A DNA stretch of 64,000 bases from Pandoraea anhela. Lineage in GTDB: Bacteria > Pseudomonadota > Gammaproteobacteria > Burkholderiales > Burkholderiaceae. The notes below the pieces were generated by a model that had not been told where the DNA came from, ran no database searches, and saw only the letters and a program-made list of their open reading frames with translations. Shown here piece by piece: positions 1 to 64,000 of the stretch. The stretch spans positions 1 through 64,000 of the forward strand of contig NZ_CABPSB010000026.1 of the NCBI RefSeq assembly GCF_902459655.1, in the 5' to 3' direction. How positions within the stretch are numbered: the first letter of the stretch is position 1; the number at the start of each line of letters is the position of its first letter. Position numbers and translations under genes: made by a program.

Positions 1-207
1 GTCGGGCAGACGGGCAAGATCGTGGCGCCGCAGTTGTACGTGGCGGTGGGGATCTCGGGGGCGATTCAGCACCTGGCAGGGATGAAGGATTCGAAGGTGA
101 TCGTGGCGATCAACAAGGATCCGGAAGCGCCGATCTTCTCGGTGGCCGATTACGGTCTGGTGGGCGATCTGTTCACCGTCGTGCCGGAACTCACGGGCGC
201 GCTGTAA
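1..207 (+). CDS. etfA: Electron transfer flavoprotein alpha subunit, C-terminal part
   Basis: The first 68 codons read open from the window edge, so only the C-terminal end of the gene is present. The sequence [20 protein letters not shown] followed by IQHLAGM is the typical FAD-binding segment of EtfA/FixB, and the following stretch with NKDPEAPIF and ADYGLVGD is equally conserved. EtfA forms a soluble FAD heterodimer with EtfB, taking electrons from acyl-CoA and related dehydrogenases and passing them to ETF:ubiquinone oxidoreductase. The gene ends 92 bases before a flavoprotein dehydrogenase on the same strand, so the two may share a transcript. Family assignment is secure; the upstream part lies outside the window. 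Confidence 0.95.
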
Positions 208-299
208 GCGTCTGATGCCCGTCTGGGAATTCGGGTGGCGCGCATCCATGCCGTCGCCCGGTTCCCGAGGCGGCCCCGAGCCGCAAACAGGGAACAGCA

Positions 300-1406
300 A
301 TGGACAAAGTCGATTGCGTCGTGATCGGCGCGGGCGTGGTGGGATTGGCCGTCGCACGAACGATGGCCATGGCCGGGCACGAGGTGGTGGTGCTGGAAGC
401 CGAGCGCGCCATCGGCACGGGCACGAGTTCGCGTAACAGCGAGGTGATCCACGGCGGCATCTACTACCCGCCGGGGTCGCTGAAGGCGAAGCTGTGTGTC
501 GAGGGGAAGCATCGGCTGTACGAGTTTTGCGCGTCGCATAGGGTGGAGCACCGCCAATGCGGCAAGCTGATCGTCGCGACGACCGATCGTCAGGTCGGGG
601 AACTCGACGCCATCGCCGCTAATGCACTTGCCAGCGGTGTGGAGGATCTTCGGTGGCTCAGCGCCGGGGAAGTGGCGCAACTCGAACCTGAATTGCACTC
701 ATTTGGTGCATTGCTCTCACCGTCAACGGGCATCGTCGACAGTCACGGTCTCATGCTTGCGTTGCAGGGCGATGCGCAGACCGCTGGCGCAATGCTCGCT
801 TTCGACGCGCGCGTGACCGGCGCTCGCGTGGGTGGCCCGCACGGCATCGCGCTGGACGTCGAGACCGACGGCGTCACCTCAACACTGTTTGCGCAGACCG
901 TGATCAACAGTGCGGGGCTTTACGCGGTGGACGTTGCGCGTCGGTTCGACGGACTGTCGTCGGCGCACATTCCGCAGCGGTACTTCGCGAAGGGCAGCTA
1001 TTTCGCCTGCGCGCAGCGAGCGCCGTTCACCCATCTGATCTATCCGGTGCCGGAGCCCGGCGGGCTGGGCGTTCACCTGACGCTCGATCTCGGCGGTCAG
1101 GCGCGCTTCGGACCGAATGTCGAATGGGTCGACAAGATCGACTACACGGTGAACCCGTCGGATGGCGACGCGTTTTACGCAGCGGTTCGGCGCTATTGGC
1201 CGACGCTGGCGGATGGCGCCTTGCAACCGGGCTATGCGGGCATTCGACCGAAGATCAGCGGACCGGGAGAACCGGCGGCAGATTTCCGAATCGATGGACC
1301 TGACGTACACGGCGTGGCAGGACTCGTGAACCTGTTCGGTATCGAGTCGCCGGGGCTTACGGCATCGTTGGCCATTGCCGAAGCGGTACGCGCAGCGCTT
1401 TCCTGA
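300..1406 (+). CDS. FAD-dependent oxidoreductase, L-2-hydroxyglutarate dehydrogenase-like
   Basis: A 368-residue DAO-fold flavoprotein. Residues 10-19 ([10 protein letters not shown]) are the N-terminal FAD-binding glycine motif, followed by an acidic residue at the end of the second strand (VVVLEAE). The segment [17 protein letters not shown] is characteristic of the L-2-hydroxyglutarate dehydrogenase (LhgO/L2HGDH) branch, and the C-terminal part carries the GIRPKI motif and a closing FGIESPGLT segment. Members oxidise L-2-hydroxyglutarate or related 2-hydroxy acids and pass electrons to the quinone pool. The position just after etfA fits an electron-transfer role, though this is inference. 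Exact substrate is unknown; other DAO-family activities remain possible. The start follows an AACAGGGAACAGC leader. Confidence 0.85.
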
Positions 1407-1621
1407 CGCGACACATCGTACATGTCGCGAGGCACAATTCGCGAGATGGACCGCCCGGCCACATCTCGCCATCAGACTGCTATTACTGCTATCTGGCTAA
1501 CCCCGTGATATCCCGACGACGGTGTTGCGAGCGTTGCGCAACCTTCCTGTCGGCGGAAATCCTTGCATCGGTAGACCTGCGTGAGCCGGTGTGCGGGTCA
1601 GCACACCCACAATCGCATGTA

Positions 1622-2017
1622 TCAGCGCATGGCCACCGGCGGCTTCCACGACGCCGGATTCGTCCAGAACACACCGCGCAGGCGATCGGTGTCGCCACAC
1701 GGGGTGCTACGGGCCGGCTTGCTGATTTGACCTGCACAGGCGCTGATATCGCGTCCCGATTGTTGCAGGCGTTTCAGGATCGTATCGAGCATGCCCGATT
1801 CGCGCCATTCATTCAGTTTGCGACGGCAGGTCGGCACGGAGGGATACTGCATGGGCAGCTTGGACCAGCTCTCGCCAGTGAACAGCACCCACAAGACAGC
1901 ATTGGTCAGCGTGCGCTGCTCGACTTGAGGGCGTCCGCGTCGTTCCGTACGGACCGGTCGGTCGCAAATCAGATCACGCAGGGCGTGCCATTCAACGTCG
2001 CTCAGTTCAGTAAACAT
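1622..2017 (-). CDS. Orphan DUF4096/IS5-type transposase N-terminal domain protein
   Basis: A 131-residue protein starting MFTELSDVEWHALRDLI and containing RGRPQVEQRTLTNAVLWVL, then GESWSKLPMQYPSVPTCRRK, the signature of the DUF4096 domain at the N terminus of IS4/IS5-family transposases. The DDE catalytic domain is not present downstream, and I find no clear terminal inverted repeats, so this is either a remnant of an insertion sequence or one of the stand-alone DUF4096 proteins seen in Burkholderiaceae. A longer reading frame upstream in the same phase looks non-coding, so the ATG at 2017 is preferred. Catalytic transposition by this product alone is unlikely. Confidence 0.6.
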   Translation of the reverse strand: MFTELSDVEWHALRDLICDRPVRTERRGRPQVEQRTLTNAVLWVLFTGESWSKLPMQYPSVPTCRRKLNEWRESGMLDTILKRLQQSGRDISACAGQISKPARSTPCGDTDRLRGVFWTNPASWKPPVAMR

Positions 2018-2245
2018 AACACCTCGACCCAAAACAAACGGAGGCGCCGCAAGGGGCGAGTCCGGGCTTCGCGATCTGGCACATACCGGTGCAATCTGGT
2101 GCGTACTTATCGTCAAAACTCGGCCAAGGCGGCGTCGATCCCCGATGCTGGAAATACAAGCAACAAGCATGCCAGGACATCGGGTTCTCTCGTGAAGAAC
2201 ACCGCGGGCGGGTCGAACCACACTGCGAAGGGAGCGTTTGACCAG

Positions 2246-2274
2246 CAAAAAAACGCCCACTTGGCAGGTGGGCG
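2246..2274 (-). terminator. Rho-independent terminator, minus strand
   Basis: A perfect 7-bp stem (CGCCCAC at 2254-2260 against GTGGGCG at 2268-2274) with a 7-base loop is followed on the minus strand by an uninterrupted run of seven Ts. No protein gene precedes it on that strand. Confidence 0.75.
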
Positions 2275-2474
2275 CAGCTCCTGAGTGGCTATTGGGATAG
2301 GCAATCGCAAAAGCGTCAGGAGAAAAGGAATACGTGCCTTTTGGCCAGTCCGGATCGTTTGTTGTTCTCGGCCCCGGCCAGGGTGTCTCGCTCCACATGC
2401 GCCAGCTTGTCAAGCTTGCAGGCGCAATCATGACAAAAAGCGGGGGTCGACGCGCTTCGGAATTACCCCCATTG

Positions 2475-2493
2475 CGGTGCATGGGGTGCACCG
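2475..2493. repeat. Perfect 7-bp inverted repeat
   Basis: CGGTGCA and TGCACCG flank a 5-base loop (TGGGG). It lies upstream of the orphan minus-strand terminator and could be part of a structured RNA or an operator; nothing further can be assigned. Confidence 0.5.
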
Positions 2494-2716
2494 AAGGGGA
2501 CGGGGTTCGGAACGACGCGAAATGTCAGGTCGCCTGCCCTAGATGAGTGCCAGACTGCGCTCCGATAGGGCACTGTGTCGCGAGAACGGGCGCAACCCAT
2601 CGCAACCGGGCATTGACGCCGGCGCAACCGTGTCTCGCCTGGTGAGAAAGTTTTTCGATGAAGTGGCCCGGTGGCGTCATGGTCTTCCGTCATGGCCGTG
2701 TGGCGGGACCGTGGCC

Positions 2717-2722
2717 TATAAT
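2717..2722 (+). promoter_or_regulatory. Sigma70 -10 box upstream of the IclR gene
   Basis: A perfect TATAAT lies 12 bases before a possible ATG at 2734 and 78 bases before the preferred ATG at 2800. No good -35 hexamer is visible at 17 bases. If transcription starts near 2729, an ATG at 2734 would be nearly leaderless, which is one reason to prefer the internal start. Confidence 0.5.
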
Positions 2723-2799
2723 GTGCGCCTTCGATGAATATCGTCTATCGGCTGCGCGGAATCGCCGCACACCGGTCGGCGCCATTGTGCGCAAACGGC

Positions 2800-3603
2800 A
2801 TGAGCAACGACAGCGATAACAAATACTCGGTCCCGGGCCTGGAGCGCGGCCTGCGCATTCTCATGACTTTCTCGGCGCGTGAGCCGGTGCTGGCCGGAGC
2901 GGATCTGGCGCGGCGTCTGGACATTCCGCGTTCCACGGTTTTTCGTCTGCTGCAAACGCTCGAGGCGGAGGGCTTCATCGAGAAGGCCGGGGACGATCGC
3001 CATTACCGGCTCGGCGTGGCGGTGCTGCGTCTTGGCTTCGAATACCTGAACTCGCTCGAATTGACGGATCTCGGCACGCCGGTGATCGAGAAACTGCGCG
3101 ATGCCACGGGCTTTTCCAGTCACATCCTGATTCTCGATCAGCGCGACGCGGTCTTCGTTGCGAAGGCGGCGAGCCGTGAACTGGTGTTCGGCACGGTGCG
3201 CGTGGGCACGCGTTTGCCTGCGCATGCGACCGCCGTCGGCCATATTCTGCTGGGCGATTACTCGCTGCCGTCGCTCAAGCAGCTTTATCCGGAGCGCAAA
3301 CTCGAAGCGTTCACGGCGCATACGCCGACGACCGTCGATGCCCTTCACCGTGTCGTGCAGGAAGACATCGCCCGTGGCTACAGCATGAGTCAGGCCTTCT
3401 TCGAGCAGAACATTTCCACGATTGCCGCGCCTGTGCGCAATCATCGTGGCCAGATCGTCGCCGTCATCAGCGTGACGATTCCGCAGGCTCGCGTCGAAGC
3501 GGATCTGCTCGAGAACGGCATCGTCGAGAAGGTTGTCTCCGCCGCCGACGAGCTATCGCACAAGCTGAACTATCGGGCCGAGCGGGCCGGGGTTTTGAGC
3601 TGA
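2800..3603 (+). CDS. IclR-family transcriptional regulator
   Basis: A 267-residue regulator. The N-terminal winged helix-turn-helix spans roughly residues 10-75 (VPGLERGLRILMTF, then DLARRLDIPRSTVFRLLQTL and GFIEKAG), and the C-terminal ligand-binding domain follows, with the typical RVGTRLPAHATAVGHILL segment and IAAPVRNHRGQIVAVISV near the end. IclR proteins bind DNA as dimers or tetramers and respond to small organic acids or aromatic metabolites. I use the ATG at 2800 (MSNDSDNKYS); an upstream in-frame ATG at 2734 would add 22 residues that do not look like the family. The porin and MFS importer that follow on the same strand are plausible targets. Confidence 0.9.
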   Translation: MSNDSDNKYSVPGLERGLRILMTFSAREPVLAGADLARRLDIPRSTVFRLLQTLEAEGFIEKAGDDRHYRLGVAVLRLGFEYLNSLELTDLGTPVIEKLRDATGFSSHILILDQRDAVFVAKAASRELVFGTVRVGTRLPAHATAVGHILLGDYSLPSLKQLYPERKLEAFTAHTPTTVDALHRVVQEDIARGYSMSQAFFEQNISTIAAPVRNHRGQIVAVISVTIPQARVEADLLENGIVEKVVSAADELSHKLNYRAERAGVLS

Positions 3604-4115
3604 TCCTGGAATGGCGGGGCGGCGCCAGTGACCGGCCCGCTGATGTCGCGGCTTCATAAAGGTCGCGCAGCGTCATAGCGCCGACGATTGCCGCTAAGCC
3701 TGCGCCATACTTTTTCGCTTTCGTGCGCCGTGGGGCTTCCGGGGCGGTTATCGGTGGAAGGTGGCGCTTTGCCGTTCATCGCGCCCGGGTGGCGCTGTCG
3801 TGTCGGTAGCGATCCTCACCTCGGCGTCCTTCATCTTCACTTTGTTCCGCGGACGATGGTGGCGCCGTCTCGCGTTTCCATTTCCCGTGCATTTCCCGCG
3901 ACCTCGCTGCGCTGATCTCCCGATCGGGTTGTCGCGCCGGCGTGCGGTCACGCCCTGTCTTATTTCTTATTTATCTCTTATTTATCTTTTACCGCCGCGT
4001 GCATGGCTCGCGCCGGTTTGCCGGCCGAGTCCACCCTCGATTTTTTTCCGCAGACGCGCGACACCTTTCTGATTAGCATCTGCGCATTCTCAATAAACGC
4101 TTACTTATTTTCTGC

Positions 4116-4144
4116 TTGTCTCGTTGAATTCACTTCGCCATAAT
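4116..4144 (+). promoter_or_regulatory. Sigma70-type promoter of the porin gene
   Basis: TTGTCT (4116-4121) and CATAAT (4139-4144) are separated by 17 bases, in an AT-rich segment 135 bases upstream of the porin start codon. Transcription would begin near 4151, just before the palindrome at 4164-4181. Confidence 0.55.
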
Positions 4145-4163
4145 TGTCTCGCATATTAACAAA

Positions 4164-4181
4164 TGTTTCATAAGTGAGACA
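4164..4181. promoter_or_regulatory. Palindromic operator candidate downstream of the porin promoter
   Basis: TGTTTCATAAGTGAGACA is an imperfect dyad (TGTTTCA/TGAGACA, six of seven pairs) centred about 22 bases after the predicted transcription start. TGTCTC also occurs at 4117-4122 and 4145-4150, so the same half-site may recur across the promoter. The nearby IclR protein is the obvious candidate binder, but this is inference. Confidence 0.45.
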
Positions 4182-4278
4182 AAAATGATGCATCGGCCGA
4201 CACGTGACGTAGGGCATCGACGCTGTCGGTACAGGGGGTAAAGCGCCCAAAAAGCATCAGGAAGCACAACAGGAGTGG

Positions 4279-5373
4279 ATGGTGAAGAGACGCAGTATCG
4301 GCGCAGCCGGCCTCTGGCTGGGACTCACGTGCGCTGGCGTGGCACATGCCGCAGGCAGTTCGTTACAGATCTACGGGACGGTCGACGACGGCCTCACTTA
4401 TGTGAGCAATCAGGGCGGCGGACGTCTGTTCAAAATGGACGCCGGTATCGGCCAGCCCGATCGCTTCGGCCTGAAGGGACGGGAAGACCTCGGCGGTGGC
4501 CTCTCGGCTGTCTTCCAACTGGAGCAGGGCTTCAATACGAGCACCGGTGCGCTGATCAACAGTGGCGTGGAGTGGAATCGTCAGGCCTGGGTCGGTCTCG
4601 CGGGCGACCGGTTCGGCACGGTGTCGATCGGCCATCAGACCGACTTCATGCAAGACGTCTCGATTCGCTATTCGAACGGCTTCTGGCAGCACAATCTGTA
4701 TGCCTATCACCCGGGCAACCTCGACAATCTGGCGAACTCGTCGCAGATCGATAACGCGGTGAAGTGGCACAGCGCCAGTTTTCACGGGCTGACCGGCGGT
4801 CTGATGTACGGCTTCGCCGGGGGCAACGCGCTGGGCCGCACCGTCGGGGGCTATGTGAAGTACGACAACGGGCCGCTGTCCGTTGCCGCGACTTACGTGA
4901 GCATCAACAAGCGGACGTTCGATTTCTCCTCGCGCCTCGGCATCTCGTCGATCTTCGGGCAGTCGGCGCTGTCCGCAACGAATGTCTTCAAATCGGATGC
5001 CGTGAACAACACCGGTATCGGCGCTTCGTACCGTCTGTGGTCGCGGTGGAACGTGCACGCGCTGTACACCCGCAGCGAAGTCCGTGCGCCGGGCGGCTCG
5101 GGCAACATGTTCAATTACGACATTGGCACGGAGTACCGGGTAACGGAAGCGAACGCGCTTACGCTGGGGTATTCGTATTCGTCGTTCAATCACACGCACT
5201 ACAACCAGATCGAAGCGGGTGACCTGTATTCGCTCTCCAAGCGTACGCAATTGCAGGCGCAAGTGACGTATATCGCCGCGACGGGCGACCACCACGCCGC
5301 GTCGTATCCGATCGGCGCGTCGAGCAATCACGATCAGATGTTGCTGCGCGTCGGGATGTATCACAGTTTCTAA
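4279..5373 (+). CDS. Gram-negative general porin (outer membrane)
   Basis: A 364-residue outer-membrane porin of the Burkholderia/Neisseria type. A signal peptide covers about residues 1-24 and ends in VAHA; the mature protein begins with the typical SSLQIYGTVDDGLTYVSN. Family landmarks follow: DRFGLKGREDLGGGLSAVFQ, the GVEWNRQAWVGL loop, the FGTVSIGHQTD strand, and the C-terminal strand ending in Phe (RVGMYHSF) that the BAM complex recognises. It should form a 16-stranded trimeric barrel for passive diffusion of small solutes. The preceding IclR regulator and following MFS importer suggest uptake of an organic acid. It has its own promoter and a good AGGAG ribosome-binding site. Confidence 0.95.
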   Translation: MVKRRSIGAAGLWLGLTCAGVAHAAGSSLQIYGTVDDGLTYVSNQGGGRLFKMDAGIGQPDRFGLKGREDLGGGLSAVFQLEQGFNTSTGALINSGVEWNRQAWVGLAGDRFGTVSIGHQTDFMQDVSIRYSNGFWQHNLYAYHPGNLDNLANSSQIDNAVKWHSASFHGLTGGLMYGFAGGNALGRTVGGYVKYDNGPLSVAATYVSINKRTFDFSSRLGISSIFGQSALSATNVFKSDAVNNTGIGASYRLWSRWNVHALYTRSEVRAPGGSGNMFNYDIGTEYRVTEANALTLGYSYSSFNHTHYNQIEAGDLYSLSKRTQLQAQVTYIAATGDHHAASYPIGASSNHDQMLLRVGMYHSF

Positions 5374-5479
5374 GTCGCGACGTCTCCGGGGCCAACGTCG
5401 CAGACGGCTCCATCGATGTCGATGCCGGCAGGTTTTCGGCGGCGATCCTCGGGCGCCGCCGCACATTACGAGATGCAAT

Positions 5480-6916
5480 ATGTCAGGTTCTCTGCCTCCG
5501 TCCTCTTTGAACGCTTCCTCCTCTTCGTCGTCCTCGTCGTCTTCGTTGTCCCCGAGCGCCGCGTTCTCACAACGACCATCGCGCGTGCGCTACTGGATGC
5601 TCTTTCTGATCTTCGTCGGCACGGTCATCAACTACGTCGACCGTGCCAATTTGTCGGTTGCTGCGCCGATGCTCAAGCAGGAGTTCGGACTCGGTCCCGT
5701 CGAACTGGGCTTCATTTTTTCCGCATACGCGTGGACGTACGTGATCGCGAACATTCCCGGCGGCTGGGTCATCGACCGCTTCGGCACGCGCGCGATTTAC
5801 GGCGTCGCCATCCTCAGCTGGTCGATCCTCACGTTCATGCAGGGGTTCACATCGCGTTTTGCCACGCTCTTCGGCATGCGACTGGGTGTCGGTGTCGCCG
5901 AAGCCCCGACGTTTCCTGTGAACAATCGGGTGGTTTCGATCTGGTTCGCGCAACGCGAGCGGGGCGTGGCGACCAGCGTTTATCTGGTTGGTCAATACAT
6001 CGGCATGGCCGCGCTCACGCCGGTGCTGTTCTGGATTGCCCACACATGGGGCTGGCGCGAAATATTCTATGCGACCGGCTTGCTGGGCATCGTCTGGGCG
6101 GGCGTGTGGTTCGTTGGCTATCGCGATCCGGACAAGTGCGCGTGGGCGAACGCCGCCGAGCTTGACCACATTCGTAGCGGTGGGGCGCTCGTCGAAGTGA
6201 AACCGGCAGCACGCGCGACATCGCAGAAATTTCCGTGGCGCAAACTGCTGGTGCTGTTCCGCAATCGTCAGATCATTGCGATTTGCGTGGGCAAGTTCGC
6301 GTCGCTCTCGTCGCTGTACTTTTTCCTGACGTGGTTTCCGACCTACCTCATGACCGAGCGGCATATGACGGTGCTCAAGGCGGGCGGTGTGACGTCGGTG
6401 CCGTTTTTGGCCGCGTCCATCGGTGTGGTCTGCGGCGGCTGGCTCTCCGACGGGTTGCTGCGCCGTGGCGTGGCGGTCGGCACCGCGCGCAAGACGCCCA
6501 TCGTCACCGGGCTGCTGCTCGTGCCGACGATGTCGCTCACGGTGCTTACCGATGCCAACTGGCTGGTGATCGCCATCATGTCGTTTGCGTTCTTCGCGCA
6601 AGGCGTGGCGTCGGCGTCGTGGTCGCTCGTGGCGGACATCGCGCCGAAGGGCATGGTCGGTATCACGGGGGGCGCGGTGAACTTCGCCGGGAACCTCTCA
6701 GGCATCATCACGCCAATCGCGATCGGCTTCATTGTGAAAGCGACAGGCTCGTTCGGCTGGGCGCTCGGCCTCATCAGCCTCTTCGCGATCGCCGGTGTGC
6801 TGTGCTATCTGCTGCTGCTTGGCGAAGTGAAACGTATCGAACTCGACGACGATGACGGCGAAAGCCGCACCGTCGATGCCGGGCGCGAACCGCGTGAGCG
6901 TTGGGACGGCGCATAG
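5480..6916 (+). CDS. MFS transporter, anion:cation symporter (ACS) family
   Basis: A 478-residue inner-membrane transporter with twelve predicted helices. The segment RVRYWMLFLIFVGTVINYVD and the following RANLSVAAPML are hallmarks of the ACS family (glucarate, galactonate, phthalate and related carboxylates). A second landmark is the loop 2-3 motif GGWVIDRFGTR. The first 35 residues are unusual: a run of ten serines with surrounding Ser/Pro, encoded by TCC/TCT/TCG repeats, precedes the first helix. The C-terminal tail is acidic and basic (LDDDDGESRTVDAGREPRER). It follows the porin by 106 bases and probably imports the same substrate. The substrate cannot be named from sequence. Confidence 0.9.
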   Translation: MSGSLPPSSLNASSSSSSSSSSLSPSAAFSQRPSRVRYWMLFLIFVGTVINYVDRANLSVAAPMLKQEFGLGPVELGFIFSAYAWTYVIANIPGGWVIDRFGTRAIYGVAILSWSILTFMQGFTSRFATLFGMRLGVGVAEAPTFPVNNRVVSIWFAQRERGVATSVYLVGQYIGMAALTPVLFWIAHTWGWREIFYATGLLGIVWAGVWFVGYRDPDKCAWANAAELDHIRSGGALVEVKPAARATSQKFPWRKLLVLFRNRQIIAICVGKFASLSSLYFFLTWFPTYLMTERHMTVLKAGGVTSVPFLAASIGVVCGGWLSDGLLRRGVAVGTARKTPIVTGLLLVPTMSLTVLTDANWLVIAIMSFAFFAQGVASASWSLVADIAPKGMVGITGGAVNFAGNLSGIITPIAIGFIVKATGSFGWALGLISLFAIAGVLCYLLLLGEVKRIELDDDDGESRTVDAGREPRERWDGA

Positions 6917-7068
6917 CGCAAGGGGAAGGGCGCCGACGCGCATCGCCCTGGCCCGACGTCACGCGCTGCTAGCGGTCGCGACATTGCCATGACGGAACGT
7001 GACACAACGTGATGCGTCGCCGGTCCCGATACGACCGGCGTGGCCGCGCGCGATCCCAAACATCGACC

Positions 7069-8079
7069 TCACGCTTCGGCCGCCTGACGCCGGTAATCGC
7101 CCGGCCGTGCCCCCGTCCATTTGCGAAAAGCACGGAAAAATGCGCTGGGGTCCGCAAACCCTAACGACAGCGCGATTTCCAGCATTGGCTTGGACGTGTG
7201 GCAAAGCGCGTGAATGGCGAGATCGCGTCGCAACTGATCCTTGATCGACTGGTACGACTGACCTTCGTCCTCAAGCCGGCGACGCAGTGTCGACGGGGTG
7301 GTATGGAATTCGCCCGCCAATGCTTCGAACGCCGGCCAGCTATCCGTGGGCATGGTTTTCAGACGCCGCCGCACCCGCGCCACCATCCCCTTCGTGTTCT
7401 TGTACTTGAGAATGATGTTCCCCGGCGCGGCGCGCAGGAAGTCCTTCACGCTGACTTCGTTTTGCACGACCGGCAGGTCGAGACACGCTGCGTCGAACTC
7501 GATGGCCGTATGGGCGGCGTTGAAGATCAGACGTGCCGAATACATGGTTCGGTACTCGTCGCTGTACACCGGCTCATCGTAGGCAAAGTACGCAGTGCTC
7601 AGCGTGACGCGACGCGCGATCAGCCAGCACGTGAGCGCATAGAAGAGGATCAGCAGCGTTTCATGTCCGAACACGCGTGGCGCTCGGGCATCTGCACGCT
7701 CGTGGACTTCCAGCCGGGCGAGGGCGCCGTCGCGCACCAGTTGCATCTCCAGATCGTCGAGCAGCAAACCGAAGAAACGGGCGGCGCGCTGCAAAGCTTG
7801 CTCCAGCGTGCGGCAGGCAACCACGCTGTGACACAACATGGCAAAGCTGCCCACTTTCATGCGACGCGAATCCTGACCGAAGAATTCGTCGTCCAGCGCC
7901 ACACTGATGAGGCGCCACAGATGCGCATAACGATCCGCCGACACGCGGCCTTGCGGATGCGTGAGCAGCGACGGTGCAATATCGGCGGCGTGCAGCAATG
8001 CCGCCGGATCGCCGCCGAGTCGTTCGACGTGCGCCAATGCGTTGACCACGAAATGTATCGAAATGCTGCCTTTTTCCAT
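7069..8079 (-). CDS. AraC-family transcriptional regulator with arabinose-binding-like N-terminal domain
   Basis: A 336-residue regulator. The N-terminal 200 residues resemble the AraC_binding_2/arabinose_bd type domain (GGDPAALLHAADI, then YAHLWRLISVALDDEFFG), found in regulators of fatty acid and aromatic degradation. The C-terminal double helix-turn-helix spans roughly residues 230-332, with LAGEFHTTPSTLRRRLEDEG and the second helix ending EIALSLGFADPSAFFRAFRK plus WTGARPGDYRR. It lies just downstream of, and on the same strand as, the SDR and acyl-CoA synthetase genes, so it probably controls this acyl-CoA locus. The ligand is unknown. Confidence 0.9.
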   Translation of the reverse strand: MEKGSISIHFVVNALAHVERLGGDPAALLHAADIAPSLLTHPQGRVSADRYAHLWRLISVALDDEFFGQDSRRMKVGSFAMLCHSVVACRTLEQALQRAARFFGLLLDDLEMQLVRDGALARLEVHERADARAPRVFGHETLLILFYALTCWLIARRVTLSTAYFAYDEPVYSDEYRTMYSARLIFNAAHTAIEFDAACLDLPVVQNEVSVKDFLRAAPGNIILKYKNTKGMVARVRRRLKTMPTDSWPAFEALAGEFHTTPSTLRRRLEDEGQSYQSIKDQLRRDLAIHALCHTSKPMLEIALSLGFADPSAFFRAFRKWTGARPGDYRRQAAEA

Positions 8080-8265
8080 GCGTCGCGATTCGGAACCGGT
8101 GCAATGCCATAGCAGGGGGACGCAGGAATTCTAGCAGTGCGGCCCATGATGACGCTTCCGGCGCCGTCCGAAAAGCGGATCGGCGTATTCCGAATTCGCA
8201 GGTGACGTCGCTTACGCACTCGTCCGCGACGTCGTTCGCGGCGGAGATTGCGATGCTTCGACGGC

Positions 8266-9033
8266 TTACTTCGGCGCCATGCGCAGCGCGCCGTCAAGGC
8301 GAATGACTTCGCCGTTGATCATGGTGTTCTCGACGATATGACGCACGAGCGCGGCGTACTCGGACGGGCGTCCCAGCCGCGGCGGGAAGGGCACCGACGC
8401 GCCGAGCGCCGCCTGAACTTCCGGCGTCATGCCGGCCATCATCGGCGTCTCGAAGATGCCCGGGGCAATCGTCACGACGCGCACGCCCACGCGCGCCAGT
8501 TCGCGTGCGGCAGGCAGCGTGAGCGCTGCAACGCCGCCTTTAGACGCCGCGTAGGCCGCCTGTCCGATCTGGCCGTCGAACGCGGCGACAGATGCGGTGT
8601 TCACGACCACGCCGCGCTCGCCTTCGGCATCGGCCGCGCCTTGCGCCATGGCCGACGCGGCGATGCGCAGCACGTTGAAGGTGCCGATCAAATTGACGTT
8701 GACGATGCGAGCGAAGCTCTCGAGTCGATGCGGGCCCTGTTTGCCGAGAATGCGTTCGCCGATGACGAGGCCTGCGCAATTGACGACACCGTTCAACTGG
8801 CCGAAAGCGCTTTGGGCGGTGTCGACGAGACGCTGCACATCGTCTTCACGGGTAATGTCCGTGGCGACGAAGCGAGCGGCGTCGCCCAGCGCATCCGCCT
8901 GGCTTGCGCCGGCTTCGGCGTTGATATCGCCGAGCACGACGCTGGCGCCGGCGTCGACGAACATGCGCGCCGTGGCGGCGCCGAGACCCGACGATGCGCC
9001 GGTGACGAGAAAAACGCGATCCTTGATTTGCAT
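8266..9033 (-). CDS. SDR dehydrogenase, 3-hydroxyacyl-CoA dehydrogenase type II-like
   Basis: A 255-residue classical short-chain dehydrogenase. The NAD-binding glycine motif TGASSGLG is at residues 11-18, Asp36 in LGDIN indicates NAD preference, NCAG is near 85, and the catalytic Ser148, Tyr161 and Lys165 (YAASK) are all present. The segment with FETPMMAGM and [13 protein letters not shown], and the end [17 protein letters not shown], match the type II 3-hydroxyacyl-CoA dehydrogenase (HSD17B10-like) subgroup, which oxidises 3-hydroxyacyl-CoA in fatty acid and branched-chain degradation. It sits between the AraC regulator and an acyl-CoA synthetase, consistent with that role. Confidence 0.9.
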
Positions 9034-9075
9034 GCGTAGCGATCCTGATAAAGGCTAGAGAGTGGCTTGGCGACT

Positions 9076-9111
9076 TTCACTCGACGTTCGCGCGACGTTC
9101 ACTCGACGTTC
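9076..9111. repeat. Direct repeats between SDR and synthetase genes
   Basis: The 14-mer TTCACTCGACGTTC occurs at 9076-9089 and again at 9098-9111, with related CGACGTTC between and CGACATTC after. It is one of several short direct-repeat clusters in intergenic DNA of this window. Confidence 0.6.
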
Positions 9112-9142
9112 AGGCGAACTTTCGGTCGACATTCATATGCGC

Positions 9143-10804
9143 TCATGCCGCGCTGGCCCAGGTTTGCGAGGTCTTGGCGATCTCCTGGTTGCGCAGAATG
9201 AAGCGCTGGAGCTTGCCGCTCGGCGTCTTGGGCAACTCGGTGACGAATTCGATTTCACGCGGGTACGAATGCGTGGACAGTCGTTGGCGAACGTGTTCCT
9301 GCAATTCGCGGGCGAGCGCATCGGTCGGCGCAAACTGTGCATGCAGCACTACGAACGCCTTGACCAGCTCCGTGCGTTCGGGGTCCGGTTTGCCGATCAC
9401 GGCCGTCTCGATCACCGCAGGATGCTCGATCAGCGCACTCTCCACTTCGAACGGTCCGATACGGTAGCCCGAGGAGGTGATGACGTCGTCGTTCCGGCCT
9501 ACGAAGCTGATACTGCCATCGGCGTTACGCTCGACCGTGTCGCCCGACAGGTAATAGTCGCCCACGAATGCCGGCGTCTCGCGCTCCCAGTAGCCGCCGA
9601 ACCACATCAGCGGCGACCGCTTGCGGTCGAGCGCGAGCACGCCCGGCGTGCCGACGGGACACTCACGCCCGTCGTCGTCGAGCACGACGACGCGATGGCC
9701 GGGCGATGCAAAACCCGCTGCGCCGGTCTGCACCGGGTGGGCGAGCGCATGGTGATTGCACACGACCATGCCTAGTTCCGTTTGGCCGTAATGATCGTGA
9801 ATGGTCACGCCGAGATGTTCCGCGAACCAGCGGATGACCTCCGGATTGAGCGGCTCGCCGGCGCTGGACACGGCGCGCAAACGGCCCTTGACCGATGCGG
9901 TCGCCTTGTCGCCACCGGCGATCAGCAGACGGAAGGCCGTAGGCGATCCGGCGAGATTGGTGATGCCGAGTTTGTGGATGACACGACAGGTGCTCTCGAC
10001 ATTGAAAGGACCATCGTAGAACGTGGTGGGAATGCCCATCGCGAGCGGCCCCGTGACGGCGTAGTAAAGCCCATACGCCCAGCCCGGATCGGCAATATTC
10101 CAGAACGTGTCGGTCGGTCGCAGATCGACGGCGTCGCGCATGTAGCCCACGAACGCCATGATCGCGCGCAGCGGCACCATGACCGGTTTGGCAGCGCCTG
10201 TCGTGCCGGACGTGAACATCATGAGGAAAGGATCGTCGCCGCGACGCATTACCGGTGTGAACGCCGCGTCATGTTGCTCGACTTCATGCCAGAAGCTGAA
10301 GTCGCCGCGTCGCACGCCCTCGCCGCGCGGACCGCTGACGGTGACGACCGGCGGGCAGTTCGCAACGTCGTCGAGCTTGATACGGTTGGCGGGGTCGGTC
10401 ACCACCAGCTTGCTTTGGGCGCCATGCAGGCGATGCTCGATCGCCTTGGGGCCGAATGCGGTAAAGAGCGGCTGATAGACGGCGCCCGCCCGCCACGTGC
10501 CCAGGATCGTGATCAGCAATTCCGGTGTGCGCGGCAGCAGGCCGCTCACGCGGTCGCCGGGTTGCACGCTTTGTTCGCGCAGGAAGTTGGCGAAGCGCGC
10601 CGACAGCGTCTGCAATTGCTTGAAGGTCCATGTCTGGCTCGCGCCGTCTTTGCCCTCCCAGAATAGGGCGATGCGTCCGGGCATGGCGTGACGGTCGCAG
10701 CACTCGACGCATGCATTCATGGCGTCGAGGTTGCCGCTGAGCGTGGCGCGTACCGTAGCGTCGAGGTCGAACGCGTCGTAGGCTTGGGCGTAATCCGCAG
10801 TCAT
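9143..10804 (-). CDS. AMP-binding acyl-CoA synthetase
   Basis: A 553-residue member of the adenylate-forming (ANL) superfamily. Core motifs are in order: the P-loop-like MMFTSGTTGAAKPVMVP near residue 195, the adenine-binding DHYGQTELG near 320, the hinge region SGDTVERNADGSISFVGR and SSGYRIGPFEVES, and the C-terminal catalytic lysine in PKTPSGKLQRF. It activates a carboxylic acid to its CoA thioester with ATP. Propionyl/acetyl-CoA or medium-chain substrates are all possible. The ATG at 10804 has a clear AGGAGACGACCG leader. It begins a minus-strand unit with the SDR, and faces an acyl-CoA dehydrogenase across a 507-base divergent region. Confidence 0.93.
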   Translation of the reverse strand: MTADYAQAYDAFDLDATVRATLSGNLDAMNACVECCDRHAMPGRIALFWEGKDGASQTWTFKQLQTLSARFANFLREQSVQPGDRVSGLLPRTPELLITILGTWRAGAVYQPLFTAFGPKAIEHRLHGAQSKLVVTDPANRIKLDDVANCPPVVTVSGPRGEGVRRGDFSFWHEVEQHDAAFTPVMRRGDDPFLMMFTSGTTGAAKPVMVPLRAIMAFVGYMRDAVDLRPTDTFWNIADPGWAYGLYYAVTGPLAMGIPTTFYDGPFNVESTCRVIHKLGITNLAGSPTAFRLLIAGGDKATASVKGRLRAVSSAGEPLNPEVIRWFAEHLGVTIHDHYGQTELGMVVCNHHALAHPVQTGAAGFASPGHRVVVLDDDGRECPVGTPGVLALDRKRSPLMWFGGYWERETPAFVGDYYLSGDTVERNADGSISFVGRNDDVITSSGYRIGPFEVESALIEHPAVIETAVIGKPDPERTELVKAFVVLHAQFAPTDALARELQEHVRQRLSTHSYPREIEFVTELPKTPSGKLQRFILRNQEIAKTSQTWASAA

Positions 10805-11311
10805 CGGTCGTCTCCTGTTGTCAGATGCTCGCCGGCGGGCGCGTCTATGATGCAAAAGGACCTCGATGCGCGTCGTCGGCTGCCCCTGGCGCCGTCTGTG
10901 GATGGGAATGGACGCGGCGCTCACGGGCAAAGGCGAAATTCATGCTAATGCGTGGCCTCGGCGGCAGGCAATGCCCAAACGGGTCAGAGTTTGTGAGGGA
11001 TTTATCCACTCCGCAGATATGGGATTTCGCGCCGCCGCCGCACGCCAGGGGGCGTTGCCCTGCGGCGGGGGGCGGTGGGGGGGCGGCGGGATGTGGGGGG
11101 ATATAGCGGGATATGGCGAGAAAGCGGGCAGCAAGGGTTTGTCCGGATCGGCATACAGACGATTCCGATGGCAATTCCGCTCATCCAATTTGCCGTTTTT
11201 GGCTATGGTGCCAACGCGCTGCGATCCCTACACTGGATCCATCGACATGGCATGAACGTCGGCGATTCGTCCCCGGTGGGGGCGGATCACGCCACGACGC
11301 AGGAGACCGAT
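10805..11311. other. Divergent control region of the acyl-CoA locus
   Basis: This 507-base region separates the acyl-CoA synthetase (leftward) from the acyl-CoA dehydrogenase (rightward). It has no convincing gene. A very G-rich tract lies at 11067-11100, and a single DnaA-box-like TTATCCACT near 11000. Promoters for both directions must lie here but no strong -35/-10 pair stands out. Confidence 0.5.
11067..11100 (+). repeat. Guanine-quadruplex-forming tract
   Basis: Runs of six, seven, three and six guanines occur within 34 bases on the plus strand, separated by short loops (C/GGT, CGGC, ATGT). This satisfies the usual four-tract G-quadruplex pattern. It lies in the control region between two divergent acyl-CoA genes. 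Confidence 0.6.
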
Positions 11312-12445
11312 ATGGATTTCTATACTGAAGACCAACGCATGATCCGCGACATGGCGCGCGCATTTTCGTCCGAACAACTCGCACCTAACGCCGCACAGTG
11401 GGACCGTGAGTGTGCATTGCCCGACGCGATGGTCGCGCAGATGGGCGAACTGGGGCTGCTCGGCATGATGGTGCCGGAGCAGTACGGCGGGTCGTACACC
11501 GACTACACGGCGTATGCCTTGGCAATGGAAGAGATTGCGGCCGGTTGCGCTTCGACGGCGACCATGATGTCCGTCCACAACTCGGTCGGGTGCGCACCGA
11601 TTCTGAAATTCGGCACGGATGCCCAGCGTGAGCGCTGGCTGCCGGATTTGGCGGCCGGCAAGAAGATCGGCGCGTTTTGTCTCACCGAGCCGCAGGCCGG
11701 ATCGGAAGCCAATAACTTGCGAACCCGTGCCGAGCGCCGTGGCGACAAGTGGGTACTCAACGGCAGCAAGCAGTTCGTGACGAACGGCAAGCGTGCCGCA
11801 GTCGCGATCGTCTTCGCGGTCACGGATCCCGCGGCGGGCAAGCGCGGCATCTCGGCGTTCATCGTGCCGACCCACACGCCGGGATTCGACGTCGGACACC
11901 CCGAACACAAGCTCGGCATCCGGGCGTCGGACACGTGTCCGATTACGCTCGTCGACTGTGAGGTCGGCGACGAGGCCCTGCTCGGTGAGCCGGGGCAGGG
12001 GCTGAAAATCGCATTGTCCAATCTCGAGGGCGGGCGCATCGGGATTGCCGCACTGGCCCTCGGCGTGGCCCGCGCGGCATTCGAAGCGGCGCTGAAGTAT
12101 GCGAACGAGCGTCAGCAGTTCGGCAAGCCGATTCGTGAGCATCAGAGCATTGCGAACATGCTGGCGGACATGACGACGCGTATCAACGCGGCCCGCTTTC
12201 TGATTCTTCACGCCGCAGCCCTTCGTACGCAGGGGTTGCCTTGCCTATCCGAGGCGTCGCAGGCGAAGCTGTTCGCGTCCGAACTGGCCGAATGGGTTTG
12301 CACGCACGCGATCCAGATTCACGGCGGCTACGGCTATCTCGAAGACTATCCTGTCGAGCGCTATTACCGAGACGCGCGCATCACCCAAATTTACGAAGGC
12401 ACGAGCGAGATTCAGCGGCAAGTCATTGCCCGCGCGCTCGATTGA
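11312..12445 (+). CDS. Acyl-CoA dehydrogenase family protein
   Basis: A 377-residue flavoenzyme of the short/medium/branched-chain acyl-CoA dehydrogenase type. Landmarks are [17 protein letters not shown] (substrate and FAD binding), the [15 protein letters not shown] segment, [20 protein letters not shown], the [20 protein letters not shown] motif, and the catalytic glutamate Glu362 in IYEGTSEIQ. It oxidises acyl-CoA to 2-enoyl-CoA and passes electrons to ETF. The ATG at 11312 is preceded by AGGAGACCGAT; an in-frame extension upstream lacks family similarity. With the following 3-hydroxyisobutyryl-CoA-hydrolase-like gene, isobutyryl-CoA dehydrogenase in valine breakdown is a good guess, not proven. 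Confidence 0.93.
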
Positions 12446-12547
12446 GCGCCGTTCGGGCGTACACCGGTTCGCCGGGACGGCCGCGTGAGGCCAACGCGAG
12501 AGAATAAATCTGTCGATCCCGACCCTTCAGCGTCACGAGGAGGACGA

Positions 12548-13693
12548 GTGAGTTTGCACGATAGCGCGATCGATGCGCAGGATGAGGTGTTGTTCGATGT
12601 GATCAACGGATTTGGCGTGATCACGCTGAATCGGCCGAAAGCGCTGAACGCCATCACCCATGGCATGGTGCGTGCCATGTGGCGGCAGCTCAACGCGTGG
12701 GTCGACGATCCTGCGGTGCGCGCCGTGCTGATCGAAGGGGCTGGGGAGAAGGCGTTCTGTGCTGGCGGCGATGTGCGCGCGTTGTACGAGAGCCGGATAA
12801 GCAACGCCGATCGTCATCAGACGTTTTTCATCGACGAGTACCGGCTCGACTACCTGATTCACCGATACCCGAAGCCCTATATCGCCCTGCTCGACGGCAT
12901 TGTGATGGGCGGTGGCATGGGCGTCGCGCAGGGCGCGGCGCTGAGAATCGTGACCGACAGAACACGGCTGGCAATGCCTGAGACGGGGATCGGACTGTTT
13001 CCCGATGTCGGCGCCAGTTGGTTCCTCGGACATCTGGCACCCACGCTCGCGCGCTATCTCGGTTTGTCCGGCGCGACGATCACAGCGGCAGACGCGCTTT
13101 ACTGCGGGTTGGCAGACGTATGGCTCGAAGGCGATGCCCCGGCAGCGGTGCATGAGGTGCTGCGACGGTTCGAATGGCCGGATGGCGCTCATGCGCGTCA
13201 GGCCGATGACCTGCTGGCAGCGCTTCGCGCCGCCATCTTGCCGCTGGGCCGCACATGGACCGATGCTGCTCCGCTCGCACGGGTAAGAGCTACGCTCGAC
13301 CGGCATTTCAGCGCGCCGGACGTTCAGGGGGTTGTGGCCTCGCTGCGCACCGATACCGAAAGTTCGTGGGCTGCCGAGACGCTTACGCTCCTGCGGCAGC
13401 GTTCGCCGCTCAGTCTGTGCGTGACGGACCGGCAGTTGCAGAAGGGCCGTCGTCTCGATCTGGCCGATGCCTTTCGCATGGAGTTGATGTTGGGCTATCA
13501 CGCATTTGCGTCCGGTGATTTCGTGGAGGGCGTCCGCGCGTTGCTGATCGACAAGGACAAGCAACCGCGCTGGCGATACCCCTCGCTGGCTGAGGTGCCG
13601 ACGGCGCAAGTCGATGCGTTCTTCGTTTGCCCGTGGCCAGCGGGCGAGCATCCACTGGCGGCCTTGGGCGATAGCGCGGTGAGCAGGGGTTGA
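12548..13693 (+). CDS. Enoyl-CoA hydratase/isomerase family, 3-hydroxyisobutyryl-CoA hydrolase-like
   Basis: A 381-residue crotonase-fold protein. FGVITLNRPKALNAI, the first oxyanion segment AFCAGGDVRALYE and the second ALLDGIVMGGGMGVAQGA followed by PETGIGLFPDVGASWFLG are typical of 3-hydroxyisobutyryl-CoA hydrolase (HIBCH), and the length fits that group better than the roughly 260 residues of simple enoyl-CoA hydratases. The GTG start at 12548 has a strong AGGAGG five bases upstream; an earlier in-frame ATG at 12485 lacks one. It follows the acyl-CoA dehydrogenase by about 100 bases, and together with the SDR the cluster could carry isobutyryl-CoA toward 3-hydroxyisobutyrate. Confidence 0.88.
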   Translation: MSLHDSAIDAQDEVLFDVINGFGVITLNRPKALNAITHGMVRAMWRQLNAWVDDPAVRAVLIEGAGEKAFCAGGDVRALYESRISNADRHQTFFIDEYRLDYLIHRYPKPYIALLDGIVMGGGMGVAQGAALRIVTDRTRLAMPETGIGLFPDVGASWFLGHLAPTLARYLGLSGATITAADALYCGLADVWLEGDAPAAVHEVLRRFEWPDGAHARQADDLLAALRAAILPLGRTWTDAAPLARVRATLDRHFSAPDVQGVVASLRTDTESSWAAETLTLLRQRSPLSLCVTDRQLQKGRRLDLADAFRMELMLGYHAFASGDFVEGVRALLIDKDKQPRWRYPSLAEVPTAQVDAFFVCPWPAGEHPLAALGDSAVSRG

Positions 13694-13757
13694 ACTCGGG
13701 CAAACGCATGCGACAATGCCGGTTTTGCGGGGGACCGCACAACCCGTTGGAGTCCAG

Positions 13758-14315
13758 ATGCTCGTCGAAATCGCCCGTCTGCTGCTAGACCTTGTTTTCT
13801 CGCTATTCGGCGCTTTGTTGCTATTGCGTGTGTGGATGCAGGCGACACGGCTGCCGCCGAGAAATCCGCTCTCACAAGGGGTATTCCAGTTCACTAACTG
13901 GATCGTGTTGCCGTTGCGGCGTGTCGTGCCGGGTGTGGGCGGCATCGACTGGGCGTGCGTGATCGGCGCATGGCTGGCCGCCATGCTTTATCTCGTGCTG
14001 ATCACAGCGGTGGTGGGGGTGTCGCCGATCTCGGTGTTTCCGCGTGGCTTGCTGGTGGCGTTGGTGCTCGTGGCCAAGTGGGGCGCCAATCTCGTGATGT
14101 GGCTAACGCTGCTTATGGCGGTGCTGTCGTGGGTGAACCCGCGCGCGACCGCCATGCCGATTCTCCAGCACCTGCTCGACCCGTTGCTGCGCCCCATTCG
14201 CCGCGTCATTCCGATGGTCGGCGGCTTCGACCTGTCGCCGTTGGGGCTGTTCCTGCTGATGCAGATTCTGCTGATCGTGCTCGCGCGCTTAAGCCTGTTC
14301 TTCGCGATGCTCTGA
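13758..14315 (+). CDS. yggT: YggT family membrane protein
   Basis: A 185-residue inner-membrane protein with two YggT repeats. Each repeat has a hydrophobic helix followed by a basic amphipathic motif: NPLSQGVFQFTNWIVLPLRR ending VVPGVGG, and LLDPLLRPIRRVIPMVGGFD. YggT proteins are linked to osmotic tolerance and membrane organisation, but their molecular role is unclear. The ATG at 13758 is chosen because MLVEIARLLLDLVFSLFGAL is the expected first helix. The 3' end overlaps a convergent small gene by 27 bases. Confidence 0.85.
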   Translation: MLVEIARLLLDLVFSLFGALLLLRVWMQATRLPPRNPLSQGVFQFTNWIVLPLRRVVPGVGGIDWACVIGAWLAAMLYLVLITAVVGVSPISVFPRGLLVALVLVAKWGANLVMWLTLLMAVLSWVNPRATAMPILQHLLDPLLRPIRRVIPMVGGFDLSPLGLFLLMQILLIVLARLSLFFAML

Positions 14316-14666
14316 CGTTTTCCCCGAAGCGTCCGCCGGCAGCGACGCTGCCTGCCGGCCTTCCATCGGCTGCGCCAAGTCGCGGCCGATCGGCGAATTG
14401 AGGGTGTTATCTTCTGCGCGGGCGCGCATCGCCAGATGCGACGCCGGCCCGCGCTCCCCGCCTGAGCGTTCCAATCCCAGACGACGCAACACCCGATGAC
14501 CGTCTTCGGTCACGCTCACCTTCGTTTGTCCCTCGTCTACCGCGACCTGCACCAGTTGGGCTTGCTCCAGCGCCGCGAGGTCGGGCGGTTCGAGCGCATC
14601 GGCATCGATAGGACCCAGCGACGCGGCCGCCAATAACAGCGTGGCGATTTCATGCGGGCTCAGCAT
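14289..14666 (-). CDS. Conserved-looking hypothetical protein
   Basis: A 125-residue soluble protein, unrecognised. The N-terminal 70 residues look folded (MLSPHEIATLLLAAASLGPI, then DLAALEQAQLVQV and VSVTEDGHRVLRRLG), reminiscent of a small winged-helix layout; the C-terminal half is polar and low complexity. The minus-strand leader contains AAGGAG seven bases before the ATG at 14666; an ATG at 14672 is only one base from it, so the shorter start is preferred. The gene converges on yggT with a 27-base overlap. Real expression is likely but function unknown. Confidence 0.6.
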   Translation of the reverse strand: MLSPHEIATLLLAAASLGPIDADALEPPDLAALEQAQLVQVAVDEGQTKVSVTEDGHRVLRRLGLERSGGERGPASHLAMRARAEDNTLNSPIGRDLAQPMEGRQAASLPADASGKTSEHREEQA

Positions 14667-15159
14667 GGTCATGCTCCTTGAGGCGAATGGCTTTCATGTC
14701 AACGCAGTCAGGGTAAAGGGCAGATGTAAGCCCGCGACTACGCCATGTTTACTGCACGTTACGACCCGCCTCCGACCCGGCCTCCCCAGGCGGTCCTGTC
14801 ACTTTGCGATGACTTTCCCATGACGTGGTGCGACGGTCGTGTACGCCGGCTATCCGACGCATCACGGTGATCCGGCGCCGCTTTGCAGACCGGTCGGCAT
14901 CCACCGGGCGATACCTCGTGGCCTCAGCGTCGGATCGCAACGCCGCCGGCAAGTTCGTGCATTCGGGTTTCCCCTAGTATGCCCGTTTTTCGCGTACGAC
15001 TGTGGCCCGTCCCCCTTGTTTTGACAGGGTTTGCGGGATGGGTAAGGGAAATGCCTCGTGCTCGGCGGACCGGCTGGCTGCATTTGAACTATTTTTTTTC
15101 TTTTGACGGGGTGGTGATGAAAATATACTTTCTTTTACTCCGAACGATGACTGTTATCC
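14667..15159. other. Upstream region of the rpiR-gsi unit
   Basis: About 490 bases without a gene. The right end is AT-rich (ATTTTTTTTCTTTTGACG) and carries a promoter candidate. Nothing recognisable is seen in the left two thirds. Confidence 0.5.
15103..15129 (+). promoter_or_regulatory. Promoter candidate for rpiR-iaaA-gsi
   Basis: TTGACG (15103-15108) and TATACT (15124-15129) are separated by 15 bases, a little short of optimal, directly upstream of the RpiR start at 15160. The expected 5' leader would be about 24 bases. Confidence 0.45.
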
Positions 15160-16305
15160 ATGATCGACGCCGATTCGCCGTCTGCCGACTTGCCGCTCAC
15201 CGAGCGCATCGTGCGAGCCATGCCCGAACTCACGCCTGCACAACAGCGCATGGCGGCGTTCGTGCTCGACAACACGTTTCGCGCGGCGACCATGCGGATC
15301 GACGAATTTGCCGATGCGGTCGGCGTCTCGCTGGCCACCGTCAATCGCTTCGCGCGGGCCCTGGGCTTCGACGGCTATCCGCAATGTCGCGCGGCGATGG
15401 TGCGTGGCTACGAGGCCACGCTCGCACCCATCGAAAGCCTGCGCACGAGCAAGGCGCAGGCGAGCGCCAGTGCTGACGTGATGGCGGCGTCGCTGGCGCA
15501 GGCCATCGAGAATCTGGAATGGACGCGCCGTGCCCTCGACGCCGCCACCTGCGAGCGCGCCGTCGATGCGATCTTGCAGGCGCAGCGCCTTTACGTGCTC
15601 GGCCTCGGCGCGAGCGGATACCTCGCCGGCTTGCTGCACCACGGCCTCGACCCATATTGCGAGAACGTGCAATCGGTCGTCGGGGCGGGCGGCTCGACGC
15701 ATGCCGCGCGCCAGTTGTTCAAGCTGCGCGAGGGCGATCTGGTGATCGCGCTCGGCTTTCCACGTTACGTATCCGATACCGTTACGCTATGCCGCCGTTT
15801 GCGCGGACGCGGGGTGCCGGTGATGGTGCTGACCGACAGCCCCACGTCGCCATTGGCGCCGCTCGGCGATATCGTGATGTTCGTGCGCAGCAAACCCCGC
15901 CTGTCGAGCAATTCCGAGGCGAGCGTGCTGGCGGTGATCGACGCGATTTGCGATGCCGTCGCACAACGTGCCAAACACGCGGTCGACCGCGCCACCGAAC
16001 TGACCGATTTTCTGCTGCCGTGGATCGACTCCACGTCATCGTCGGCTTCATCGCCGTCGTCGCCGTTGTCGTCGTCGTCGTCGTTGATGTTGCCGAATGC
16101 ACCCGCCAACGCCTCGGCCAATCGCTTGGCCAATGCGCCAAAGACCGCCACCACGCCGGGCGCACCCAAGTCGGCGCCTGCGAACGTTTCGAACCTGTCG
16201 GCCGCACCGCTTAGCGCCGGCTGTGCCGCCGCGGCCATTGCAAGCGACGCGCTTCCCGACCTCGGGGCAGGCGGCAACGAAAGAAAAAAGGACACTGCAT
16301 CATGA
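15160..16305 (+). CDS. MurR/RpiR-family transcriptional regulator with long low-complexity tail
   Basis: A 381-residue regulator. The N-terminal HTH_6 domain covers residues 10-85 (ELTPAQQRMAAFVLDN, then MRIDEFADAVGVSLATVNRF ARALGF), and a SIS sugar-phosphate-binding domain follows at about 125-260 (LYVLGLGASGYLA, GDLVIALGFPRYVSDTV). The usual family length is about 280-300 residues; here an extra 95-residue tail begins with serine runs coded by TCG/TCA repeats and continues as an Ala/Pro/Asn-rich stretch. It overlaps iaaA by four bases (ATGA), so it is translationally coupled and likely controls the peptide uptake unit that follows. The ligand is unknown. Confidence 0.9.
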   Translation: MIDADSPSADLPLTERIVRAMPELTPAQQRMAAFVLDNTFRAATMRIDEFADAVGVSLATVNRFARALGFDGYPQCRAAMVRGYEATLAPIESLRTSKAQASASADVMAASLAQAIENLEWTRRALDAATCERAVDAILQAQRLYVLGLGASGYLAGLLHHGLDPYCENVQSVVGAGGSTHAARQLFKLREGDLVIALGFPRYVSDTVTLCRRLRGRGVPVMVLTDSPTSPLAPLGDIVMFVRSKPRLSSNSEASVLAVIDAICDAVAQRAKHAVDRATELTDFLLPWIDSTSSSASSPSSPLSSSSSLMLPNAPANASANRLANAPKTATTPGAPKSAPANVSNLSAAPLSAGCAAAAIASDALPDLGAGGNERKKDTAS

Positions 16306-17258
16306 GTCGCACCCAACGTGCCGTGATCGCCATTCACGGTGGCGCCGGAACGATCAGCCGCGATACGCCGCCCGAGGAAGTCAAGGCGTATCACGAGGCA
16401 TTGGCCGACGTGCTGCGCGCCGGGCAGGCCGTGCTCGCCGCCGGTGGCTCGGCGCTCGACGCCGTGACCGAAGCCGTGCGCCATCTCGAAGACTGTCCGC
16501 GCTTTAACGCCGGGCGCGGCGCCGTGTTCACCCATGGAGGCACCCATGAACTCGACGCCGCGATCATGAACGGCGCCACGCTCGATGCGGGAGCGATCGC
16601 GTGCGTCCATCGCCTGCGCAACCCGATTCTCGCCGCACGCTCGGTGCTGGAGCGCAGCCCGCACGTGCTGCTCGTGGGCGAAGGCGCGGAAGCGTTCGCC
16701 GCCGCGAACGGCGCGGAACTGGTCGACCCCGAGTACTTCTTCACCGAGGCCCGTTACGCCCAATGGCAACGCGCGCTCGCCAGTGCCAGCGTCTCGCTCG
16801 ACCACGATATGCCGCTCAGGCAAGCGCCCATCGACCCGGACACCAAGTTCGGCACGGTCGGTGCGGTCGCCTGCGACATCCACGGCCATGTGGCTGCCGC
16901 CACGTCCACGGGCGGGATGACGAACAAGGCCGTCGGCCGCGTGGGCGATTCCCCGCTCATCGGCGCCGGCTGCTATGCCAACGACGCGACCGCCGCCGTG
17001 TCGGCGACGGGCACGGGCGAGGCGTTCATTCGCGCCGTCGCCTGTTATGAAGTCGGCGCGTTGATGGCCTACGCGGGCCTGTCGCTGGCGGACGCCGCCG
17101 AGCGCGTGATTCGCGAGCGTCTGCCCCGCGTGAACGGCCGCGGCGGGCTGATCGCCGTGGACGCACAGGGTCATGTGGCGCTGCCGTTCAATACGGAAGG
17201 GATGTACCGCGGCGTGGCGCGCGTTGGTGAAACGCCCGTGACGGCCATTCACGAGTAA
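16302..17258 (+). CDS. iaaA: Isoaspartyl peptidase/L-asparaginase (Ntn hydrolase)
   Basis: A 318-residue type III asparaginase precursor. The N terminus AVIAIHGGAGTISR and the RFNAGRGAVFTHGG segment are typical, and autoproteolysis should occur before Thr185 in DTKFGTVGAVACD, exposing the N-terminal nucleophile of the beta chain. GRVGDSPLIGAGCYAND and ATGTGEAFIR complete the active site. The enzyme removes isoaspartyl residues from dipeptides and hydrolyses asparagine. It is coupled to the RpiR gene by a 4-base overlap and precedes gsiA, the same iaaA-gsi order known in E. coli. Confidence 0.95.
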   Translation: MSRTQRAVIAIHGGAGTISRDTPPEEVKAYHEALADVLRAGQAVLAAGGSALDAVTEAVRHLEDCPRFNAGRGAVFTHGGTHELDAAIMNGATLDAGAIACVHRLRNPILAARSVLERSPHVLLVGEGAEAFAAANGAELVDPEYFFTEARYAQWQRALASASVSLDHDMPLRQAPIDPDTKFGTVGAVACDIHGHVAAATSTGGMTNKAVGRVGDSPLIGAGCYANDATAAVSATGTGEAFIRAVACYEVGALMAYAGLSLADAAERVIRERLPRVNGRGGLIAVDAQGHVALPFNTEGMYRGVARVGETPVTAIHE

Positions 17259-17270
17259 GGCCGGATGTCC

Positions 17271-17300
17271 CGGGACGTCACCGGACGTCACCGGACGTTC
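17271..17300. repeat. Three tandem 10-bp units between iaaA and gsiA
   Basis: Units CGGGACGTCA, CCGGACGTCA and CCGGACGTTC follow one another directly after the iaaA stop codon. Confidence 0.6.
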
Positions 17301-17378
17301 GGGCAGGACGGCGCGAGGCCATACGCGGCTGCGCGTACCAGTATCGGATTCAGCAAGAGAAGATTAGCGAGGACAGGC

Positions 17379-19265
17379 GTGGCTGAGCGTGAGACAACCC
17401 CAACGATTTCGTTGCCCGAGGAGCGCGTGCTCGACGTGCGCGGCATTACCGTGCAGTTCGCGACGTCCGAGCGCGTGGTGACTGCCGTGCGCGACCTGTC
17501 CTTCCATGTCGACCGTGGCGAGACGCTCGCCATCGTGGGCGAGTCGGGCTCCGGCAAGTCGGTGACCTCGCTTGCGGCCATGCGCCTCGTCGAGAACGGC
17601 GGCGGTCGCATCACCCAGGGCTCGATGATCATGCGCCGCCGCAACGGCAAACTCGTCGACCTCACACGCGCCGGCGGCAGCACCATGCGCAGCATCCGAG
17701 GTGCCGACATGGCGATGATTTTCCAGGAGCCGATGACCTCGCTCAACCCGGTCTTCCCGGTGGGCGAGCAGATCGCGGAGTCCATTCGCCTGCATCAGGG
17801 CAAGGATGCCGCTGCCGCGCGCGCCGAAGCGCTGCGCATGCTCGAACTCGTGCGCATTCCCGAAGCGAAGCGCGTGCTCGGCCGCTTCCCGCATCAGCTC
17901 TCGGGCGGTATGCGTCAGCGCGTGATGATCGCGATGGCGCTCTCCTGCAAGCCGGGCCTGCTGATCGCAGACGAGCCGACCACCGCCCTCGATGTGACGA
18001 TTCAGGCGCAGATTCTGCAGCTTATCCGGGCGCTTCAGGACGAAATGCACATGGGGGTCGTGTTTATCACGCACGACATGGGCGTGGTGGCCGAAGTCGC
18101 CGACCGCGTGCTTGTGATGCATCGTGGCGACAAGGTGGAAGAGGGCAAGTCGGCGGAAATCTTCGCGGCGCCGCGCGAGCGTTACACGCAGGCGCTGCTC
18201 TCAGCGGTGCCGCGTCTGGGCTCGATGCAGGGCACGGACCTGCCGGCGCGTTTCCCGCTGTTGCGCTACGACGCCCCGGCGGACGCCAAACCCGCCGCCG
18301 AAACCCCGCAACCGACCGTCATGACCGAGGCCGGCCCGATCCTGCGCGTGAAGGATCTCGTTGCGCGCTTCGATGTGCCCTCGGGCTTGCTCGGCCGCGT
18401 GAAGCAACGTGTGCACGCCGTCGAGCGCGTGAGTTTCGATCTTTATCCTGGCGAGACGCTGGGCCTTGTGGGCGAGTCCGGCTGTGGCAAGTCGACCACC
18501 GGCCGTGCCTTGCTGCGTCTGGTCGCCAGTCAGGGCGGCTCGATCGAGTTCGGCGGCAAGCCCATTCACGATCTCGCCGGCCGCGCGTTGCAGACCTTAC
18601 GTCGCGACATCCAGTTCATCTTCCAGGATCCGTTCGCTTCGCTCGATCCGCGCCTGACCGTGGGCTTCTCGATCATGGAGCCGCTGCTGGTGCATGGCGT
18701 GGCGAGCGGGGCGCAAGCCGAGAAGCGCGTGGCGGAACTGCTCGAACGCGTGGGACTGCCTGCCGAATACGCACAACGCTACCCGCATGAGTTCTCGGGC
18801 GGCCAGCGTCAGCGCATCGCGATCGCCCGTGCGCTGGCGCTCAAGCCGAAGGTCGTGATCGCGGATGAATCCGTCTCCGCGCTGGACGTCTCCGTGCAGG
18901 CGCAGATCATCAACCTGATGCTCGACCTGCAAAAGGAATTCGGCATCGCGTTCCTGTTCATCTCGCATGACATGGCGGTCGTGGAGCGCATCAGCCATCG
19001 GGTGGCGGTGATGTACCTCGGCCAGATCGTTGAGATCGGCCCGCGTCGGGCGATCTTCGAAAACCCGCAGCACCCGTACACGAAGAAGCTGATGTCGGCG
19101 GTGCCGATTGCCGATCCGGCGCGTCGTCACGCCAGGCGGGAACTGTTGACGGAAGAGATTCCGAGCCCGATCCGCACGATCGGCGACGAACCGCAGGTGC
19201 AACCGCTCGTGGAGGTCGGCGCGGGGCACTTCGTGGCGCGTCACCGCGTGGCCGGCGCTTATTGA
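17379..19265 (+). CDS. gsiA: Peptide/glutathione ABC importer, double ATP-binding protein
   Basis: A 628-residue protein carrying two ABC ATPase domains in one chain. Domain 1 has Walker A GESGSGKS near residue 60, signature [15 protein letters not shown] and Walker [13 protein letters not shown]; domain 2 has GESGCGKST near 365, signature [15 protein letters not shown] and [12 protein letters not shown]. Each ends with the OppD/F C-terminal extension ([29 protein letters not shown]). The GTG at 17379 gives a length close to E. coli GsiA (623); an earlier ATG at 17265 would add 38 unrelated residues. It energises the GsiCD permease at the cytoplasmic face. Confidence 0.93.
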
Positions 19266-19485
19266 TCGGCCTCGGTCGATGCTTTGGTCGGCTCGTGATC
19301 GCGTTGTGATGGATTCGGCGGCCGAACGTCCGGCACCGGATTTTGCATTCCCCGGGGATCTGGGTTCCCGGCAGTTTCAGGTAGTCCCCAAGTTGCACGT
19401 CTCGTTGTAGCCATAATGCCCGCCAAGTGGCGCAGTCTCACGACGCGTCCGCGGCGACCTCGTCAGACCAGAAGGAGAAGGACAG
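19266..19485. other. gsiA-gsiB intergenic region
   Basis: A 220-base gap with palindrome-rich sequence around 19350-19375 (CCCCGGGG and GGGTTCCCGG). AGAAGGAGAAGGACAG just before the gsiB ATG is a strong ribosome-binding site. CATAAT at about 19412 could be a -10 box for an internal promoter, without a clear -35. Confidence 0.4.
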
Positions 19486-21045
19486 ATGTCGAAAAACGTT
19501 GTGTTGGGCGCTCGCTGGAAAACCGCGCTCGCGTCCGTCGCCGTGGCGTCCGCCGTGTTCGGCGCAGCCCCGGCGTTCGCCGCCAAGGATGTCGTGATGG
19601 CCGTGCAGTCGACCTTCACGACGATGGATCCGTACGATGCGAACGATACGCTGTCGCAAGCCGTCGCGAAGTCGTTCTACGAGGGCATGTTCGGTTTCGA
19701 CAAGGACATGAAGCTGGTGAACGTGCTGGCCGATAGCTATACGGTCTCGCCGGACGGCCTCGTCTACACGATCAAGCTCAAGTCGGGCGTGAAGTTCCAG
19801 GACGGCACGACCTTCGACGCGGCCGCCGTGAAGGCGAACTTCGACCGCGTGACGAACCCGGACAACAAACTCAAGCGCTACAACCTGTACAAGGAAATCG
19901 CCAAGACGGAAGCGGTCGATGCGCACACGGTGAAGTTCACGCTCAAGGAGCCGTTCTCGCCGTTCATCAACACGCTGGCGCACCCGTCGGCCGTGATCAT
20001 CTCGCCCGAAGCGCTGAAGAAGTATGGCAAGGACATCGCCTCGCATCCGGTCGGTACCGGCCCGTTCGAGTTCGTCGAATGGAACCGCACCGATTACGTG
20101 AAGGTGAAGAAGTTCGACGGCTACTGGAAGAAGGGCTACCCGAAGGTCGACACGATCACCTTCAAGCCGGTGGTCGACAACAACACGCGCGCGGCCGTCA
20201 TGCAGACCGGCGAAGCGGGTTTCGCTTTCCCGTTGCCGTATGAGCAGGCCGACGGCCTGAAGGCCAGCGGCAAGGTCGATGTGATCGCCGGCCCGTCCAT
20301 CATCCAGCGCTATGTGAGCTTCAATACGAAGCAGAAGCCGTTCGACGACGTGCGTGTGCGTCAGGCGATCAACTACGCCATCAACAAGGAAGCGCTGGTG
20401 AAGGTGGCCTTCGCGGGTTATGCCACGCCGACCGACGGTGTGGTGCCGACGGGCGTGGACTACGCGGTCAAGACCGGCCCCTGGCCGTACAACCCGGCCA
20501 AGGCGAAGGAACTGCTCAAGGAAGCGGGCTATCCGAACGGTTTCGAGACCACGCTGTGGTCGGCCTACACGTACACCACGGTGCAGAAGGTGATCCAGTT
20601 CGTGCAGCAGCAACTGGCGCAGGTCGGCATCAAGGCGCAGGTTCGCGCGCTCGAAGCCGGTCAGCGTGTCGAACTGGTCGAATCGGCCCCGGATCCCGAA
20701 AAGGCGCCGGTGCGCATGTACTACGTGGGCTGGTCGTCGTCGACGGGCGAAGCCGACTGGGCGCTGCGTCCGCTGCTGGGCTCGGAGTCGTTCCCGCCGA
20801 AGCTTTTCAACACCGCCTACTACAAGAACGAGGCCGTTGACGCCGACTTCAGCAAGGCGTTGCTGACGACCGATCGTGCCGAGAAGGCCAAGCTGTACAC
20901 GGACGCCCAGCAAAAGATCTGGAACGACGCGCCGTGGGCGTTCCTCGTGACGGAAAAGCTGCTGTACGCACGAAACAAGAACCTGTCCGGTGTGTACACG
21001 ATGCCTGACGGCTCGTTCAACTTCACCGAAATTTCGATGAAGTAA
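19486..21045 (+). CDS. gsiB: Peptide/glutathione ABC importer, periplasmic binding protein
   Basis: A 519-residue SBP_bac_5 protein. The signal peptide ends near residue 30 (FGAAPAFA then [10 protein letters not shown]). Family segments are [20 protein letters not shown], the conserved [18 protein letters not shown] near residue 85, [11 protein letters not shown] near 190, and the C-terminal [15 protein letters not shown]. It captures peptides such as glutathione or dipeptides in the periplasm for the GsiCD channel. It lies between gsiA and gsiC, and hairpins after it may give higher steady-state mRNA for this gene than for the permeases, as is common for binding proteins. Confidence 0.95.
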
Positions 21046-21062
21046 GCGCGACGCCCGTCGCC

Positions 21063-21085
21063 GCCCTCAAAAACGCTGCGAGGGC
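21063..21085 (+). other. Hairpin after gsiB
   Basis: GCCCTC and GAGGGC form a 6-bp stem with an 11-base loop, 18 bases after the gsiB stop. It has no T-run, so it is more likely an mRNA-stabilising structure than a terminator. Confidence 0.4.
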
Positions 21086-21105
21086 AGGCGCGTGTGATGT
21101 TCCCC

Positions 21106-21131
21106 GCACCGCCGGTTACGGCCGGTGGTGC
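21106..21131 (+). other. Strong intercistronic hairpin between gsiB and gsiC
   Basis: GCACCGCCGG (21106-21115) pairs with CCGGTGGTGC (21122-21131), ten pairs including one G-U in RNA, around a 6-base loop. Such structures after binding-protein genes protect the upstream mRNA and reduce the downstream level. Confidence 0.5.
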
Positions 21132-21178
21132 GGTCTACCGCAAGACATGGTTTCGGCAAGACGTTCGGCAAGACTGCG

Positions 21179-22099
21179 ATGCTCAATTACTTTCTCAAAC
21201 GCCTGCTCGGCCTGATCCCTACGTTGCTGATCGTGGCAGTGCTGGTGTTCGGCTTCGTGCACATGTTGCCGGGCGATCCGGCGCGTCTGGCTGCCGGTCC
21301 GCAGGCGGACGAGGCGACCGTGGCGCTGGTGCGTCAGGATCTCGGCCTCGACAAGCCGCTGCTCACCCAGTTCACCACTTTCATCACCAATGCGGTGCGC
21401 GGCGACTTCGGTCTGTCCATGCGCAGCAAGCAACCGGTCTCGGCGGAAATCGCCAGCCGTTTCATGCCGACGCTGTGGCTCACGCTGGTGAGCATGGTCT
21501 GGTCGGTGCTGATCGGCATGGGACTTGGGGTAGCGTCTGCCGTGTGGCGCAATCGCTGGCCCGACCGGCTCGGCATGACGTTCGCGGTTTCGGGCATCTC
21601 GTTCCCGGCGTTCGCGCTGGGCATGTTGCTCATGCAGATTTTCTCGGTGCAGCTCGGCTGGCTGCCGACCATCGGCGCCGATTCGTGGAAGAGCTACATC
21701 CTGCCCTCGATCACGTTGGGCGCGGCCGTCGCCGCCGTGATGGCGCGCTTTACACGTTCGGCGTTCGTCGAAGTGTTGCACGAGGACTTCGTGCGCACGG
21801 CCCGTGCGAAGGGCCTGAACGAAATGCGCGTGGTGTTCAAGCACGCGCTGCGCAACGCCATGATCCCCGTCGTCACCATGATGGGGTTGCAGTTCGGTTT
21901 TCTGCTCGGCGGCTCGATCGTCGTCGAGGTGGTATTCAACTGGCCCGGACTCGGACGCCTGCTGATCGACTCGGTCGAGATGCGCGACTACCCGGTGATT
22001 CAGGCGCTGGTGCTGCTGTTCTCGCTTGAGTTCATTCTGATCAATCTCGTGGTCGACGTGCTGTACGCCGTCATCAACCCGACCATTCGCTACAAGTGA
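21179..22099 (+). CDS. gsiC: Peptide/glutathione ABC importer, permease
   Basis: A 306-residue inner-membrane permease, the same length as E. coli GsiC. It starts [20 protein letters not shown], followed by [15 protein letters not shown] and the [11 protein letters not shown] segment typical of the DppB/OppB group. The cytoplasmic EAA loop is [20 protein letters not shown] followed by [12 protein letters not shown], which contacts GsiA. Six helices are expected. The ATG at 21179 is chosen because it begins the first helix; an upstream in-frame start at 21125 lacks similarity. It is followed ten bases later by gsiD. Confidence 0.95.
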
Positions 22100-22109
22100 G
22101 GCACGTATC

Positions 22110-23024
22110 ATGAGCGCAAGCCAACCGACAACGCAACCGGCGACGGCGACTGCTGCGGCCGCCGGCGGCAATCGCGTGCGCACGCCGTGGCGCGAGTTCT
22201 GGCGCAAATTCAGGAAGCAGCATATCGCGATGGTCGCGGGCGCATTCGTGCTGGTGCTGGTCGTCATCGCGATCCTTGCGCCGCACCTCGTGCCGTTCGA
22301 TCCGGAGAACTTCTTCGACTACGACGCCCTGAACGCCGGGCCGTCTGCAAAGCACTGGTTCGGCGTGGATTCGCTCGGGCGCGACATCTTCAGCCGCGTG
22401 CTCGCGGGCACGCGCATTTCGCTCGCCGCCGGCTTCGGCTCGGTGGCGATCGGCGCGGTGATCGGCACGGTGCTGGGGCTGCTGGCGGGTTATTACGAGG
22501 GCTGGTGGGACCGCATCGTCATGCGTATCTCCGACGTGCTGTTCGCCTTCCCGGGCATTCTGCTCGCCATCGGCGTGGTGGCCGTGCTGGGTAACGGCAT
22601 GATCAACGTGATCGTGGCTGTGGCCATTTTCTCCATTCCGGCGTTCGCGCGACTCGTGCGCGGCAACACGCTGGTGCTCAAGCATCTGACGTATATCGAA
22701 GCGGCGCGCTCCATCGGGGCGTCGGACTGGACGATTATCATGCGCCATATTCTGCCGGGCACGGTATCCTCCATCGTCGTGTACTTTTCGATGCGTATCG
22801 GCACGTCGATCATCACGGCCGCGAGCCTGTCGTTCCTCGGGCTGGGCGCGCAACCGCCAACGCCGGAGTGGGGCGCCATGCTCAACGAAGCGCGTGCCGA
22901 CATGGTCAATGCCCCGCACATCGCCATTTTCCCGAGCCTGGCCATTTTCCTGACCGTGCTCGCGTTCAATCTGCTCGGCGACGGCCTGCGCGACGCGCTC
23001 GATCCGAAGCTCGACCGGCATTGA
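22110..23024 (+). CDS. gsiD: Peptide/glutathione ABC importer, permease
   Basis: A 304-residue DppC/OppC-type permease. An N-terminal cytoplasmic segment rich in Thr/Ala is followed by [20 protein letters not shown], then [20 protein letters not shown], a family signature. The EAA loop is [20 protein letters not shown] followed by [12 protein letters not shown]. The C-terminal part contains [17 protein letters not shown] and [15 protein letters not shown]. It pairs with GsiC to form the channel. It starts 10 bases after gsiC and ends 20 bases before the peptidase gene, so the genes are cotranscribed. Confidence 0.95.
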
Positions 23025-23044
23025 CGACTGCGCAGGAGCGCGAA

Positions 23045-24175
23045 ATGATGCCCCCCTCAGACTTTCGCGAAGCATTGTTCGGCGCCCCCCACGTCGGGTG
23101 GCTCCCCGCCGGGCCGCGCGACGCGATCTCGGACGTGCCCGGTGTCTTCGTCGGGCATGCGACGCTCGCCGACGGACCGGTGCAGACGGGCGTGACGGTC
23201 GTCTGCCCGACGCCCGCCACGACGATGGATCATGGCGGCGCTGCCGCCGGCGCGATCTCGCCGAGCCCGCAGTGGGACCCGTTTCGCACCAAGATCCCTG
23301 CGGCCGCTGCCGTCATCAACGGCTTCGGCAAGAGCGTCGGTCTGATGCAGATCGACGAACTCGGCGTCGTCGAAACACCGCTGGCGCTCACCAACACGTT
23401 TTCCGTCAGTCACGTGGTGCTCGGCCAGTTGCGGGCAGCCATCGCGGCGAATCCCGGCATCGGGCGGGACAGGCCGTCGCTGAACCCCACGGTATTCGAG
23501 TGCAACGACGGCTATCTGAACGACATGCAGGCCTTCGCCGTGACCGAAGCGGATTACGCGCAGGCGCTGGCGAGCGCCTCGGTCGACGTCGCGCAGGGCG
23601 CGGTCGGCGCCGGGCGCGGCATGTCGAGCTTCGGTCTGAAGGGCGGTATCGGGTCCGCGTCGCGAGTCGTGGAGACGGCCGGGGCGATGTTTACGGTCGG
23701 TGTGCTTGTGCTATCCAACTTCGGCCGCCCGTCGCAACTCACGATTGCCGGGCGGCATGTCGGACCGGTGCTCGACGAACGCCTCGCTCAGCCCGAGTCA
23801 GGGGCGGCGCCGGAGCGTGGCTCGATCATCATGCTCGTGGCCACCGATGCACCGCTCGACGCCCGTCAGTTGCGCCGTGTGGCCACCCGCACCGGCGCGG
23901 GACTGGCCCGCACCGGTTCCGTCTACGGTCATGGCAGCGGCGACGTCGCGCTGGCTTTCACCACCGGCTACACGGTGCCTCACGACGCGATGGGGCGCGT
24001 GGCCCCTGCGGCGCTGGTCCCCGACGCCTTGCTCGATCCCATTTTTCAGGCCACGGCCGACGCGACGGAGCAGGCCATTCTGCACGCCCTGTTCGCCGCC
24101 GAGTCCGTGCTCGGGCGCGACGCTCACGTGCGGCGCGCCCTTGCCGACGTACTGCCGGACTGGGCGACGTTGTAG
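23045..24175 (+). CDS. P1 family peptidase (DmpA/BapA-type aminopeptidase)
   Basis: A 376-residue self-processing N-terminal nucleophile peptidase. Conserved segments are GPRDAISDVPGVFVGHATL, INGFGKSVGLMQIDELG, ETPLALTNTFSVSHV and PTVFECNDGYLND. The precursor should be cut between Gly259 and Ser260 in ERGSIIMLVATDAPLD, freeing the Ser nucleophile, and YGHGSGDVALAFTTG follows. Family members release N-terminal residues, including D-residues and beta-amino acids, from short peptides. It lies between the peptide importer and DppA, which suggests hydrolysis of imported unusual peptides in the cytoplasm. ATG codons at 23045 and 23048 follow GCAGGAGCG; the first is used. Confidence 0.92.
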   Translation: MMPPSDFREALFGAPHVGWLPAGPRDAISDVPGVFVGHATLADGPVQTGVTVVCPTPATTMDHGGAAAGAISPSPQWDPFRTKIPAAAAVINGFGKSVGLMQIDELGVVETPLALTNTFSVSHVVLGQLRAAIAANPGIGRDRPSLNPTVFECNDGYLNDMQAFAVTEADYAQALASASVDVAQGAVGAGRGMSSFGLKGGIGSASRVVETAGAMFTVGVLVLSNFGRPSQLTIAGRHVGPVLDERLAQPESGAAPERGSIIMLVATDAPLDARQLRRVATRTGAGLARTGSVYGHGSGDVALAFTTGYTVPHDAMGRVAPAALVPDALLDPIFQATADATEQAILHALFAAESVLGRDAHVRRALADVLPDWATL

Positions 24176-24220
24176 ACGGGCCCTGCCGGCCCCGTAGCCA
24201 CTCACGACACAATCGACACG

Positions 24221-25039
24221 ATGCGAATTCTGATCTCTACCGATATCGAGGGCGTCGCAGGCGTCTTTCATGCCGAGCAGACACGGGCGGGCAACGGCGA
24301 GTACGAGCGCGCCCGCCGCTGGATGACGCGCGAAGCCAACGCCGCCGTGGAAGGTGCGTTCGCGGGCGGTGCGACCGAAGTGATGGTCAACGACTCGCAC
24401 GGCGGCTTCCGTAACCTGTTGCCGGACGAACTCGATCCGCGCGCCCGTCTCGTGCTGGGCAAGCCGCGCTATCTCGGCATGGTCGCAGGCGTCGAAGCCG
24501 GATGCGACGCGCTTTTCATGATCGGCTATCACGGCAAGGCCCAGAGCGCGGGAATTCTGGCGCATACGATCAACAGCTTCGCCTTCGCGCGCGTGTGGCT
24601 GGGCGGTGTCGAGGCCAGCGAGGCCCTGCTGTACGGGGCGCTTGCGGGCGAGCGCGGCGTGCCGGTGGTCATGGGCAGCGGCGACGATGTCTTCTGCGAG
24701 GAAACGCAACTGATTTTTCCCGCCGCGCATTTCGTGCAGACGAAGGCGGCGTGGGGGCAGGGCAGCGGCATGACGCTCAGCCCGTCGCAGTCGTGCGACC
24801 TGATCCGCGAGGCGGCGAAAGCGTCGCTGGAGGACTCGCGCAAGTGGCACACGTACAGGGTGCAGACGCCCGTCGAAGTGCGTCTGCAAGCGCAGAGCAC
24901 GGCGCTTGCCGATCTCTTCGGCCAGTGGCCGACGCTCGAGCGAGTGGACGGGGTCACGCTGCAATACGTCGCGCCAAGCGTCGAGGCGGCGGTGCGGGTG
25001 CTCAATTGTTTGTCGGCAATGTCGTTCATGTTGCGCTGA
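24221..25039 (+). CDS. dppA: M55 family D-aminopeptidase (DppA)
   Basis: A 272-residue zinc peptidase similar to Bacillus DppA. The N terminus MRILISTDIEGVAGVFHAEQ provides the metal ligands Asp8 and Glu10; NDSHGGFRNLLPDELD, IGYHGKAQSAGILAHT and LGGVEASEALLYGALAG give further conserved His and Glu residues. It removes N-terminal D-residues such as D-alanine from peptides, as a decameric cytoplasmic shell in the Bacillus enzyme. As the last gene of the rpiR-iaaA-gsi unit it fits use of D-amino-acid or cell-wall peptides. A terminator candidate follows about 50 bases later. Confidence 0.92.
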   Translation: MRILISTDIEGVAGVFHAEQTRAGNGEYERARRWMTREANAAVEGAFAGGATEVMVNDSHGGFRNLLPDELDPRARLVLGKPRYLGMVAGVEAGCDALFMIGYHGKAQSAGILAHTINSFAFARVWLGGVEASEALLYGALAGERGVPVVMGSGDDVFCEETQLIFPAAHFVQTKAAWGQGSGMTLSPSQSCDLIREAAKASLEDSRKWHTYRVQTPVEVRLQAQSTALADLFGQWPTLERVDGVTLQYVAPSVEAAVRVLNCLSAMSFMLR

Positions 25040-25380
25040 CAGGGCGTGGCTATCGCCCGCATGTACCGCGAAATCATCTGAGATATGCCGTTTTCAAGGC
25101 TTAAACCCGTGCTAAACGGCTTCGTATCTTTTTGATTTGCCGGGATTTGTGGAGTTTTGTCACCGGTATTTCCCTGTCAACCGATCCGGCACTGCCCGCT
25201 TAGCCCCGCCAGTGCTGGATCTACGGTTTTCATGTTGCGGCGGCACGACTTTCTCAGGGTTCACCACGCCGAAACGTCAAGGGCGGACGTGCGATAATCC
25301 GTAATATTTTGTAACAGCGGCACCGCGCTATCGGGTGCTGCGACGGATTATCGAGCGTCGGCGAGCGTCGACGGTGAATC
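25040..25380. other. Region after dppA
   Basis: This 341-base gap contains the terminator candidate at 25087-25133 and, near its right end, an AT-rich part (GATAATCCGTAATATTTTG at about 25291) that may hold the promoter of the next gene. No coding sequence is evident. Confidence 0.5.
25087..25133 (+). terminator. Terminator candidate after dppA
   Basis: GCCGTTT (25087-25093) and AAACGGC (25114-25120) form a perfect 7-bp stem with a long 20-base loop, followed by TTCGTATCTTTTTG. The long loop weakens the call. Confidence 0.4.
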
Positions 25381-26307
25381 ATGGATATCAGAAACGCCCG
25401 ACGTTGGGCGGAGCCCGGCGCAAAGCGCTATGTGGGCGCGTTAATGGTGGTACTCGCTGCGTTTCTCATTCGCAGCCTCCTGCATCCGGTGCTCGATCAC
25501 GCGATGCCGGGCGTCTTTTTCGTTTGCGCCGCCATCATCGTCGAATTCACCTGGGGGCTGGGGCCGGCCATCATGGCGATGGTCATCAGCATTCCGATTT
25601 TCGACTTTTTCTTCGTGCCGCCGTTTCGCGACATCGCCGAGCTCGACCGTCGCGACGTGATGATCGTCGCGGGCTTCATGCTCATCACGCCGCTGTCGGT
25701 CGCGCTCATCGAGCGCCTGCGCCGTGCGCAGTATCGTGCCGAGCTTCTCGCGGAAGTCGCCCAGACGCGTTACGAGATGCTGTTGCGCGCCGAGAACGAA
25801 CGCATGGTGCTGTCGGACTCGGTGCAATTGGGCAACGCGCTCATGACCTACCTGACCAAGCACCTCGACTCGATCTTCTATCTGGCCAATCCCGCAACGC
25901 ACTACGAATTCATCGACGAGCATTTCCGTCGCGAAACGGGCGTGTTGCCGGAGGTCGTCAAGCGAGAAGGCCTGCGGGCGCTGCTGCATCCGGAGGACGC
26001 GCAGCGCATGGCGGGGCTCTTCTCGACGGACGGCGAGCAGCCGGCGCCGGGCGCGTACAACCTGCGCGTGCGCATGCGCGACGGCGAATACGACGTGGTG
26101 CACTGCGAGTTGCAGCACTTCCGTGCGCATGTCGGCACGTATGTGATCCTGCGCCAGCATACGGGGCCGGCGGTGCGCCCGCTCAGCCCGGTGACGCAGT
26201 TGCACGCTGCCGCACCGGGCGAGCGCGCATCCCACACGCCTTCCACGGCCAGCACGGCCGGCGAGCCTGAAGTTACGCAGACGTCCGGCGTCTGTGGCGG
26301 GGTTTGA
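25381..26307 (+). CDS. DUF4118/PAS domain membrane protein without a kinase domain
   Basis: A 308-residue protein. Residues 18-110 form a four-helix DUF4118 membrane module of the kind at the centre of KdpD (VGALMVVLAAFLIRSLLHP, FVCAAIIVEFTWGLGPAIMA, FDFFFVPPFRDIAELD, MIVAGFMLITPLSVALI). A helical linker and a PAS-like region at about 150-265 follow (YEFIDEHFRRETGVLPEVV, LHPEDAQRM, VHCELQHFRAH). No HisKA or HATPase domain follows; the last 40 residues are low complexity. It overlaps or abuts the next hydrolase gene. This is a sensor-like protein with no visible output domain; function unknown. Confidence 0.8.
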   Translation: MDIRNARRWAEPGAKRYVGALMVVLAAFLIRSLLHPVLDHAMPGVFFVCAAIIVEFTWGLGPAIMAMVISIPIFDFFFVPPFRDIAELDRRDVMIVAGFMLITPLSVALIERLRRAQYRAELLAEVAQTRYEMLLRAENERMVLSDSVQLGNALMTYLTKHLDSIFYLANPATHYEFIDEHFRRETGVLPEVVKREGLRALLHPEDAQRMAGLFSTDGEQPAPGAYNLRVRMRDGEYDVVHCELQHFRAHVGTYVILRQHTGPAVRPLSPVTQLHAAAPGERASHTPSTASTAGEPEVTQTSGVCGGV

Positions 26308-26309
26308 CT

Positions 26310-27176
26310 ATGTTTCAGCAAGATATCTTCTACAAAGGCGGCGAGCACGCCGTGCTGTTGCTGCCGGGCCTGTCGAGCACGCCGCTCGAGATGCGTCCGG
26401 TCGCGAAGGCGCTGCATCGCGATGACTATACCGTCTCGGTCCCGCACATCGAGGGTTACGGCCTCGGCTCGCCGTGCACTCACTGGCGCGAGTGGATCGC
26501 CGCCGCCCGCGCGAAGTACCGCGAACTGCGCGAGACGCACCAGACCGTGTCGTTGTGCGGGCTGAGCATGGGCGCGACGCTCGCACTGGCCGTGGCGGAA
26601 GAGGAGCCGGACGTGGCCGCCATCTCGGTGCTCGCCGTCACGCTGGTGTACGACGGCTGGACCATTCCGCTCGCCTATCCGCTGCTCGACCTGCTCTACC
26701 ATCTGCCGTTCGGCCACCGCTATCGCTATTACGAGAAGGCGCCGTTCGGGCTGAAGAACGAGGCGCTGCGCGCCCGCGTGCAGAAGTCGATGTCGCTGCA
26801 CGACGCGTCTGAAATCGGCTCCGCCTCGCTGCCCATCGCCCACCTGTACAACGCACGCCGGCTCGCGGCCCACGTGCGCAACCGGCTCGATCGCGTGACG
26901 GCGGACTGCCTGATCGTGCACGCGGTGGACGACGACACCGCCAGCCCGCACAACGCACGCATCGTCTACCAGGGCGTGTCGTCCGATGTGAAGCAGAAGT
27001 GTCTGCTCGGCGAGAGCTATCACATCGTCACGATGGACAACGAGCGTGAGACCGTCGCCGACGAGACGCGCCGTTTCTTCCGCGACGCTATCGCGCGCCG
27101 CACCGGTGCGGCCACCTCCGAGACGCGCATCATCTCCAAGGCGCTGCTGCGCGCCAAACGCCGTCAGGCTGCCTGA
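26310..27176 (+). CDS. Alpha/beta hydrolase, Est30-like carboxylesterase
   Basis: A 288-residue serine hydrolase. HAVLLLPGLSSTPLEM holds the oxyanion region, the nucleophile is Ser86 in LCGLSMGATLAL, an acidic residue lies in LIVHAVDDDTASP near 212, and the histidine is in LLGESYHIVTMDNERE near 240. This layout matches the Est30/YvaK carboxylesterase and monoacylglycerol lipase group. The extra C-terminal 25 residues are basic. The ATG at 26310 lies two bases beyond the stop of the DUF4118 gene; a TTG at 26304 could start an overlapping version. Tight linkage to the PAS protein suggests joint expression. The physiological ester is unknown. Confidence 0.85.
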   Translation: MFQQDIFYKGGEHAVLLLPGLSSTPLEMRPVAKALHRDDYTVSVPHIEGYGLGSPCTHWREWIAAARAKYRELRETHQTVSLCGLSMGATLALAVAEEEPDVAAISVLAVTLVYDGWTIPLAYPLLDLLYHLPFGHRYRYYEKAPFGLKNEALRARVQKSMSLHDASEIGSASLPIAHLYNARRLAAHVRNRLDRVTADCLIVHAVDDDTASPHNARIVYQGVSSDVKQKCLLGESYHIVTMDNERETVADETRRFFRDAIARRTGAATSETRIISKALLRAKRRQAA

Positions 27177-27328
27177 CCGGTCGCCTGATATCCGGCTGGC
27201 GCGCGAGCCGCGCCGGCGTTGATGCACACGATGTCATCAAACTGCCATCGATGGCCGGTTAAGGTCGGGGTTTTCCGATCCAGCCGCCGCGCCGATTCCC
27301 CTCGGGCAGGCGCCGCGTACAACCGGTC

Positions 27329-28507
27329 ATGTCATCGCTCGTCATCGAATCCGTCAGCAAGCAGTGGGGAGACACGCACGCCCTTCAGGAGGTGAGTTTC
27401 ACCGCCGACGCGGGGTCGCTGGTGGTGCTGCTCGGCCCGTCGGGTTGCGGCAAGTCCACGTTGTTGCGCATGATCGCTGGCCTCGAGACGCCGACGCACG
27501 GGCGCATTCTGCTCGGCGGCGACGATGTGACGGCTTTGCCGCCGGCGCGTCGCAAGTTGTCGATGGTGTTCCAGTCCTACGCGCTCTTCCCGCACCTGTC
27601 CGTGCGCGAAAACCTGTTGTTCGGCCTGCGCGTGCGCCGTGAGCCGACGCGTGACTATCCCCAGCGTCTGGCGCGCGTCGCCTCGTTGCTGGGATTGGCG
27701 CCATATCTGGAGCGCAAGCCGTCGCAACTCTCGGGCGGCCAGCAGCAGCGTGTGGCGCTGGGCCGCGCGGTGATCGCCGAGACTTCCGTGTGTCTGATGG
27801 ACGAACCGCTGTCGAATCTCGATGCGCAATTGCGTCAGGAGATGCGCCGCGAAATCCGGGCGCTGCAACAGCAACTCGGCATGACGCTCATTTACGTCAC
27901 GCACGATCAGACCGAAGCGATGAGCATGGCCGATCAGGTCGTGCTGTTGCGCAACGGTCGTATCGAGCAGCACGGCGCCCCGCATTCGCTTCACGCCACG
28001 CCGTCGACGCGCTTCGCCGCGACTTTTATCGGCACGCCGCCGATGCAGTTGCTGCGCCTCGAACGTCATGGCGACGCGCTGGTGCCTGCCGCTCGGACGG
28101 GCCCCGCGCTCGCCATCGCCGGCCAGCGCGACAGCGCACTGCTCGGCCTGCGTCCGGAGCATGTCCGCGCGGTAGCGCCGACCGCCATCGGCGCTGTACT
28201 CGCGACAGTAAGCGCCGTCGAATATCTCGGTGCCGACACGCTGGTGGCCTGCACGCTCGGCGATGCCGGCGAGATCGCCACGCGCGTGCCGGGCCATCGG
28301 CCGTTTCTGCCGGGCGATGCCATCGGCCTCCAATGGGAGGCTGCCGATCAGCATTGGTTCGACGCGACGTCCGGCGTGCGGCTGGCGGACGCATCGACGA
28401 ATGCGCGGCTGCCGGCGGCGGCCGCCACGACCGAAACCATCAGCACACCTGCGCCGGCCGCCGCGACCCCGCTCGTGACGGCAACGCGTGCCGAACAACA
28501 CGCCTGA
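27329..28507 (+). CDS. ABC importer ATP-binding protein, CUT1/UgpC-MalK type
   Basis: A 392-residue ATPase. Walker A is GPSGCGKST near residue 36, the signature [15 protein letters not shown] near 133, Walker [13 protein letters not shown] near 155 and the switch histidine in [15 protein letters not shown]. The C-terminal regulatory TOBE/OB fold contains [12 protein letters not shown], typical of the MalK/UgpC branch, and ends in an Ala/Thr-rich tail. It is the first gene of a four-gene importer with a binding protein and two permeases on the same strand. The promoter side (27177-27328) shows no clear boxes. Confidence 0.93.
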
Positions 28508-28625
28508 GCAAGGGCGGGGCAGTCGGTCGCGGCCGACGTCGGCGGGCATGGCGTGTCCGGGACGCTCACCGGCGCGATCGCGAACACCAGTCACACCACC
28601 ACGCTTATATGGGGAACCCAGGGAA

Positions 28626-29939
28626 ATGCGACGCACGATTCTGAAAACGTTTGCGACCGGCCTGATGGCGGCCGCTGCGATGTCGTTGGGCGGTCTGAGC
28701 CGCCCGGTCTTTGCGCAACAGAAGCCGGTTGAACTCCAGTTCTACTACCCGGTTGCCATCGGCGGCCCGGTTACGAAGATCATCAACGACCTGGTGGCGG
28801 ATTTCGAGAAAGATCATCCGACCATCAAGATCAAGCCCGTGTACGCCGGGTCGTATCAGGATTCCGTGGTCAAGGCGCTGACCGCCGCGAAAGCCGGCAC
28901 GCCCCCGCAACTGGCCGTGCTGGCCGCCGCCGATGTCTTCACGCTGATCGACGAAGACGCTGTCGTGCCTATCGACAGCATCGCGAACACGCCGGCCGAC
29001 AAGCAATGGCTCGACGGCTTCTATCCGGCGCTGATGCTGAACTCGCGCATCGACGGTCACACGTGGGGCGTGCCGTTCCAGCGTTCGACCATCGTCATGT
29101 ACTGGAACAAGGACGCATTTCGCGACGCCGGTCTCGACCCGGATCGCGCCCCGGCGAACTGGGACGAACTCGTGAGCTACGCCCAGAAGCTCACCCGACG
29201 CGACGCGTCGGGCAACGTGACGCAGTGGGGCATCAAGGTGCCGTCGGTCGGTTTCGCTTACTGGCTGTTCCAGGCGTTCACCACGCCCGCCGGCATCGAA
29301 CTGATGAACCCGGCGGGCACGAAGACGTTCCTCAACGCGCCGCAGGCCGTGCAGTCGCTGCAATACTGGGTCGATCTGACGACAAAGTACAAGGTCATGC
29401 CGACAGGCTCGATCGAGTGGGGTACTACGCCGAAGGATTTCCTCGAGAAGAAGGCCGCCATCATTTACACGACGACCGGCAACCTGACCAACATCCGCAC
29501 CAACGCCACGTTCCCGTTCGGCGTAGGCAAGATGCCGGCGAAGGTGCGCGGCGGCAGCCCGACCGGCGGCGGCAACTTCTACGTCTTCAAAAAGACGACG
29601 CCGGAAGAAAAGCAGGCGGCGATGACATTCATCAAGTGGGCTAGCGCGCCTGAGCGCGCTGCACAGTTCGGCATCGACACGGGTTACGTCGCCGTGACGC
29701 CGGCCGCGTGGGAAACGCCGGCGATGAAACAGTACGTGCAGAAGGTGCCTGCCGCCGCCGTGGCGCGTGACCAGCTGAGCGTAAGCGTGGCCGAGTTCTC
29801 GACGCATGACAACCAGCGCGTGACGAAAGCCCTCAACGATGCCATTCAGGCCGCCGTGACCGGGACCAAGTCGCCGAAGCAGGCGCTCGACGACGCGCAA
29901 CGCGACGCCGATCGCATTCTGCGTCCGTATGCACGTTGA
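28626..29939 (+). CDS. ABC importer substrate-binding protein, family 1 (UgpB-like)
   Basis: A 437-residue periplasmic binding protein. The signal peptide ends near residue 32 (LGGLSRPVFAQQ). The mature N terminus VELQFYYPVAIGGPVTKIIN followed by FEKDHPTIKIKPVYAGSYQD resembles UgpB, the glycerol-3-phosphate-binding protein, as do the WGVPFQRSTIVMYWNKDAF segment and the late GGNFYVFKKTTPEEKQAA. Glycerol phosphodiesters or a related polyol or sugar are possible substrates; no ugpQ-type phosphodiesterase is next to it, so this is uncertain. It is 118 bases after the ATPase gene. Confidence 0.92.
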   Translation: MRRTILKTFATGLMAAAAMSLGGLSRPVFAQQKPVELQFYYPVAIGGPVTKIINDLVADFEKDHPTIKIKPVYAGSYQDSVVKALTAAKAGTPPQLAVLAAADVFTLIDEDAVVPIDSIANTPADKQWLDGFYPALMLNSRIDGHTWGVPFQRSTIVMYWNKDAFRDAGLDPDRAPANWDELVSYAQKLTRRDASGNVTQWGIKVPSVGFAYWLFQAFTTPAGIELMNPAGTKTFLNAPQAVQSLQYWVDLTTKYKVMPTGSIEWGTTPKDFLEKKAAIIYTTTGNLTNIRTNATFPFGVGKMPAKVRGGSPTGGGNFYVFKKTTPEEKQAAMTFIKWASAPERAAQFGIDTGYVAVTPAAWETPAMKQYVQKVPAAAVARDQLSVSVAEFSTHDNQRVTKALNDAIQAAVTGTKSPKQALDDAQRDADRILRPYAR

Positions 29940-30014
29940 GCGATAGCGAAGGGAACCCGTTTCGTAGCCAACCGTTGCCGTACGGCATTTTCCGTGCGTC
30001 AACGGGGGCCGAAC

Positions 30015-30058
30015 CGATGAACTGCCGATGAACTGCCGATCGACTGTCGATGAACCGT
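30015..30058. repeat. Four tandem 11-bp units spanning the permease start codon
   Basis: CGATGAACTGC occurs twice (30015-30025 and 30026-30036), then CGATCGACTGT and CGATGAACCGT. The start codon of the following permease (30050) is the ATG inside the fourth unit; earlier units carry ATG codons in other frames. Confidence 0.7.
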
Positions 30059-30925
30059 ACCTCCGTCACCTGGGTGCCCTGGCTGCTGCTGTTGCCGGCG
30101 TTGCTGCTGCTCGTCGCCTTCACTCACTATCCTGCCGTCGCGACACTGTGGCACAGCGTGTTTTCGACGGCACGCGCCGGCGCACCTTCGGTGTTCGTCG
30201 GTGCCGAAAATTATCAGCTGCTGCTCGACGATCCGGTGTTCTGGCAAGCGCTGCGCAATAACGTCCTGTTCGCGCTGATCACCGTGCCGGCGGCTATCGC
30301 GTTGTCGATCGTGATGGCGCTATGGGTGCATCGGCAGGTGCCGGGGCGCGCCCTGTTGCGCCTCGCTTACTTCACGCCCGCCATACTGCCGATGATCGCC
30401 GTGGCGAACATCTGGCTGTTTCTCTACACGCCGCAGTACGGCCTCGTCGCGCAGATTACCCAGGCGCTGGGCTGGGGCGATCACAACTGGCTCGGCCAGC
30501 CGGGCACCGCGCTGCCTGCCCTGATGGTCGTGACGATCTGGAAAGAAGCCGGATTCTTCATGATTTTCTATCTGGCGGCGTTGCAGCAGATATCACCGAC
30601 GCTGGCCGAGGCGGCTGCGCTCGAAGGCGCGTCGCGTTGGCAGTTCTTCCGGCGCGTGCAATGGCCGCTGCTCATGCCCACCACGGTGTTCGTCGTCGTC
30701 AATGCGGTGATCAACGCGTTTCGTCTGGTCGATCACGTGGTCGTGATGACGCGCGGCGGGCCGGATAACGCGACGCAACTGCTGCTCTATTACGTTTATC
30801 AGGTGGCGTTCAGTTTCTGGGATACGTCGTACGCGGCGGCGCTGACCGTGGTGCTGCTCACGCTGCTCGCCATCGTCGCCTTCGTGAAGTTTCGCCTGCT
30901 CGACTCACGCACGCATTATCAATGA
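30050..30925 (+). CDS. ABC importer permease, CUT1 type (UgpA-like)
   Basis: A 291-residue inner-membrane permease with about six helices. It begins TSVTWVPWLLLLPALLLLVA, followed by the ALRNNVLFALITVPAAIALS and the periplasmic AYFTPAILPMIAVANIWLFL. The EAA loop, which docks on the ATPase, is LAEAAALEGASRWQFFRRVQ followed by WPLLMP. The start codon lies in an 11-bp tandem repeat and has no recognisable Shine-Dalgarno sequence; a GGGGGCC lies 40 bases upstream. The 3' end overlaps the next permease by four bases (ATGA). Confidence 0.93.
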   Translation: MNRTSVTWVPWLLLLPALLLLVAFTHYPAVATLWHSVFSTARAGAPSVFVGAENYQLLLDDPVFWQALRNNVLFALITVPAAIALSIVMALWVHRQVPGRALLRLAYFTPAILPMIAVANIWLFLYTPQYGLVAQITQALGWGDHNWLGQPGTALPALMVVTIWKEAGFFMIFYLAALQQISPTLAEAAALEGASRWQFFRRVQWPLLMPTTVFVVVNAVINAFRLVDHVVVMTRGGPDNATQLLLYYVYQVAFSFWDTSYAAALTVVLLTLLAIVAFVKFRLLDSRTHYQ

Positions 30926-31812
30926 CGACCTCGGCCAATCCTTCCGGCGCCTCGCAAACGTCGGCGCAAGAGACTGCGCGTCCCACGTCGCCGGCATTTT
31001 CCGCGACGGGCCATGCAAGCCGGCTCGATGTCGCCGGCGCGTGGCTGCTCGGTCTGCTGTGGCTGCTGCCGCTGCTCTACGCGGTGTGGAGTGCGTTCCA
31101 CCCGTCTGCTTACGCCACGCGCTTTTCGCTGGCGGCGCCGCTCACGCTGGAGAACTTTGTCAACGCGTGGCAGGCGGCGCCGTTCGGGCGCTATCTCGTC
31201 AACACGTTCGTGCTGGTGACGGTGATCCTCGCCGCGCAACTCGTGCTGGCCACGCTTGCCGCTTACGCGTTTGCCCGCTTCACGTTCCGTGGCAGCGAAG
31301 TGGCGTTCATGATCGTGCTGCTGCAACTGATGGTCATGCCGGACGTGCTGATCGTCGAGAACTACCGCACCATTGCATGGATGGGGCTGCGAGACACGAT
31401 TCTCGGCATTGCGCTGCCATATTTCGCGTCGGCATTCGGCATTTTCCTGTTGCGTCAGGCATTCAAGACCGTGCCGCGTGAGCTCGACGACGCGGCGCGT
31501 GTGGAAGGCGCCAACGCGTGGCAAGTGTTGTGGCGCGTGTACGTGCCGCTCGCGCGTCCGGTGTATGTGGCGTATGCGCTGGTGTCGATCAGCCATCACT
31601 GGAACAACTTTCTGTGGCCGCTGATCGTGACGAACTCGGTGCAGACGCGTCCGCTGACCGTGGGCCTGCAAGTGTTTGCGGCGACCGATCAGGGCATCGA
31701 CTGGTCGCTCATCACGGCGGCGACACTGATGACGGCGGCGCCGCTGTTCGTCGCCTTCCTGCTGTTTCAGCGCCAGTTCGTGCAATCGTTCATGCGCGCA
31801 GGCATTCGCTGA
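30922..31812 (+). CDS. ABC importer permease, CUT1 type (UgpE-like)
   Basis: A 296-residue permease. After a polar N-terminal 30 residues (Ser/Thr/Ala-rich) the first helix AWLLGLLWLLPLLYAVWSAF begins. Family landmarks are LAAPLTLENFVNAWQAAPFG, LATLAAYAFARFTFRG and the EAA loop VPRELDDAARVEGANAWQVL followed by WRVYVPLARP. It completes the importer with the ATPase, binding protein and first permease; translation is coupled to the first permease by the ATGA overlap. No transcription terminator is visible immediately after on the plus strand. Confidence 0.93.
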   Translation: MTTSANPSGASQTSAQETARPTSPAFSATGHASRLDVAGAWLLGLLWLLPLLYAVWSAFHPSAYATRFSLAAPLTLENFVNAWQAAPFGRYLVNTFVLVTVILAAQLVLATLAAYAFARFTFRGSEVAFMIVLLQLMVMPDVLIVENYRTIAWMGLRDTILGIALPYFASAFGIFLLRQAFKTVPRELDDAARVEGANAWQVLWRVYVPLARPVYVAYALVSISHHWNNFLWPLIVTNSVQTRPLTVGLQVFAATDQGIDWSLITAATLMTAAPLFVAFLLFQRQFVQSFMRAGIR

Positions 31813-31892
31813 CGCCGCTATGGCGTGGCTGGGTGGTGGCTGAGTGAGGGCCGAATGAGGGCCGAATGAGGGCCGTGCGCATGACGCACACC

Positions 31893-31924
31893 AAAAGCAA
31901 AACGGCACGCGGGGAGCGTGCCGT
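31893..31924 (-). terminator. Rho-independent terminator, minus strand, after the usp gene
   Basis: ACGGCACGC (31902-31910) and GCGTGCCGT (31916-31924) form a perfect 9-bp stem with a 5-base loop. On the minus strand the stem is followed by TTTGCTTTTGG. It lies about 140 bases after the stop of the universal stress protein gene. On the plus strand there is no T-run. Confidence 0.65.
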
Positions 31925-32064
31925 CGTATGGCGTATTTGCGCGATATTCGATCGATATTTGCGCAATACTTGCGCCTTGTCGTCTATCGTCGGCGGACGT
32001 AGCGGCCTTTTGGGGCAGGTGGAGCCGCAGGTCCTGATGACGATGCCCGCCTGAGCGGCGTGTG

Positions 32065-32526
32065 TTATTTATCGGCCGCCTTCACCAGCAGCACCGGCAA
32101 GGTGGTGATGCGCAGCAGTGTTTCCGCCACGCTGCCGAGCAGCAGACGGTTGATGCCGCGGCGTCCGTGCGTGCCGAGCACGATCACATCGGCGTTCCAC
32201 TCCTGCGCTTCGCGCAGCACGGCGTCGGCGATTTCGTCGGTGCCGGCTTCGAGCGTGATCATCTTCGTCTCGGCGTCGACGCCGCGCTTTTTCAGATCGG
32301 CCTGCGCCTTGGCGAGAATTTCATCCGTCTCCTTCTCGAACGACGCCTGGCTCTCCAGAGGGACGAAGCCGCTGTAAGCGCCCGCGGCGTAAGCGTTAGC
32401 GAGCGATGGGACGACCGAGACCAGGCGAATTTTCCCCTGGCTGAGTGCTACGAGCTTGACCGCTTCGTCGATGGCTCGGTTCGAGGGAGTGCTGCCGTCG
32501 ATCGAAACCAGAATGCGTTCATACAT
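32065..32526 (-). CDS. Universal stress protein, UspA family
   Basis: A 153-residue single-domain Usp. It begins MYERILVSIDGSTPSNRAID and ends with the ATP-binding signature LGTHGRRGINRLLLGSVAET followed by LLRITTLPVLLV. The GxxGxxxxxxxxGS/T pattern places it in the ATP-binding subgroup. Such proteins are cytoplasmic dimers made under starvation and stress. The ATG at 32526 follows AAGAGGACACC. A degenerate array of 14-bp tandem repeats lies about 170 bases upstream. Confidence 0.93.
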   Translation of the reverse strand: MYERILVSIDGSTPSNRAIDEAVKLVALSQGKIRLVSVVPSLANAYAAGAYSGFVPLESQASFEKETDEILAKAQADLKKRGVDAETKMITLEAGTDEIADAVLREAQEWNADVIVLGTHGRRGINRLLLGSVAETLLRITTLPVLLVKAADK

Positions 32527-32830
32527 GATGGTGTCCTCTTGGGGCTGAAAATGCGTGAAAGCGCGCGTCTTGCCGCAGACGACGGCCGGCGTTGCGACAT
32601 CGCCCGGCCTGCGACAATTCGTCGGGGGGTGAATTTCATTCTCGCACTGCGTGCCTTGGAAGTCATCCCATCCGATGCAGGGGAATTGACCGCACGCAAT
32701 AAGGCATCGCAATTAAGGCATCGCAATCAACGAATCGCAATTCATGAATCGCAATTAACGCATCGTAATGCCAACGGCCGGTGCGTGCACGTCACGCTGC
32801 CGGTCGCCGAAACGCGTTTTGGGACGACGC
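32527..32830. other. usp upstream region with repeats
   Basis: A 304-base gap between the lipoprotein stop and the usp start, both on the minus strand. It has no gene; the main feature is the 14-bp tandem array at 32698-32767. Confidence 0.55.
32698..32767. repeat. Five tandem 14-bp repeats
   Basis: Five contiguous 14-base units (starting 32698, 32712, 32726, 32740, 32754) share the consensus AWTAACGCATCGCA, with one or a few changes each; the core ATCGCAAT is constant in four. The AT-rich array stands out against the GC-rich background and lies upstream of the usp gene. Confidence 0.8.
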
Positions 32831-33085
32831 TCAGTTCCGGTGGCAGGCGATCACCAGATTGGCGACGTTGCCGTTCACTTCGCGCGTGAGTATGTCGTAA
32901 CCCTTCTGCGCGCATTGCGTGAGCGCGCGCTGTTCGCAGTCTCCCGGGCTCACGGCGGAGCACTGAATTTGCACGGTAGGGCGACCGTCGGACGTGAACA
33001 GCGGGGCGGACGAGCCGCAGGCGGACAGCGTGACAGTGAGAAGCCCCGAGGCAAGCAGAATGGCGATCTTGGCGAGATTTTTCAT
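32831..33085 (-). CDS. Small lipoprotein
   Basis: An 84-residue predicted lipoprotein. The signal peptide MKNLAKIAILLASGLLTVTL is followed by the lipobox LSAC with the acylated Cys23. The mature part is about 60 residues with three further cysteines (QIQCSAV, GDCEQRA, LTQCAQKG) and a closing IACHRN, so disulfides are likely in the periplasm. It is anchored to the outer or inner membrane. I do not recognise the family; function unknown. The start has a modest purine-rich leader. Confidence 0.75.
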   Translation of the reverse strand: MKNLAKIAILLASGLLTVTLSACGSSAPLFTSDGRPTVQIQCSAVSPGDCEQRALTQCAQKGYDILTREVNGNVANLVIACHRN

Positions 33086-33187
33086 AGTGGTCGTCTTACA
33101 GGCTTTCGCGAGTATAGCGCGCCATCGCGCGGGTGCACGACAGGGCGCCCGCGTGGCCGGTGCGCGAGGCGATGCGTGCCGCCCGGC

Positions 33188-34096
33188 TCAGACCGGCGGG
33201 TTGCGCCCCATCGCGCGCTGGCGGCGCAGCGTGCGAACGCTATCGAACACGATGAGCGCCACGCCGATCCAGATCGGCACGTAGGTCCACAGCCCCTGCG
33301 CGGTGAACGGCTCGCCGAGCAGGAAGATCGACACGGCGAACAGCAGCACCGGTTCGACGTAGCCGAGAATGCCGTACAGCCCGATCGGCAGCACCCGCGC
33401 AGCAGCGAACGTGCTCGCGAGCGCGCTCGCGCTGAGCAGGCCCAGCGCCGGTAGCCAGAACCAGAAGCGCGGCTCGGCGAGCGCCGGCGCGTTTTGCGTC
33501 CACGTGCTGCCGATCAGCGCGACGGCCACCGGCGCCATCGCCAGCATCTCCAGAATGAAGCCGCTCAGGGCGTCGAGATGCAGTCGGCGGCGCAGCAGGA
33601 AGTACGGCGGATAGCCGAACATGATGAGCGCCGTGACCCAGGACAGCGCCCGGGTCTCCCATAGCTCGTGCGCGACGCCGAGCGCCGCAAAGATCACCGC
33701 CGCGGTTTGCAGCGGGCTCAGACGTTCCTGATACACCGTACGGCCGGCCAGCACCATCGTGAGGGGCAGCAGGAAGTAGCCGAGCGACGCGTCGAGCATG
33801 CGCTGTTGCAGCGGCGCCCAGACGAACAGCCAAAGCTGCACGCCGAGCATCGCCGCGCACAGCAGGACCGCGCCGAGCAGCGCAGGCCGGTGCAGCACGT
33901 GGGAGACGGTGCTGGCCACGATTTCCCAACGCCGCAGCGCCGTGACGATGACGAGCGTGCCGGGCAGCGTGAGCAGGATGCGCCAGGCGAAGACGTCCAG
34001 CCCGGACAGGGGCGACAACTGCGCCACCAGCGCCGGCATGACCGAAAACATGACCGACGCCGAAACGGAAAGCATCACGCCGCGACCGGAAAGCAT
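33188..34096 (-). CDS. rarD: EamA family transporter RarD-like
   Basis: A 302-residue ten-helix drug/metabolite transporter. The segment GVMLSVSASVMFSVMPALVA and FAWRILLTLPGTLVIV, then LQLWLFVWAPLQQRMLDASL-like text (VWAPLQQRMLDASLGYFLLP), are diagnostic of the RarD subgroup. The final helices FAVSIFLLGEPFTAQGLWTY are also typical. The ATG at 34096 starts the family-like part; the frame stays open further upstream without similarity. The substrate of RarD proteins is not established. It is divergent from hisN. Confidence 0.85.
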   Translation of the reverse strand: MLSGRGVMLSVSASVMFSVMPALVAQLSPLSGLDVFAWRILLTLPGTLVIVTALRRWEIVASTVSHVLHRPALLGAVLLCAAMLGVQLWLFVWAPLQQRMLDASLGYFLLPLTMVLAGRTVYQERLSPLQTAAVIFAALGVAHELWETRALSWVTALIMFGYPPYFLLRRRLHLDALSGFILEMLAMAPVAVALIGSTWTQNAPALAEPRFWFWLPALGLLSASALASTFAAARVLPIGLYGILGYVEPVLLFAVSIFLLGEPFTAQGLWTYVPIWIGVALIVFDSVRTLRRQRAMGRNPPV

Positions 34097-34429
34097 GGGA
34101 GTCCTGTCAAAGAGGTGGGAGGAACGGGACCGGAAAAGGAAAAGGAGACGGAGCAAGGCCCCGATCCGGCCGCGAGCATAGCGCATTTGCACCACTTTTG
34201 GGCGCTCTCGAGGGCACGTCGCGCCTTTCCTGATCGTCGTCGTGTTCGCCGCCTCGTTGTCGCCCCATCCTCTCGAAGGCTCCCGTATCTTTCCTAATCG
34301 CGTCGTCTTGCCGCAAGCGATGGCCCCGCCTGTCGTCGCGGCGTCAGCGGGGAGCGCGTATCATCGCGATGTACCAGGTATTTTTCCCATTCGCCGCTGC
34401 ACGCGGCCCCTTTTACCGGAGATTCGTGC
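34097..34429. other. Divergent rarD-hisN region
   Basis: A 333-base region with no gene. Neither direction shows a convincing -35/-10 pair; hisN is preceded by TTTACCGGAGATTCGTGC, where GGAG serves as ribosome-binding site. Confidence 0.4.
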
Positions 34430-35230
34430 ATGTCGTCTTCCCCTGCCGTCGCTGAATATGCTGCCTTCGCCGCTTCGCTGGCCGACGCCGTTCGGCCGCT
34501 GTCGCTGGGCTGGTTCCGCCGGCGTCTGGCGGTTGACGACAAGGCTGACGAAAGCCCGGTGACGATTGCTGACCGTGAGGTCGAGACCGCGCTGCGCGAG
34601 AAGATCGCCGAGCGCTACCCGTCGCACGGGATCTGGGGCGAGGAATTCGGCAAGCGCGGACTGGACGCCGAGTTCGTCTGGTCGGTCGACCCGATCGACG
34701 GCACGCGCAGCTTCATCACGGGCCACCCGCTGTGGGGCACCTTGCTCGCGTTGCTGCAAAACGGTCAGCCCATCGTCGGTCTGATCGATATTCCGGCGAC
34801 CGGCGAGCGCTGGATCGGCGTGAACGATGTTGCCGGCGGCGTGCGCGAAGCGCGCTTCGGTCAGGCGCATTGTGCGACCAGCCCCGTGACGTCGCTCGCG
34901 GACGCCACGGTCTACGCGACGTCGCCCGACATTTTCGACGCGGCCCAGTACGCCCGCTTCGAGCGTCTGACGAAGGCGGTGAGCCGCCGTCGTTTCGGTG
35001 GGGACTGCTACGCCTACGGATTGCTCGCGAGCGGGCACATCGAACTGGTGATGGAAGCGGGTTTGCAGACTTACGACTATCTTGCCGTAGCGCCCGTGAT
35101 CGAAGCGGCGGGCGGCGTTATCACCGACTGGGATGGCAAACCGCTGACGCTTACCTCGCAGGGACAAGTGCTCGCGGCCGCCAACGCCGAACTTCACGCG
35201 GCGGCGCTCGCCTGTATTCGCGACGCGTAA
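34430..35230 (+). CDS. hisN: Histidinol-phosphatase, inositol monophosphatase family
   Basis: A 266-residue IMPase-fold phosphatase. Metal-binding residues lie in SPVTIADREVE, in WGEEFG and in the signature WSVDPIDGTRSFITGHPLWG; the C-terminal motif is AGLQTYDYLAVAPVIEAAGG. The HPLWGTLLAL and RRRFGGDCYAYG segments match the HisN branch that removes phosphate from L-histidinol phosphate in histidine synthesis. It stands alone, away from other his genes, which is common for hisN. Other IMPase-type activities cannot be excluded. Confidence 0.88.
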   Translation: MSSSPAVAEYAAFAASLADAVRPLSLGWFRRRLAVDDKADESPVTIADREVETALREKIAERYPSHGIWGEEFGKRGLDAEFVWSVDPIDGTRSFITGHPLWGTLLALLQNGQPIVGLIDIPATGERWIGVNDVAGGVREARFGQAHCATSPVTSLADATVYATSPDIFDAAQYARFERLTKAVSRRRFGGDCYAYGLLASGHIELVMEAGLQTYDYLAVAPVIEAAGGVITDWDGKPLTLTSQGQVLAAANAELHAAALACIRDA

Positions 35231-35284
35231 CGGCGCCCCCACCGGCCGCCGGACGCAACGCCTTCGGCCTTAGGCTTTCGGTCG

Positions 35285-36616
35285 TCAGGCGGCCCGGCCG
35301 GGCAAGCCCCGCCAGATGCGCGGCAACAGCACGCCGAGCACGAGGCCGCGCGTGGCAAGAAACGCCATGAGCGCGACCCACAAACCGTGATTGCCCCACG
35401 CCTCGAGCGTGAGCGGCATTAGCGCGCCAAACACCAGCAGACCGATCAGCGACGACGTCAGCAACTCGCGCGTGCGTGTCGCACCGATGAACACGCCGTC
35501 CAGCTGGAAGCACCAGACCGCGACGATGGGCGAGAGCACCGCCCACGGCAGAAATTCGCGTGCGGTCTCGCGCAATGCCGGTTGGTCGGTCAGCGCGTCG
35601 ATGATCGTATGGCCCGCGACCGCGTAGATCAGCGCGAACGCAATCGCGCAGGCAAGCGCCCATCCCAGCGACAACCGGATCGCATGCAGCAGCGCCTGCC
35701 GCTGGCGGGCGCCGACGTACGCGCCGACGAGCGCCTCGGCCGCATGTGCGAAGCCGTCGAGGCCATAAGCCATGAACGTCTGAAAGTTCAGCAGGAGCGC
35801 ATTGGCCGCGAGCGTGGTGTCGCCCAGGCGGGCGCCGACGCGGGCAAACCAGGCGAACGCGAGTTGCAGGAACAGGGTGCGCAGGAAGATGTCGAGATTC
35901 AGACGCAGCAGCCGCCACAGCGCGCCGCGCTCCACCAGCGTCGCCCATTGCAGCGGCGGCAGCCCTGGCGTGCGGGCCAGCCATAGCAGCCACGCGCCGA
36001 GCGCGAAGCCGAGCACGTCGGCGAGCGCCGTCGCCCACGCGATGCCGGCCACGCCCCAGTCGAAGCCGCGAACGAACGCGAGCACCGCCACGATGTTCAC
36101 GACATTGATGACCACTTGCACGGCAAGGCCCTGACGCACCCGCTGGCACGCGAGCAAGTAGCCGAGCACCGCATAGTTGCCGAGCGCAAACGGCGCGGCG
36201 AGCATGCGGATGCCTGCGTATTCGCGTCCGAGCGACTGCACCTGCTCGCTGCCGCCGAGCCACGACACGCCAAGCGACACCAGCGGCTCACGCAGCACGA
36301 GCAACGCCATGCCGATCGCGAAGGCCAGCGCCAGCGCGCGGGCGAGCGTGTCGCGCAGGCGTTCGGCGTCGCGCGCGCCGTAAGCCTGCGCGGCCAGACC
36401 GGTGGTGCCCATGCGCAGGAACGAAAAACCCCAGAAGATCAGGTTCAGGAGCAATCCGCCGAGCGCGACACCGCCCAGATAGGCGGGGCCCGGCAGATGG
36501 CCGGCCACTGCCGTATCGACGGCGGAGAGCAGCGGTTGAGTGAGGTTGGCGAGCACGATCGGCACCGCCAGACGAAGCAATTGCCGGTGACCGGCAGCCG
36601 CAGGGGCAGGGTTCAT
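35285..36616 (-). CDS. MATE family efflux transporter (DinF-like)
   Basis: A 443-residue transporter with twelve predicted helices. LLRLAVPIVLANLTQPLLSA followed by VDTAVAGHLPGPAYLGGVAL is the start of the MATE fold, with the conserved FSFLRMGTTGLAAQAYGA motif. The second half repeats the pattern (LDIFLRTLFLQLAFAWFARV, FMAYGLDGFAHAAEALVGAY). The closing residues match the DinF branch. It exports cationic or other organic compounds by proton or sodium antiport. A perfect -10 TATAAT lies upstream on the same strand. Confidence 0.92.
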   Translation of the reverse strand: MNPAPAAAGHRQLLRLAVPIVLANLTQPLLSAVDTAVAGHLPGPAYLGGVALGGLLLNLIFWGFSFLRMGTTGLAAQAYGARDAERLRDTLARALALAFAIGMALLVLREPLVSLGVSWLGGSEQVQSLGREYAGIRMLAAPFALGNYAVLGYLLACQRVRQGLAVQVVINVVNIVAVLAFVRGFDWGVAGIAWATALADVLGFALGAWLLWLARTPGLPPLQWATLVERGALWRLLRLNLDIFLRTLFLQLAFAWFARVGARLGDTTLAANALLLNFQTFMAYGLDGFAHAAEALVGAYVGARQRQALLHAIRLSLGWALACAIAFALIYAVAGHTIIDALTDQPALRETAREFLPWAVLSPIVAVWCFQLDGVFIGATRTRELLTSSLIGLLVFGALMPLTLEAWGNHGLWVALMAFLATRGLVLGVLLPRIWRGLPGRAA

Positions 36617-36693
36617 GGGTGAGCTGTGCGGCGGCCGTTCATGGCGGCGGCGCCGTCGGATTCCGCACGCGGCGGCAGGTTGTGAGTGCGCCG

Positions 36694-36699
36694 ATTATA
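36694..36699 (-). promoter_or_regulatory. Sigma70 -10 box for the MATE gene
   Basis: On the minus strand the sequence reads TATAAT, 78 bases before the MATE start codon. The -35 position is not well matched. Confidence 0.4.
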
Positions 36700-36773
36700 A
36701 GGGCTAGGGCTAAGGCAGGGGCGCCACGCCCCATGTCCGCGACGGCAGGCATGTCGACGCATGGCATCGGGCG

Positions 36774-40496
<3,723 letters not shown>

Positions 40497-40894
40497 CGAT
40501 CACTCCTGTGGATGTGATGCGCTGCATCGCGTGCAGGGTCGCGTGAATTTCGTACGCACCGCGGGCGCTCGGCGATCCCGGGGCAGTCGCTGACCCGAGA
40601 GGCCCGCCCGTAAAAACGCAGTCGCGCGCAGCGGCGCCGGCGGACGCCGATACGGACGCCGATATGGACGCCGATATGGACGGAGATGCGCCGATGTGGT
40701 CTGAGAGGGCGGCGTGTCAGATTTCGGACAACTATATACTAACGAGTCGACAATGGATCGAGATGATTGATTAGCATACCGATGCTTGAAGTCGTGCCGT
40801 CTGTGTGGCGGAAGGGGTCGCAGGCGCTCCCGACAGTGCGTCATTCCCGATCGGTACAATGGGCCACTTCCGTGTTTTCGCCGACCGTCTACGT
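40497..40894. other. Non-coding region between amidase and YXWGXW gene
   Basis: A 398-base divergent region. It holds the 12-bp tandem array at 40642-40689 and an AT-rich segment around 40730-40780 (ACAACTATATACTAACGAG) that may contain a promoter. No protein gene is evident. Confidence 0.5.
40642..40689. repeat. 12-bp tandem repeats upstream of the amidase gene
   Basis: GGACGCCGATAC, GGACGCCGATAT (twice) and a diverged GGACGGAGATGC run head to tail about 150 bases before the amidase start. Confidence 0.7.
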
Positions 40895-41278
40895 ATGTCG
40901 TCTTCGTTGCTTTTTGCGGTCTCGTCCGCGACAACCTTCCTGCGTGCGCATCGACGTCACGCGCTTGCCGCCGTCATGTGTCTGGCGAGTCTGCCCGCGC
41001 TTGCCGATGTGACGCTGCAACGCGGCCCGCCGCCGCCGCGCTTCGAAGACCCGCACGCCGCGCCACAGGGCGAGTTCTGGGTGCCCGGCTACTGGCAATG
41101 GAAAGACGGGCGATACGACTGGGTCGACGGCCACATGGAAGCGAAACGCCCGGGCATGCGCTACACCCCGCCGCATTGGGAAGAGACAGGCGAGCATGAA
41201 TGGACGTTGCGCGACGGCAAATGGGATCCGACCGGCTGGGGCCCCGGCACGATCCACGAGATTCGTTCGCCCAAGTGA
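40895..41278 (+). CDS. Secreted YXWGXW/WxxGxW-repeat protein
   Basis: A 127-residue exported protein. A signal peptide with hydrophobic core ALAAVMCLASLPALA ends near residue 38. The mature part has repeated aromatic-glycine units: FWVPGYWQWKDGRYDWVDGH and PPHWEETGEHEWTLRDGKW, the pattern of the YXWGXW/BcpO-related repeat family. These short periplasmic or surface proteins are common in Burkholderiales; their role is unknown. I take ATG 40895; an in-frame ATG at 40859 would lengthen the signal peptide by 12 residues. It has no clear operon partner. Confidence 0.75.
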   Translation: MSSSLLFAVSSATTFLRAHRRHALAAVMCLASLPALADVTLQRGPPPPRFEDPHAAPQGEFWVPGYWQWKDGRYDWVDGHMEAKRPGMRYTPPHWEETGEHEWTLRDGKWDPTGWGPGTIHEIRSPK

Positions 41279-41386
41279 TCCCCGACCGCCGACGGCCTCG
41301 CCCCCGGTCATCTCCCGCGGCCTGCTTTTTCGCACAGCAATGCGGAAAACAGGTCGCCCGGCGCGGTAGCGCGCTGTCGCATCGAT

Positions 41387-41399
41387 TGAAATAATTTCA
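41387..41399. promoter_or_regulatory. AT-rich palindrome
   Basis: TGAAATAATTTCA is a perfect dyad (TGAAA/TTTCA around TAA), with flanking GAT/ATC extending it. It could be an operator. It lies 100 bases after the YXWGXW gene and 510 before aspT. Confidence 0.3.
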
Positions 41400-41649
41400 T
41401 CTATCCCTGTTGTAATTTTTATCGACGGCGAGGGAGCAAACACTCGCTCGCGTCGAGGGAAGGCCACGTCTCGCCCCCACGGGAGACGGCTGGCGTTTAT
41501 TGCTAAGTACTCCGATTGACTTGGTGAAAATGAGGACTTGACGCGCGCAAGCCGGAGACCTTACGCAAAACCTGTTGACACGTCAGAAACGTTGAACAAC
41601 ACTATGCCCACACTGCGTCCCCGCCAAATGCGGAACAGTGGCGGATAGC

Positions 41650-41663
41650 GTAATTTTTATTAC
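41650..41663. promoter_or_regulatory. AT-rich palindrome upstream of aspT
   Basis: GTAAT and ATTAC flank four Ts in an otherwise GC-rich leader. It is an operator candidate for the aspT-aspT-asdA unit. Confidence 0.3.
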
Positions 41664-41911
41664 TTGCGTTGCTGCGATGCGCGACGAAAGTGTCGTTTGC
41701 ACAATTGAATAAGTGCGCCGTGTGCGCCCCCCAACACTAACGCCTGGCGGTTCGCGCTCGGGTGCATAACGTACGACCGGTTCCCGGTCTGCTGTCTTTC
41801 GGTCTGCGTGGCAGAGGCCGCGCAGATGAGTCGTTTCCTGAAGTCTTGTGTGCCAGAGGTGCAGGATGTCGGCCGCCGAAGCGCGGTCAGGCCATCACAG
41901 AAGTGTGACCC

Positions 41912-43615
41912 GTGGCAGGAGCCTGTATGCAGTGTTCAGTTCCGCTGTTCAATGCCGTGCCGTTGATCACCGTGTTCGTTTGCGTCGTCCTGGGTCAGTG
42001 GCTCGGGCGAATCAAGTTCGGCCCGATCCAGCTCGGTGGCGTGTGCGGGGCATTGCTCGTCGCGCTGCTCGTGGGGCAGACGGGGTGCATGGTCGAAGGC
42101 TCGCTCAAGGATTTCGCGTTTGCCCTGTTCATCTTTGCGATGGGCTTTTCCGCCGGGCCGCAGTTCGTTGAAAACCTGAATCTGCGCGGCTTGCGCTTTG
42201 GCGTGCTGTCGATCATCGAAGTGGTCTTCGTGTTCGGCATCGTTATGCTCGCCGTGAACTTTCTCGGCCTCGATTCGGGCACGGCAGGCGGGTTGGCCGC
42301 CGGCGCCGCGACGGAATCGGCGATGGTCGGCACGGCCATCGAAGCGTTGAGCCGGCTCGGTCTCGATCCCGCGACGTTCAAGGCCATGCAGGCCAATGTC
42401 GTGACGGCTTACACGCTCACTTACGTGTTCGGTCTGATCACCATCGTACTGTTCACCAATCTGCTCGCGCCGCGTTTGCTGGGGATCGATCTCAAGGCGG
42501 AAAGCGCACGGCTGTCCCGGGAGATGGACGACGACAGCGGTGAAGCCTTCGGCACGCCGGCGGCGCCGGATCTGGTCGGACGCAGCTACCGGGTTGCGCA
42601 TCCGGGGCTGACGGTGGCTGCCGTAGAAGCGGCGCTCGACGGACGTGTCGCCGTGGAGCGGGTGCGGCGGGCGTCGGCGCACGTGCCGGTCACGCAAGAC
42701 CTCGTGCTGTCGCCTGACGACGAACTCCTGCTCGTGGGGCGGCGCGACGCCATGCTCGACGCCCACGCCCTCATCGGCGCGGAAGTGGCAGGCACCGAAA
42801 CGAGCGACATCGTACTCGTGGAGCGTGAGTACGTCATGACGAACAAGGAAGCCGAAGGCCGCACGGTCGCCGATCTGCGACGCGAAGCGCCGGTCGAGTT
42901 GCGCCACGGCGTGTTCGTCAAATCCGTCAAGCGCATGGGCATGCAGTTGCCCTCGCTCAACAAAATTCCGCTGCAACGCGGCGATATGGTGACATTGCAG
43001 GGCCTGTCGGGTGACGTCGAGCGCGCCGGGGCCGTGTTGGGCAAGCCCGTGCCGCATGGCAACAAGACGAGCCTCGTTTTCGTCGGTCTCGCGCTGATCG
43101 TCGGTCTGTGCATCGGGCACTTGTCCGTGCATGTCGGGGGCGCGCCCATCACGCTGGGCTCGGGAGGCGGCGCACTGGTCGCGGGCCTGGCGAGCGGTTG
43201 GTTGCTCTCGCGTCGTCCGACGTGGGGCACGTTCCCGCCGGCGGCTTATGAGTTGCTTAAGGATCTCGGGCTGGCGGTGTTCGTGGTGTGCGTGGGGTTG
43301 TCGGCAGGGCCGCAGGCGGCCGTGCTGCTGCGTGAACACGGCATGGCGCTGCCCGTCGTCGGTATCTGTGTCTCGCTCGTTCCGGCGCTGGTGTCGTTGT
43401 GGGTGGGACACAAGTTGCTGCGCATCGATGGCCCGATTCTGATCGGTGCGATCGCGGGTCAGCAGGCGAGCACGCCTGCCATCAGCGCAGTGGTGCAAAC
43501 GGCGAACAGCGCATTGCCGGTCGTGGGGTACACGGTGACGTACGCCCTGTCGAACGTGCTGCTGCCATTGATGGGCCCGGCGGTGGTGTTCGTCGCCCAT
43601 CAGTTCACGCGCTGA
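41912..43615 (+). CDS. Aspartate:alanine exchanger family transporter (AspT), copy 1
   Basis: A 567-residue membrane transporter of the AspT/YidE family. Two membrane halves each carry the GxxxxG-rich motif: LGRIKFGPIQLGGVCGALLV then FAMGFSAGPQFVENL in the first, and PITLGSGGGALVAGLASGWL with CVGLSAGPQAAVLL in the second. They flank a cytoplasmic domain with two RCK_C/TrkA-C-like modules (VERVRRASAHVPVTQDLVLS, LQRGDMVTLQG). AspT swaps aspartate for alanine, generating membrane potential. The next gene is a second copy and the third is aspartate 4-decarboxylase. The upstream ATGs give several start options; 41912 precedes MQCSVPLFNAV. Confidence 0.88.
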   Translation: MAGACMQCSVPLFNAVPLITVFVCVVLGQWLGRIKFGPIQLGGVCGALLVALLVGQTGCMVEGSLKDFAFALFIFAMGFSAGPQFVENLNLRGLRFGVLSIIEVVFVFGIVMLAVNFLGLDSGTAGGLAAGAATESAMVGTAIEALSRLGLDPATFKAMQANVVTAYTLTYVFGLITIVLFTNLLAPRLLGIDLKAESARLSREMDDDSGEAFGTPAAPDLVGRSYRVAHPGLTVAAVEAALDGRVAVERVRRASAHVPVTQDLVLSPDDELLLVGRRDAMLDAHALIGAEVAGTETSDIVLVEREYVMTNKEAEGRTVADLRREAPVELRHGVFVKSVKRMGMQLPSLNKIPLQRGDMVTLQGLSGDVERAGAVLGKPVPHGNKTSLVFVGLALIVGLCIGHLSVHVGGAPITLGSGGGALVAGLASGWLLSRRPTWGTFPPAAYELLKDLGLAVFVVCVGLSAGPQAAVLLREHGMALPVVGICVSLVPALVSLWVGHKLLRIDGPILIGAIAGQQASTPAISAVVQTANSALPVVGYTVTYALSNVLLPLMGPAVVFVAHQFTR

Positions 43616-43712
43616 GCTGTCGTATTGCGTTCTCGTATCGCGTTGCTTTTGCGTCGTCGCGTGCCGGCTCCCCCGCCGGGCGCCGCCATTCATTTTTGAC
43701 GGAGGTTCTGCC

Positions 43713-45398
43713 GTGGAACTGGTGCATACGATTCTCAACCATGTCCCGGAGGTCGCGATTTTCCTGTCGCTCGCCCTCGGGTACGCCATCGGGGCGATCA
43801 AGTTCGGCTCGTTCCAGCTAGGCGGTGTCGGTGGTTCGCTGCTGGTGGCCGTGGTCGTCTCGCAGATTGGCATCTCGGTCGATGCCGGCGTGAAGAGCAT
43901 CATGTTCGCGCTGTTCATCTACGCCGTGGGTTATGAAAGCGGGCCGCAATTCTTCAGCTCGCTCTCGCGCAAGACGTTGCGAGAAATCGGCATGGCTCTG
44001 TTTCTCGCGGCATCCGGGCTCGTCACGGTGCTGATCTGCGCCAAGATTTTCGGCTTCGACAAGGGACTCGCCGCCGGTGTGGCCGGTGGCGGTCTCACGC
44101 AGTCGGCCATCATCGGAACGGCGGGCGATGCGATCGCGCGTCTGGGCTTGCCGGCCGAGGAGGTCAAGCGCCTGCAATCCGAAGTCGCGATCGGCTACGC
44201 GGTGACCTACATCTTTGGCAGTCTGGGCGCGATCATCGTCTGCGCGTCGCTGGTGCCGAAACTCATGGGCCGCACGCTCAAGGAAGACGCCAAGAAGGCC
44301 GAACTCGAAATGGCGGGCGGTCGCGCCGTGCTCTCCGCCGATCAGGTCGACTCGTTGCCGGCGCTCGTGGGCCGGGTGTATCGCGTGACGACCGGTGCGG
44401 GCAAGCGGGTGGTCGACGTGGAGAAGCAACTGACCGATGGCGTGACCATCGAACGGTTGCGCCGCAACGGCAAGATCATCATCGCGACCGACGATCTGGT
44501 GCTCGAAGCGGGCGACGACGTCATGCTCATCGGACGCCGCGAAGCCGCCACCGAAGCATGGCGTCTGCTCGGCGACGAACAGCGCCCGTCTGCCGATCTC
44601 GATATTCCGTTGCGCATGCAGGAGGTTGTCTTCGCCCGTAAGGGCGGCAACGGCAAGACCCTCGGCGAGTTGAAGGCCGGGGTGGAGCGCGACGTCAAAC
44701 ACGGTGTGTACATCGCCAAGATCATGCGCATGGGGCAGCCCGTGCCGATTCTCGACGACACGGTCGTGTATCACGGCGACGTCGTTACGCTGTACGGCGC
44801 GGACAGCGACGTGCAACGCGCGGCCAAGGAAGCCGGCTACCCGGTCGCCTACTCGGTGAAGACCGACTACGTCTACATGGGGATCGGCATCGTGGTCGGC
44901 TTGCTGATCGGCTACTTCGTGGTCAAGGTCGGCGGCATTCCGCTCACGCTGGGCAGCGGCGGCGGCGCACTGCTTGCGGGGCTGGTCTTCGGCTGGCTGC
45001 GCGGCAAACATCCGACTTTCGGCGCGATGCCGCTTGCGGCAAGCTCCCTGCTCAAGGAACTCGGGCTGGCGACGTTCGTGACCTGCGTGGGCCTCTCGGC
45101 CGGCGCGCAGGCATGGCAGACGTTGCAGCAAAGCGGTCTCTCGATCTTCGTTGCGGGTGTGATCGTCACCATCGTGCCGCTGTTGCTCACGTATCTGTTC
45201 GGGCGCTACGTGCTGCGCTACGACAACGTGGCGATTCTGGCCGGTGCACTGTCCGGTTCGCGCAGCGCCAACCCGGCGTTCGGCGAGATTCTGGACAAGG
45301 CCGAGAGCAACGTGCCGACGGTGCCGTTCGCCATCACCTACGCCATCGCCAACGTGCTGCTCACGCTGCTCGGGCCGCTGGTGGTCTCGCTCACCTGA
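43713..45398 (+). CDS. aspT: Aspartate-alanine antiporter (AspT), copy 2
   Basis: A 561-residue paralogue of the preceding gene with the same two-half design. It begins MELVHTILNHVPEVAIFLSL, followed by YAIGAIKFGSFQLGGVGGSL and FALFIYAVGYESGPQFFSSL; the central part has two RCK_C-like modules (VTIERLRRNGKIIIATDDLV, VVYHGDVVTLYGADSDV). The second half repeats PLTLGSGGGALLAGLVFGWL and CVGLSAGAQAW. It is next to asdA, with which it should form the proton-motive aspartate cycle known in Tetragenococcus and Comamonas. ACGGAGGTTC provides the ribosome-binding site. This copy looks closer to the classic AspT. Confidence 0.92.
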   Translation: MELVHTILNHVPEVAIFLSLALGYAIGAIKFGSFQLGGVGGSLLVAVVVSQIGISVDAGVKSIMFALFIYAVGYESGPQFFSSLSRKTLREIGMALFLAASGLVTVLICAKIFGFDKGLAAGVAGGGLTQSAIIGTAGDAIARLGLPAEEVKRLQSEVAIGYAVTYIFGSLGAIIVCASLVPKLMGRTLKEDAKKAELEMAGGRAVLSADQVDSLPALVGRVYRVTTGAGKRVVDVEKQLTDGVTIERLRRNGKIIIATDDLVLEAGDDVMLIGRREAATEAWRLLGDEQRPSADLDIPLRMQEVVFARKGGNGKTLGELKAGVERDVKHGVYIAKIMRMGQPVPILDDTVVYHGDVVTLYGADSDVQRAAKEAGYPVAYSVKTDYVYMGIGIVVGLLIGYFVVKVGGIPLTLGSGGGALLAGLVFGWLRGKHPTFGAMPLAASSLLKELGLATFVTCVGLSAGAQAWQTLQQSGLSIFVAGVIVTIVPLLLTYLFGRYVLRYDNVAILAGALSGSRSANPAFGEILDKAESNVPTVPFAITYAIANVLLTLLGPLVVSLT

Positions 45399-45492
45399 TG
45401 TCGCGCTTCGCGAAACGTCTCTGCAGTTTTCGTCCCGATTGCCCGTGGCTGTCACGCGTTCCCCCACAGCACGGAATCGACATTGGTTGTAA

Positions 45493-47130
<1,638 letters not shown>

Positions 47131-47293
47131 CGCCGCGCCTCAGGCGGCGTAACGTCTGCATCGCGCAGATCGCTTACACCGCTACCGCTTGCGTCCGGGC
47201 GTCGCCCGACGGTCATGATGCCGCGCCCGCATTCGACGGGTTGCGGCATCGGCAAGCCCCCCCTCGATCGCCCCTCCATGGCGATCGACCATT

Positions 47294-47325
47294 GCCCGGG
47301 AACCTTCTTCCCGGGCTTTTTTTTT
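47294..47325 (+). terminator. Rho-independent terminator after asdA
   Basis: GCCCGGGAA (47294-47302) pairs perfectly with TTCCCGGGC (47308-47316) around a 5-base loop and is followed by nine Ts. It ends the aspT-aspT-asdA unit. Confidence 0.9.
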
Positions 47326-47340
47326 GTGATGTGAAATCAC

Positions 47341-47367
47341 AAAATAAAATGCCCGCACGGGGCGGGC
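47341..47367 (-). terminator. Terminator-like hairpin, minus strand
   Basis: GCCCGC and GCGGGC (47351-47356, 47362-47367) form a 6-bp stem; the minus strand then reads ATTTTATTTT. No minus-strand gene is identified to its right. Confidence 0.5.
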
Positions 47368-47569
47368 AAAAATCACTACAGGGGAAGTCACGCGATATGA
47401 GTGGCGATCCCGTGAAAGAGTTCCCAATGTTTTTGCGCGTTTCGTGACTGGCAGAGCGTCATCCGATCGACGTAGAATGGACGCTTGTCGCTACATCACC
47501 CCCTCATGTCGAAAGCGGCGTACAACGCCAGTGGACGGCATCAGCGTGGGGTGGGATTTTGGGTGTCGA

Positions 47570-48925
47570 ATGTCGGTAAAGCCGGTCGTGCGGAGTCGCC
47601 TCCTGCTGGCCGCGTGCCTGAGTACCGGAGTACCGGCAGGTGCGCACGCACAATCTTTGTTCTCGGATCCTAATCCGCCATGTTTCACTGAGCAGAACGC
47701 TGTGTCCTACGGACTGTGGGACCGTGGGCTTGCACCTCAGTATTTCGTACCGCCTCCACCGCCGCCGGCACCGCCCGTCGTGCAGGATCCCGGCGCCTCG
47801 ACCGATCCCATCGCGTTGTTCGCAGGTGACGATCCGGGCGCTGTGGCCGCAGCCGTCGACCGCGAAGCCGCCCAGCGCGCGGCGGCAGCCGGCGACGCTG
47901 CGACTGCTGTTGCCGGCGGGGATGCCGGGGCGACGCCATCGGCCACGCCCCCTACCAGCGCCGGCGATGTCGAGAGCGCGGCGACGGAAGACGCCACAAC
48001 GCCCGCACCCTTGCCATCTTCGCCGCCTCTCCCGGCGGGCGATTTTGCCGTCTCCCCGGAACTGAGCGCGGATGGCACGGCGATTTCGGCCGTCGATATC
48101 GACGCCGCAGCGTCGGCCGCTTCCGCAACGGTGGCCGGCGTCGAGACGCCGCAGCCCACGCCCGACGTCGCACCGCCCAATGCGTTTCTTGCGCGCGCGT
48201 CGTGTCTGCGCGGTATGCCGCGCCACGAGAGCCTCGCGAACCGTAATATCCGCATGCTGATGCGGCGCGGTCTGGTGGTGAGAGACGAGCAGTTGCCGCT
48301 CATCGCCACGCGCAGCCGTACGCCGGGCGAAGGGGCGGTGGGCTTTCAGGTGCTCAACGAGCGTCCGTACCAGTTCAACGTCGGCATGAACAACAGCGGC
48401 ATGACGACCACGGGCAAGATGCAGGGCACCGCGAACCTGCTGATGAACAACCCGCTCGGCATGTACGGCAAGTTCAACACGACGCTCAGCCAGGACTTTC
48501 AGAACGCGCGTCGCGACGCGACCAACCGCGACCTGAGCGCCAACTATTCGGTACCGATCGATGCCGACTGGACCGTCGGCATTACCGGCAAGACCAACGC
48601 GGCCACCGATCAGATCGCGGCGGGCACGACACAGACGCAGACGTTGCAATGGCGCGTGCGTCGCGCGTTCGATGTGACGTCGAACGGCACCACGGGTGTC
48701 GAGCTGCGCTATAACCGGAGCCGCACGGAAGATCCGAACGCCATTCACACGTACGACAGCTACGCGGAAGTCGGCCTGAGCCATACGCATTATCTGGGCA
48801 CATCGAAGCTCGATCTGTCGGTGATGCAGCGCCTGAACGCGCCCTGGATGCCGGCGTCGAGCGGCCCGCCGGGTTGGTCCTATCGCTTCCAGTCGATCGA
48901 CGCGAAGCTTACCGTACCGTTCTGA
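47570..48925 (+). CDS. Truncated TpsB/ShlB-like outer-membrane protein with Ala/Pro-rich linker
   Basis: A 451-residue exported protein. The signal peptide ends near residue 27 (GVPAGAHAQS). Residues about 60-205 are Ala/Pro/Asp/Thr-rich with a run of proline (VPPPPPPAPP). The last 230 residues resemble the beginning of the barrel of two-partner-secretion transporters (ShlB/FhaC): YQFNVGMNNSGMTTTGKMQG, ANLLMNNPLGMYGKFNTTLS, GVELRYNRSRTEDPNAIHTY and VGLSHTHYLGTSKLDLSVMQ. Full members have about 550 residues with POTRA domains and 16 strands; this one lacks clear POTRA domains and stops at IDAKLTVPF, about half a barrel. No TpsA partner is adjacent. Start ATG 47570 is preferred because it begins the signal peptide. 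Confidence 0.7.
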   Translation: MSVKPVVRSRLLLAACLSTGVPAGAHAQSLFSDPNPPCFTEQNAVSYGLWDRGLAPQYFVPPPPPPAPPVVQDPGASTDPIALFAGDDPGAVAAAVDREAAQRAAAAGDAATAVAGGDAGATPSATPPTSAGDVESAATEDATTPAPLPSSPPLPAGDFAVSPELSADGTAISAVDIDAAASAASATVAGVETPQPTPDVAPPNAFLARASCLRGMPRHESLANRNIRMLMRRGLVVRDEQLPLIATRSRTPGEGAVGFQVLNERPYQFNVGMNNSGMTTTGKMQGTANLLMNNPLGMYGKFNTTLSQDFQNARRDATNRDLSANYSVPIDADWTVGITGKTNAATDQIAAGTTQTQTLQWRVRRAFDVTSNGTTGVELRYNRSRTEDPNAIHTYDSYAEVGLSHTHYLGTSKLDLSVMQRLNAPWMPASSGPPGWSYRFQSIDAKLTVPF

Positions 48926-49029
48926 GGACATCCGTCGCGGTATCGGACGATATCGTTGACGTGGCGCTCATGCCTCGTGTGCTTGGCCGGCATCTCGGCC
49001 GAATGCCGCTCCTCCCCGACCTGAATCAC

Positions 49030-49056
49030 GGGCTTGCCGCCATACACGGCAAGCCC
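49030..49056 (+). terminator. Hairpin after the TpsB-like gene
   Basis: GGGCTTGCCG and CGGCAAGCCC form a perfect 10-bp stem around a 7-base loop, about 105 bases after the stop codon. It is followed by GCTTTCGTTG, a weak T-run. Confidence 0.5.
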
Positions 49057-49065
49057 GCTTTCGTT

Positions 49066-49110
49066 GTGCGTACGGTGCGTACTGTGCGTAAGGTGCGTAC
49101 GGTGCGTATG
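49066..49110. repeat. Five tandem 9-bp repeats
   Basis: Five units of GTGCGTANG follow each other exactly (49066, 49075, 49084, 49093, 49102), with changes only in the eighth and ninth bases. They would read Val-Arg-Thr/Lys/Met if translated but no gene covers them. Confidence 0.85.
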
Positions 49111-49250
49111 GTGGTTTGTGCGTATCGTAAGTGCCGCCGGCAAGACGGGCCTCTCACGCCGCCGCCGACAACTCAACTGCTGAAAGCCCAAAGGGCGTGA
49201 ACGAAGCGCCGATGGCGCGGCGATCGAGAGGGGGTGCGAAATCTGCGGGC

Positions 49251-49277
49251 AAAAAAAAACCCGCCGGGTCGGCGGGT
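49251..49277 (-). terminator. Rho-independent terminator, minus strand
   Basis: ACCCGCCG (49259-49266) and CGGCGGGT (49270-49277) form a perfect 8-bp stem with a 3-base loop; on the minus strand nine Ts follow. No protein gene lies to its right on the minus strand within a plausible distance. Confidence 0.75.
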
Positions 49278-49345
49278 GAGGAAGCAGGCCTCCCACGGGG
49301 AAGTGAAAGCCTGGTCTCGCGAGGTGTTTGCGAGACCCGTGTAGT
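49251..49345 (-). ncRNA. Candidate small RNA
   Basis: On the minus strand a hairpin (GGTCTCGC at 49330-49337 with its complement at 49313-49320, 9-base loop) is followed about 35 bases later by the terminator at 49251-49277. The arrangement of one stem-loop, a linker and an intrinsic terminator in an intergenic region fits a small regulatory RNA. The minus-strand promoter is not clear (GATACT just upstream is a weak -10), so this is tentative. Confidence 0.25.
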
Positions 49346-49448
49346 ATCGTGATCCAGACGTCTGTTGGCTATGGGCTAAGTCCTAAAGTGCGTGTAAGAC
49401 GCTTTCCAATTCCGTTTCCTAACCTTTCTGACGTTACCGGGGCGATAG

Positions 49449-49886
49449 ATGACCGAACCTACCGAAACTACACCGGCCAGTGCCGCCCAGATGGCCGCCA
49501 TGAAAGCGCTGCGCACGGCGCTTCTTGCCCAGCACAAGGTGTTGATCGACTACGACCGTCAGCAATACGAAGCAGTTTTCGGCCCCGTGCCCACCGGCCG
49601 TTTCGTGCAACTGTTCACTGAGGATCCCTGGTTCCGCTGGCTCGACCCGCTCTCGCGACTGATCGTCGCACTCGACGAGTGGCAGGAGCAGGAACCGCCG
49701 CTGCGTGAGGCCGGCATCGCGCTCGCCGACGATGCCGCGAAGCTGTTCCGTCACACGGACCAGGAATTCGGCGAGCGGTATCTGCTGGCCTTGCAGAAAG
49801 CACCGGACGCCGTACTGGGTCAAAGTCAGGTTGTCGCGGCACTGCGCGCGGCGCCACAGTCGCCGCCTGCCTCCGACGATGCCTGA
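49449..49886 (+). CDS. Conserved-looking hypothetical protein
   Basis: A 145-residue soluble, mostly helical acidic protein. Notable segments are MKALRTALLAQHKVLIDYDR, FGPVPTGRFVQLFTEDPWFR and WLDPLSRLIVALDEWQEQEP. The composition and the well-formed helices look like a real gene, and I have the impression that similar short proteins are found in Burkholderiaceae, but I cannot name a family or function. The start has TTACCGGGGCGATAG as leader. There are no clear operon partners. Confidence 0.7.
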   Translation: MTEPTETTPASAAQMAAMKALRTALLAQHKVLIDYDRQQYEAVFGPVPTGRFVQLFTEDPWFRWLDPLSRLIVALDEWQEQEPPLREAGIALADDAAKLFRHTDQEFGERYLLALQKAPDAVLGQSQVVAALRAAPQSPPASDDA

Positions 49887-50269
49887 GCGCGTTTTTTCCG
49901 GCGCAAAGTAAGAAGGAGCCCGATGCGTCCGCCATTGAGGGACCAGGCCGTTGAGCAGGGAGGGGACGGACCGTCAAGCCGAATATTTGTTCCGAGGCTG
50001 ATCGTTTTTTAAGCAAGGCTCTTGACAGCCAATGTTCACGGGGCTGCCGAGAAGGTGGTCTCAGGTTATCCAGTGGGTTATCCACAAAGGGTGTGGACAA
50101 CTTTCTGACCGAGAAGGGGGGCGGCACGGATCGTGCGGTTGTCGCTGTTTCGTTCGCCGATACAACGTCGGGCCGTGCTTCCACCCCATGCATCCGCTTC
50201 AGCCCTTCCACGCCTTTCACCCCCGTCGGACGCAAACTTTGTCAGTCGTTTTCCGACACCCCGCCGCGT
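49887..50269. other. Non-coding region with DnaA boxes
   Basis: A 383-base gap between the small hypothetical gene and the EamA transporter. CTCTTGACAGCC near 50020 contains a perfect -35 hexamer; the DnaA-box cluster lies at 50066-50100. No gene is supported. Confidence 0.5.
50066..50100. promoter_or_regulatory. Cluster of DnaA boxes
   Basis: TTATCCAGT (50066-50074), a perfect TTATCCACA (50078-50086) and TGTGGACAA (50092-50100, the reverse of TTGTCCACA) lie within 35 bases. The centre box is the consensus R-box. No origin genes are near, so a DnaA-titrating or DnaA-regulated site is more likely than an origin. Confidence 0.55.
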
Positions 50270-51127
50270 ATGATCGACATGACCACCGCCCCCATCGTGC
50301 TACTGGTGCTGCTCTCCGCGCTGATGCACGCCACCTGGAACGCTTTCCTTCACGCAAGTCCCGACCGGGTGTGGCAAGTCGGCATGATGGCGGTGCCGCA
50401 ACTGCTCGCAGCGCTCGTCGGCATCGCTTTGCTGCCCATGCCGCCGGCACAGGTCTGGCCGCTCATCGGGCTGTCCGCGTGTGCACAAGTGGCCTATACG
50501 GCGGCGCTCATTCGGGCGTATCGCGTCGGTGAGTTCGGACAAATCTATCCCATCGCGTGCGGCATCTCGCCGTTGCTGATCTCGGGGGCGGCGCTGCTGC
50601 TGGCGGGCGAGTCGCCTCGGTGGATGGCGGCGCTCGGCATCGTCTGCATCTGCGCCGGCATTCTGTCGCTCGCCCTGCGCGGACGACGCCTGTCCGGCGA
50701 CAGCGTGCCGGCCGCGTTGCTCACGGGGGTGTTCATCGCGGCCTATACGATCATCGACGGGTTCGGTGTGCGTCTATCGAGCGGCAACGGCGTCGCTTAC
50801 ATCGCGTGGGCGTATCTCTTCGCGAGCGTGCCGCTCGTGGGGACCGTGTGGATGATGCGCGGCGGATGGCGCGGCATGTTCCTCGCCCCGCGCCGTCGGG
50901 TGGCCGAGGCGCTGGGCGCCGGTGTGGTCGCGCAATGCGCGTATGGCATGGTGGTCTTCGCGCTGCAATATCTGCCGATGGGTGTGGTCTCGGCGCTGCG
51001 CGAGTCGAGTGCGATCTTCGCGGTGCTGCTGGGCTGGCTGTTTTTGCGGGAACGGCTCAACGCCCGCCGGCTCGTGGCATGCAGCCTTGTGGTCGGCGGT
51101 GCGATCCTCATCAAACTGGGCGCATGA
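50270..51127 (+). CDS. EamA family (drug/metabolite) transporter
   Basis: A 285-residue membrane protein with ten predicted helices in two EamA repeats. It begins TTAPIVLLVLLSALMHATWN; the second half includes LTGVFIAAYTIIDGFGVRLS and ends VSALRESSAIFAVLLGWLFL followed by RERLNARRLVACSLVVGGAI, typical of the family. Members export amino acids or other metabolites; the substrate is unknown. ATG 50270 is used; ATG 50279 three codons later is an alternative. The DnaA-box cluster lies about 170 bases upstream. Confidence 0.88.
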   Translation: MIDMTTAPIVLLVLLSALMHATWNAFLHASPDRVWQVGMMAVPQLLAALVGIALLPMPPAQVWPLIGLSACAQVAYTAALIRAYRVGEFGQIYPIACGISPLLISGAALLLAGESPRWMAALGIVCICAGILSLALRGRRLSGDSVPAALLTGVFIAAYTIIDGFGVRLSSGNGVAYIAWAYLFASVPLVGTVWMMRGGWRGMFLAPRRRVAEALGAGVVAQCAYGMVVFALQYLPMGVVSALRESSAIFAVLLGWLFLRERLNARRLVACSLVVGGAILIKLGA

Positions 51128-51201
51128 ATCGGCCGGGTGGACGGTGAGCGGTGGGCAGGACTGCGCGTCTATGCCGACGCGCGACGCGACTGCCCGTCGT
51201 G

Positions 51202-51435
51202 TCATCCACGCGGCCAGAGTTCGGCGCGGTGCGCAGTGATCGCCGCCACGACGATCTCGCGCATGCCGTGCCCGTCGGTCGTTTCGAGATGTTCGAGAAT
51301 CGTCATGCGCATGCGTGGCGCCCAGAAGCGGCGCAGGTGGCCCGCGATGTTCTCGAGCGCTTCGCTGCGATCGGGCATCGTCTCGAAGAAATCCCCGATC
51401 TGATTGGCCATTTTGACCAGGTTGTCGGTGTCCAT
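51202..51435 (-). CDS. fdsD: NAD-dependent formate dehydrogenase, delta subunit
   Basis: A 77-residue FdsD. The sequence MDTDNLVKMANQIGDFFETM followed by PDRSEALENIAGHLRRFWAP and RMRMTILEHL is the typical whole-length family pattern. FdsD is a small accessory subunit of the molybdenum formate dehydrogenase FdsABG and is needed for full activity or maturation. It lies 267 bases after fdsA on the same strand; in related operons fdsC/fdhD sits in this gap but is absent here. The start ATG at 51435 follows CAGGGGAAAACACAGATC. Confidence 0.9.
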   Translation of the reverse strand: MDTDNLVKMANQIGDFFETMPDRSEALENIAGHLRRFWAPRMRMTILEHLETTDGHGMREIVVAAITAHRAELWPRG

Positions 51436-51702
51436 GATCTGTGTTTTCCCCTGTGATCGTTCTGCCGTGGCCGGCGTCGTTCGGTTTCGCTCGCGTTGTC
51501 CTGCGTTGTCCTGCGTTGTCCTGCATTGTCGTGCATTGATGCGTATGGCCAATCTCGCGTCCGCCGCGCCGCCCGTTGGCAATAGACGGCGAAGCCCGCC
51601 GGCGCTGTGCGACCTGCCCGGCGTCGGACGCGGATTGTTCCTGGCCGCGCACGGCATCGCCTCGCGGCGACACTGTGCGCGTCGTTTTTGCTTGCTGCGC
51701 CC
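51436..51702. other. fdsA-fdsD gap without fdsC
   Basis: In Cupriavidus and Rhodobacter the fdsC (FdhD-like sulfurtransferase, about 270 residues) gene sits between fdsA and fdsD. Here only 267 bases separate them and no frame resembles FdhD. The gap carries 10-bp tandem repeats (51494-51537). Confidence 0.7.
51494..51537. repeat. 10-bp tandem repeats
   Basis: GTTGTCCTGC repeats with a 10-base period (three exact copies, then ATTGTCCTGC-like units as ATTGTCGTGC and ATTG) in the fdsA-fdsD gap. Confidence 0.75.
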
Positions 51703-54567
51703 TCAGTTCGCGCTCGCTTCCGTGGCGCTGTGCGCGTGTCCGAGGAACGCTTCTTGCTGTCGGTTGAAATCCGAGTACTGACGTTGCCATTCCGAGGGCT
51801 GCGCCACCGGCGTGACCTGCACGGCCGTCACCTTGTACTCGGGGCAGTTGGTCGCCCAGTCCGAGTTGTCCGTCGTGATGACGTTCGCGCCCGATTCCGG
51901 GAAGTGGAACGTCGTGTACACCACGCCCGGCTGCATGCGGTCGCTGACGATCGCGCGCAGCACCGTCTCGCCGGCACGGCTTTGGATGCCGACCCAGTCG
52001 CCGTCCTTGATGCCGCGCTCCTCGGCATCGTGCGGATGGAGTTCGAGCCGGTCTTCGCTATGCCACTGGTTGTTGTCGGTACGGCGCGTCTGCGCACCGA
52101 CGTTGTACTGCGACAGGATCCGCCCGGTCGTGAGGATGAGCGGGAAGCGACGCGTGACCTTCTCATCTGTCGGCACGTACTGCGTGATGAGGAACTTGCC
52201 CTTGCCGCGCACGAATTCGTCGATGTGCATGACGGGCGTGCCGTCGGGCGCGTCGTCGTTACACGGCCATTGCACGCTGCCCACGCGGTCGAGCTTCTCG
52301 TAGCTCACCCCCGTGAAGGTGGGCGTGAGGCGCGCGATTTCGTCCATGATTTCCGACGGATGTGAGTAGTTCATCTCGTAGCCCAGACGTTTGGCGAGCT
52401 GAATCGTCACTTCCCAGTCGGCGTAGCCGGCGCGCGGCGGCATGACCTGGCGCACACGCGAAATACGGCGCTCGGCGTTGGTAAACGTGCCGTCTTTTTC
52501 GAGGAACGACGAACCCGGCAGCAGCACGTGCGCATACTTGGCGGTTTCGTTGAGGAAGATGTCCTGCACGACGATGCACTCCATCTGTTCGAGCGCATGC
52601 GTGACGTGCTGCGTGTTCGGGTCCGACTGCACGATGTCTTCGCCCTGGCAGTACAGGCCCATGAAGGTGCCGGCGAGCGCCGCGTCGAACATGTTCGGAA
52701 TGCGCAGGCCCGGCTCGGATTGCAGCTCGACGCCCCATTCCGCTTCGAACAGCGCGCGTGCGCTCGAATCCGATACATGACGGTAGCCCGGCAGTTCGTG
52801 CGGGAACGCCCCCATGTCGCACGACCCCTGTACATTGTTCTGACCGCGCAGCGGGTTCACGCCCACGCCTTCCCGACCGATATTGCCGGTCGCCATGGCG
52901 AGGTTGGCGATGCCGATCACCGTCGTCGATCCCTGTGCGTGTTCCGTCACGCCCAGCCCGTAATAGATCGCTGCGTTACCGCCCGTGGCGTACAGGCGCG
53001 CGGCGCCGCGCACGAGATGGGCGGGCACGCCGGTGTGGGCTTCGGTGGCTTCCGGCGAATTCTCGGCGCGGGCGATGAAGTCGCGCCATTGCGAGAAGGC
53101 GCGATCTTCGCAGCGCTCGGCGATGAAGGCGTCGGCCATCAGACCTTCGGTGACGATCACGTGCGCCAGGGCATTGATCATGGCGACGTTCGTGCCCGGA
53201 CGCAGTTGCAGGTGATAGTCGGCCTTGATATGCGGGCTCTTGACCAGATCGATACGACGCGGGTCGATCACGATCAGTTTCGCGCCTTCGCGCAGACGCT
53301 TCTTCATGCGCGAGCCGAATACCGGGTGGCCGTCCGTGGGGTTCGCACCCATCACGAGAATCACGTCGGACTGCTCGACCGATTTGAACGTCTGCGTGCC
53401 GGCCGATTCCCCGAGCGTGGCCTTCAGGCCGTAGCCGGTCGGCGAGTGGCACACTCGTGCGCAGGTGTCGACGTTGTTGTTGCCGAACGCGGCGCGCACC
53501 AGCTTTTGCACGAGATAGTCCTCTTCGTTCGTGCAACGCGACGACACGAGGCCGCCGATGGAGTCGCGCCCGTACTTCGCCTGAATGCGCTTGAATTCCG
53601 ACGCCGCGTAATCGAGCGCCTCGTCCCACGACACTTCCTGCCACGGGTCGGTGATCTTCTTGCGGATCTTGGGCGTGAGAATACGGTCCTTGTGCGTGGC
53701 GTAACCCCAGGCGAAGCGACCCTTCACGCAGGCATGGCCTTCGTTGGCCTGACCGTCCTTGTGCGGCACCATGCGCACGACTTCGTTGCCCTTCATCTCC
53801 GCCTTGAACGAGCAGCCCACGCCGCAATAGGCGCAGGTGGTGATCTTGGCGTGCTCGGCCTGACCGAGATGGATGACCGACTTTTCCTGCAAGGTTGCGG
53901 TCGGGCAGGCGGCCACGCAGGCGCCGCACGACACGCATTCCGAATCCATGAACGGCTGGTCCTGACCCGGCGACACACGGGCTTCGAAGCCACGGCCCGA
54001 GATCGTCAGCGCGAACGTGCCCTGCGTTTCCTCGCAGGCGCGCACGCAGCGGTTGCAGACGATGCACTTCGAGGCGTCATAAGTGAAATAGGGGTTCGAC
54101 TCGTCTTTCTCGCTGTCGAAGTGGTTCGCGCCATCGAAGCCGTAGCGCACTTCGCGCAGGCCGGTGACGCCGGCCATGTCCTGCAATTCGCAGTCGCCGT
54201 TCGCGGCACACGTCAGACAGTCCAGCGGGTGATCGGAGATATAGAGCTCCATCACGTCCTTGCGCAGTTCCTGGAGCTTCGGCGATTGCGTGCGCACTTT
54301 CATGCCGGGTTCGACCGGTGTGGTGCACGACGCCGGGAAGCCGCGACGGCCTTCGATTTCGACCAGACACAGACGGCACGAACCGAAGGGTTCGAGCGAG
54401 TCGGTCGCGCACAGCTTGGGCACGTTCACGCCGCCCTCGGCGGCCGCGCGCATGATCGACGTGCCGGCAGGCACGGTGATCTGTTCGCCGTCGATCTCCA
54501 GCGTGACTTCCTTCGTCGATTCACGGCGCGGGGTGCCGTAGTCCTTCTCAAACATCGGGTCCATCAT
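51703..54567 (-). CDS. fdsA: NAD-dependent formate dehydrogenase, alpha subunit (Mo-bisPGD)
   Basis: A 954-residue catalytic subunit. The N-terminal part is NuoG-like: a [2Fe-2S] domain (Cys53, 64, 67, 81), a His-Cys site in HPLDCLTC and Cys126, and two [4Fe-4S] motifs (CIVCNRCVRAC at 168-178, CVSCGACVAAC at 211-221). From about 240 the molybdopterin oxidoreductase part follows with a further cluster (CAYCGVGC, Cys280). The likely Mo ligand is Cys373 in ARVCHSPTGYG, so no selenocysteine is used. The C-terminal domain (NQWHSEDRLELHPHDAEERG) binds the second pterin. It oxidises formate to CO2 in the cytoplasm. It follows fdsB by 13 bases. Confidence 0.97.
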   Translation of the reverse strand: MMDPMFEKDYGTPRRESTKEVTLEIDGEQITVPAGTSIMRAAAEGGVNVPKLCATDSLEPFGSCRLCLVEIEGRRGFPASCTTPVEPGMKVRTQSPKLQELRKDVMELYISDHPLDCLTCAANGDCELQDMAGVTGLREVRYGFDGANHFDSEKDESNPYFTYDASKCIVCNRCVRACEETQGTFALTISGRGFEARVSPGQDQPFMDSECVSCGACVAACPTATLQEKSVIHLGQAEHAKITTCAYCGVGCSFKAEMKGNEVVRMVPHKDGQANEGHACVKGRFAWGYATHKDRILTPKIRKKITDPWQEVSWDEALDYAASEFKRIQAKYGRDSIGGLVSSRCTNEEDYLVQKLVRAAFGNNNVDTCARVCHSPTGYGLKATLGESAGTQTFKSVEQSDVILVMGANPTDGHPVFGSRMKKRLREGAKLIVIDPRRIDLVKSPHIKADYHLQLRPGTNVAMINALAHVIVTEGLMADAFIAERCEDRAFSQWRDFIARAENSPEATEAHTGVPAHLVRGAARLYATGGNAAIYYGLGVTEHAQGSTTVIGIANLAMATGNIGREGVGVNPLRGQNNVQGSCDMGAFPHELPGYRHVSDSSARALFEAEWGVELQSEPGLRIPNMFDAALAGTFMGLYCQGEDIVQSDPNTQHVTHALEQMECIVVQDIFLNETAKYAHVLLPGSSFLEKDGTFTNAERRISRVRQVMPPRAGYADWEVTIQLAKRLGYEMNYSHPSEIMDEIARLTPTFTGVSYEKLDRVGSVQWPCNDDAPDGTPVMHIDEFVRGKGKFLITQYVPTDEKVTRRFPLILTTGRILSQYNVGAQTRRTDNNQWHSEDRLELHPHDAEERGIKDGDWVGIQSRAGETVLRAIVSDRMQPGVVYTTFHFPESGANVITTDNSDWATNCPEYKVTAVQVTPVAQPSEWQRQYSDFNRQQEAFLGHAHSATEASAN

Positions 54568-54580
54568 GATCGGGGGTCTC

Positions 54581-56167
54581 CTAGGCGGCCTTGGTCGGCA
54601 GGTTCGACGATTCGGCCGCGCCGAAGTCTTCTGGGAAATGATTCAGCGCAGACAGCACGGGGTAGGGTGTCATGCCGCCCATGGCGCACAGCGAACCGTT
54701 GAGCATCGTGTCGCACAGGTCGCGCAGCAGCTTGATCTGCTTGGGGCGGTCGCGCCCGTCGATGATCTTGTCCATCACCTCGACGCCGCGCGTGGAACCG
54801 ATGCGGCAGGGCGTGCACTTGCCGCACGATTCGATGGTGCAGAACTCCATCGCATACCGGGCGAGCCTGGCGAGATCGACCGTGTCGTCGTGCGCCACGA
54901 TGCCGCCGTGGCCGAGCACGGCCCAGTGCGCGGCGAATGCTTCGTAGTCGAGCGGCGTGTCCCACTGCGATTCCGGCAGATATGAGCCGAGCGGGCCGCC
55001 GACCTGCACCGCGCGCAACGCACGGCCGGTGATCGCACCGCCGCCGTAGTCGTAGAGAATTTCGCGCAGCGTCACGCCGAAGGCCTTCTCGATGAGGCCG
55101 CCGTACTTGATGTTGCCCGCGAGCTGGATGGGCAGCGTGCCGCGCGAGCGGCCCATGCCGAAGTTCTTGTAGAAGTCGGCGCCGCGATCCATGATGATCG
55201 GCACCGACGCCAGCGAGATCACGTTGTTGATGACCGTGGGCTGGCCGAAGAGACCTTCGATGGCGGGCAGCGGCGGCTTGGCGCGCACCACGCCGCGCTT
55301 GCCTTCGAGACTCTCGAGCAGCGCCGTTTCTTCGCCGCAGACGTAAGCGCCGGCCGCTTTGCGCACTTCCAGGTGGAAGGTCTTGCCCGAGCCGAGAATG
55401 TTCTCGCCGAGGTAGCCCGCCTTGCTGGCGTTTGCAATGGCGACGTTCAGCACATCGATGGCGTGCGGATATTCGCTGCGAACGTAGATATAGCCGCGTG
55501 TCGCACCCACGGCGACACCGGCGATCGTCATGCCTTCGACGAGCACGAGCGGATCGCCTTCCATCAGCATGCGGTCCGCGAATGTGCCCGAATCGCCTTC
55601 GTCCGCGTTGCAAACGATGTACTTCTGCGCAGCAGGGGTGTTCAGCACCGTCTTCCACTTGATGCCGGTCGGGAATGCCGCACCGCCGCGACCGCGCAGG
55701 CCGGACTCGGTGACTTGCGCGACGATGGCGGCGCCGTCGAGCGCCAGCGCGTTGCGCAGGCCGCGATAGCCGTCGTGCGCGACGTAGTCGTCGACCGAGA
55801 CGGGATCGGTGATGCCGACGCGGGCGAACGTCAGGCGCTCCTGCTTCTTGAAATACGGAATGTCTTCGGTCGGACCGAGGGCGAGCGGATGATCGCCGCC
55901 GGCGGTGACGTCGGCGTCGAACAGGCTGGCGACGTCGTCGACTTCGACCGGTCCGTAAGCCACGCGACCGGCCGGGGTCACGACTTCGAGCAGCGGTTCG
56001 AGCCAGAGCATGCCGCGCGTGCCGTTGCGTACCAGTTCGATGTCGATGCCGCGCTGCGCGGCTTGTGCGGTGATGGCTTCGGCGACTTCGTCGGCGTCCA
56101 GCGCGAGGGCGGCGGAGTCACGCGGCAGATAGAGCCGCACCGTGTGGGTGTTCGGGGACTGGCTCAT
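54581..56167 (-). CDS. fdsB: NAD-dependent formate dehydrogenase, beta subunit (diaphorase)
   Basis: A 528-residue NuoF-like subunit. The N-terminal 120 residues hold a thioredoxin-like domain (VRLYLPRDSAAL), without the usual cluster cysteines. The FMN and NADH sites are ESGLRGRGGAAFPTGIKWK at 154-172 and NADEGDSGTFADRMLMEGDP at 188-207, with GAYVCGEETALLESLEGK later. The [4Fe-4S] cluster ligands are Cys448, 451 and 454 in ESCGKCTPC, and Cys494. It takes electrons from FdsA and reduces NAD+. It overlaps fdsG by three bases (ATGA) and precedes fdsA. Confidence 0.97.
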   Translation of the reverse strand: MSQSPNTHTVRLYLPRDSAALALDADEVAEAITAQAAQRGIDIELVRNGTRGMLWLEPLLEVVTPAGRVAYGPVEVDDVASLFDADVTAGGDHPLALGPTEDIPYFKKQERLTFARVGITDPVSVDDYVAHDGYRGLRNALALDGAAIVAQVTESGLRGRGGAAFPTGIKWKTVLNTPAAQKYIVCNADEGDSGTFADRMLMEGDPLVLVEGMTIAGVAVGATRGYIYVRSEYPHAIDVLNVAIANASKAGYLGENILGSGKTFHLEVRKAAGAYVCGEETALLESLEGKRGVVRAKPPLPAIEGLFGQPTVINNVISLASVPIIMDRGADFYKNFGMGRSRGTLPIQLAGNIKYGGLIEKAFGVTLREILYDYGGGAITGRALRAVQVGGPLGSYLPESQWDTPLDYEAFAAHWAVLGHGGIVAHDDTVDLARLARYAMEFCTIESCGKCTPCRIGSTRGVEVMDKIIDGRDRPKQIKLLRDLCDTMLNGSLCAMGGMTPYPVLSALNHFPEDFGAAESSNLPTKAA

Positions 56168-56631
56168 ACGGCATCCTTGGCGCGGGCGACCAGACGGTCG
56201 AATTTCTCGGGGGTGACGCGCGCGTGCAGCTTGTCGTCGATGGTGATGGCCGGTGAAGTCGCGCATTGCCCAAGGCAAAACACGGGTTCGAGGGCGACAT
56301 CGCCGCTGTGGCTGTGCATTGCGCAACCCAATACGCGTTCGGCGTGGGCCACGAGTGCATCGGCACCCATGCTCTGACACGCCTCGGCGCGACAGATCTG
56401 AACCACGTGTCGCGGCGGCGGGCTGGTGCGGAAATGGTGATAGAACGTGATCACGCCGTGGACTTCGGCGCGAGACAGGTTGAGGGCGGTGGCGATGACG
56501 GGCACGGCATCCGGGGGAACGTAGCCGAAAGCGTCCTGAACGTCATGAAGAATCGGCAGAAGGGGGCCTTCCTGATCTGCATGAGCGTCCAGAATCGCTT
56601 GCACCGTCGCGATGGAAAAAGCCTCGCGCAT
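56164..56631 (-). CDS. fdsG: NAD-dependent formate dehydrogenase, gamma subunit
   Basis: A 155-residue NuoE-like [2Fe-2S] protein. The cluster cysteines are Cys80 and 85 (VQICRAEACQSMGA) and Cys119 and 123 (EPVFCLGQCATSPAI). The N-terminal helical bundle (LPILHDVQDAFGYVPPDAVP, then LNLSRAEVHGVITFYHHF) is characteristic. It relays electrons between FdsA and FdsB. It is the first gene of the fdsGBAD operon, with an AGGAG nine bases before ATG 56631 and a long leader of about 240 bases from the predicted promoter and operator. Confidence 0.96.
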   Translation of the reverse strand: MREAFSIATVQAILDAHADQEGPLLPILHDVQDAFGYVPPDAVPVIATALNLSRAEVHGVITFYHHFRTSPPPRHVVQICRAEACQSMGADALVAHAERVLGCAMHSHSGDVALEPVFCLGQCATSPAITIDDKLHARVTPEKFDRLVARAKDAV

Positions 56632-56868
56632 GGCTGATGTCTCCTGTTCGGCGCACTGAGGGGAGCGGCGCACGTTAGGTGTTGATATGTTTTTATCCTG
56701 CCCCGGGGCGAGAGACCCAATTGGTCGCATGCGGAGACGCTGCTCGGGTCTAGCGATCAGCGCGACGCCACATGAGCGTGCGACACACAGCCCCCACCAT
56801 ATGTCGCACGGGCTCGGCCTCTCGCCCGTTGCTGACTTCGTCAACCTTCGGTCAGTATGTGAAACACG

Positions 56869-56888
56869 ATATATCATATACGGTATAC
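56869..56888. promoter_or_regulatory. Shared oxalate/formate operator upstream of fdsG
   Basis: ATATATCATATACGGTATAC contains two overlapping copies of the 13-mer RTATA-NCN-TATAY (56869-56881 and 56876-56888, the second with CGG in the centre), equivalent to three 7-bp units. On the minus strand a TTGTCA (56900-56905) and GTATAT (56876-56881) spaced by 18 bases form a promoter candidate, so the operator covers the -10 region. The same motif is found upstream of panE, oxlT and the 72-aa gene. Confidence 0.6.
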
Positions 56889-57040
56889 GTGCAATAGCGT
56901 GACAAGCGGATTTGCAGGATCGTTTACCCGGAGTCGAAAGCCCGGGCGGGCGCAGTCGAAACGTGACGCGCGAGAGGGGGCGTCGACAGATGTGCCGGAC
57001 CGAAGCGGGCGGCGGTGGGACGTTACGGATCAACGAAAAA

Positions 57041-57070
57041 AGCCAGCGACCGTGTCGGGTATCGCTGGCT
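57041..57070. terminator. Bidirectional Rho-independent terminator
   Basis: AGCCAGCGA (57041-57049) pairs with TCGCTGGCT (57062-57070) in a perfect 9-bp stem, with A-runs before and T-runs after, so it works in both directions. It ends the FadR-type regulator gene. Confidence 0.9.
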
Positions 57071-57113
57071 TTTTCTCGACGTGCGTTAGCGCGTCGGGCG
57101 GGGAGGGAACGGC

Positions 57114-57827
57114 TTACTCGAGGAAGTCGCAGTGCTCTTCGACGAAGGCCGCCAGTCCAAGGGTGTGGTCGCGCGCGAGCTTCTCGGCAAGTTCCGTGTC
57201 GCGCTTTTCGAGCGCCGTGATGATCTTCAGATGATCGACGATCGAGCGCGCTGCCCGGTCGTTCTGAGCGATCGTCACCTTGCGGATGGCGCGCACGTGA
57301 ATGAACAGATTCTTGATCGTGTTGGCGATAGCCTGCGAGCCGCCGAGATTGATCAGTGCCTGATGAAAGTCGATGTTCGCGTCGGAATACTCTTCGATGT
57401 GGTCCGTCGGCGGTGCATTGACGAATTCGTCGAACAGGTGACGCAGCTTCGCAATCTCTTCGTCGCTCGCGTGCAGCGTGGCCAGACGCGCGGACATCCC
57501 TTCGAGGGCAGCCCACATCTGGATCATTTCCACGATTTCCCGCTTGGTCTTGCGGATGATAAAGATGCCCCGGCGCGGCACCGTACGAAGAAAGCCTTCC
57601 TGTTCCAGCAAGGTCATGGCTTCGCGAATCGGGGTGCGCGAAACGCCAAGCACCTGGATGAGCTGACGCTCGTCCAGGCGAATTTCATCTTTCTGGTTAT
57701 AGATGTCGGCATCGGCGATGGCTTTTTTCAATAGCGCATACGCCTGATTACGAAAACTCGTCGTGGTGTCGATCGGCTCCAGTGCGAGTGGCGTCACGCG
57801 CACCGGAGTTGGGGTGATCAGGGACAT
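57114..57827 (-). CDS. GntR-family regulator, FadR/FCD subgroup
   Basis: A 237-residue regulator. The winged-helix domain is at about 25-95 (YALLKKAIADADIYNQKDEI, then ERQLIQVLGVSRTPIREAMT and GFLRTVPRRGIFI). The FCD ligand-binding domain follows, with metal-binding-type residues in DANIDFHQALINLGG, IHVRAIRK and SIVDHLKIITALEKRD. FCD proteins usually bind carboxylates. It sits between fdsGBAD and the panE-oxlT-oxc-frc genes, which share a motif in their promoters, so oxalate, oxalyl-CoA, formate or glyoxylate is a plausible effector. It ends in a strong terminator and follows a small membrane-protein gene by 29 bases. Confidence 0.93.
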   Translation of the reverse strand: MSLITPTPVRVTPLALEPIDTTTSFRNQAYALLKKAIADADIYNQKDEIRLDERQLIQVLGVSRTPIREAMTLLEQEGFLRTVPRRGIFIIRKTKREIVEMIQMWAALEGMSARLATLHASDEEIAKLRHLFDEFVNAPPTDHIEEYSDANIDFHQALINLGGSQAIANTIKNLFIHVRAIRKVTIAQNDRAARSIVDHLKIITALEKRDTELAEKLARDHTLGLAAFVEEHCDFLE

Positions 57828-57856
57828 GCAATAGTCTCCTAGGTATTACGGCCCCT

Positions 57857-58075
57857 TCAGAGGCGCAATGCTTGCTGCCCCACGAGGGTGGCCGGCTTTG
57901 TGACGAGTTTACCCGATTCGTTTGCCTGCGTGGTTTCCGCCAGGTAAGCGAAACGGCCATTCGATTCGGCCTTTTCGAGCATCTTGGCGGGCAGGGCGAC
58001 GAACAGATGAACCATCGCAACACCGGCGGCGAGGGCGGAAGCCAGGGCAAGCAGAGTAAGGGCAGCGACTAACAT
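57857..58075 (-). CDS. Small membrane protein next to the FadR-type regulator
   Basis: A 72-residue protein with one hydrophobic helix near the N terminus (LVAALTLLALASALAAGVAM VHLFVALP) and a polar, mostly basic C-terminal part (MLEKAESNGRFAYLAETT). The start at 58075 has a good GGAG seven bases upstream and codon use like its neighbours, so I think it is real. It is directly upstream of the regulator gene (29-base gap) and probably co-transcribed from the promoter with the operator at 58160. I recognise no family; a role in sensing or transport in the oxalate module is only a guess. Confidence 0.6.
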   Translation of the reverse strand: MLVAALTLLALASALAAGVAMVHLFVALPAKMLEKAESNGRFAYLAETTQANESGKLVTKPATLVGQQALRL

Positions 58076-58740
58076 ATGACACTCCAGATAAAGTTGACGG
58101 GTCGTTATGTGGGGGAGAACTTGCTAGGCATTGTATGTCGCGCCGCAGCAAGTCTCAAGATATACCACATACCGAATATCAAAATTTATCGTTTTTCGGG
58201 ACGTCTTTCGCGTCACACTGCGCTTACGCGGCTCGGATTTGTCTCTTTTTCCGATAGTGCGGAGTGGGTCGGATCAGATCGATGATGGCGATGAACCTCC
58301 TCGGACGGCCGTCTGGCTTGCCATGTTGCGGATTTCGGGACGCCGGTGGCGCACGCAGTTTTCGATGATTCGGATCACGCTTTCTGGGTGGGGCAAATGC
58401 ACGTTATTGCGTTGCCGCGAAACCACATCCGGTAAGGCCTGCATGCACCGGACAGCCCCTGCGTTTCCGGCAAAATCGGCCGCGACCGGTGGTGCTTCGG
58501 CGGCACGTATGAGCGAGTGCAGTGCAGGGGGCGGGCGGGATTTTCCGGTCCCGCTGTATTGCCCGCTATATAAATAGCCGTGAACCGGCCGGTGAGGCGA
58601 GACGACTTGCCCCGGGATCCCCGAACCGATGGCTCACGCAAACGGCGGCGGCGATGGCGGCGGCGGCCGACGCCGGCCAATCCCGCTCGCCGGCGCCCGG
58701 CACATCGGGCGCACGGCGCTCAAGACTGTCTTGCGCTCGA
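58076..58740. other. Region between the small gene and panE
   Basis: A 665-base gap with the operator at 58160-58179 at its left end. The remainder is non-coding as far as I can see, including GC-rich sequence after 58300. The panE gene on the right is on the same minus strand and ends at 58741. Confidence 0.5.
58160..58179. promoter_or_regulatory. Shared operator upstream of the 72-aa gene and regulator
   Basis: ATATACCACATACCGAATAT contains two overlapping 13-mers of the RTATA-NCN-TATAY type with one or two changes each (58160-58172 and 58167-58179), giving three 7-bp units. It lies 85 bases upstream of the small gene and would allow autoregulation of the FadR-type protein. Confidence 0.5.
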
Positions 58741-59754
58741 TCACGCGGCCTTGGCCAGACGCTCCTGCGCCGCCGCTACGGCATCGGGTTTAGTCATGAA
58801 TTCGCGCTGTTTGATGAGCGCGAGCACGACGTCGAGGGTCGGCGTGGGGACGTTGGCCAGACGGCCCATCTCCTGCACGACGGAGACGAGCGGATCGATT
58901 TCCATCGCGCGGTCGCGCTCCAGATCCTGAAGCATCGACGTCTTGTGAGCCCCCACCGCGCCGGCGCCATTGATGCGTCGCTCGACGTCGACACGGAAAT
59001 GCACGCCGAACTTGTCGCCGATGGCTTTGGCTTCGAGCATCATGGCGCGCGCGACGGCCCGGGTGCCCGGATCGCTGGCAATGATGTCGAGCGTGCCGTG
59101 CGTGAGGGCCGAGATCGGGTTGAAGCAGAGGTTGCCCCACAGCTTGAGCCAGATTTCGTCGCGGATGTTTTCGCGAATCGGCGCGTCGAGCCCGCCGGCG
59201 ATCATCATCTGCGAGAGCGCCTGCACGCGCTCGGTGCGCTCGCCGCTGGCTTCGCCGAGCGGGAACTTGTTGCCGTAGACGTGCTGGATCACGCCGGGCG
59301 CCACGACTTCTGTCGCCGGATACACCACGCAGCCGATGGCGCGCTCCGGTCCGAGTTCGCGCCATTGGCGACCGCCCGGATCGATGCTCTCGAGCGTCGT
59401 CCCTTCGAGTGCGCCGCCGTGCTTATAGAAGTACCAGTAGGGGATGCCGTTCACGGCAGTGACCACGGCCGTATTCGGGCCGATCAGCGGTTGCATCGCG
59501 TCGAGTACCGACGGGACCGAATGTGCCTTGAGCGCGATGATCACGTAATCCTGATGCCCGAGTTCGCGCGCGTCGTCCGTGCAGCGCAGATGGGCGACGC
59601 GTTCTTCGCCGTCGATGAGCAACTTGAGTCCGTTCTCGCGCATGGCCGCCAGATGCGGTCCACGCGCCACCAGACTGACATCGGCTCCGGCGCGCGCGAG
59701 TTGCACGCCGAGGTAGCCACCGATGGCGCCGGCGCCATAGATGCAAATCTTCAT
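58741..59754 (-). CDS. Ketopantoate reductase (PanE) family protein, possible oxalyl-CoA reductase
   Basis: A 337-residue PanE/ApbA-fold dehydrogenase. The NADP-binding motif is YGAGAIGGYLGVQLARAG at 5-22. The catalytic lysine lies in EIWLKLWGNLCFNPISALT and the later KTSMLQDLERDRAMEIDPLV matches the substrate-binding segment of PanE. In Methylobacterium extorquens a PanE paralogue (PanE2) in the oxalate locus is the oxalyl-CoA reductase that makes glyoxylate. The position here, facing oxlT-oxc-frc and sharing their operator motif, favours that role over pantothenate synthesis. That is inference; ketopantoate reductase activity is the alternative. Confidence 0.88.
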   Translation of the reverse strand: MKICIYGAGAIGGYLGVQLARAGADVSLVARGPHLAAMRENGLKLLIDGEERVAHLRCTDDARELGHQDYVIIALKAHSVPSVLDAMQPLIGPNTAVVTAVNGIPYWYFYKHGGALEGTTLESIDPGGRQWRELGPERAIGCVVYPATEVVAPGVIQHVYGNKFPLGEASGERTERVQALSQMMIAGGLDAPIRENIRDEIWLKLWGNLCFNPISALTHGTLDIIASDPGTRAVARAMMLEAKAIGDKFGVHFRVDVERRINGAGAVGAHKTSMLQDLERDRAMEIDPLVSVVQEMGRLANVPTPTLDVVLALIKQREFMTKPDAVAAAQERLAKAA

Positions 59755-59839
59755 GAAGTCTCTCCCTCCAAAGGTGAATCGAAACCCGGGCCTGGTACTG
59801 GCCGCTTGTGTTCTCTTTATTTTTCTAATACCAAATGTT

Positions 59840-59852
59840 GTATATCGTATAT
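59840..59852. promoter_or_regulatory. Shared operator upstream of panE
   Basis: GTATATCGTATAT is a near-perfect 13-mer of the shared type and is also a tandem pair of the 7-mer GTATATC. On the minus strand it overlaps a promoter candidate, TTGCCT 16 bases before TATACA. It lies 86 bases before the panE start. Confidence 0.6.
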
Positions 59853-60326
59853 CACAAGGGAGGCAACGCCAAGTCTTGTTGGGGTATTGGGGCTCATGGT
59901 TTCCCCGCAGACGCCCGAAAACCGGCGGTTCGCATGTGTGAGCGTTGCGGGCATCAATTGCATTTGCGAAATACCCGACACCGCCCCGCGAGTGAATTAT
60001 TACGGTGTGTTACAGCGCGGGAAGATTCGAGTCGGGGTGCGTTTTTTGTGAACAAAATTCACAGGAATATCGCCTTGTGCCCGTTTCAAAAAATCCCAAG
60101 GAGCCCGATACAAAAGGCGTTAGCGCCTTATCGGGCAACGTTCCAGGATCAGGTTAACTCCTTAGTGTTTTCGCATTGCGTTGTTGCGCCGCTCCGTCCT
60201 ACAGTTGCGTTACTGTATCTAGCCGCCACTTAGGACAGTGCCTCGCGTGCCGGTGTTGTTGTCGCTGCAATGGACGAAAACGACATCGGCACGCGAGGGG
60301 GAAGCGAGGACAGCAATAAATTAGTG

Positions 60327-60354
60327 TTGACTTATATCTGATATATCGTATATT
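60327..60354 (+). promoter_or_regulatory. Promoter of oxlT
   Basis: TTGACT (60327-60332) and TATATT (60349-60354) are separated by 16 bases. The operator 60341-60353 covers the spacer and most of the -10 box, which would let a repressor block it. Confidence 0.55.
60341..60353. promoter_or_regulatory. Shared operator at the oxlT promoter
   Basis: ATATATCGTATAT fits the shared 13-mer ATATA-TCG-TATAT exactly, with TTATATCTG directly before it. It overlaps the -10 box of the promoter in front of oxlT. Confidence 0.6.
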
Positions 60355-60519
60355 TCGTTCGGTATATTTACGGGAAATGCAATGGACCCCGTAAGCGTCA
60401 GAGACAAGTCGACGAGGCCAAGACCTCGTAAAGCATGCCCAGGGGGCGCAGACCCCATCCGGAAGGTGTTGTTGTTGTGAAGCTGCCAAACAACTGAAAA
60501 CCGATGGAGGAGGTACAAA

Positions 60520-61851
60520 GTGGAGACGACAAATCAACACGGTAAGCAATCCGTGTTCGCGAGCCCTTGGGTTCAGCTCGTGTTCGGCGTGATTTGCATG
60601 GCGATGATCGCCAACCTGCAGTACGGGTGGACGCTGTTCGTCAACCCGATCGACGAGAAGTATGGGTGGGGCCGTACGGCCATTCAGGTGGCGTTCACGA
60701 TTTTCGTCGTGACGGAAACCTGGCTGGTGCCGATCGAAGGGTATCTGGTCGACAAGTTCGGCCCGCGCCCGGTGGTCGTCGGCGGCGGTCTGTTGTGCGG
60801 TATTGCATGGGTGCTCAACGCCTATGCGTCTTCGCTGCCGATGCTGTATTTCGCGGCGGCAGTCGGCGGTGTCGGCGCCGGTGCGGTGTACGGCACCTGC
60901 GTGGGTAACGCGCTGAAGTGGTTCCCGGATCGCCGCGGTCTTGCCGCGGGCCTGACCGCCGCCGGTTTCGGCGCAGGTTCGGCGCTGACCGTGGTGCCGA
61001 TCGCCAACATGATCAAGTCGAGCGGCTACGAGAACACCTTCCTGACGTTCGGTCTGGGTCAGGGGATCATCGTGCTGTTGCTGGGTCTGGCGCTCGCCAA
61101 CCCGCCGGCCTCGATCGAAGCGCTCAAGAAGCTGGCGCCGGGCGCAATGCGCTACAACGCCAAGCCGACGGAAGTCATGCGCTCTCCGGTGTTCTGGCTG
61201 ATGTATCTGATGTTCGTGCTGATGGCCGCCGGCGGTCTGATGGCAACGGCTCAGCTCGGCCCGATCGCCAAGGACTACGGTCTGGATCAGGCGCCGGTCT
61301 CGATTCTCGGCCTTACGCTGCCCGCACTGACCTTCGCGCTGGCCATCGACCGTGTGCTCAACGGGGTGACGCGTCCGGTGTTCGGCTGGATCTCGGACAA
61401 GATCGGACGGGAAAACACCATGTTCATCGCCTTCGCGATGGAAGCTGCGGGGATTTACGCACTGGCGAAGTTCGGTCAGCACCCGGTGGCCTTCGTGATC
61501 CTGACCGGTCTGGTGTTCTTCGCCTGGGGTGAGATCTACAGCTTGTTCCCGGCGACTTGCGCCGATACGTATGGTTCGAAGTACGCCGCCACCAACGCGG
61601 GCATGCTGTACACCGCGAAGGGAACCGCCGCGTTGCTGGTGCCGTTCTCGAGCATCATCACCGTGTCGACCGGTAGCTGGCAGGCCGTGTTCATGATCGC
61701 TTGCGCCATGAACGCCTTCGCCGCCTTCCTTGCCTTGTTCGTTCTCAAGCCGATGCGTGCCCGTCTGGCACAGCGTTACGCCAGCGACTACAAGGCGGAA
61801 TCGAACGAGCCGATAGTCAAAGCGACGGACCTGAGCCGCAGCACGACGTGA
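60520..61851 (+). CDS. oxlT: Oxalate:formate antiporter (MFS)
   Basis: A 443-residue, twelve-helix MFS transporter. FASPWVQLVFGVICMAMIAN followed by LQYGWTLFVNPIDEKYGWGR is typical of the OxlT family. A positively charged residue in helix 11 (Lys367 in MLYTAKGTAALLVPFSS) matches the essential lysine of Oxalobacter OxlT, and Arg278 in LAIDRVLNGVTRPVFGW matches its helix-8 arginine; both bind the carboxylates. It imports oxalate in exchange for formate, gaining a negative-out charge transfer. GTG or ATG at 60520 follows GGAGGAGGTACAAA. It is the first gene of the oxlT-oxc-frc unit. Confidence 0.93.
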   Translation: METTNQHGKQSVFASPWVQLVFGVICMAMIANLQYGWTLFVNPIDEKYGWGRTAIQVAFTIFVVTETWLVPIEGYLVDKFGPRPVVVGGGLLCGIAWVLNAYASSLPMLYFAAAVGGVGAGAVYGTCVGNALKWFPDRRGLAAGLTAAGFGAGSALTVVPIANMIKSSGYENTFLTFGLGQGIIVLLLGLALANPPASIEALKKLAPGAMRYNAKPTEVMRSPVFWLMYLMFVLMAAGGLMATAQLGPIAKDYGLDQAPVSILGLTLPALTFALAIDRVLNGVTRPVFGWISDKIGRENTMFIAFAMEAAGIYALAKFGQHPVAFVILTGLVFFAWGEIYSLFPATCADTYGSKYAATNAGMLYTAKGTAALLVPFSSIITVSTGSWQAVFMIACAMNAFAAFLALFVLKPMRARLAQRYASDYKAESNEPIVKATDLSRSTT

Positions 61852-61863
61852 GGCAGACCCAAT

Positions 61864-61878
61864 ACGTCAGCTTGACGT
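61864..61878. promoter_or_regulatory. Perfect dyad in the oxc leader
   Basis: ACGTCA and TGACGT flank a 3-base centre just after the oxlT stop. It could be an operator or part of an RNA structure. Confidence 0.35.
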
Positions 61879-61920
61879 TAAGTAGTACTAAGTAGGAAGG
61901 CAGACTGACTGGCTTGATTA

Positions 61921-61932
61921 GAGACATGTCTC
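61921..61932. promoter_or_regulatory. Perfect 12-bp palindrome in the oxc leader
   Basis: GAGACATGTCTC is fully self-complementary, 70 bases after oxlT and 145 bases before oxc. Confidence 0.35.
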
Positions 61933-62075
61933 ACCGGCGTGCAATCCGGGCCCTGAACGACGCAAGGCCCGATTGCACGACCGGAAGGACAAGTAGAGAA
62001 GCAGTACAGGAATACCCACTAATCGTCAGACAAGACGACGCAACACTGAAACCGGAAAAATTGGAGGAGAGAATT

Positions 62076-63854
62076 ATGTCCATTGCGATGACCGTGCCAG
62101 TCGGCAAGGCGGAAAACGACACGCTCGAAGACAACAGCCGACACGCGAACATCGTGTCCGAGGCAGCAACGACCGATGGCTTCCATCTGGTCATCGATGC
62201 CCTGAAAGCGAACGACATCGACACCATCTTCGGTCTGGTGGGGATTCCCATCACCGACCTGGCTCGCCTCGCGCAAGCCGAAGGCCTGCGTTTCATCGGC
62301 TTCCGCCACGAACAGCACGCCGGCCACGCCGCTGCGATCGCCGGCTACATGACGCAAAAGCCGGGCATCTGCCTGACGGTGTCCGCACCGGGCTTCCTGA
62401 ACGGTTTGACGGCCCTTGCCAATGCGACCACCAACTGCTTCCCGATGATTCTGATCAGCGGTTCGAGCGAGCGCGAGATCGTCGACTTGCAGCAGGGCGA
62501 CTACGAAGAAATGGATCAGCTCAATGCGGCCAAGCCCTATTGCAAGGCGGCTTACCGCGTGCTGCACGCAGAAGACATCGGCGTGGGTCTGGCGCGCGCC
62601 ATCCGTGCCGCCGTATCGGGGCGCCCCGGCGGCGTCTATCTGGATCTGCCGGCCAAGCTGCTGTCGCAGACCATCGACGCGCAGAAGGCCAAGGATTCGC
62701 TGATTCGCGTGATCGACGCCGCACCGCGTCAGATCCCGGCGCAGGACGCCGTTCAGCGTGCCCTCGACGTCATCAAGGGCGCCAAGCGTCCGCTGATTTT
62801 GCTGGGCAAGGGCGCATCGTACGCTCAGGCTGACGAAGACATTCGTGCGCTCATCGAGAAGACGGGCATTCCGTACCTGCCGATGTCGATGGCCAAGGGG
62901 CTGCTGCCCGACACGCACGAGCAATCGGCCTCGGCCGCCCGTTCGTTCGTGCTGCAAGAAGCCGACGTCGTCGTGCTGATCGGCGCGCGTCTGAACTGGC
63001 TGCTCGCCCACGGCAAGGGCAAGACCTGGGGGGCGGCACCGAAGAAGTTCGTGCAGATCGACATCTCGCCCACGGAAATCGACAGCAACGTGGCGATCGC
63101 CGCCCCGGTGATCGGTGACATCGGTTCGTGCGTCAAGGCGCTGCTCGCCGGCGTGGACGCCAACTTCGGCAAGCCGTCGACCGAGTGGACCGGTGCGATT
63201 GCGGAACGCAAGAACAAGAACCTGGCGAAGATGGCTGCAACGCTGGCCCAGAATCCGTCGCCGATGAACTTCCACAGCGCACTCGGCGCGATCCGCGATG
63301 TGCTGAAGAAGCATCCGGACATCAATCTCGTCAACGAAGGTGCAAACACGCTCGACTACGCCCGCGCCATCATCGACCAGTATCAGCCGCGCAAGCGTTT
63401 CGACTCGGGTACCTGGGGCGTGATGGGCATCGGTATGGGCTTCGCGATTGGCGCCGCCGTCACGAGCGGCCTGCCGGTCGTGGCGATCGAAGGCGACAGC
63501 GCTTTCGGCTTCAGCGGCATGGAACTCGAAACCATCTGCCGTTACGAGCTGCCGGTCACCACCATCATCTTCAATAACAACGGCGTGTACCGAGGCACCG
63601 ACGTCAACCCGACCGGCGGCAAGGACGTGGCCCCGACGGTGTTCGTCAAGGGCGCGCGCTACGACAAGATGATCGAAGCGTTCGGCGGCATTGGTTACAA
63701 CGTGACCACGCCGGCCGAGCTGATCAAGGCGCTCGAGGAATCCATCGCGTCGGGCAAGCCGAGCCTGATCAACGCTGTGATCGACGAATCCGCCGGTACG
63801 GAAAGCGGCCGTCTGACGAATCTGAACCCGCAAAGCGCGGCGATGAAAAAGTAA
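62076..63854 (+). CDS. oxc: Oxalyl-CoA decarboxylase (thiamine diphosphate enzyme)
   Basis: A 592-residue ThDP enzyme. The N-terminal Pyr domain has [16 protein letters not shown] and the catalytic-type glutamate in [20 protein letters not shown]; the segment [20 protein letters not shown] is diagnostic of oxalyl-CoA decarboxylase. The central domain binds ADP, and the PP domain carries [20 protein letters not shown] then [15 protein letters not shown], the GDG-N metal motif. Oxalobacter Oxc is about 568 residues, so this has about 24 extra at the N terminus. It converts oxalyl-CoA to formyl-CoA and CO2. ATG 62076 has GGAGGAGAGAATT; frc follows in 27 bases. Confidence 0.97.
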
Positions 63855-63881
63855 GTGCCGAGTCAATCAAGGAGACATGAC

Positions 63882-64000
63882 ATGAGCAAACCCCTCGAAG
63901 GAATCAAGATCATCGACTTCACGCACGTGCAGGCCGGTCCGGCATGTACCCAGCTGCTGGCATGGTTCGGCGCCGACGTGATCAAGGTGGAGCGCCCGGG
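63882..64000 (+). CDS. frc: Formyl-CoA:oxalate CoA-transferase, N-terminal part
   Basis: The first 39 codons of a family III CoA-transferase run off the window end. [20 protein letters not shown] followed by [20 protein letters not shown] is the conserved N terminus of Frc, including the segment around the CoA-binding VQAGP. Frc moves CoA from formyl-CoA to oxalate, giving oxalyl-CoA for Oxc and free formate for FdsGBAD. ATG 63882 is preceded by AAGGAGACATGAC. Only the beginning is seen, so length and catalytic Asp cannot be checked here. Confidence 0.95.

Follow-up and report, generated by a model that had tools for sequence, protein, structure and literature searches.

A conserved candidate operator connects oxalate and formate genes with a GntR-type regulator in Pandoraea and its relatives

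An oxalate and formate locus with a shared candidate operator

Four regulatory regions of the oxalate and formate genes of Pandoraea anhela share an AT-rich site that is non-random, conserved in other Pandoraea and, in altered form, in many related bacteria, and found together with the gene for a GntR-type regulator (57114–57827). We consider it likely that these sites are operators of this regulator, which would act as an autoregulated repressor and be released by a metabolite of the oxalate pathway. The regulator thus probably switches the oxalate/formate pathway on when oxalate is present. The window analyzed here is the whole 64,000-nucleotide stretch of contig NZ_CABPSB010000026.1, and its relevant genes are as follows.

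51703..54567, minus strand: fdsA, formate dehydrogenase alpha subunit, member of the proposed target operon (TIGR01591, 944.9 bits, cut-off 666.25)
54581..56167, minus strand: fdsB, NuoF-like formate dehydrogenase subunit, member of the proposed target operon (NCBIfam nuoF, 6e-127, under cut-off; start codon picked by eye)
56164..56631, minus strand: fdsG, formate dehydrogenase gamma subunit, proposed target (placed by tblastn; named from its fdsB/fdsA neighbors and the original prediction)
57114..57827, minus strand: GntR regulator of the FCD/VanR group, putative binding protein of the operators (Pfam, structure model, fold search)
57857..58075, minus strand: small hydrophobic protein of 72 aa, first gene, ahead of the regulator (open reading frame)
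58741..59754, minus strand: panE, PanE/ApbA-family reductase, proposed target (Pfam ApbA; NCBIfam NF005089 over cut-off)
60520..61851, plus strand: oxlT, oxalate/formate antiporter, proposed target (TIGR04259, 639.3 bits, cut-off 335)
62076..63854, plus strand: oxc, oxalyl-CoA decarboxylase, proposed target (NF006721 and TIGR03254 over cut-off)
63882..64000, plus strand: start of frc, formyl-CoA transferase, continuing beyond the window, proposed target (full gene at L003 3883-5130; named from its neighborhood and the original prediction)

Searches of Pfam and NCBIfam at E 0.001 gave no family for the 72-aa protein, and its tblastn matches were confined to Pandoraea loci. The panE product is probably an oxalyl-CoA reductase rather than a ketopantoate reductase, following the precedent of ApbA2 in Cupriavidus necator H16. 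There, as in Pandoraea, a PanE/ApbA-family gene lies close to frc-oxc, and growth on oxalate is described as normal only when apbA2 is present (PMC7486775). The term GntR is absent from the main text of the same paper.

From a 13-mer word to a 24-bp site

The original prediction assigned a 13-mer, RTATANCNTATAY, to four regulatory regions. Exact copies occur in three of them, at 56869–56881 (+), 56876–56888 (−), 59840–59852 (+) and 60341–60353 (+), and nowhere else in the window. The fourth region holds a copy at 58160 with one mismatch and an overlapping partner at 58167 with two, in keeping with their description as degenerate. No exact match arose in 100 dinucleotide shuffles of the window, and the 10 window matches with at most one mismatch (0.06 expected) all fell within the four named regions. 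Across the 6.05-Mb genome the exact word occurs six times, four of them at this locus, and the same word read backwards, used as a control, does not occur. Relaxed to one mismatch, the word was rejected as a genome-wide definition of the regulon (33 matches versus 51 for the reversed control). Since exact copies are also present in 32 of 32 Pandoraea genomes, including two without the regulator, the 13-mer alone is insufficient to define the regulon.

The fuller candidate operator is TGATATAYCACATAC-nnn-AT, about 24 bp long, which we read as three AT-rich half-sites with a 7-bp pitch. The repeat also forms overlapping dyads, TGATATATCA and RTATR-N3-YATAY. Tandem 7-mers, suggested earlier as another way of reading the sites, proved the better description, with 7-bp direct-repeat correlations of 0.69 in the outgroup and 0.90 in Pandoraea. 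One locus (L203) carries three tandem 7-mers immediately upstream of the regulator. Among the sites of the window, the one at 58160 has the form closest to that of other genera.

We scored sites with a 24-position profile derived solely from loci that fall outside the Pandoraea species cluster (the outgroup), with a threshold of 14 bits. The candidate operators in the window, and the promoter-like elements beside two of them, are listed here.

56866..56889, plus strand (operon on minus): candidate operator, fdsGBA operon (25.7 bits, outgroup-only profile)
58130..58158, minus strand: promoter-like TTGAGA-17-TACAAT, 72-aa gene and regulator (consensus scan; −35 abutted by the operator)
58157..58180, plus strand: candidate operator, 72-aa gene and regulator (29.7 bits, top score of the window)
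59832..59855, minus strand: candidate operator, panE (28.3 bits, outgroup-only profile)
60327..60354, plus strand: promoter-like TTGACT-16-TATATT, oxlT (consensus scan; operator over spacer and −10)
60331..60361, plus strand: candidate operator, oxlT-oxc-frc (two overlapping registers, 18.6 and 17.0 bits)

These four places head the window, followed by an unrelated site at 11.6 bits. They are its only sites of at least 14 bits, compared with an average of 0.04 and a maximum of 2 for 200 column-permuted profiles, although the best score of one permuted profile was 21.2. Masking the four regions left no site of at least 14 bits in the window. The scan thus bears out the earlier impression that the window holds nothing comparable, and no similar site density, elsewhere.

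De novo motif search of outgroup upstream regions (92 non-redundant of 253) gave a log-likelihood of 803, versus 65–76 in five mononucleotide shuffles. A first expectation-maximization profile was contaminated by an unrelated conserved word, AAACTTTAATT..., of Paraburkholderia oxlT-like and panE upstream regions, and its counts were therefore superseded by those of the refined profile. Another profile, R1, drew 13 of its 38 sites from Pandoraea, so that its matches on the oxalate module are partly by construction; those at C5 and C1 are not.

Conservation and co-occurrence with the regulator

Within Pandoraea, to whose species cluster the profile is blind, every locus spanning the stretch in question had a site of at least 14 bits upstream of the regulator (28/28), panE (28/28), oxlT (27/27) and fdsG (26/26). 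Conservation before the same genes in relatives therefore holds in 26 to 28 loci per gene. Control upstream regions had no such site (frc1 0/28, pas 0/28, fah 0/25). Sites before frc2, a second frc just beyond the window, were weaker, passing 14 bits or equalling it in 14 of 26 Pandoraea loci, with 12.6 as the lowest score. An unlinked second oxlT (oxlT2) has a strong upstream site, kept in 19 of the 21 Pandoraea read and missing from one genome without the regulator and from another with two regulator copies (G030). By these matches the regulon looks larger than the four promoters first proposed as its exact extent and seems to include frc2 and oxlT2.

In the outgroup, sites were found upstream of the regulator (67/67), frc2 (33/52), oxc (4/4), panE (11/31) and oxlT (2/48), counts that are partly by construction, as the same regions trained the profile (L110, a duplicate of L033, was left out). 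Upstream regions of fah, which were not used in training, had none (0/48). All 11 panE regions with a site belong to Cupriavidus or deep-branching Pandoraea; the site is absent from 20 of 31 outgroup panE genes and from 46 of 48 oxlT-like genes. Altogether, 61 named non-Pandoraea loci (1.19 Mb) contained 178 sites of at least 14 bits, 162 of them in the 500 bp preceding a gene for the regulator, frc2, oxc or oxc-like, panE or oxlT, and none inside these genes. Ten column-permuted profiles gave 0–19 sites on the same loci, and 60 of 1,300 random 450-bp stretches, drawn without avoiding true sites, reached 14 bits. These loci share ancestry, so the counts are not independent events.

Presence of the site followed presence of the regulator. 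Upstream regions of oxc reached 14 bits in none of 11 loci from regulator-less genomes (11 of 19 such loci were read) and in all four loci with a linked regulator. Three of five unlinked oxlT-oxc loci in regulator-bearing genomes had no site and carried another conserved word instead. In other families, regulators only 48–50% identical adjoin oxc-like and frc2 genes at three loci, two of which have the site (one of them L203, with its three tandem 7-mers) and one of which (L201) does not. Together, conservation upstream of the genes in relatives and co-occurrence with the regulator support the proposal of a shared operator and a small regulon with autoregulation.

Control of fds looks like a Pandoraea speciality. 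Among 20 fdsG upstream regions, chosen among 72 listed matches, only that of the deep-branching Pandoraea L184 reached 14 bits (22.9 bits), and we rejected fds as a general target across relatives. The second fds copy of the P. anhela genome (L189) scored 12.3 bits.

The putative regulator

The protein encoded at 57114–57827 has Pfam GntR (42.2 bits, cut-off 27, 6.6e-11) and FCD (89.1 bits, cut-off 24.3, 4e-25) domains, which place it, by these matches, in the FCD subfamily of GntR regulators, with an N-terminal winged helix and a C-terminal FCD domain. VanR-group effector domains have six helices, and the AlphaFold2 model (pLDDT 86.8) predicts helices at residues 95-119, 122-130, 140-161, 165-180 (+182-186), 191-207 and 211-232. 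Fold search returned VanR-titled entries at ranks 4 to 23 and Escherichia coli FadR first at rank 42. The predicted helices, taken as a whole rather than compared helix by helix, and the order of fold matches assign the protein to the VanR group, whose effector domain does not have the additional first helix seen in FadR-group proteins (PMC7797058); on these grounds we rejected the FadR group, to which it had been attributed. Residues N151, H155, H199 and H221, invariant in 24 sequences, fit by motif position the Asp/Asn-plus-three-His metal-binding set described for this subfamily (PMC7797058).

Several characterized proteins resemble the regulator. The first PDB match by E-value, in sequence and fold, was PmiR of Pseudomonas aeruginosa (7xp0/7xp1), with about 27% identity where the two align. 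The best NCBIfam score of the Pandoraea protein was to the PhnR-type regulator of Burkholderia (TIGR03338), a family named for phosphonate use, not oxalate; at 105.6 bits, far under the equivalog cut-off of 271.5, this identity was rejected. Another high-ranking fold match was Atu1419 of Agrobacterium fabrum (6z74 and others), a VanR-group FCD protein described as repressing itself and as having several operators within one degradation cluster, on the −10 box or between −10 and −35 (PMC7797058). The Pandoraea system is similar in its candidate operator before the regulator's own gene, its several candidate operators in one cluster, the position of the oxlT site and its three-His-plus-Asn/Asp set. 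It differs in that the Atu1419 operator is a 10-bp palindrome, ATGTATACAT, rather than 24 bp with three half-sites and a 7-bp repeat, and the genes under Atu1419 control serve hydroxycinnamate, with N5,N10-methylenetetrahydrofolate as the releasing ligand (PMC7797058). The operator of E. coli NanR, a GntR-type protein, likewise comprises three tandem TATA-containing repeats, (GGTATA)3 (PMC8012715), but the repeat word differs, the NanR ligand is sialic acid, and family similarity is weak (E 1.2e-15, 57.8 bits versus cut-off 260).

Promoter placement and alternative explanations

The consensus promoter scan found two promoter-like sites with 1.8 expected and is thus weak on its own. Both sets of hexamers are conserved: those of oxlT are invariant in 25 distinct Pandoraea sequences, and those of the 72-aa gene and regulator are identical in 24. 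At fdsG and panE the scan picked out none. The proposed overlap of the site with a −10 box is seen at oxlT, where spacer and −10 are covered. That overlap would also suit AT-rich words that are mere promoter elements (−10 boxes, AT stretches) in a GC-rich genome, an explanation we regard as highly improbable given 24 conserved positions with a 7-bp period in one pathway across several genera, none elsewhere in the window at 14 bits, and a regulator-promoter site lying almost wholly outside both hexamers.

This last site lies upstream of the −35, the usual place of an activator, and the sites before fdsG, frc2 and oxlT2 are far from the start codons. The same protein could accordingly serve the same regulon by recruiting RNA polymerase in its ligand-bound form. 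We consider this unlikely, since protein bound between and on the oxlT hexamers should block polymerase and the cited papers describe both Atu1419 and NanR as acting by repression (PMC7797058, PMC8012715). Less likely still, the sites may belong to another factor, such as the product of the LysR-like gene that lies beyond frc2 or a second FCD protein, with the regulator gene merely one of its targets. A GntR-type gene, recognized by eye, adjoins oxlT2; similar sites precede genes with no obvious link to oxalate (C1:417279, C1:185741), and a similar word near unrelated genes in a regulator-less genome (G025) suggests that another factor may use it. This reading fits poorly with a site before all 67 outgroup and 28 Pandoraea regulator genes and before none of the 11 oxc loci read in regulator-less genomes.

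Proposed mechanism and implications

Under the favored repressor model, regulator dimers would occupy the 7-bp repeat when oxalate is absent, covering the oxlT spacer and −10 box. They would also bind before panE, the second frc gene and the fds operon, so that transcription stays low. The regulator would limit its own synthesis by sitting beside the −35 of its promoter. Once oxalate enters, an early metabolite (oxalyl-CoA or oxalate, less likely glyoxylate or formate) would fill the FCD pocket and the regulator would leave the DNA. OxlT uptake, CoA transfer by Frc and decarboxylation by Oxc would then rise together, along with PanE reduction to glyoxylate and formate oxidation by Fds.

A more specific version, which we offer tentatively and think rather doubtful, is a VanR-group repressor that senses oxalyl-CoA or oxalate directly and whose cooperating dimers bind the three-half-site operator, with looping between inverted pairs. 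In the 61 outgroup loci, 37 divergent site pairs lie less than 400 bp apart, 24 of them at 161–167 bp, recalling the Atu1419 palindrome pair 190 bp apart for which looping is described (PMC7797058). Such an arrangement would resemble the NanR array but belong to another FCD group.

Oxalate sensing in oxalotrophic bacteria seems hardly described, and among the titles and abstract openings of the literature matches listed we found no GntR regulator of frc-oxc-oxlT. With a candidate regulator, a defined operator and listed targets in Pandoraea, Paraburkholderia and Cupriavidus, oxalate sensing becomes directly testable; one switch would link formate oxidation with oxalyl-CoA reduction, and its parts may serve in an oxalate biosensor. 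If direct sensing holds, oxalotrophic Burkholderiales would have in this regulator a general sensor of oxalate.

The oxalate module and its operator-like word

The genes considered here fall into a single module, listed in module order below. L003 is a fetched locus that runs past the window's end.

fdsGBA, minus strand: formate dehydrogenase
72-aa gene and regulator, minus strand; the 72-aa hydrophobic protein (57857-58075, minus) lies in the regulator's direction and occurs in Pandoraea loci only
panE, minus strand
oxlT-oxc-frc, plus strand
L003 5403-5849: short gene, PAS-like by eye, with one frc gene on either side; in 28/28 close Pandoraea loci
past the window end, after the PAS-like gene: second frc (frc2), named by eye
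past the window end, after frc2: fumarylacetoacetase-like gene, named by eye

OxlT, Oxc and FdsA passed their NCBIfam cut-offs. In its gene setting here, the PanE/ApbA protein is more likely an oxalyl-CoA reductase than a ketopantoate reductase: Cupriavidus necator ApbA2 is encoded near frc-oxc and is required for normal growth on oxalate (PMC7486775).

Exact matches to the short word RTATANCNTATAY numbered four in the 64-kb window, each at a position of the original prediction, and none in 100 shuffles; with one mismatch, all 10 window matches fell inside the four regions. Genome-wide (6.05 Mb, 61 contigs) there were six exact matches, four of them in the window, and 33 at one mismatch versus 51 for the reversed control. 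Since the word is common at one mismatch, it is merely the visible part of the signal.

An independent profile from outgroup loci

De novo search of 92 non-redundant upstream regions outside the Pandoraea species cluster (L031-L034 from deep-branching Pandoraea, the others from other genera) returned nTGATATATnACATAynrwATwT, refined to nTGATATAYCACATACnrnATnnn (55 distinct sites) once a second, mixed-in word was removed. This outgroup profile ranked the sites before the 72-aa gene and regulator (58157, 29.7 bits), panE (59832, 28.3 bits), fdsG (56866, 25.7 bits) and oxlT (60331, 18.6 bits) as the top four in the window, with the best unrelated place at 11.6 bits, which bears out the prediction that no comparable copies occur elsewhere in it.

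Across 61 named non-Pandoraea loci (1.19 Mb), the same loci on which the profile was trained, we found 178 sites of at least 14 bits. Of these, 162 preceded the regulator, frc2, oxc or oxc-like genes, panE or oxlT by no more than 500 bp. Among the other 16, several were near the end of a contig or stood ahead of an oxc-like or frc2 gene at a distance above 500 bp. Ten column-permuted profiles gave 0 to 19 sites on these loci.

Loci L053-L114 contained divergent operator pairs, largely between the regulator and an oxc-like or frc2 gene. Spacing was 161-167 bp in 24 of 37 pairs and 64 or 174-205 bp in the rest, and looping or double control is possible. In Paraburkholderia (L064, L066, L079 and others), oxlT-like (about 55%) and panE genes were preceded by another conserved word, about AAACTTTAATTATTAGTAATTCA, and the oxlT-oxc loci without the operator (L151-L153) had a similar one. 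This other word is perhaps the trace of a second oxalate regulator.

Conservation within Pandoraea

Named relatives with a near-identical regulator were Pandoraea species, and the regulator occurred in 30 of the 32 Pandoraea genomes (E 1e-40). We fetched 27 close and four deep-branching Pandoraea loci; counts include the window and only loci holding the stretch concerned, and the profile is blind to the close loci. The motif is kept before the same genes in relatives, with sites of at least 14 bits upstream of the regulator (28/28), panE (28/28), oxlT (27/27) and fdsG (26/26). For frc2, 14 of 26 loci reached this value and the remaining 12 scored 12.6-14 bits. No such sites were found in close loci upstream of the control genes frc1 (0/28), pas (0/28) and fah (0/25). 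One Pandoraea locus without oxlT has the site before oxc instead. The operator and both oxlT hexamers were almost letter-perfect in 25 distinct sequences, with variable flanks.

A probably larger regulon

A genome scan with a profile gave 11 matches at an E-value of 10 or less. Of the eight places where they fall, five belong to the module, including 66249 before frc2 (11.1 bits, E 4.1), and the other three are the C5 and C1 sites listed below. Further sites in this genome (G000, contigs C1, C5 and C26; other L-numbers are fetched loci) were as follows.

G000:C26:66249-66270 (L003 6250-6271): weaker operator-like site before frc2, past the window's end, 10.4-13.1 bits, outgroup profile
G000:C26:66022-66045 (L003 6023-6046): second weaker operator-like site before frc2, 15.8 bits, outgroup profile
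C5:224514 (L135 about 7515): upstream of an unlinked second oxlT (oxlT2), 55% identical
C1:185741 (L136 about 7742): strong site that precedes, by 35 bp, an ORF resembling an alpha/beta hydrolase by eye
C1:417279-417295 (L001 8274-8297): the word where a gene for a membrane protein, HPP/CBS-like by eye, begins

The predicted four regulatory regions of one pathway thus stand, but not as exactly four, given the sites before frc2 and oxlT2. Judged by eye, the oxlT2 locus looks like a glycolate (oxidase) locus. Its site was present in 19 of the 21 Pandoraea genomes read (31 have the gene), this one included, at 23.9-28.6 bits and, by calculation, 441-751 bp ahead of oxlT2; the two lacking it were one without the regulator (G025) and one with two regulator copies (G030). 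A neighbouring GntR-type gene could also be the user of this site.

The two C1 sites had no evident oxalate link; the word at C1:417279 was also present in both other genomes inspected (L119, L120). A similar word stands at one common place in two deep-branching Pandoraea genomes (L117 about 3327, L118 about 3502), of which one has no regulator; this word may be read by another factor. A second fdsG (G000:C8:54790-55230, 58% identical) lacks a strong operator (12.3 bits), so that two formate dehydrogenases are present in this genome, one linked to oxalate and the other separate.

Regulator and operator occurring together

Among 200 family genomes, 87 had the regulator (E 1e-70) and 81 had oxc (E 1e-200), 19 of the latter being absent from the regulator list. 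We chose 20 of the 81 and read the stretch upstream of oxc. Sites were present in 4/4 stretches with a linked regulator and 2/5 with an unlinked one, the other three bearing a word like AAACTTTAATTATTAGTAATTCA. None of the 11 regulator-less stretches read (ten from one small-genome genus, one other) reached 14 bits (best 12.2), although ten were AT-rich (GC 0.44-0.47) and shuffles alone sometimes reach that value.

At class level, tblastn found the regulator in three of 273 other genomes (E 1e-70; 48-50% identical), each time adjoining oxc-like and frc2 genes and in two cases also panE. In L203 the profile found TTGGTATATTGTATACTGTATACG ahead of the regulator at a distance of 68 bp (26.7 bits); in L202 a site lay 3.4 kb away (21.1 bits), and L201 had none.

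Operator architecture and proposed regulation

The strongest regularity in column correlations was a 7-bp direct repeat, at 0.69 in the outgroup and 0.90 in Pandoraea. Dyads recurred in 3.5-bp steps, as a repeated self-complementary half-site would produce. The dyad and tandem 7-mer readings proposed originally are therefore both valid descriptions of one structure.

FCD GntR proteins are common as repressors of catabolic clusters. The protein here is a predicted FCD member of the VanR group, so that the FCD-type GntR assignment is retained and FadR-type is not. The oxlT operator spans both the promoter spacer and the -10, in agreement with the predicted overlap, and the operator at the regulator promoter abuts the -35. 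From these positions and the VanR-group assignment, we prefer a model in which the regulator would repress the oxalate genes and an early pathway metabolite would lift repression. NanR is a precedent for repeat operators (PMC8012715) and Atu1419 for the group, self-repression and operators on -10 boxes (PMC7797058). Lifted repression would also fit the rise of an oxlT-oxc-frc cluster near a fungus in the relative Burkholderia terrae (PMC5209427, whose text does not mention GntR).

Among the papers listed in the literature searches, none was found to describe this FCD regulator with its clear predicted operator and its metabolic regulon.
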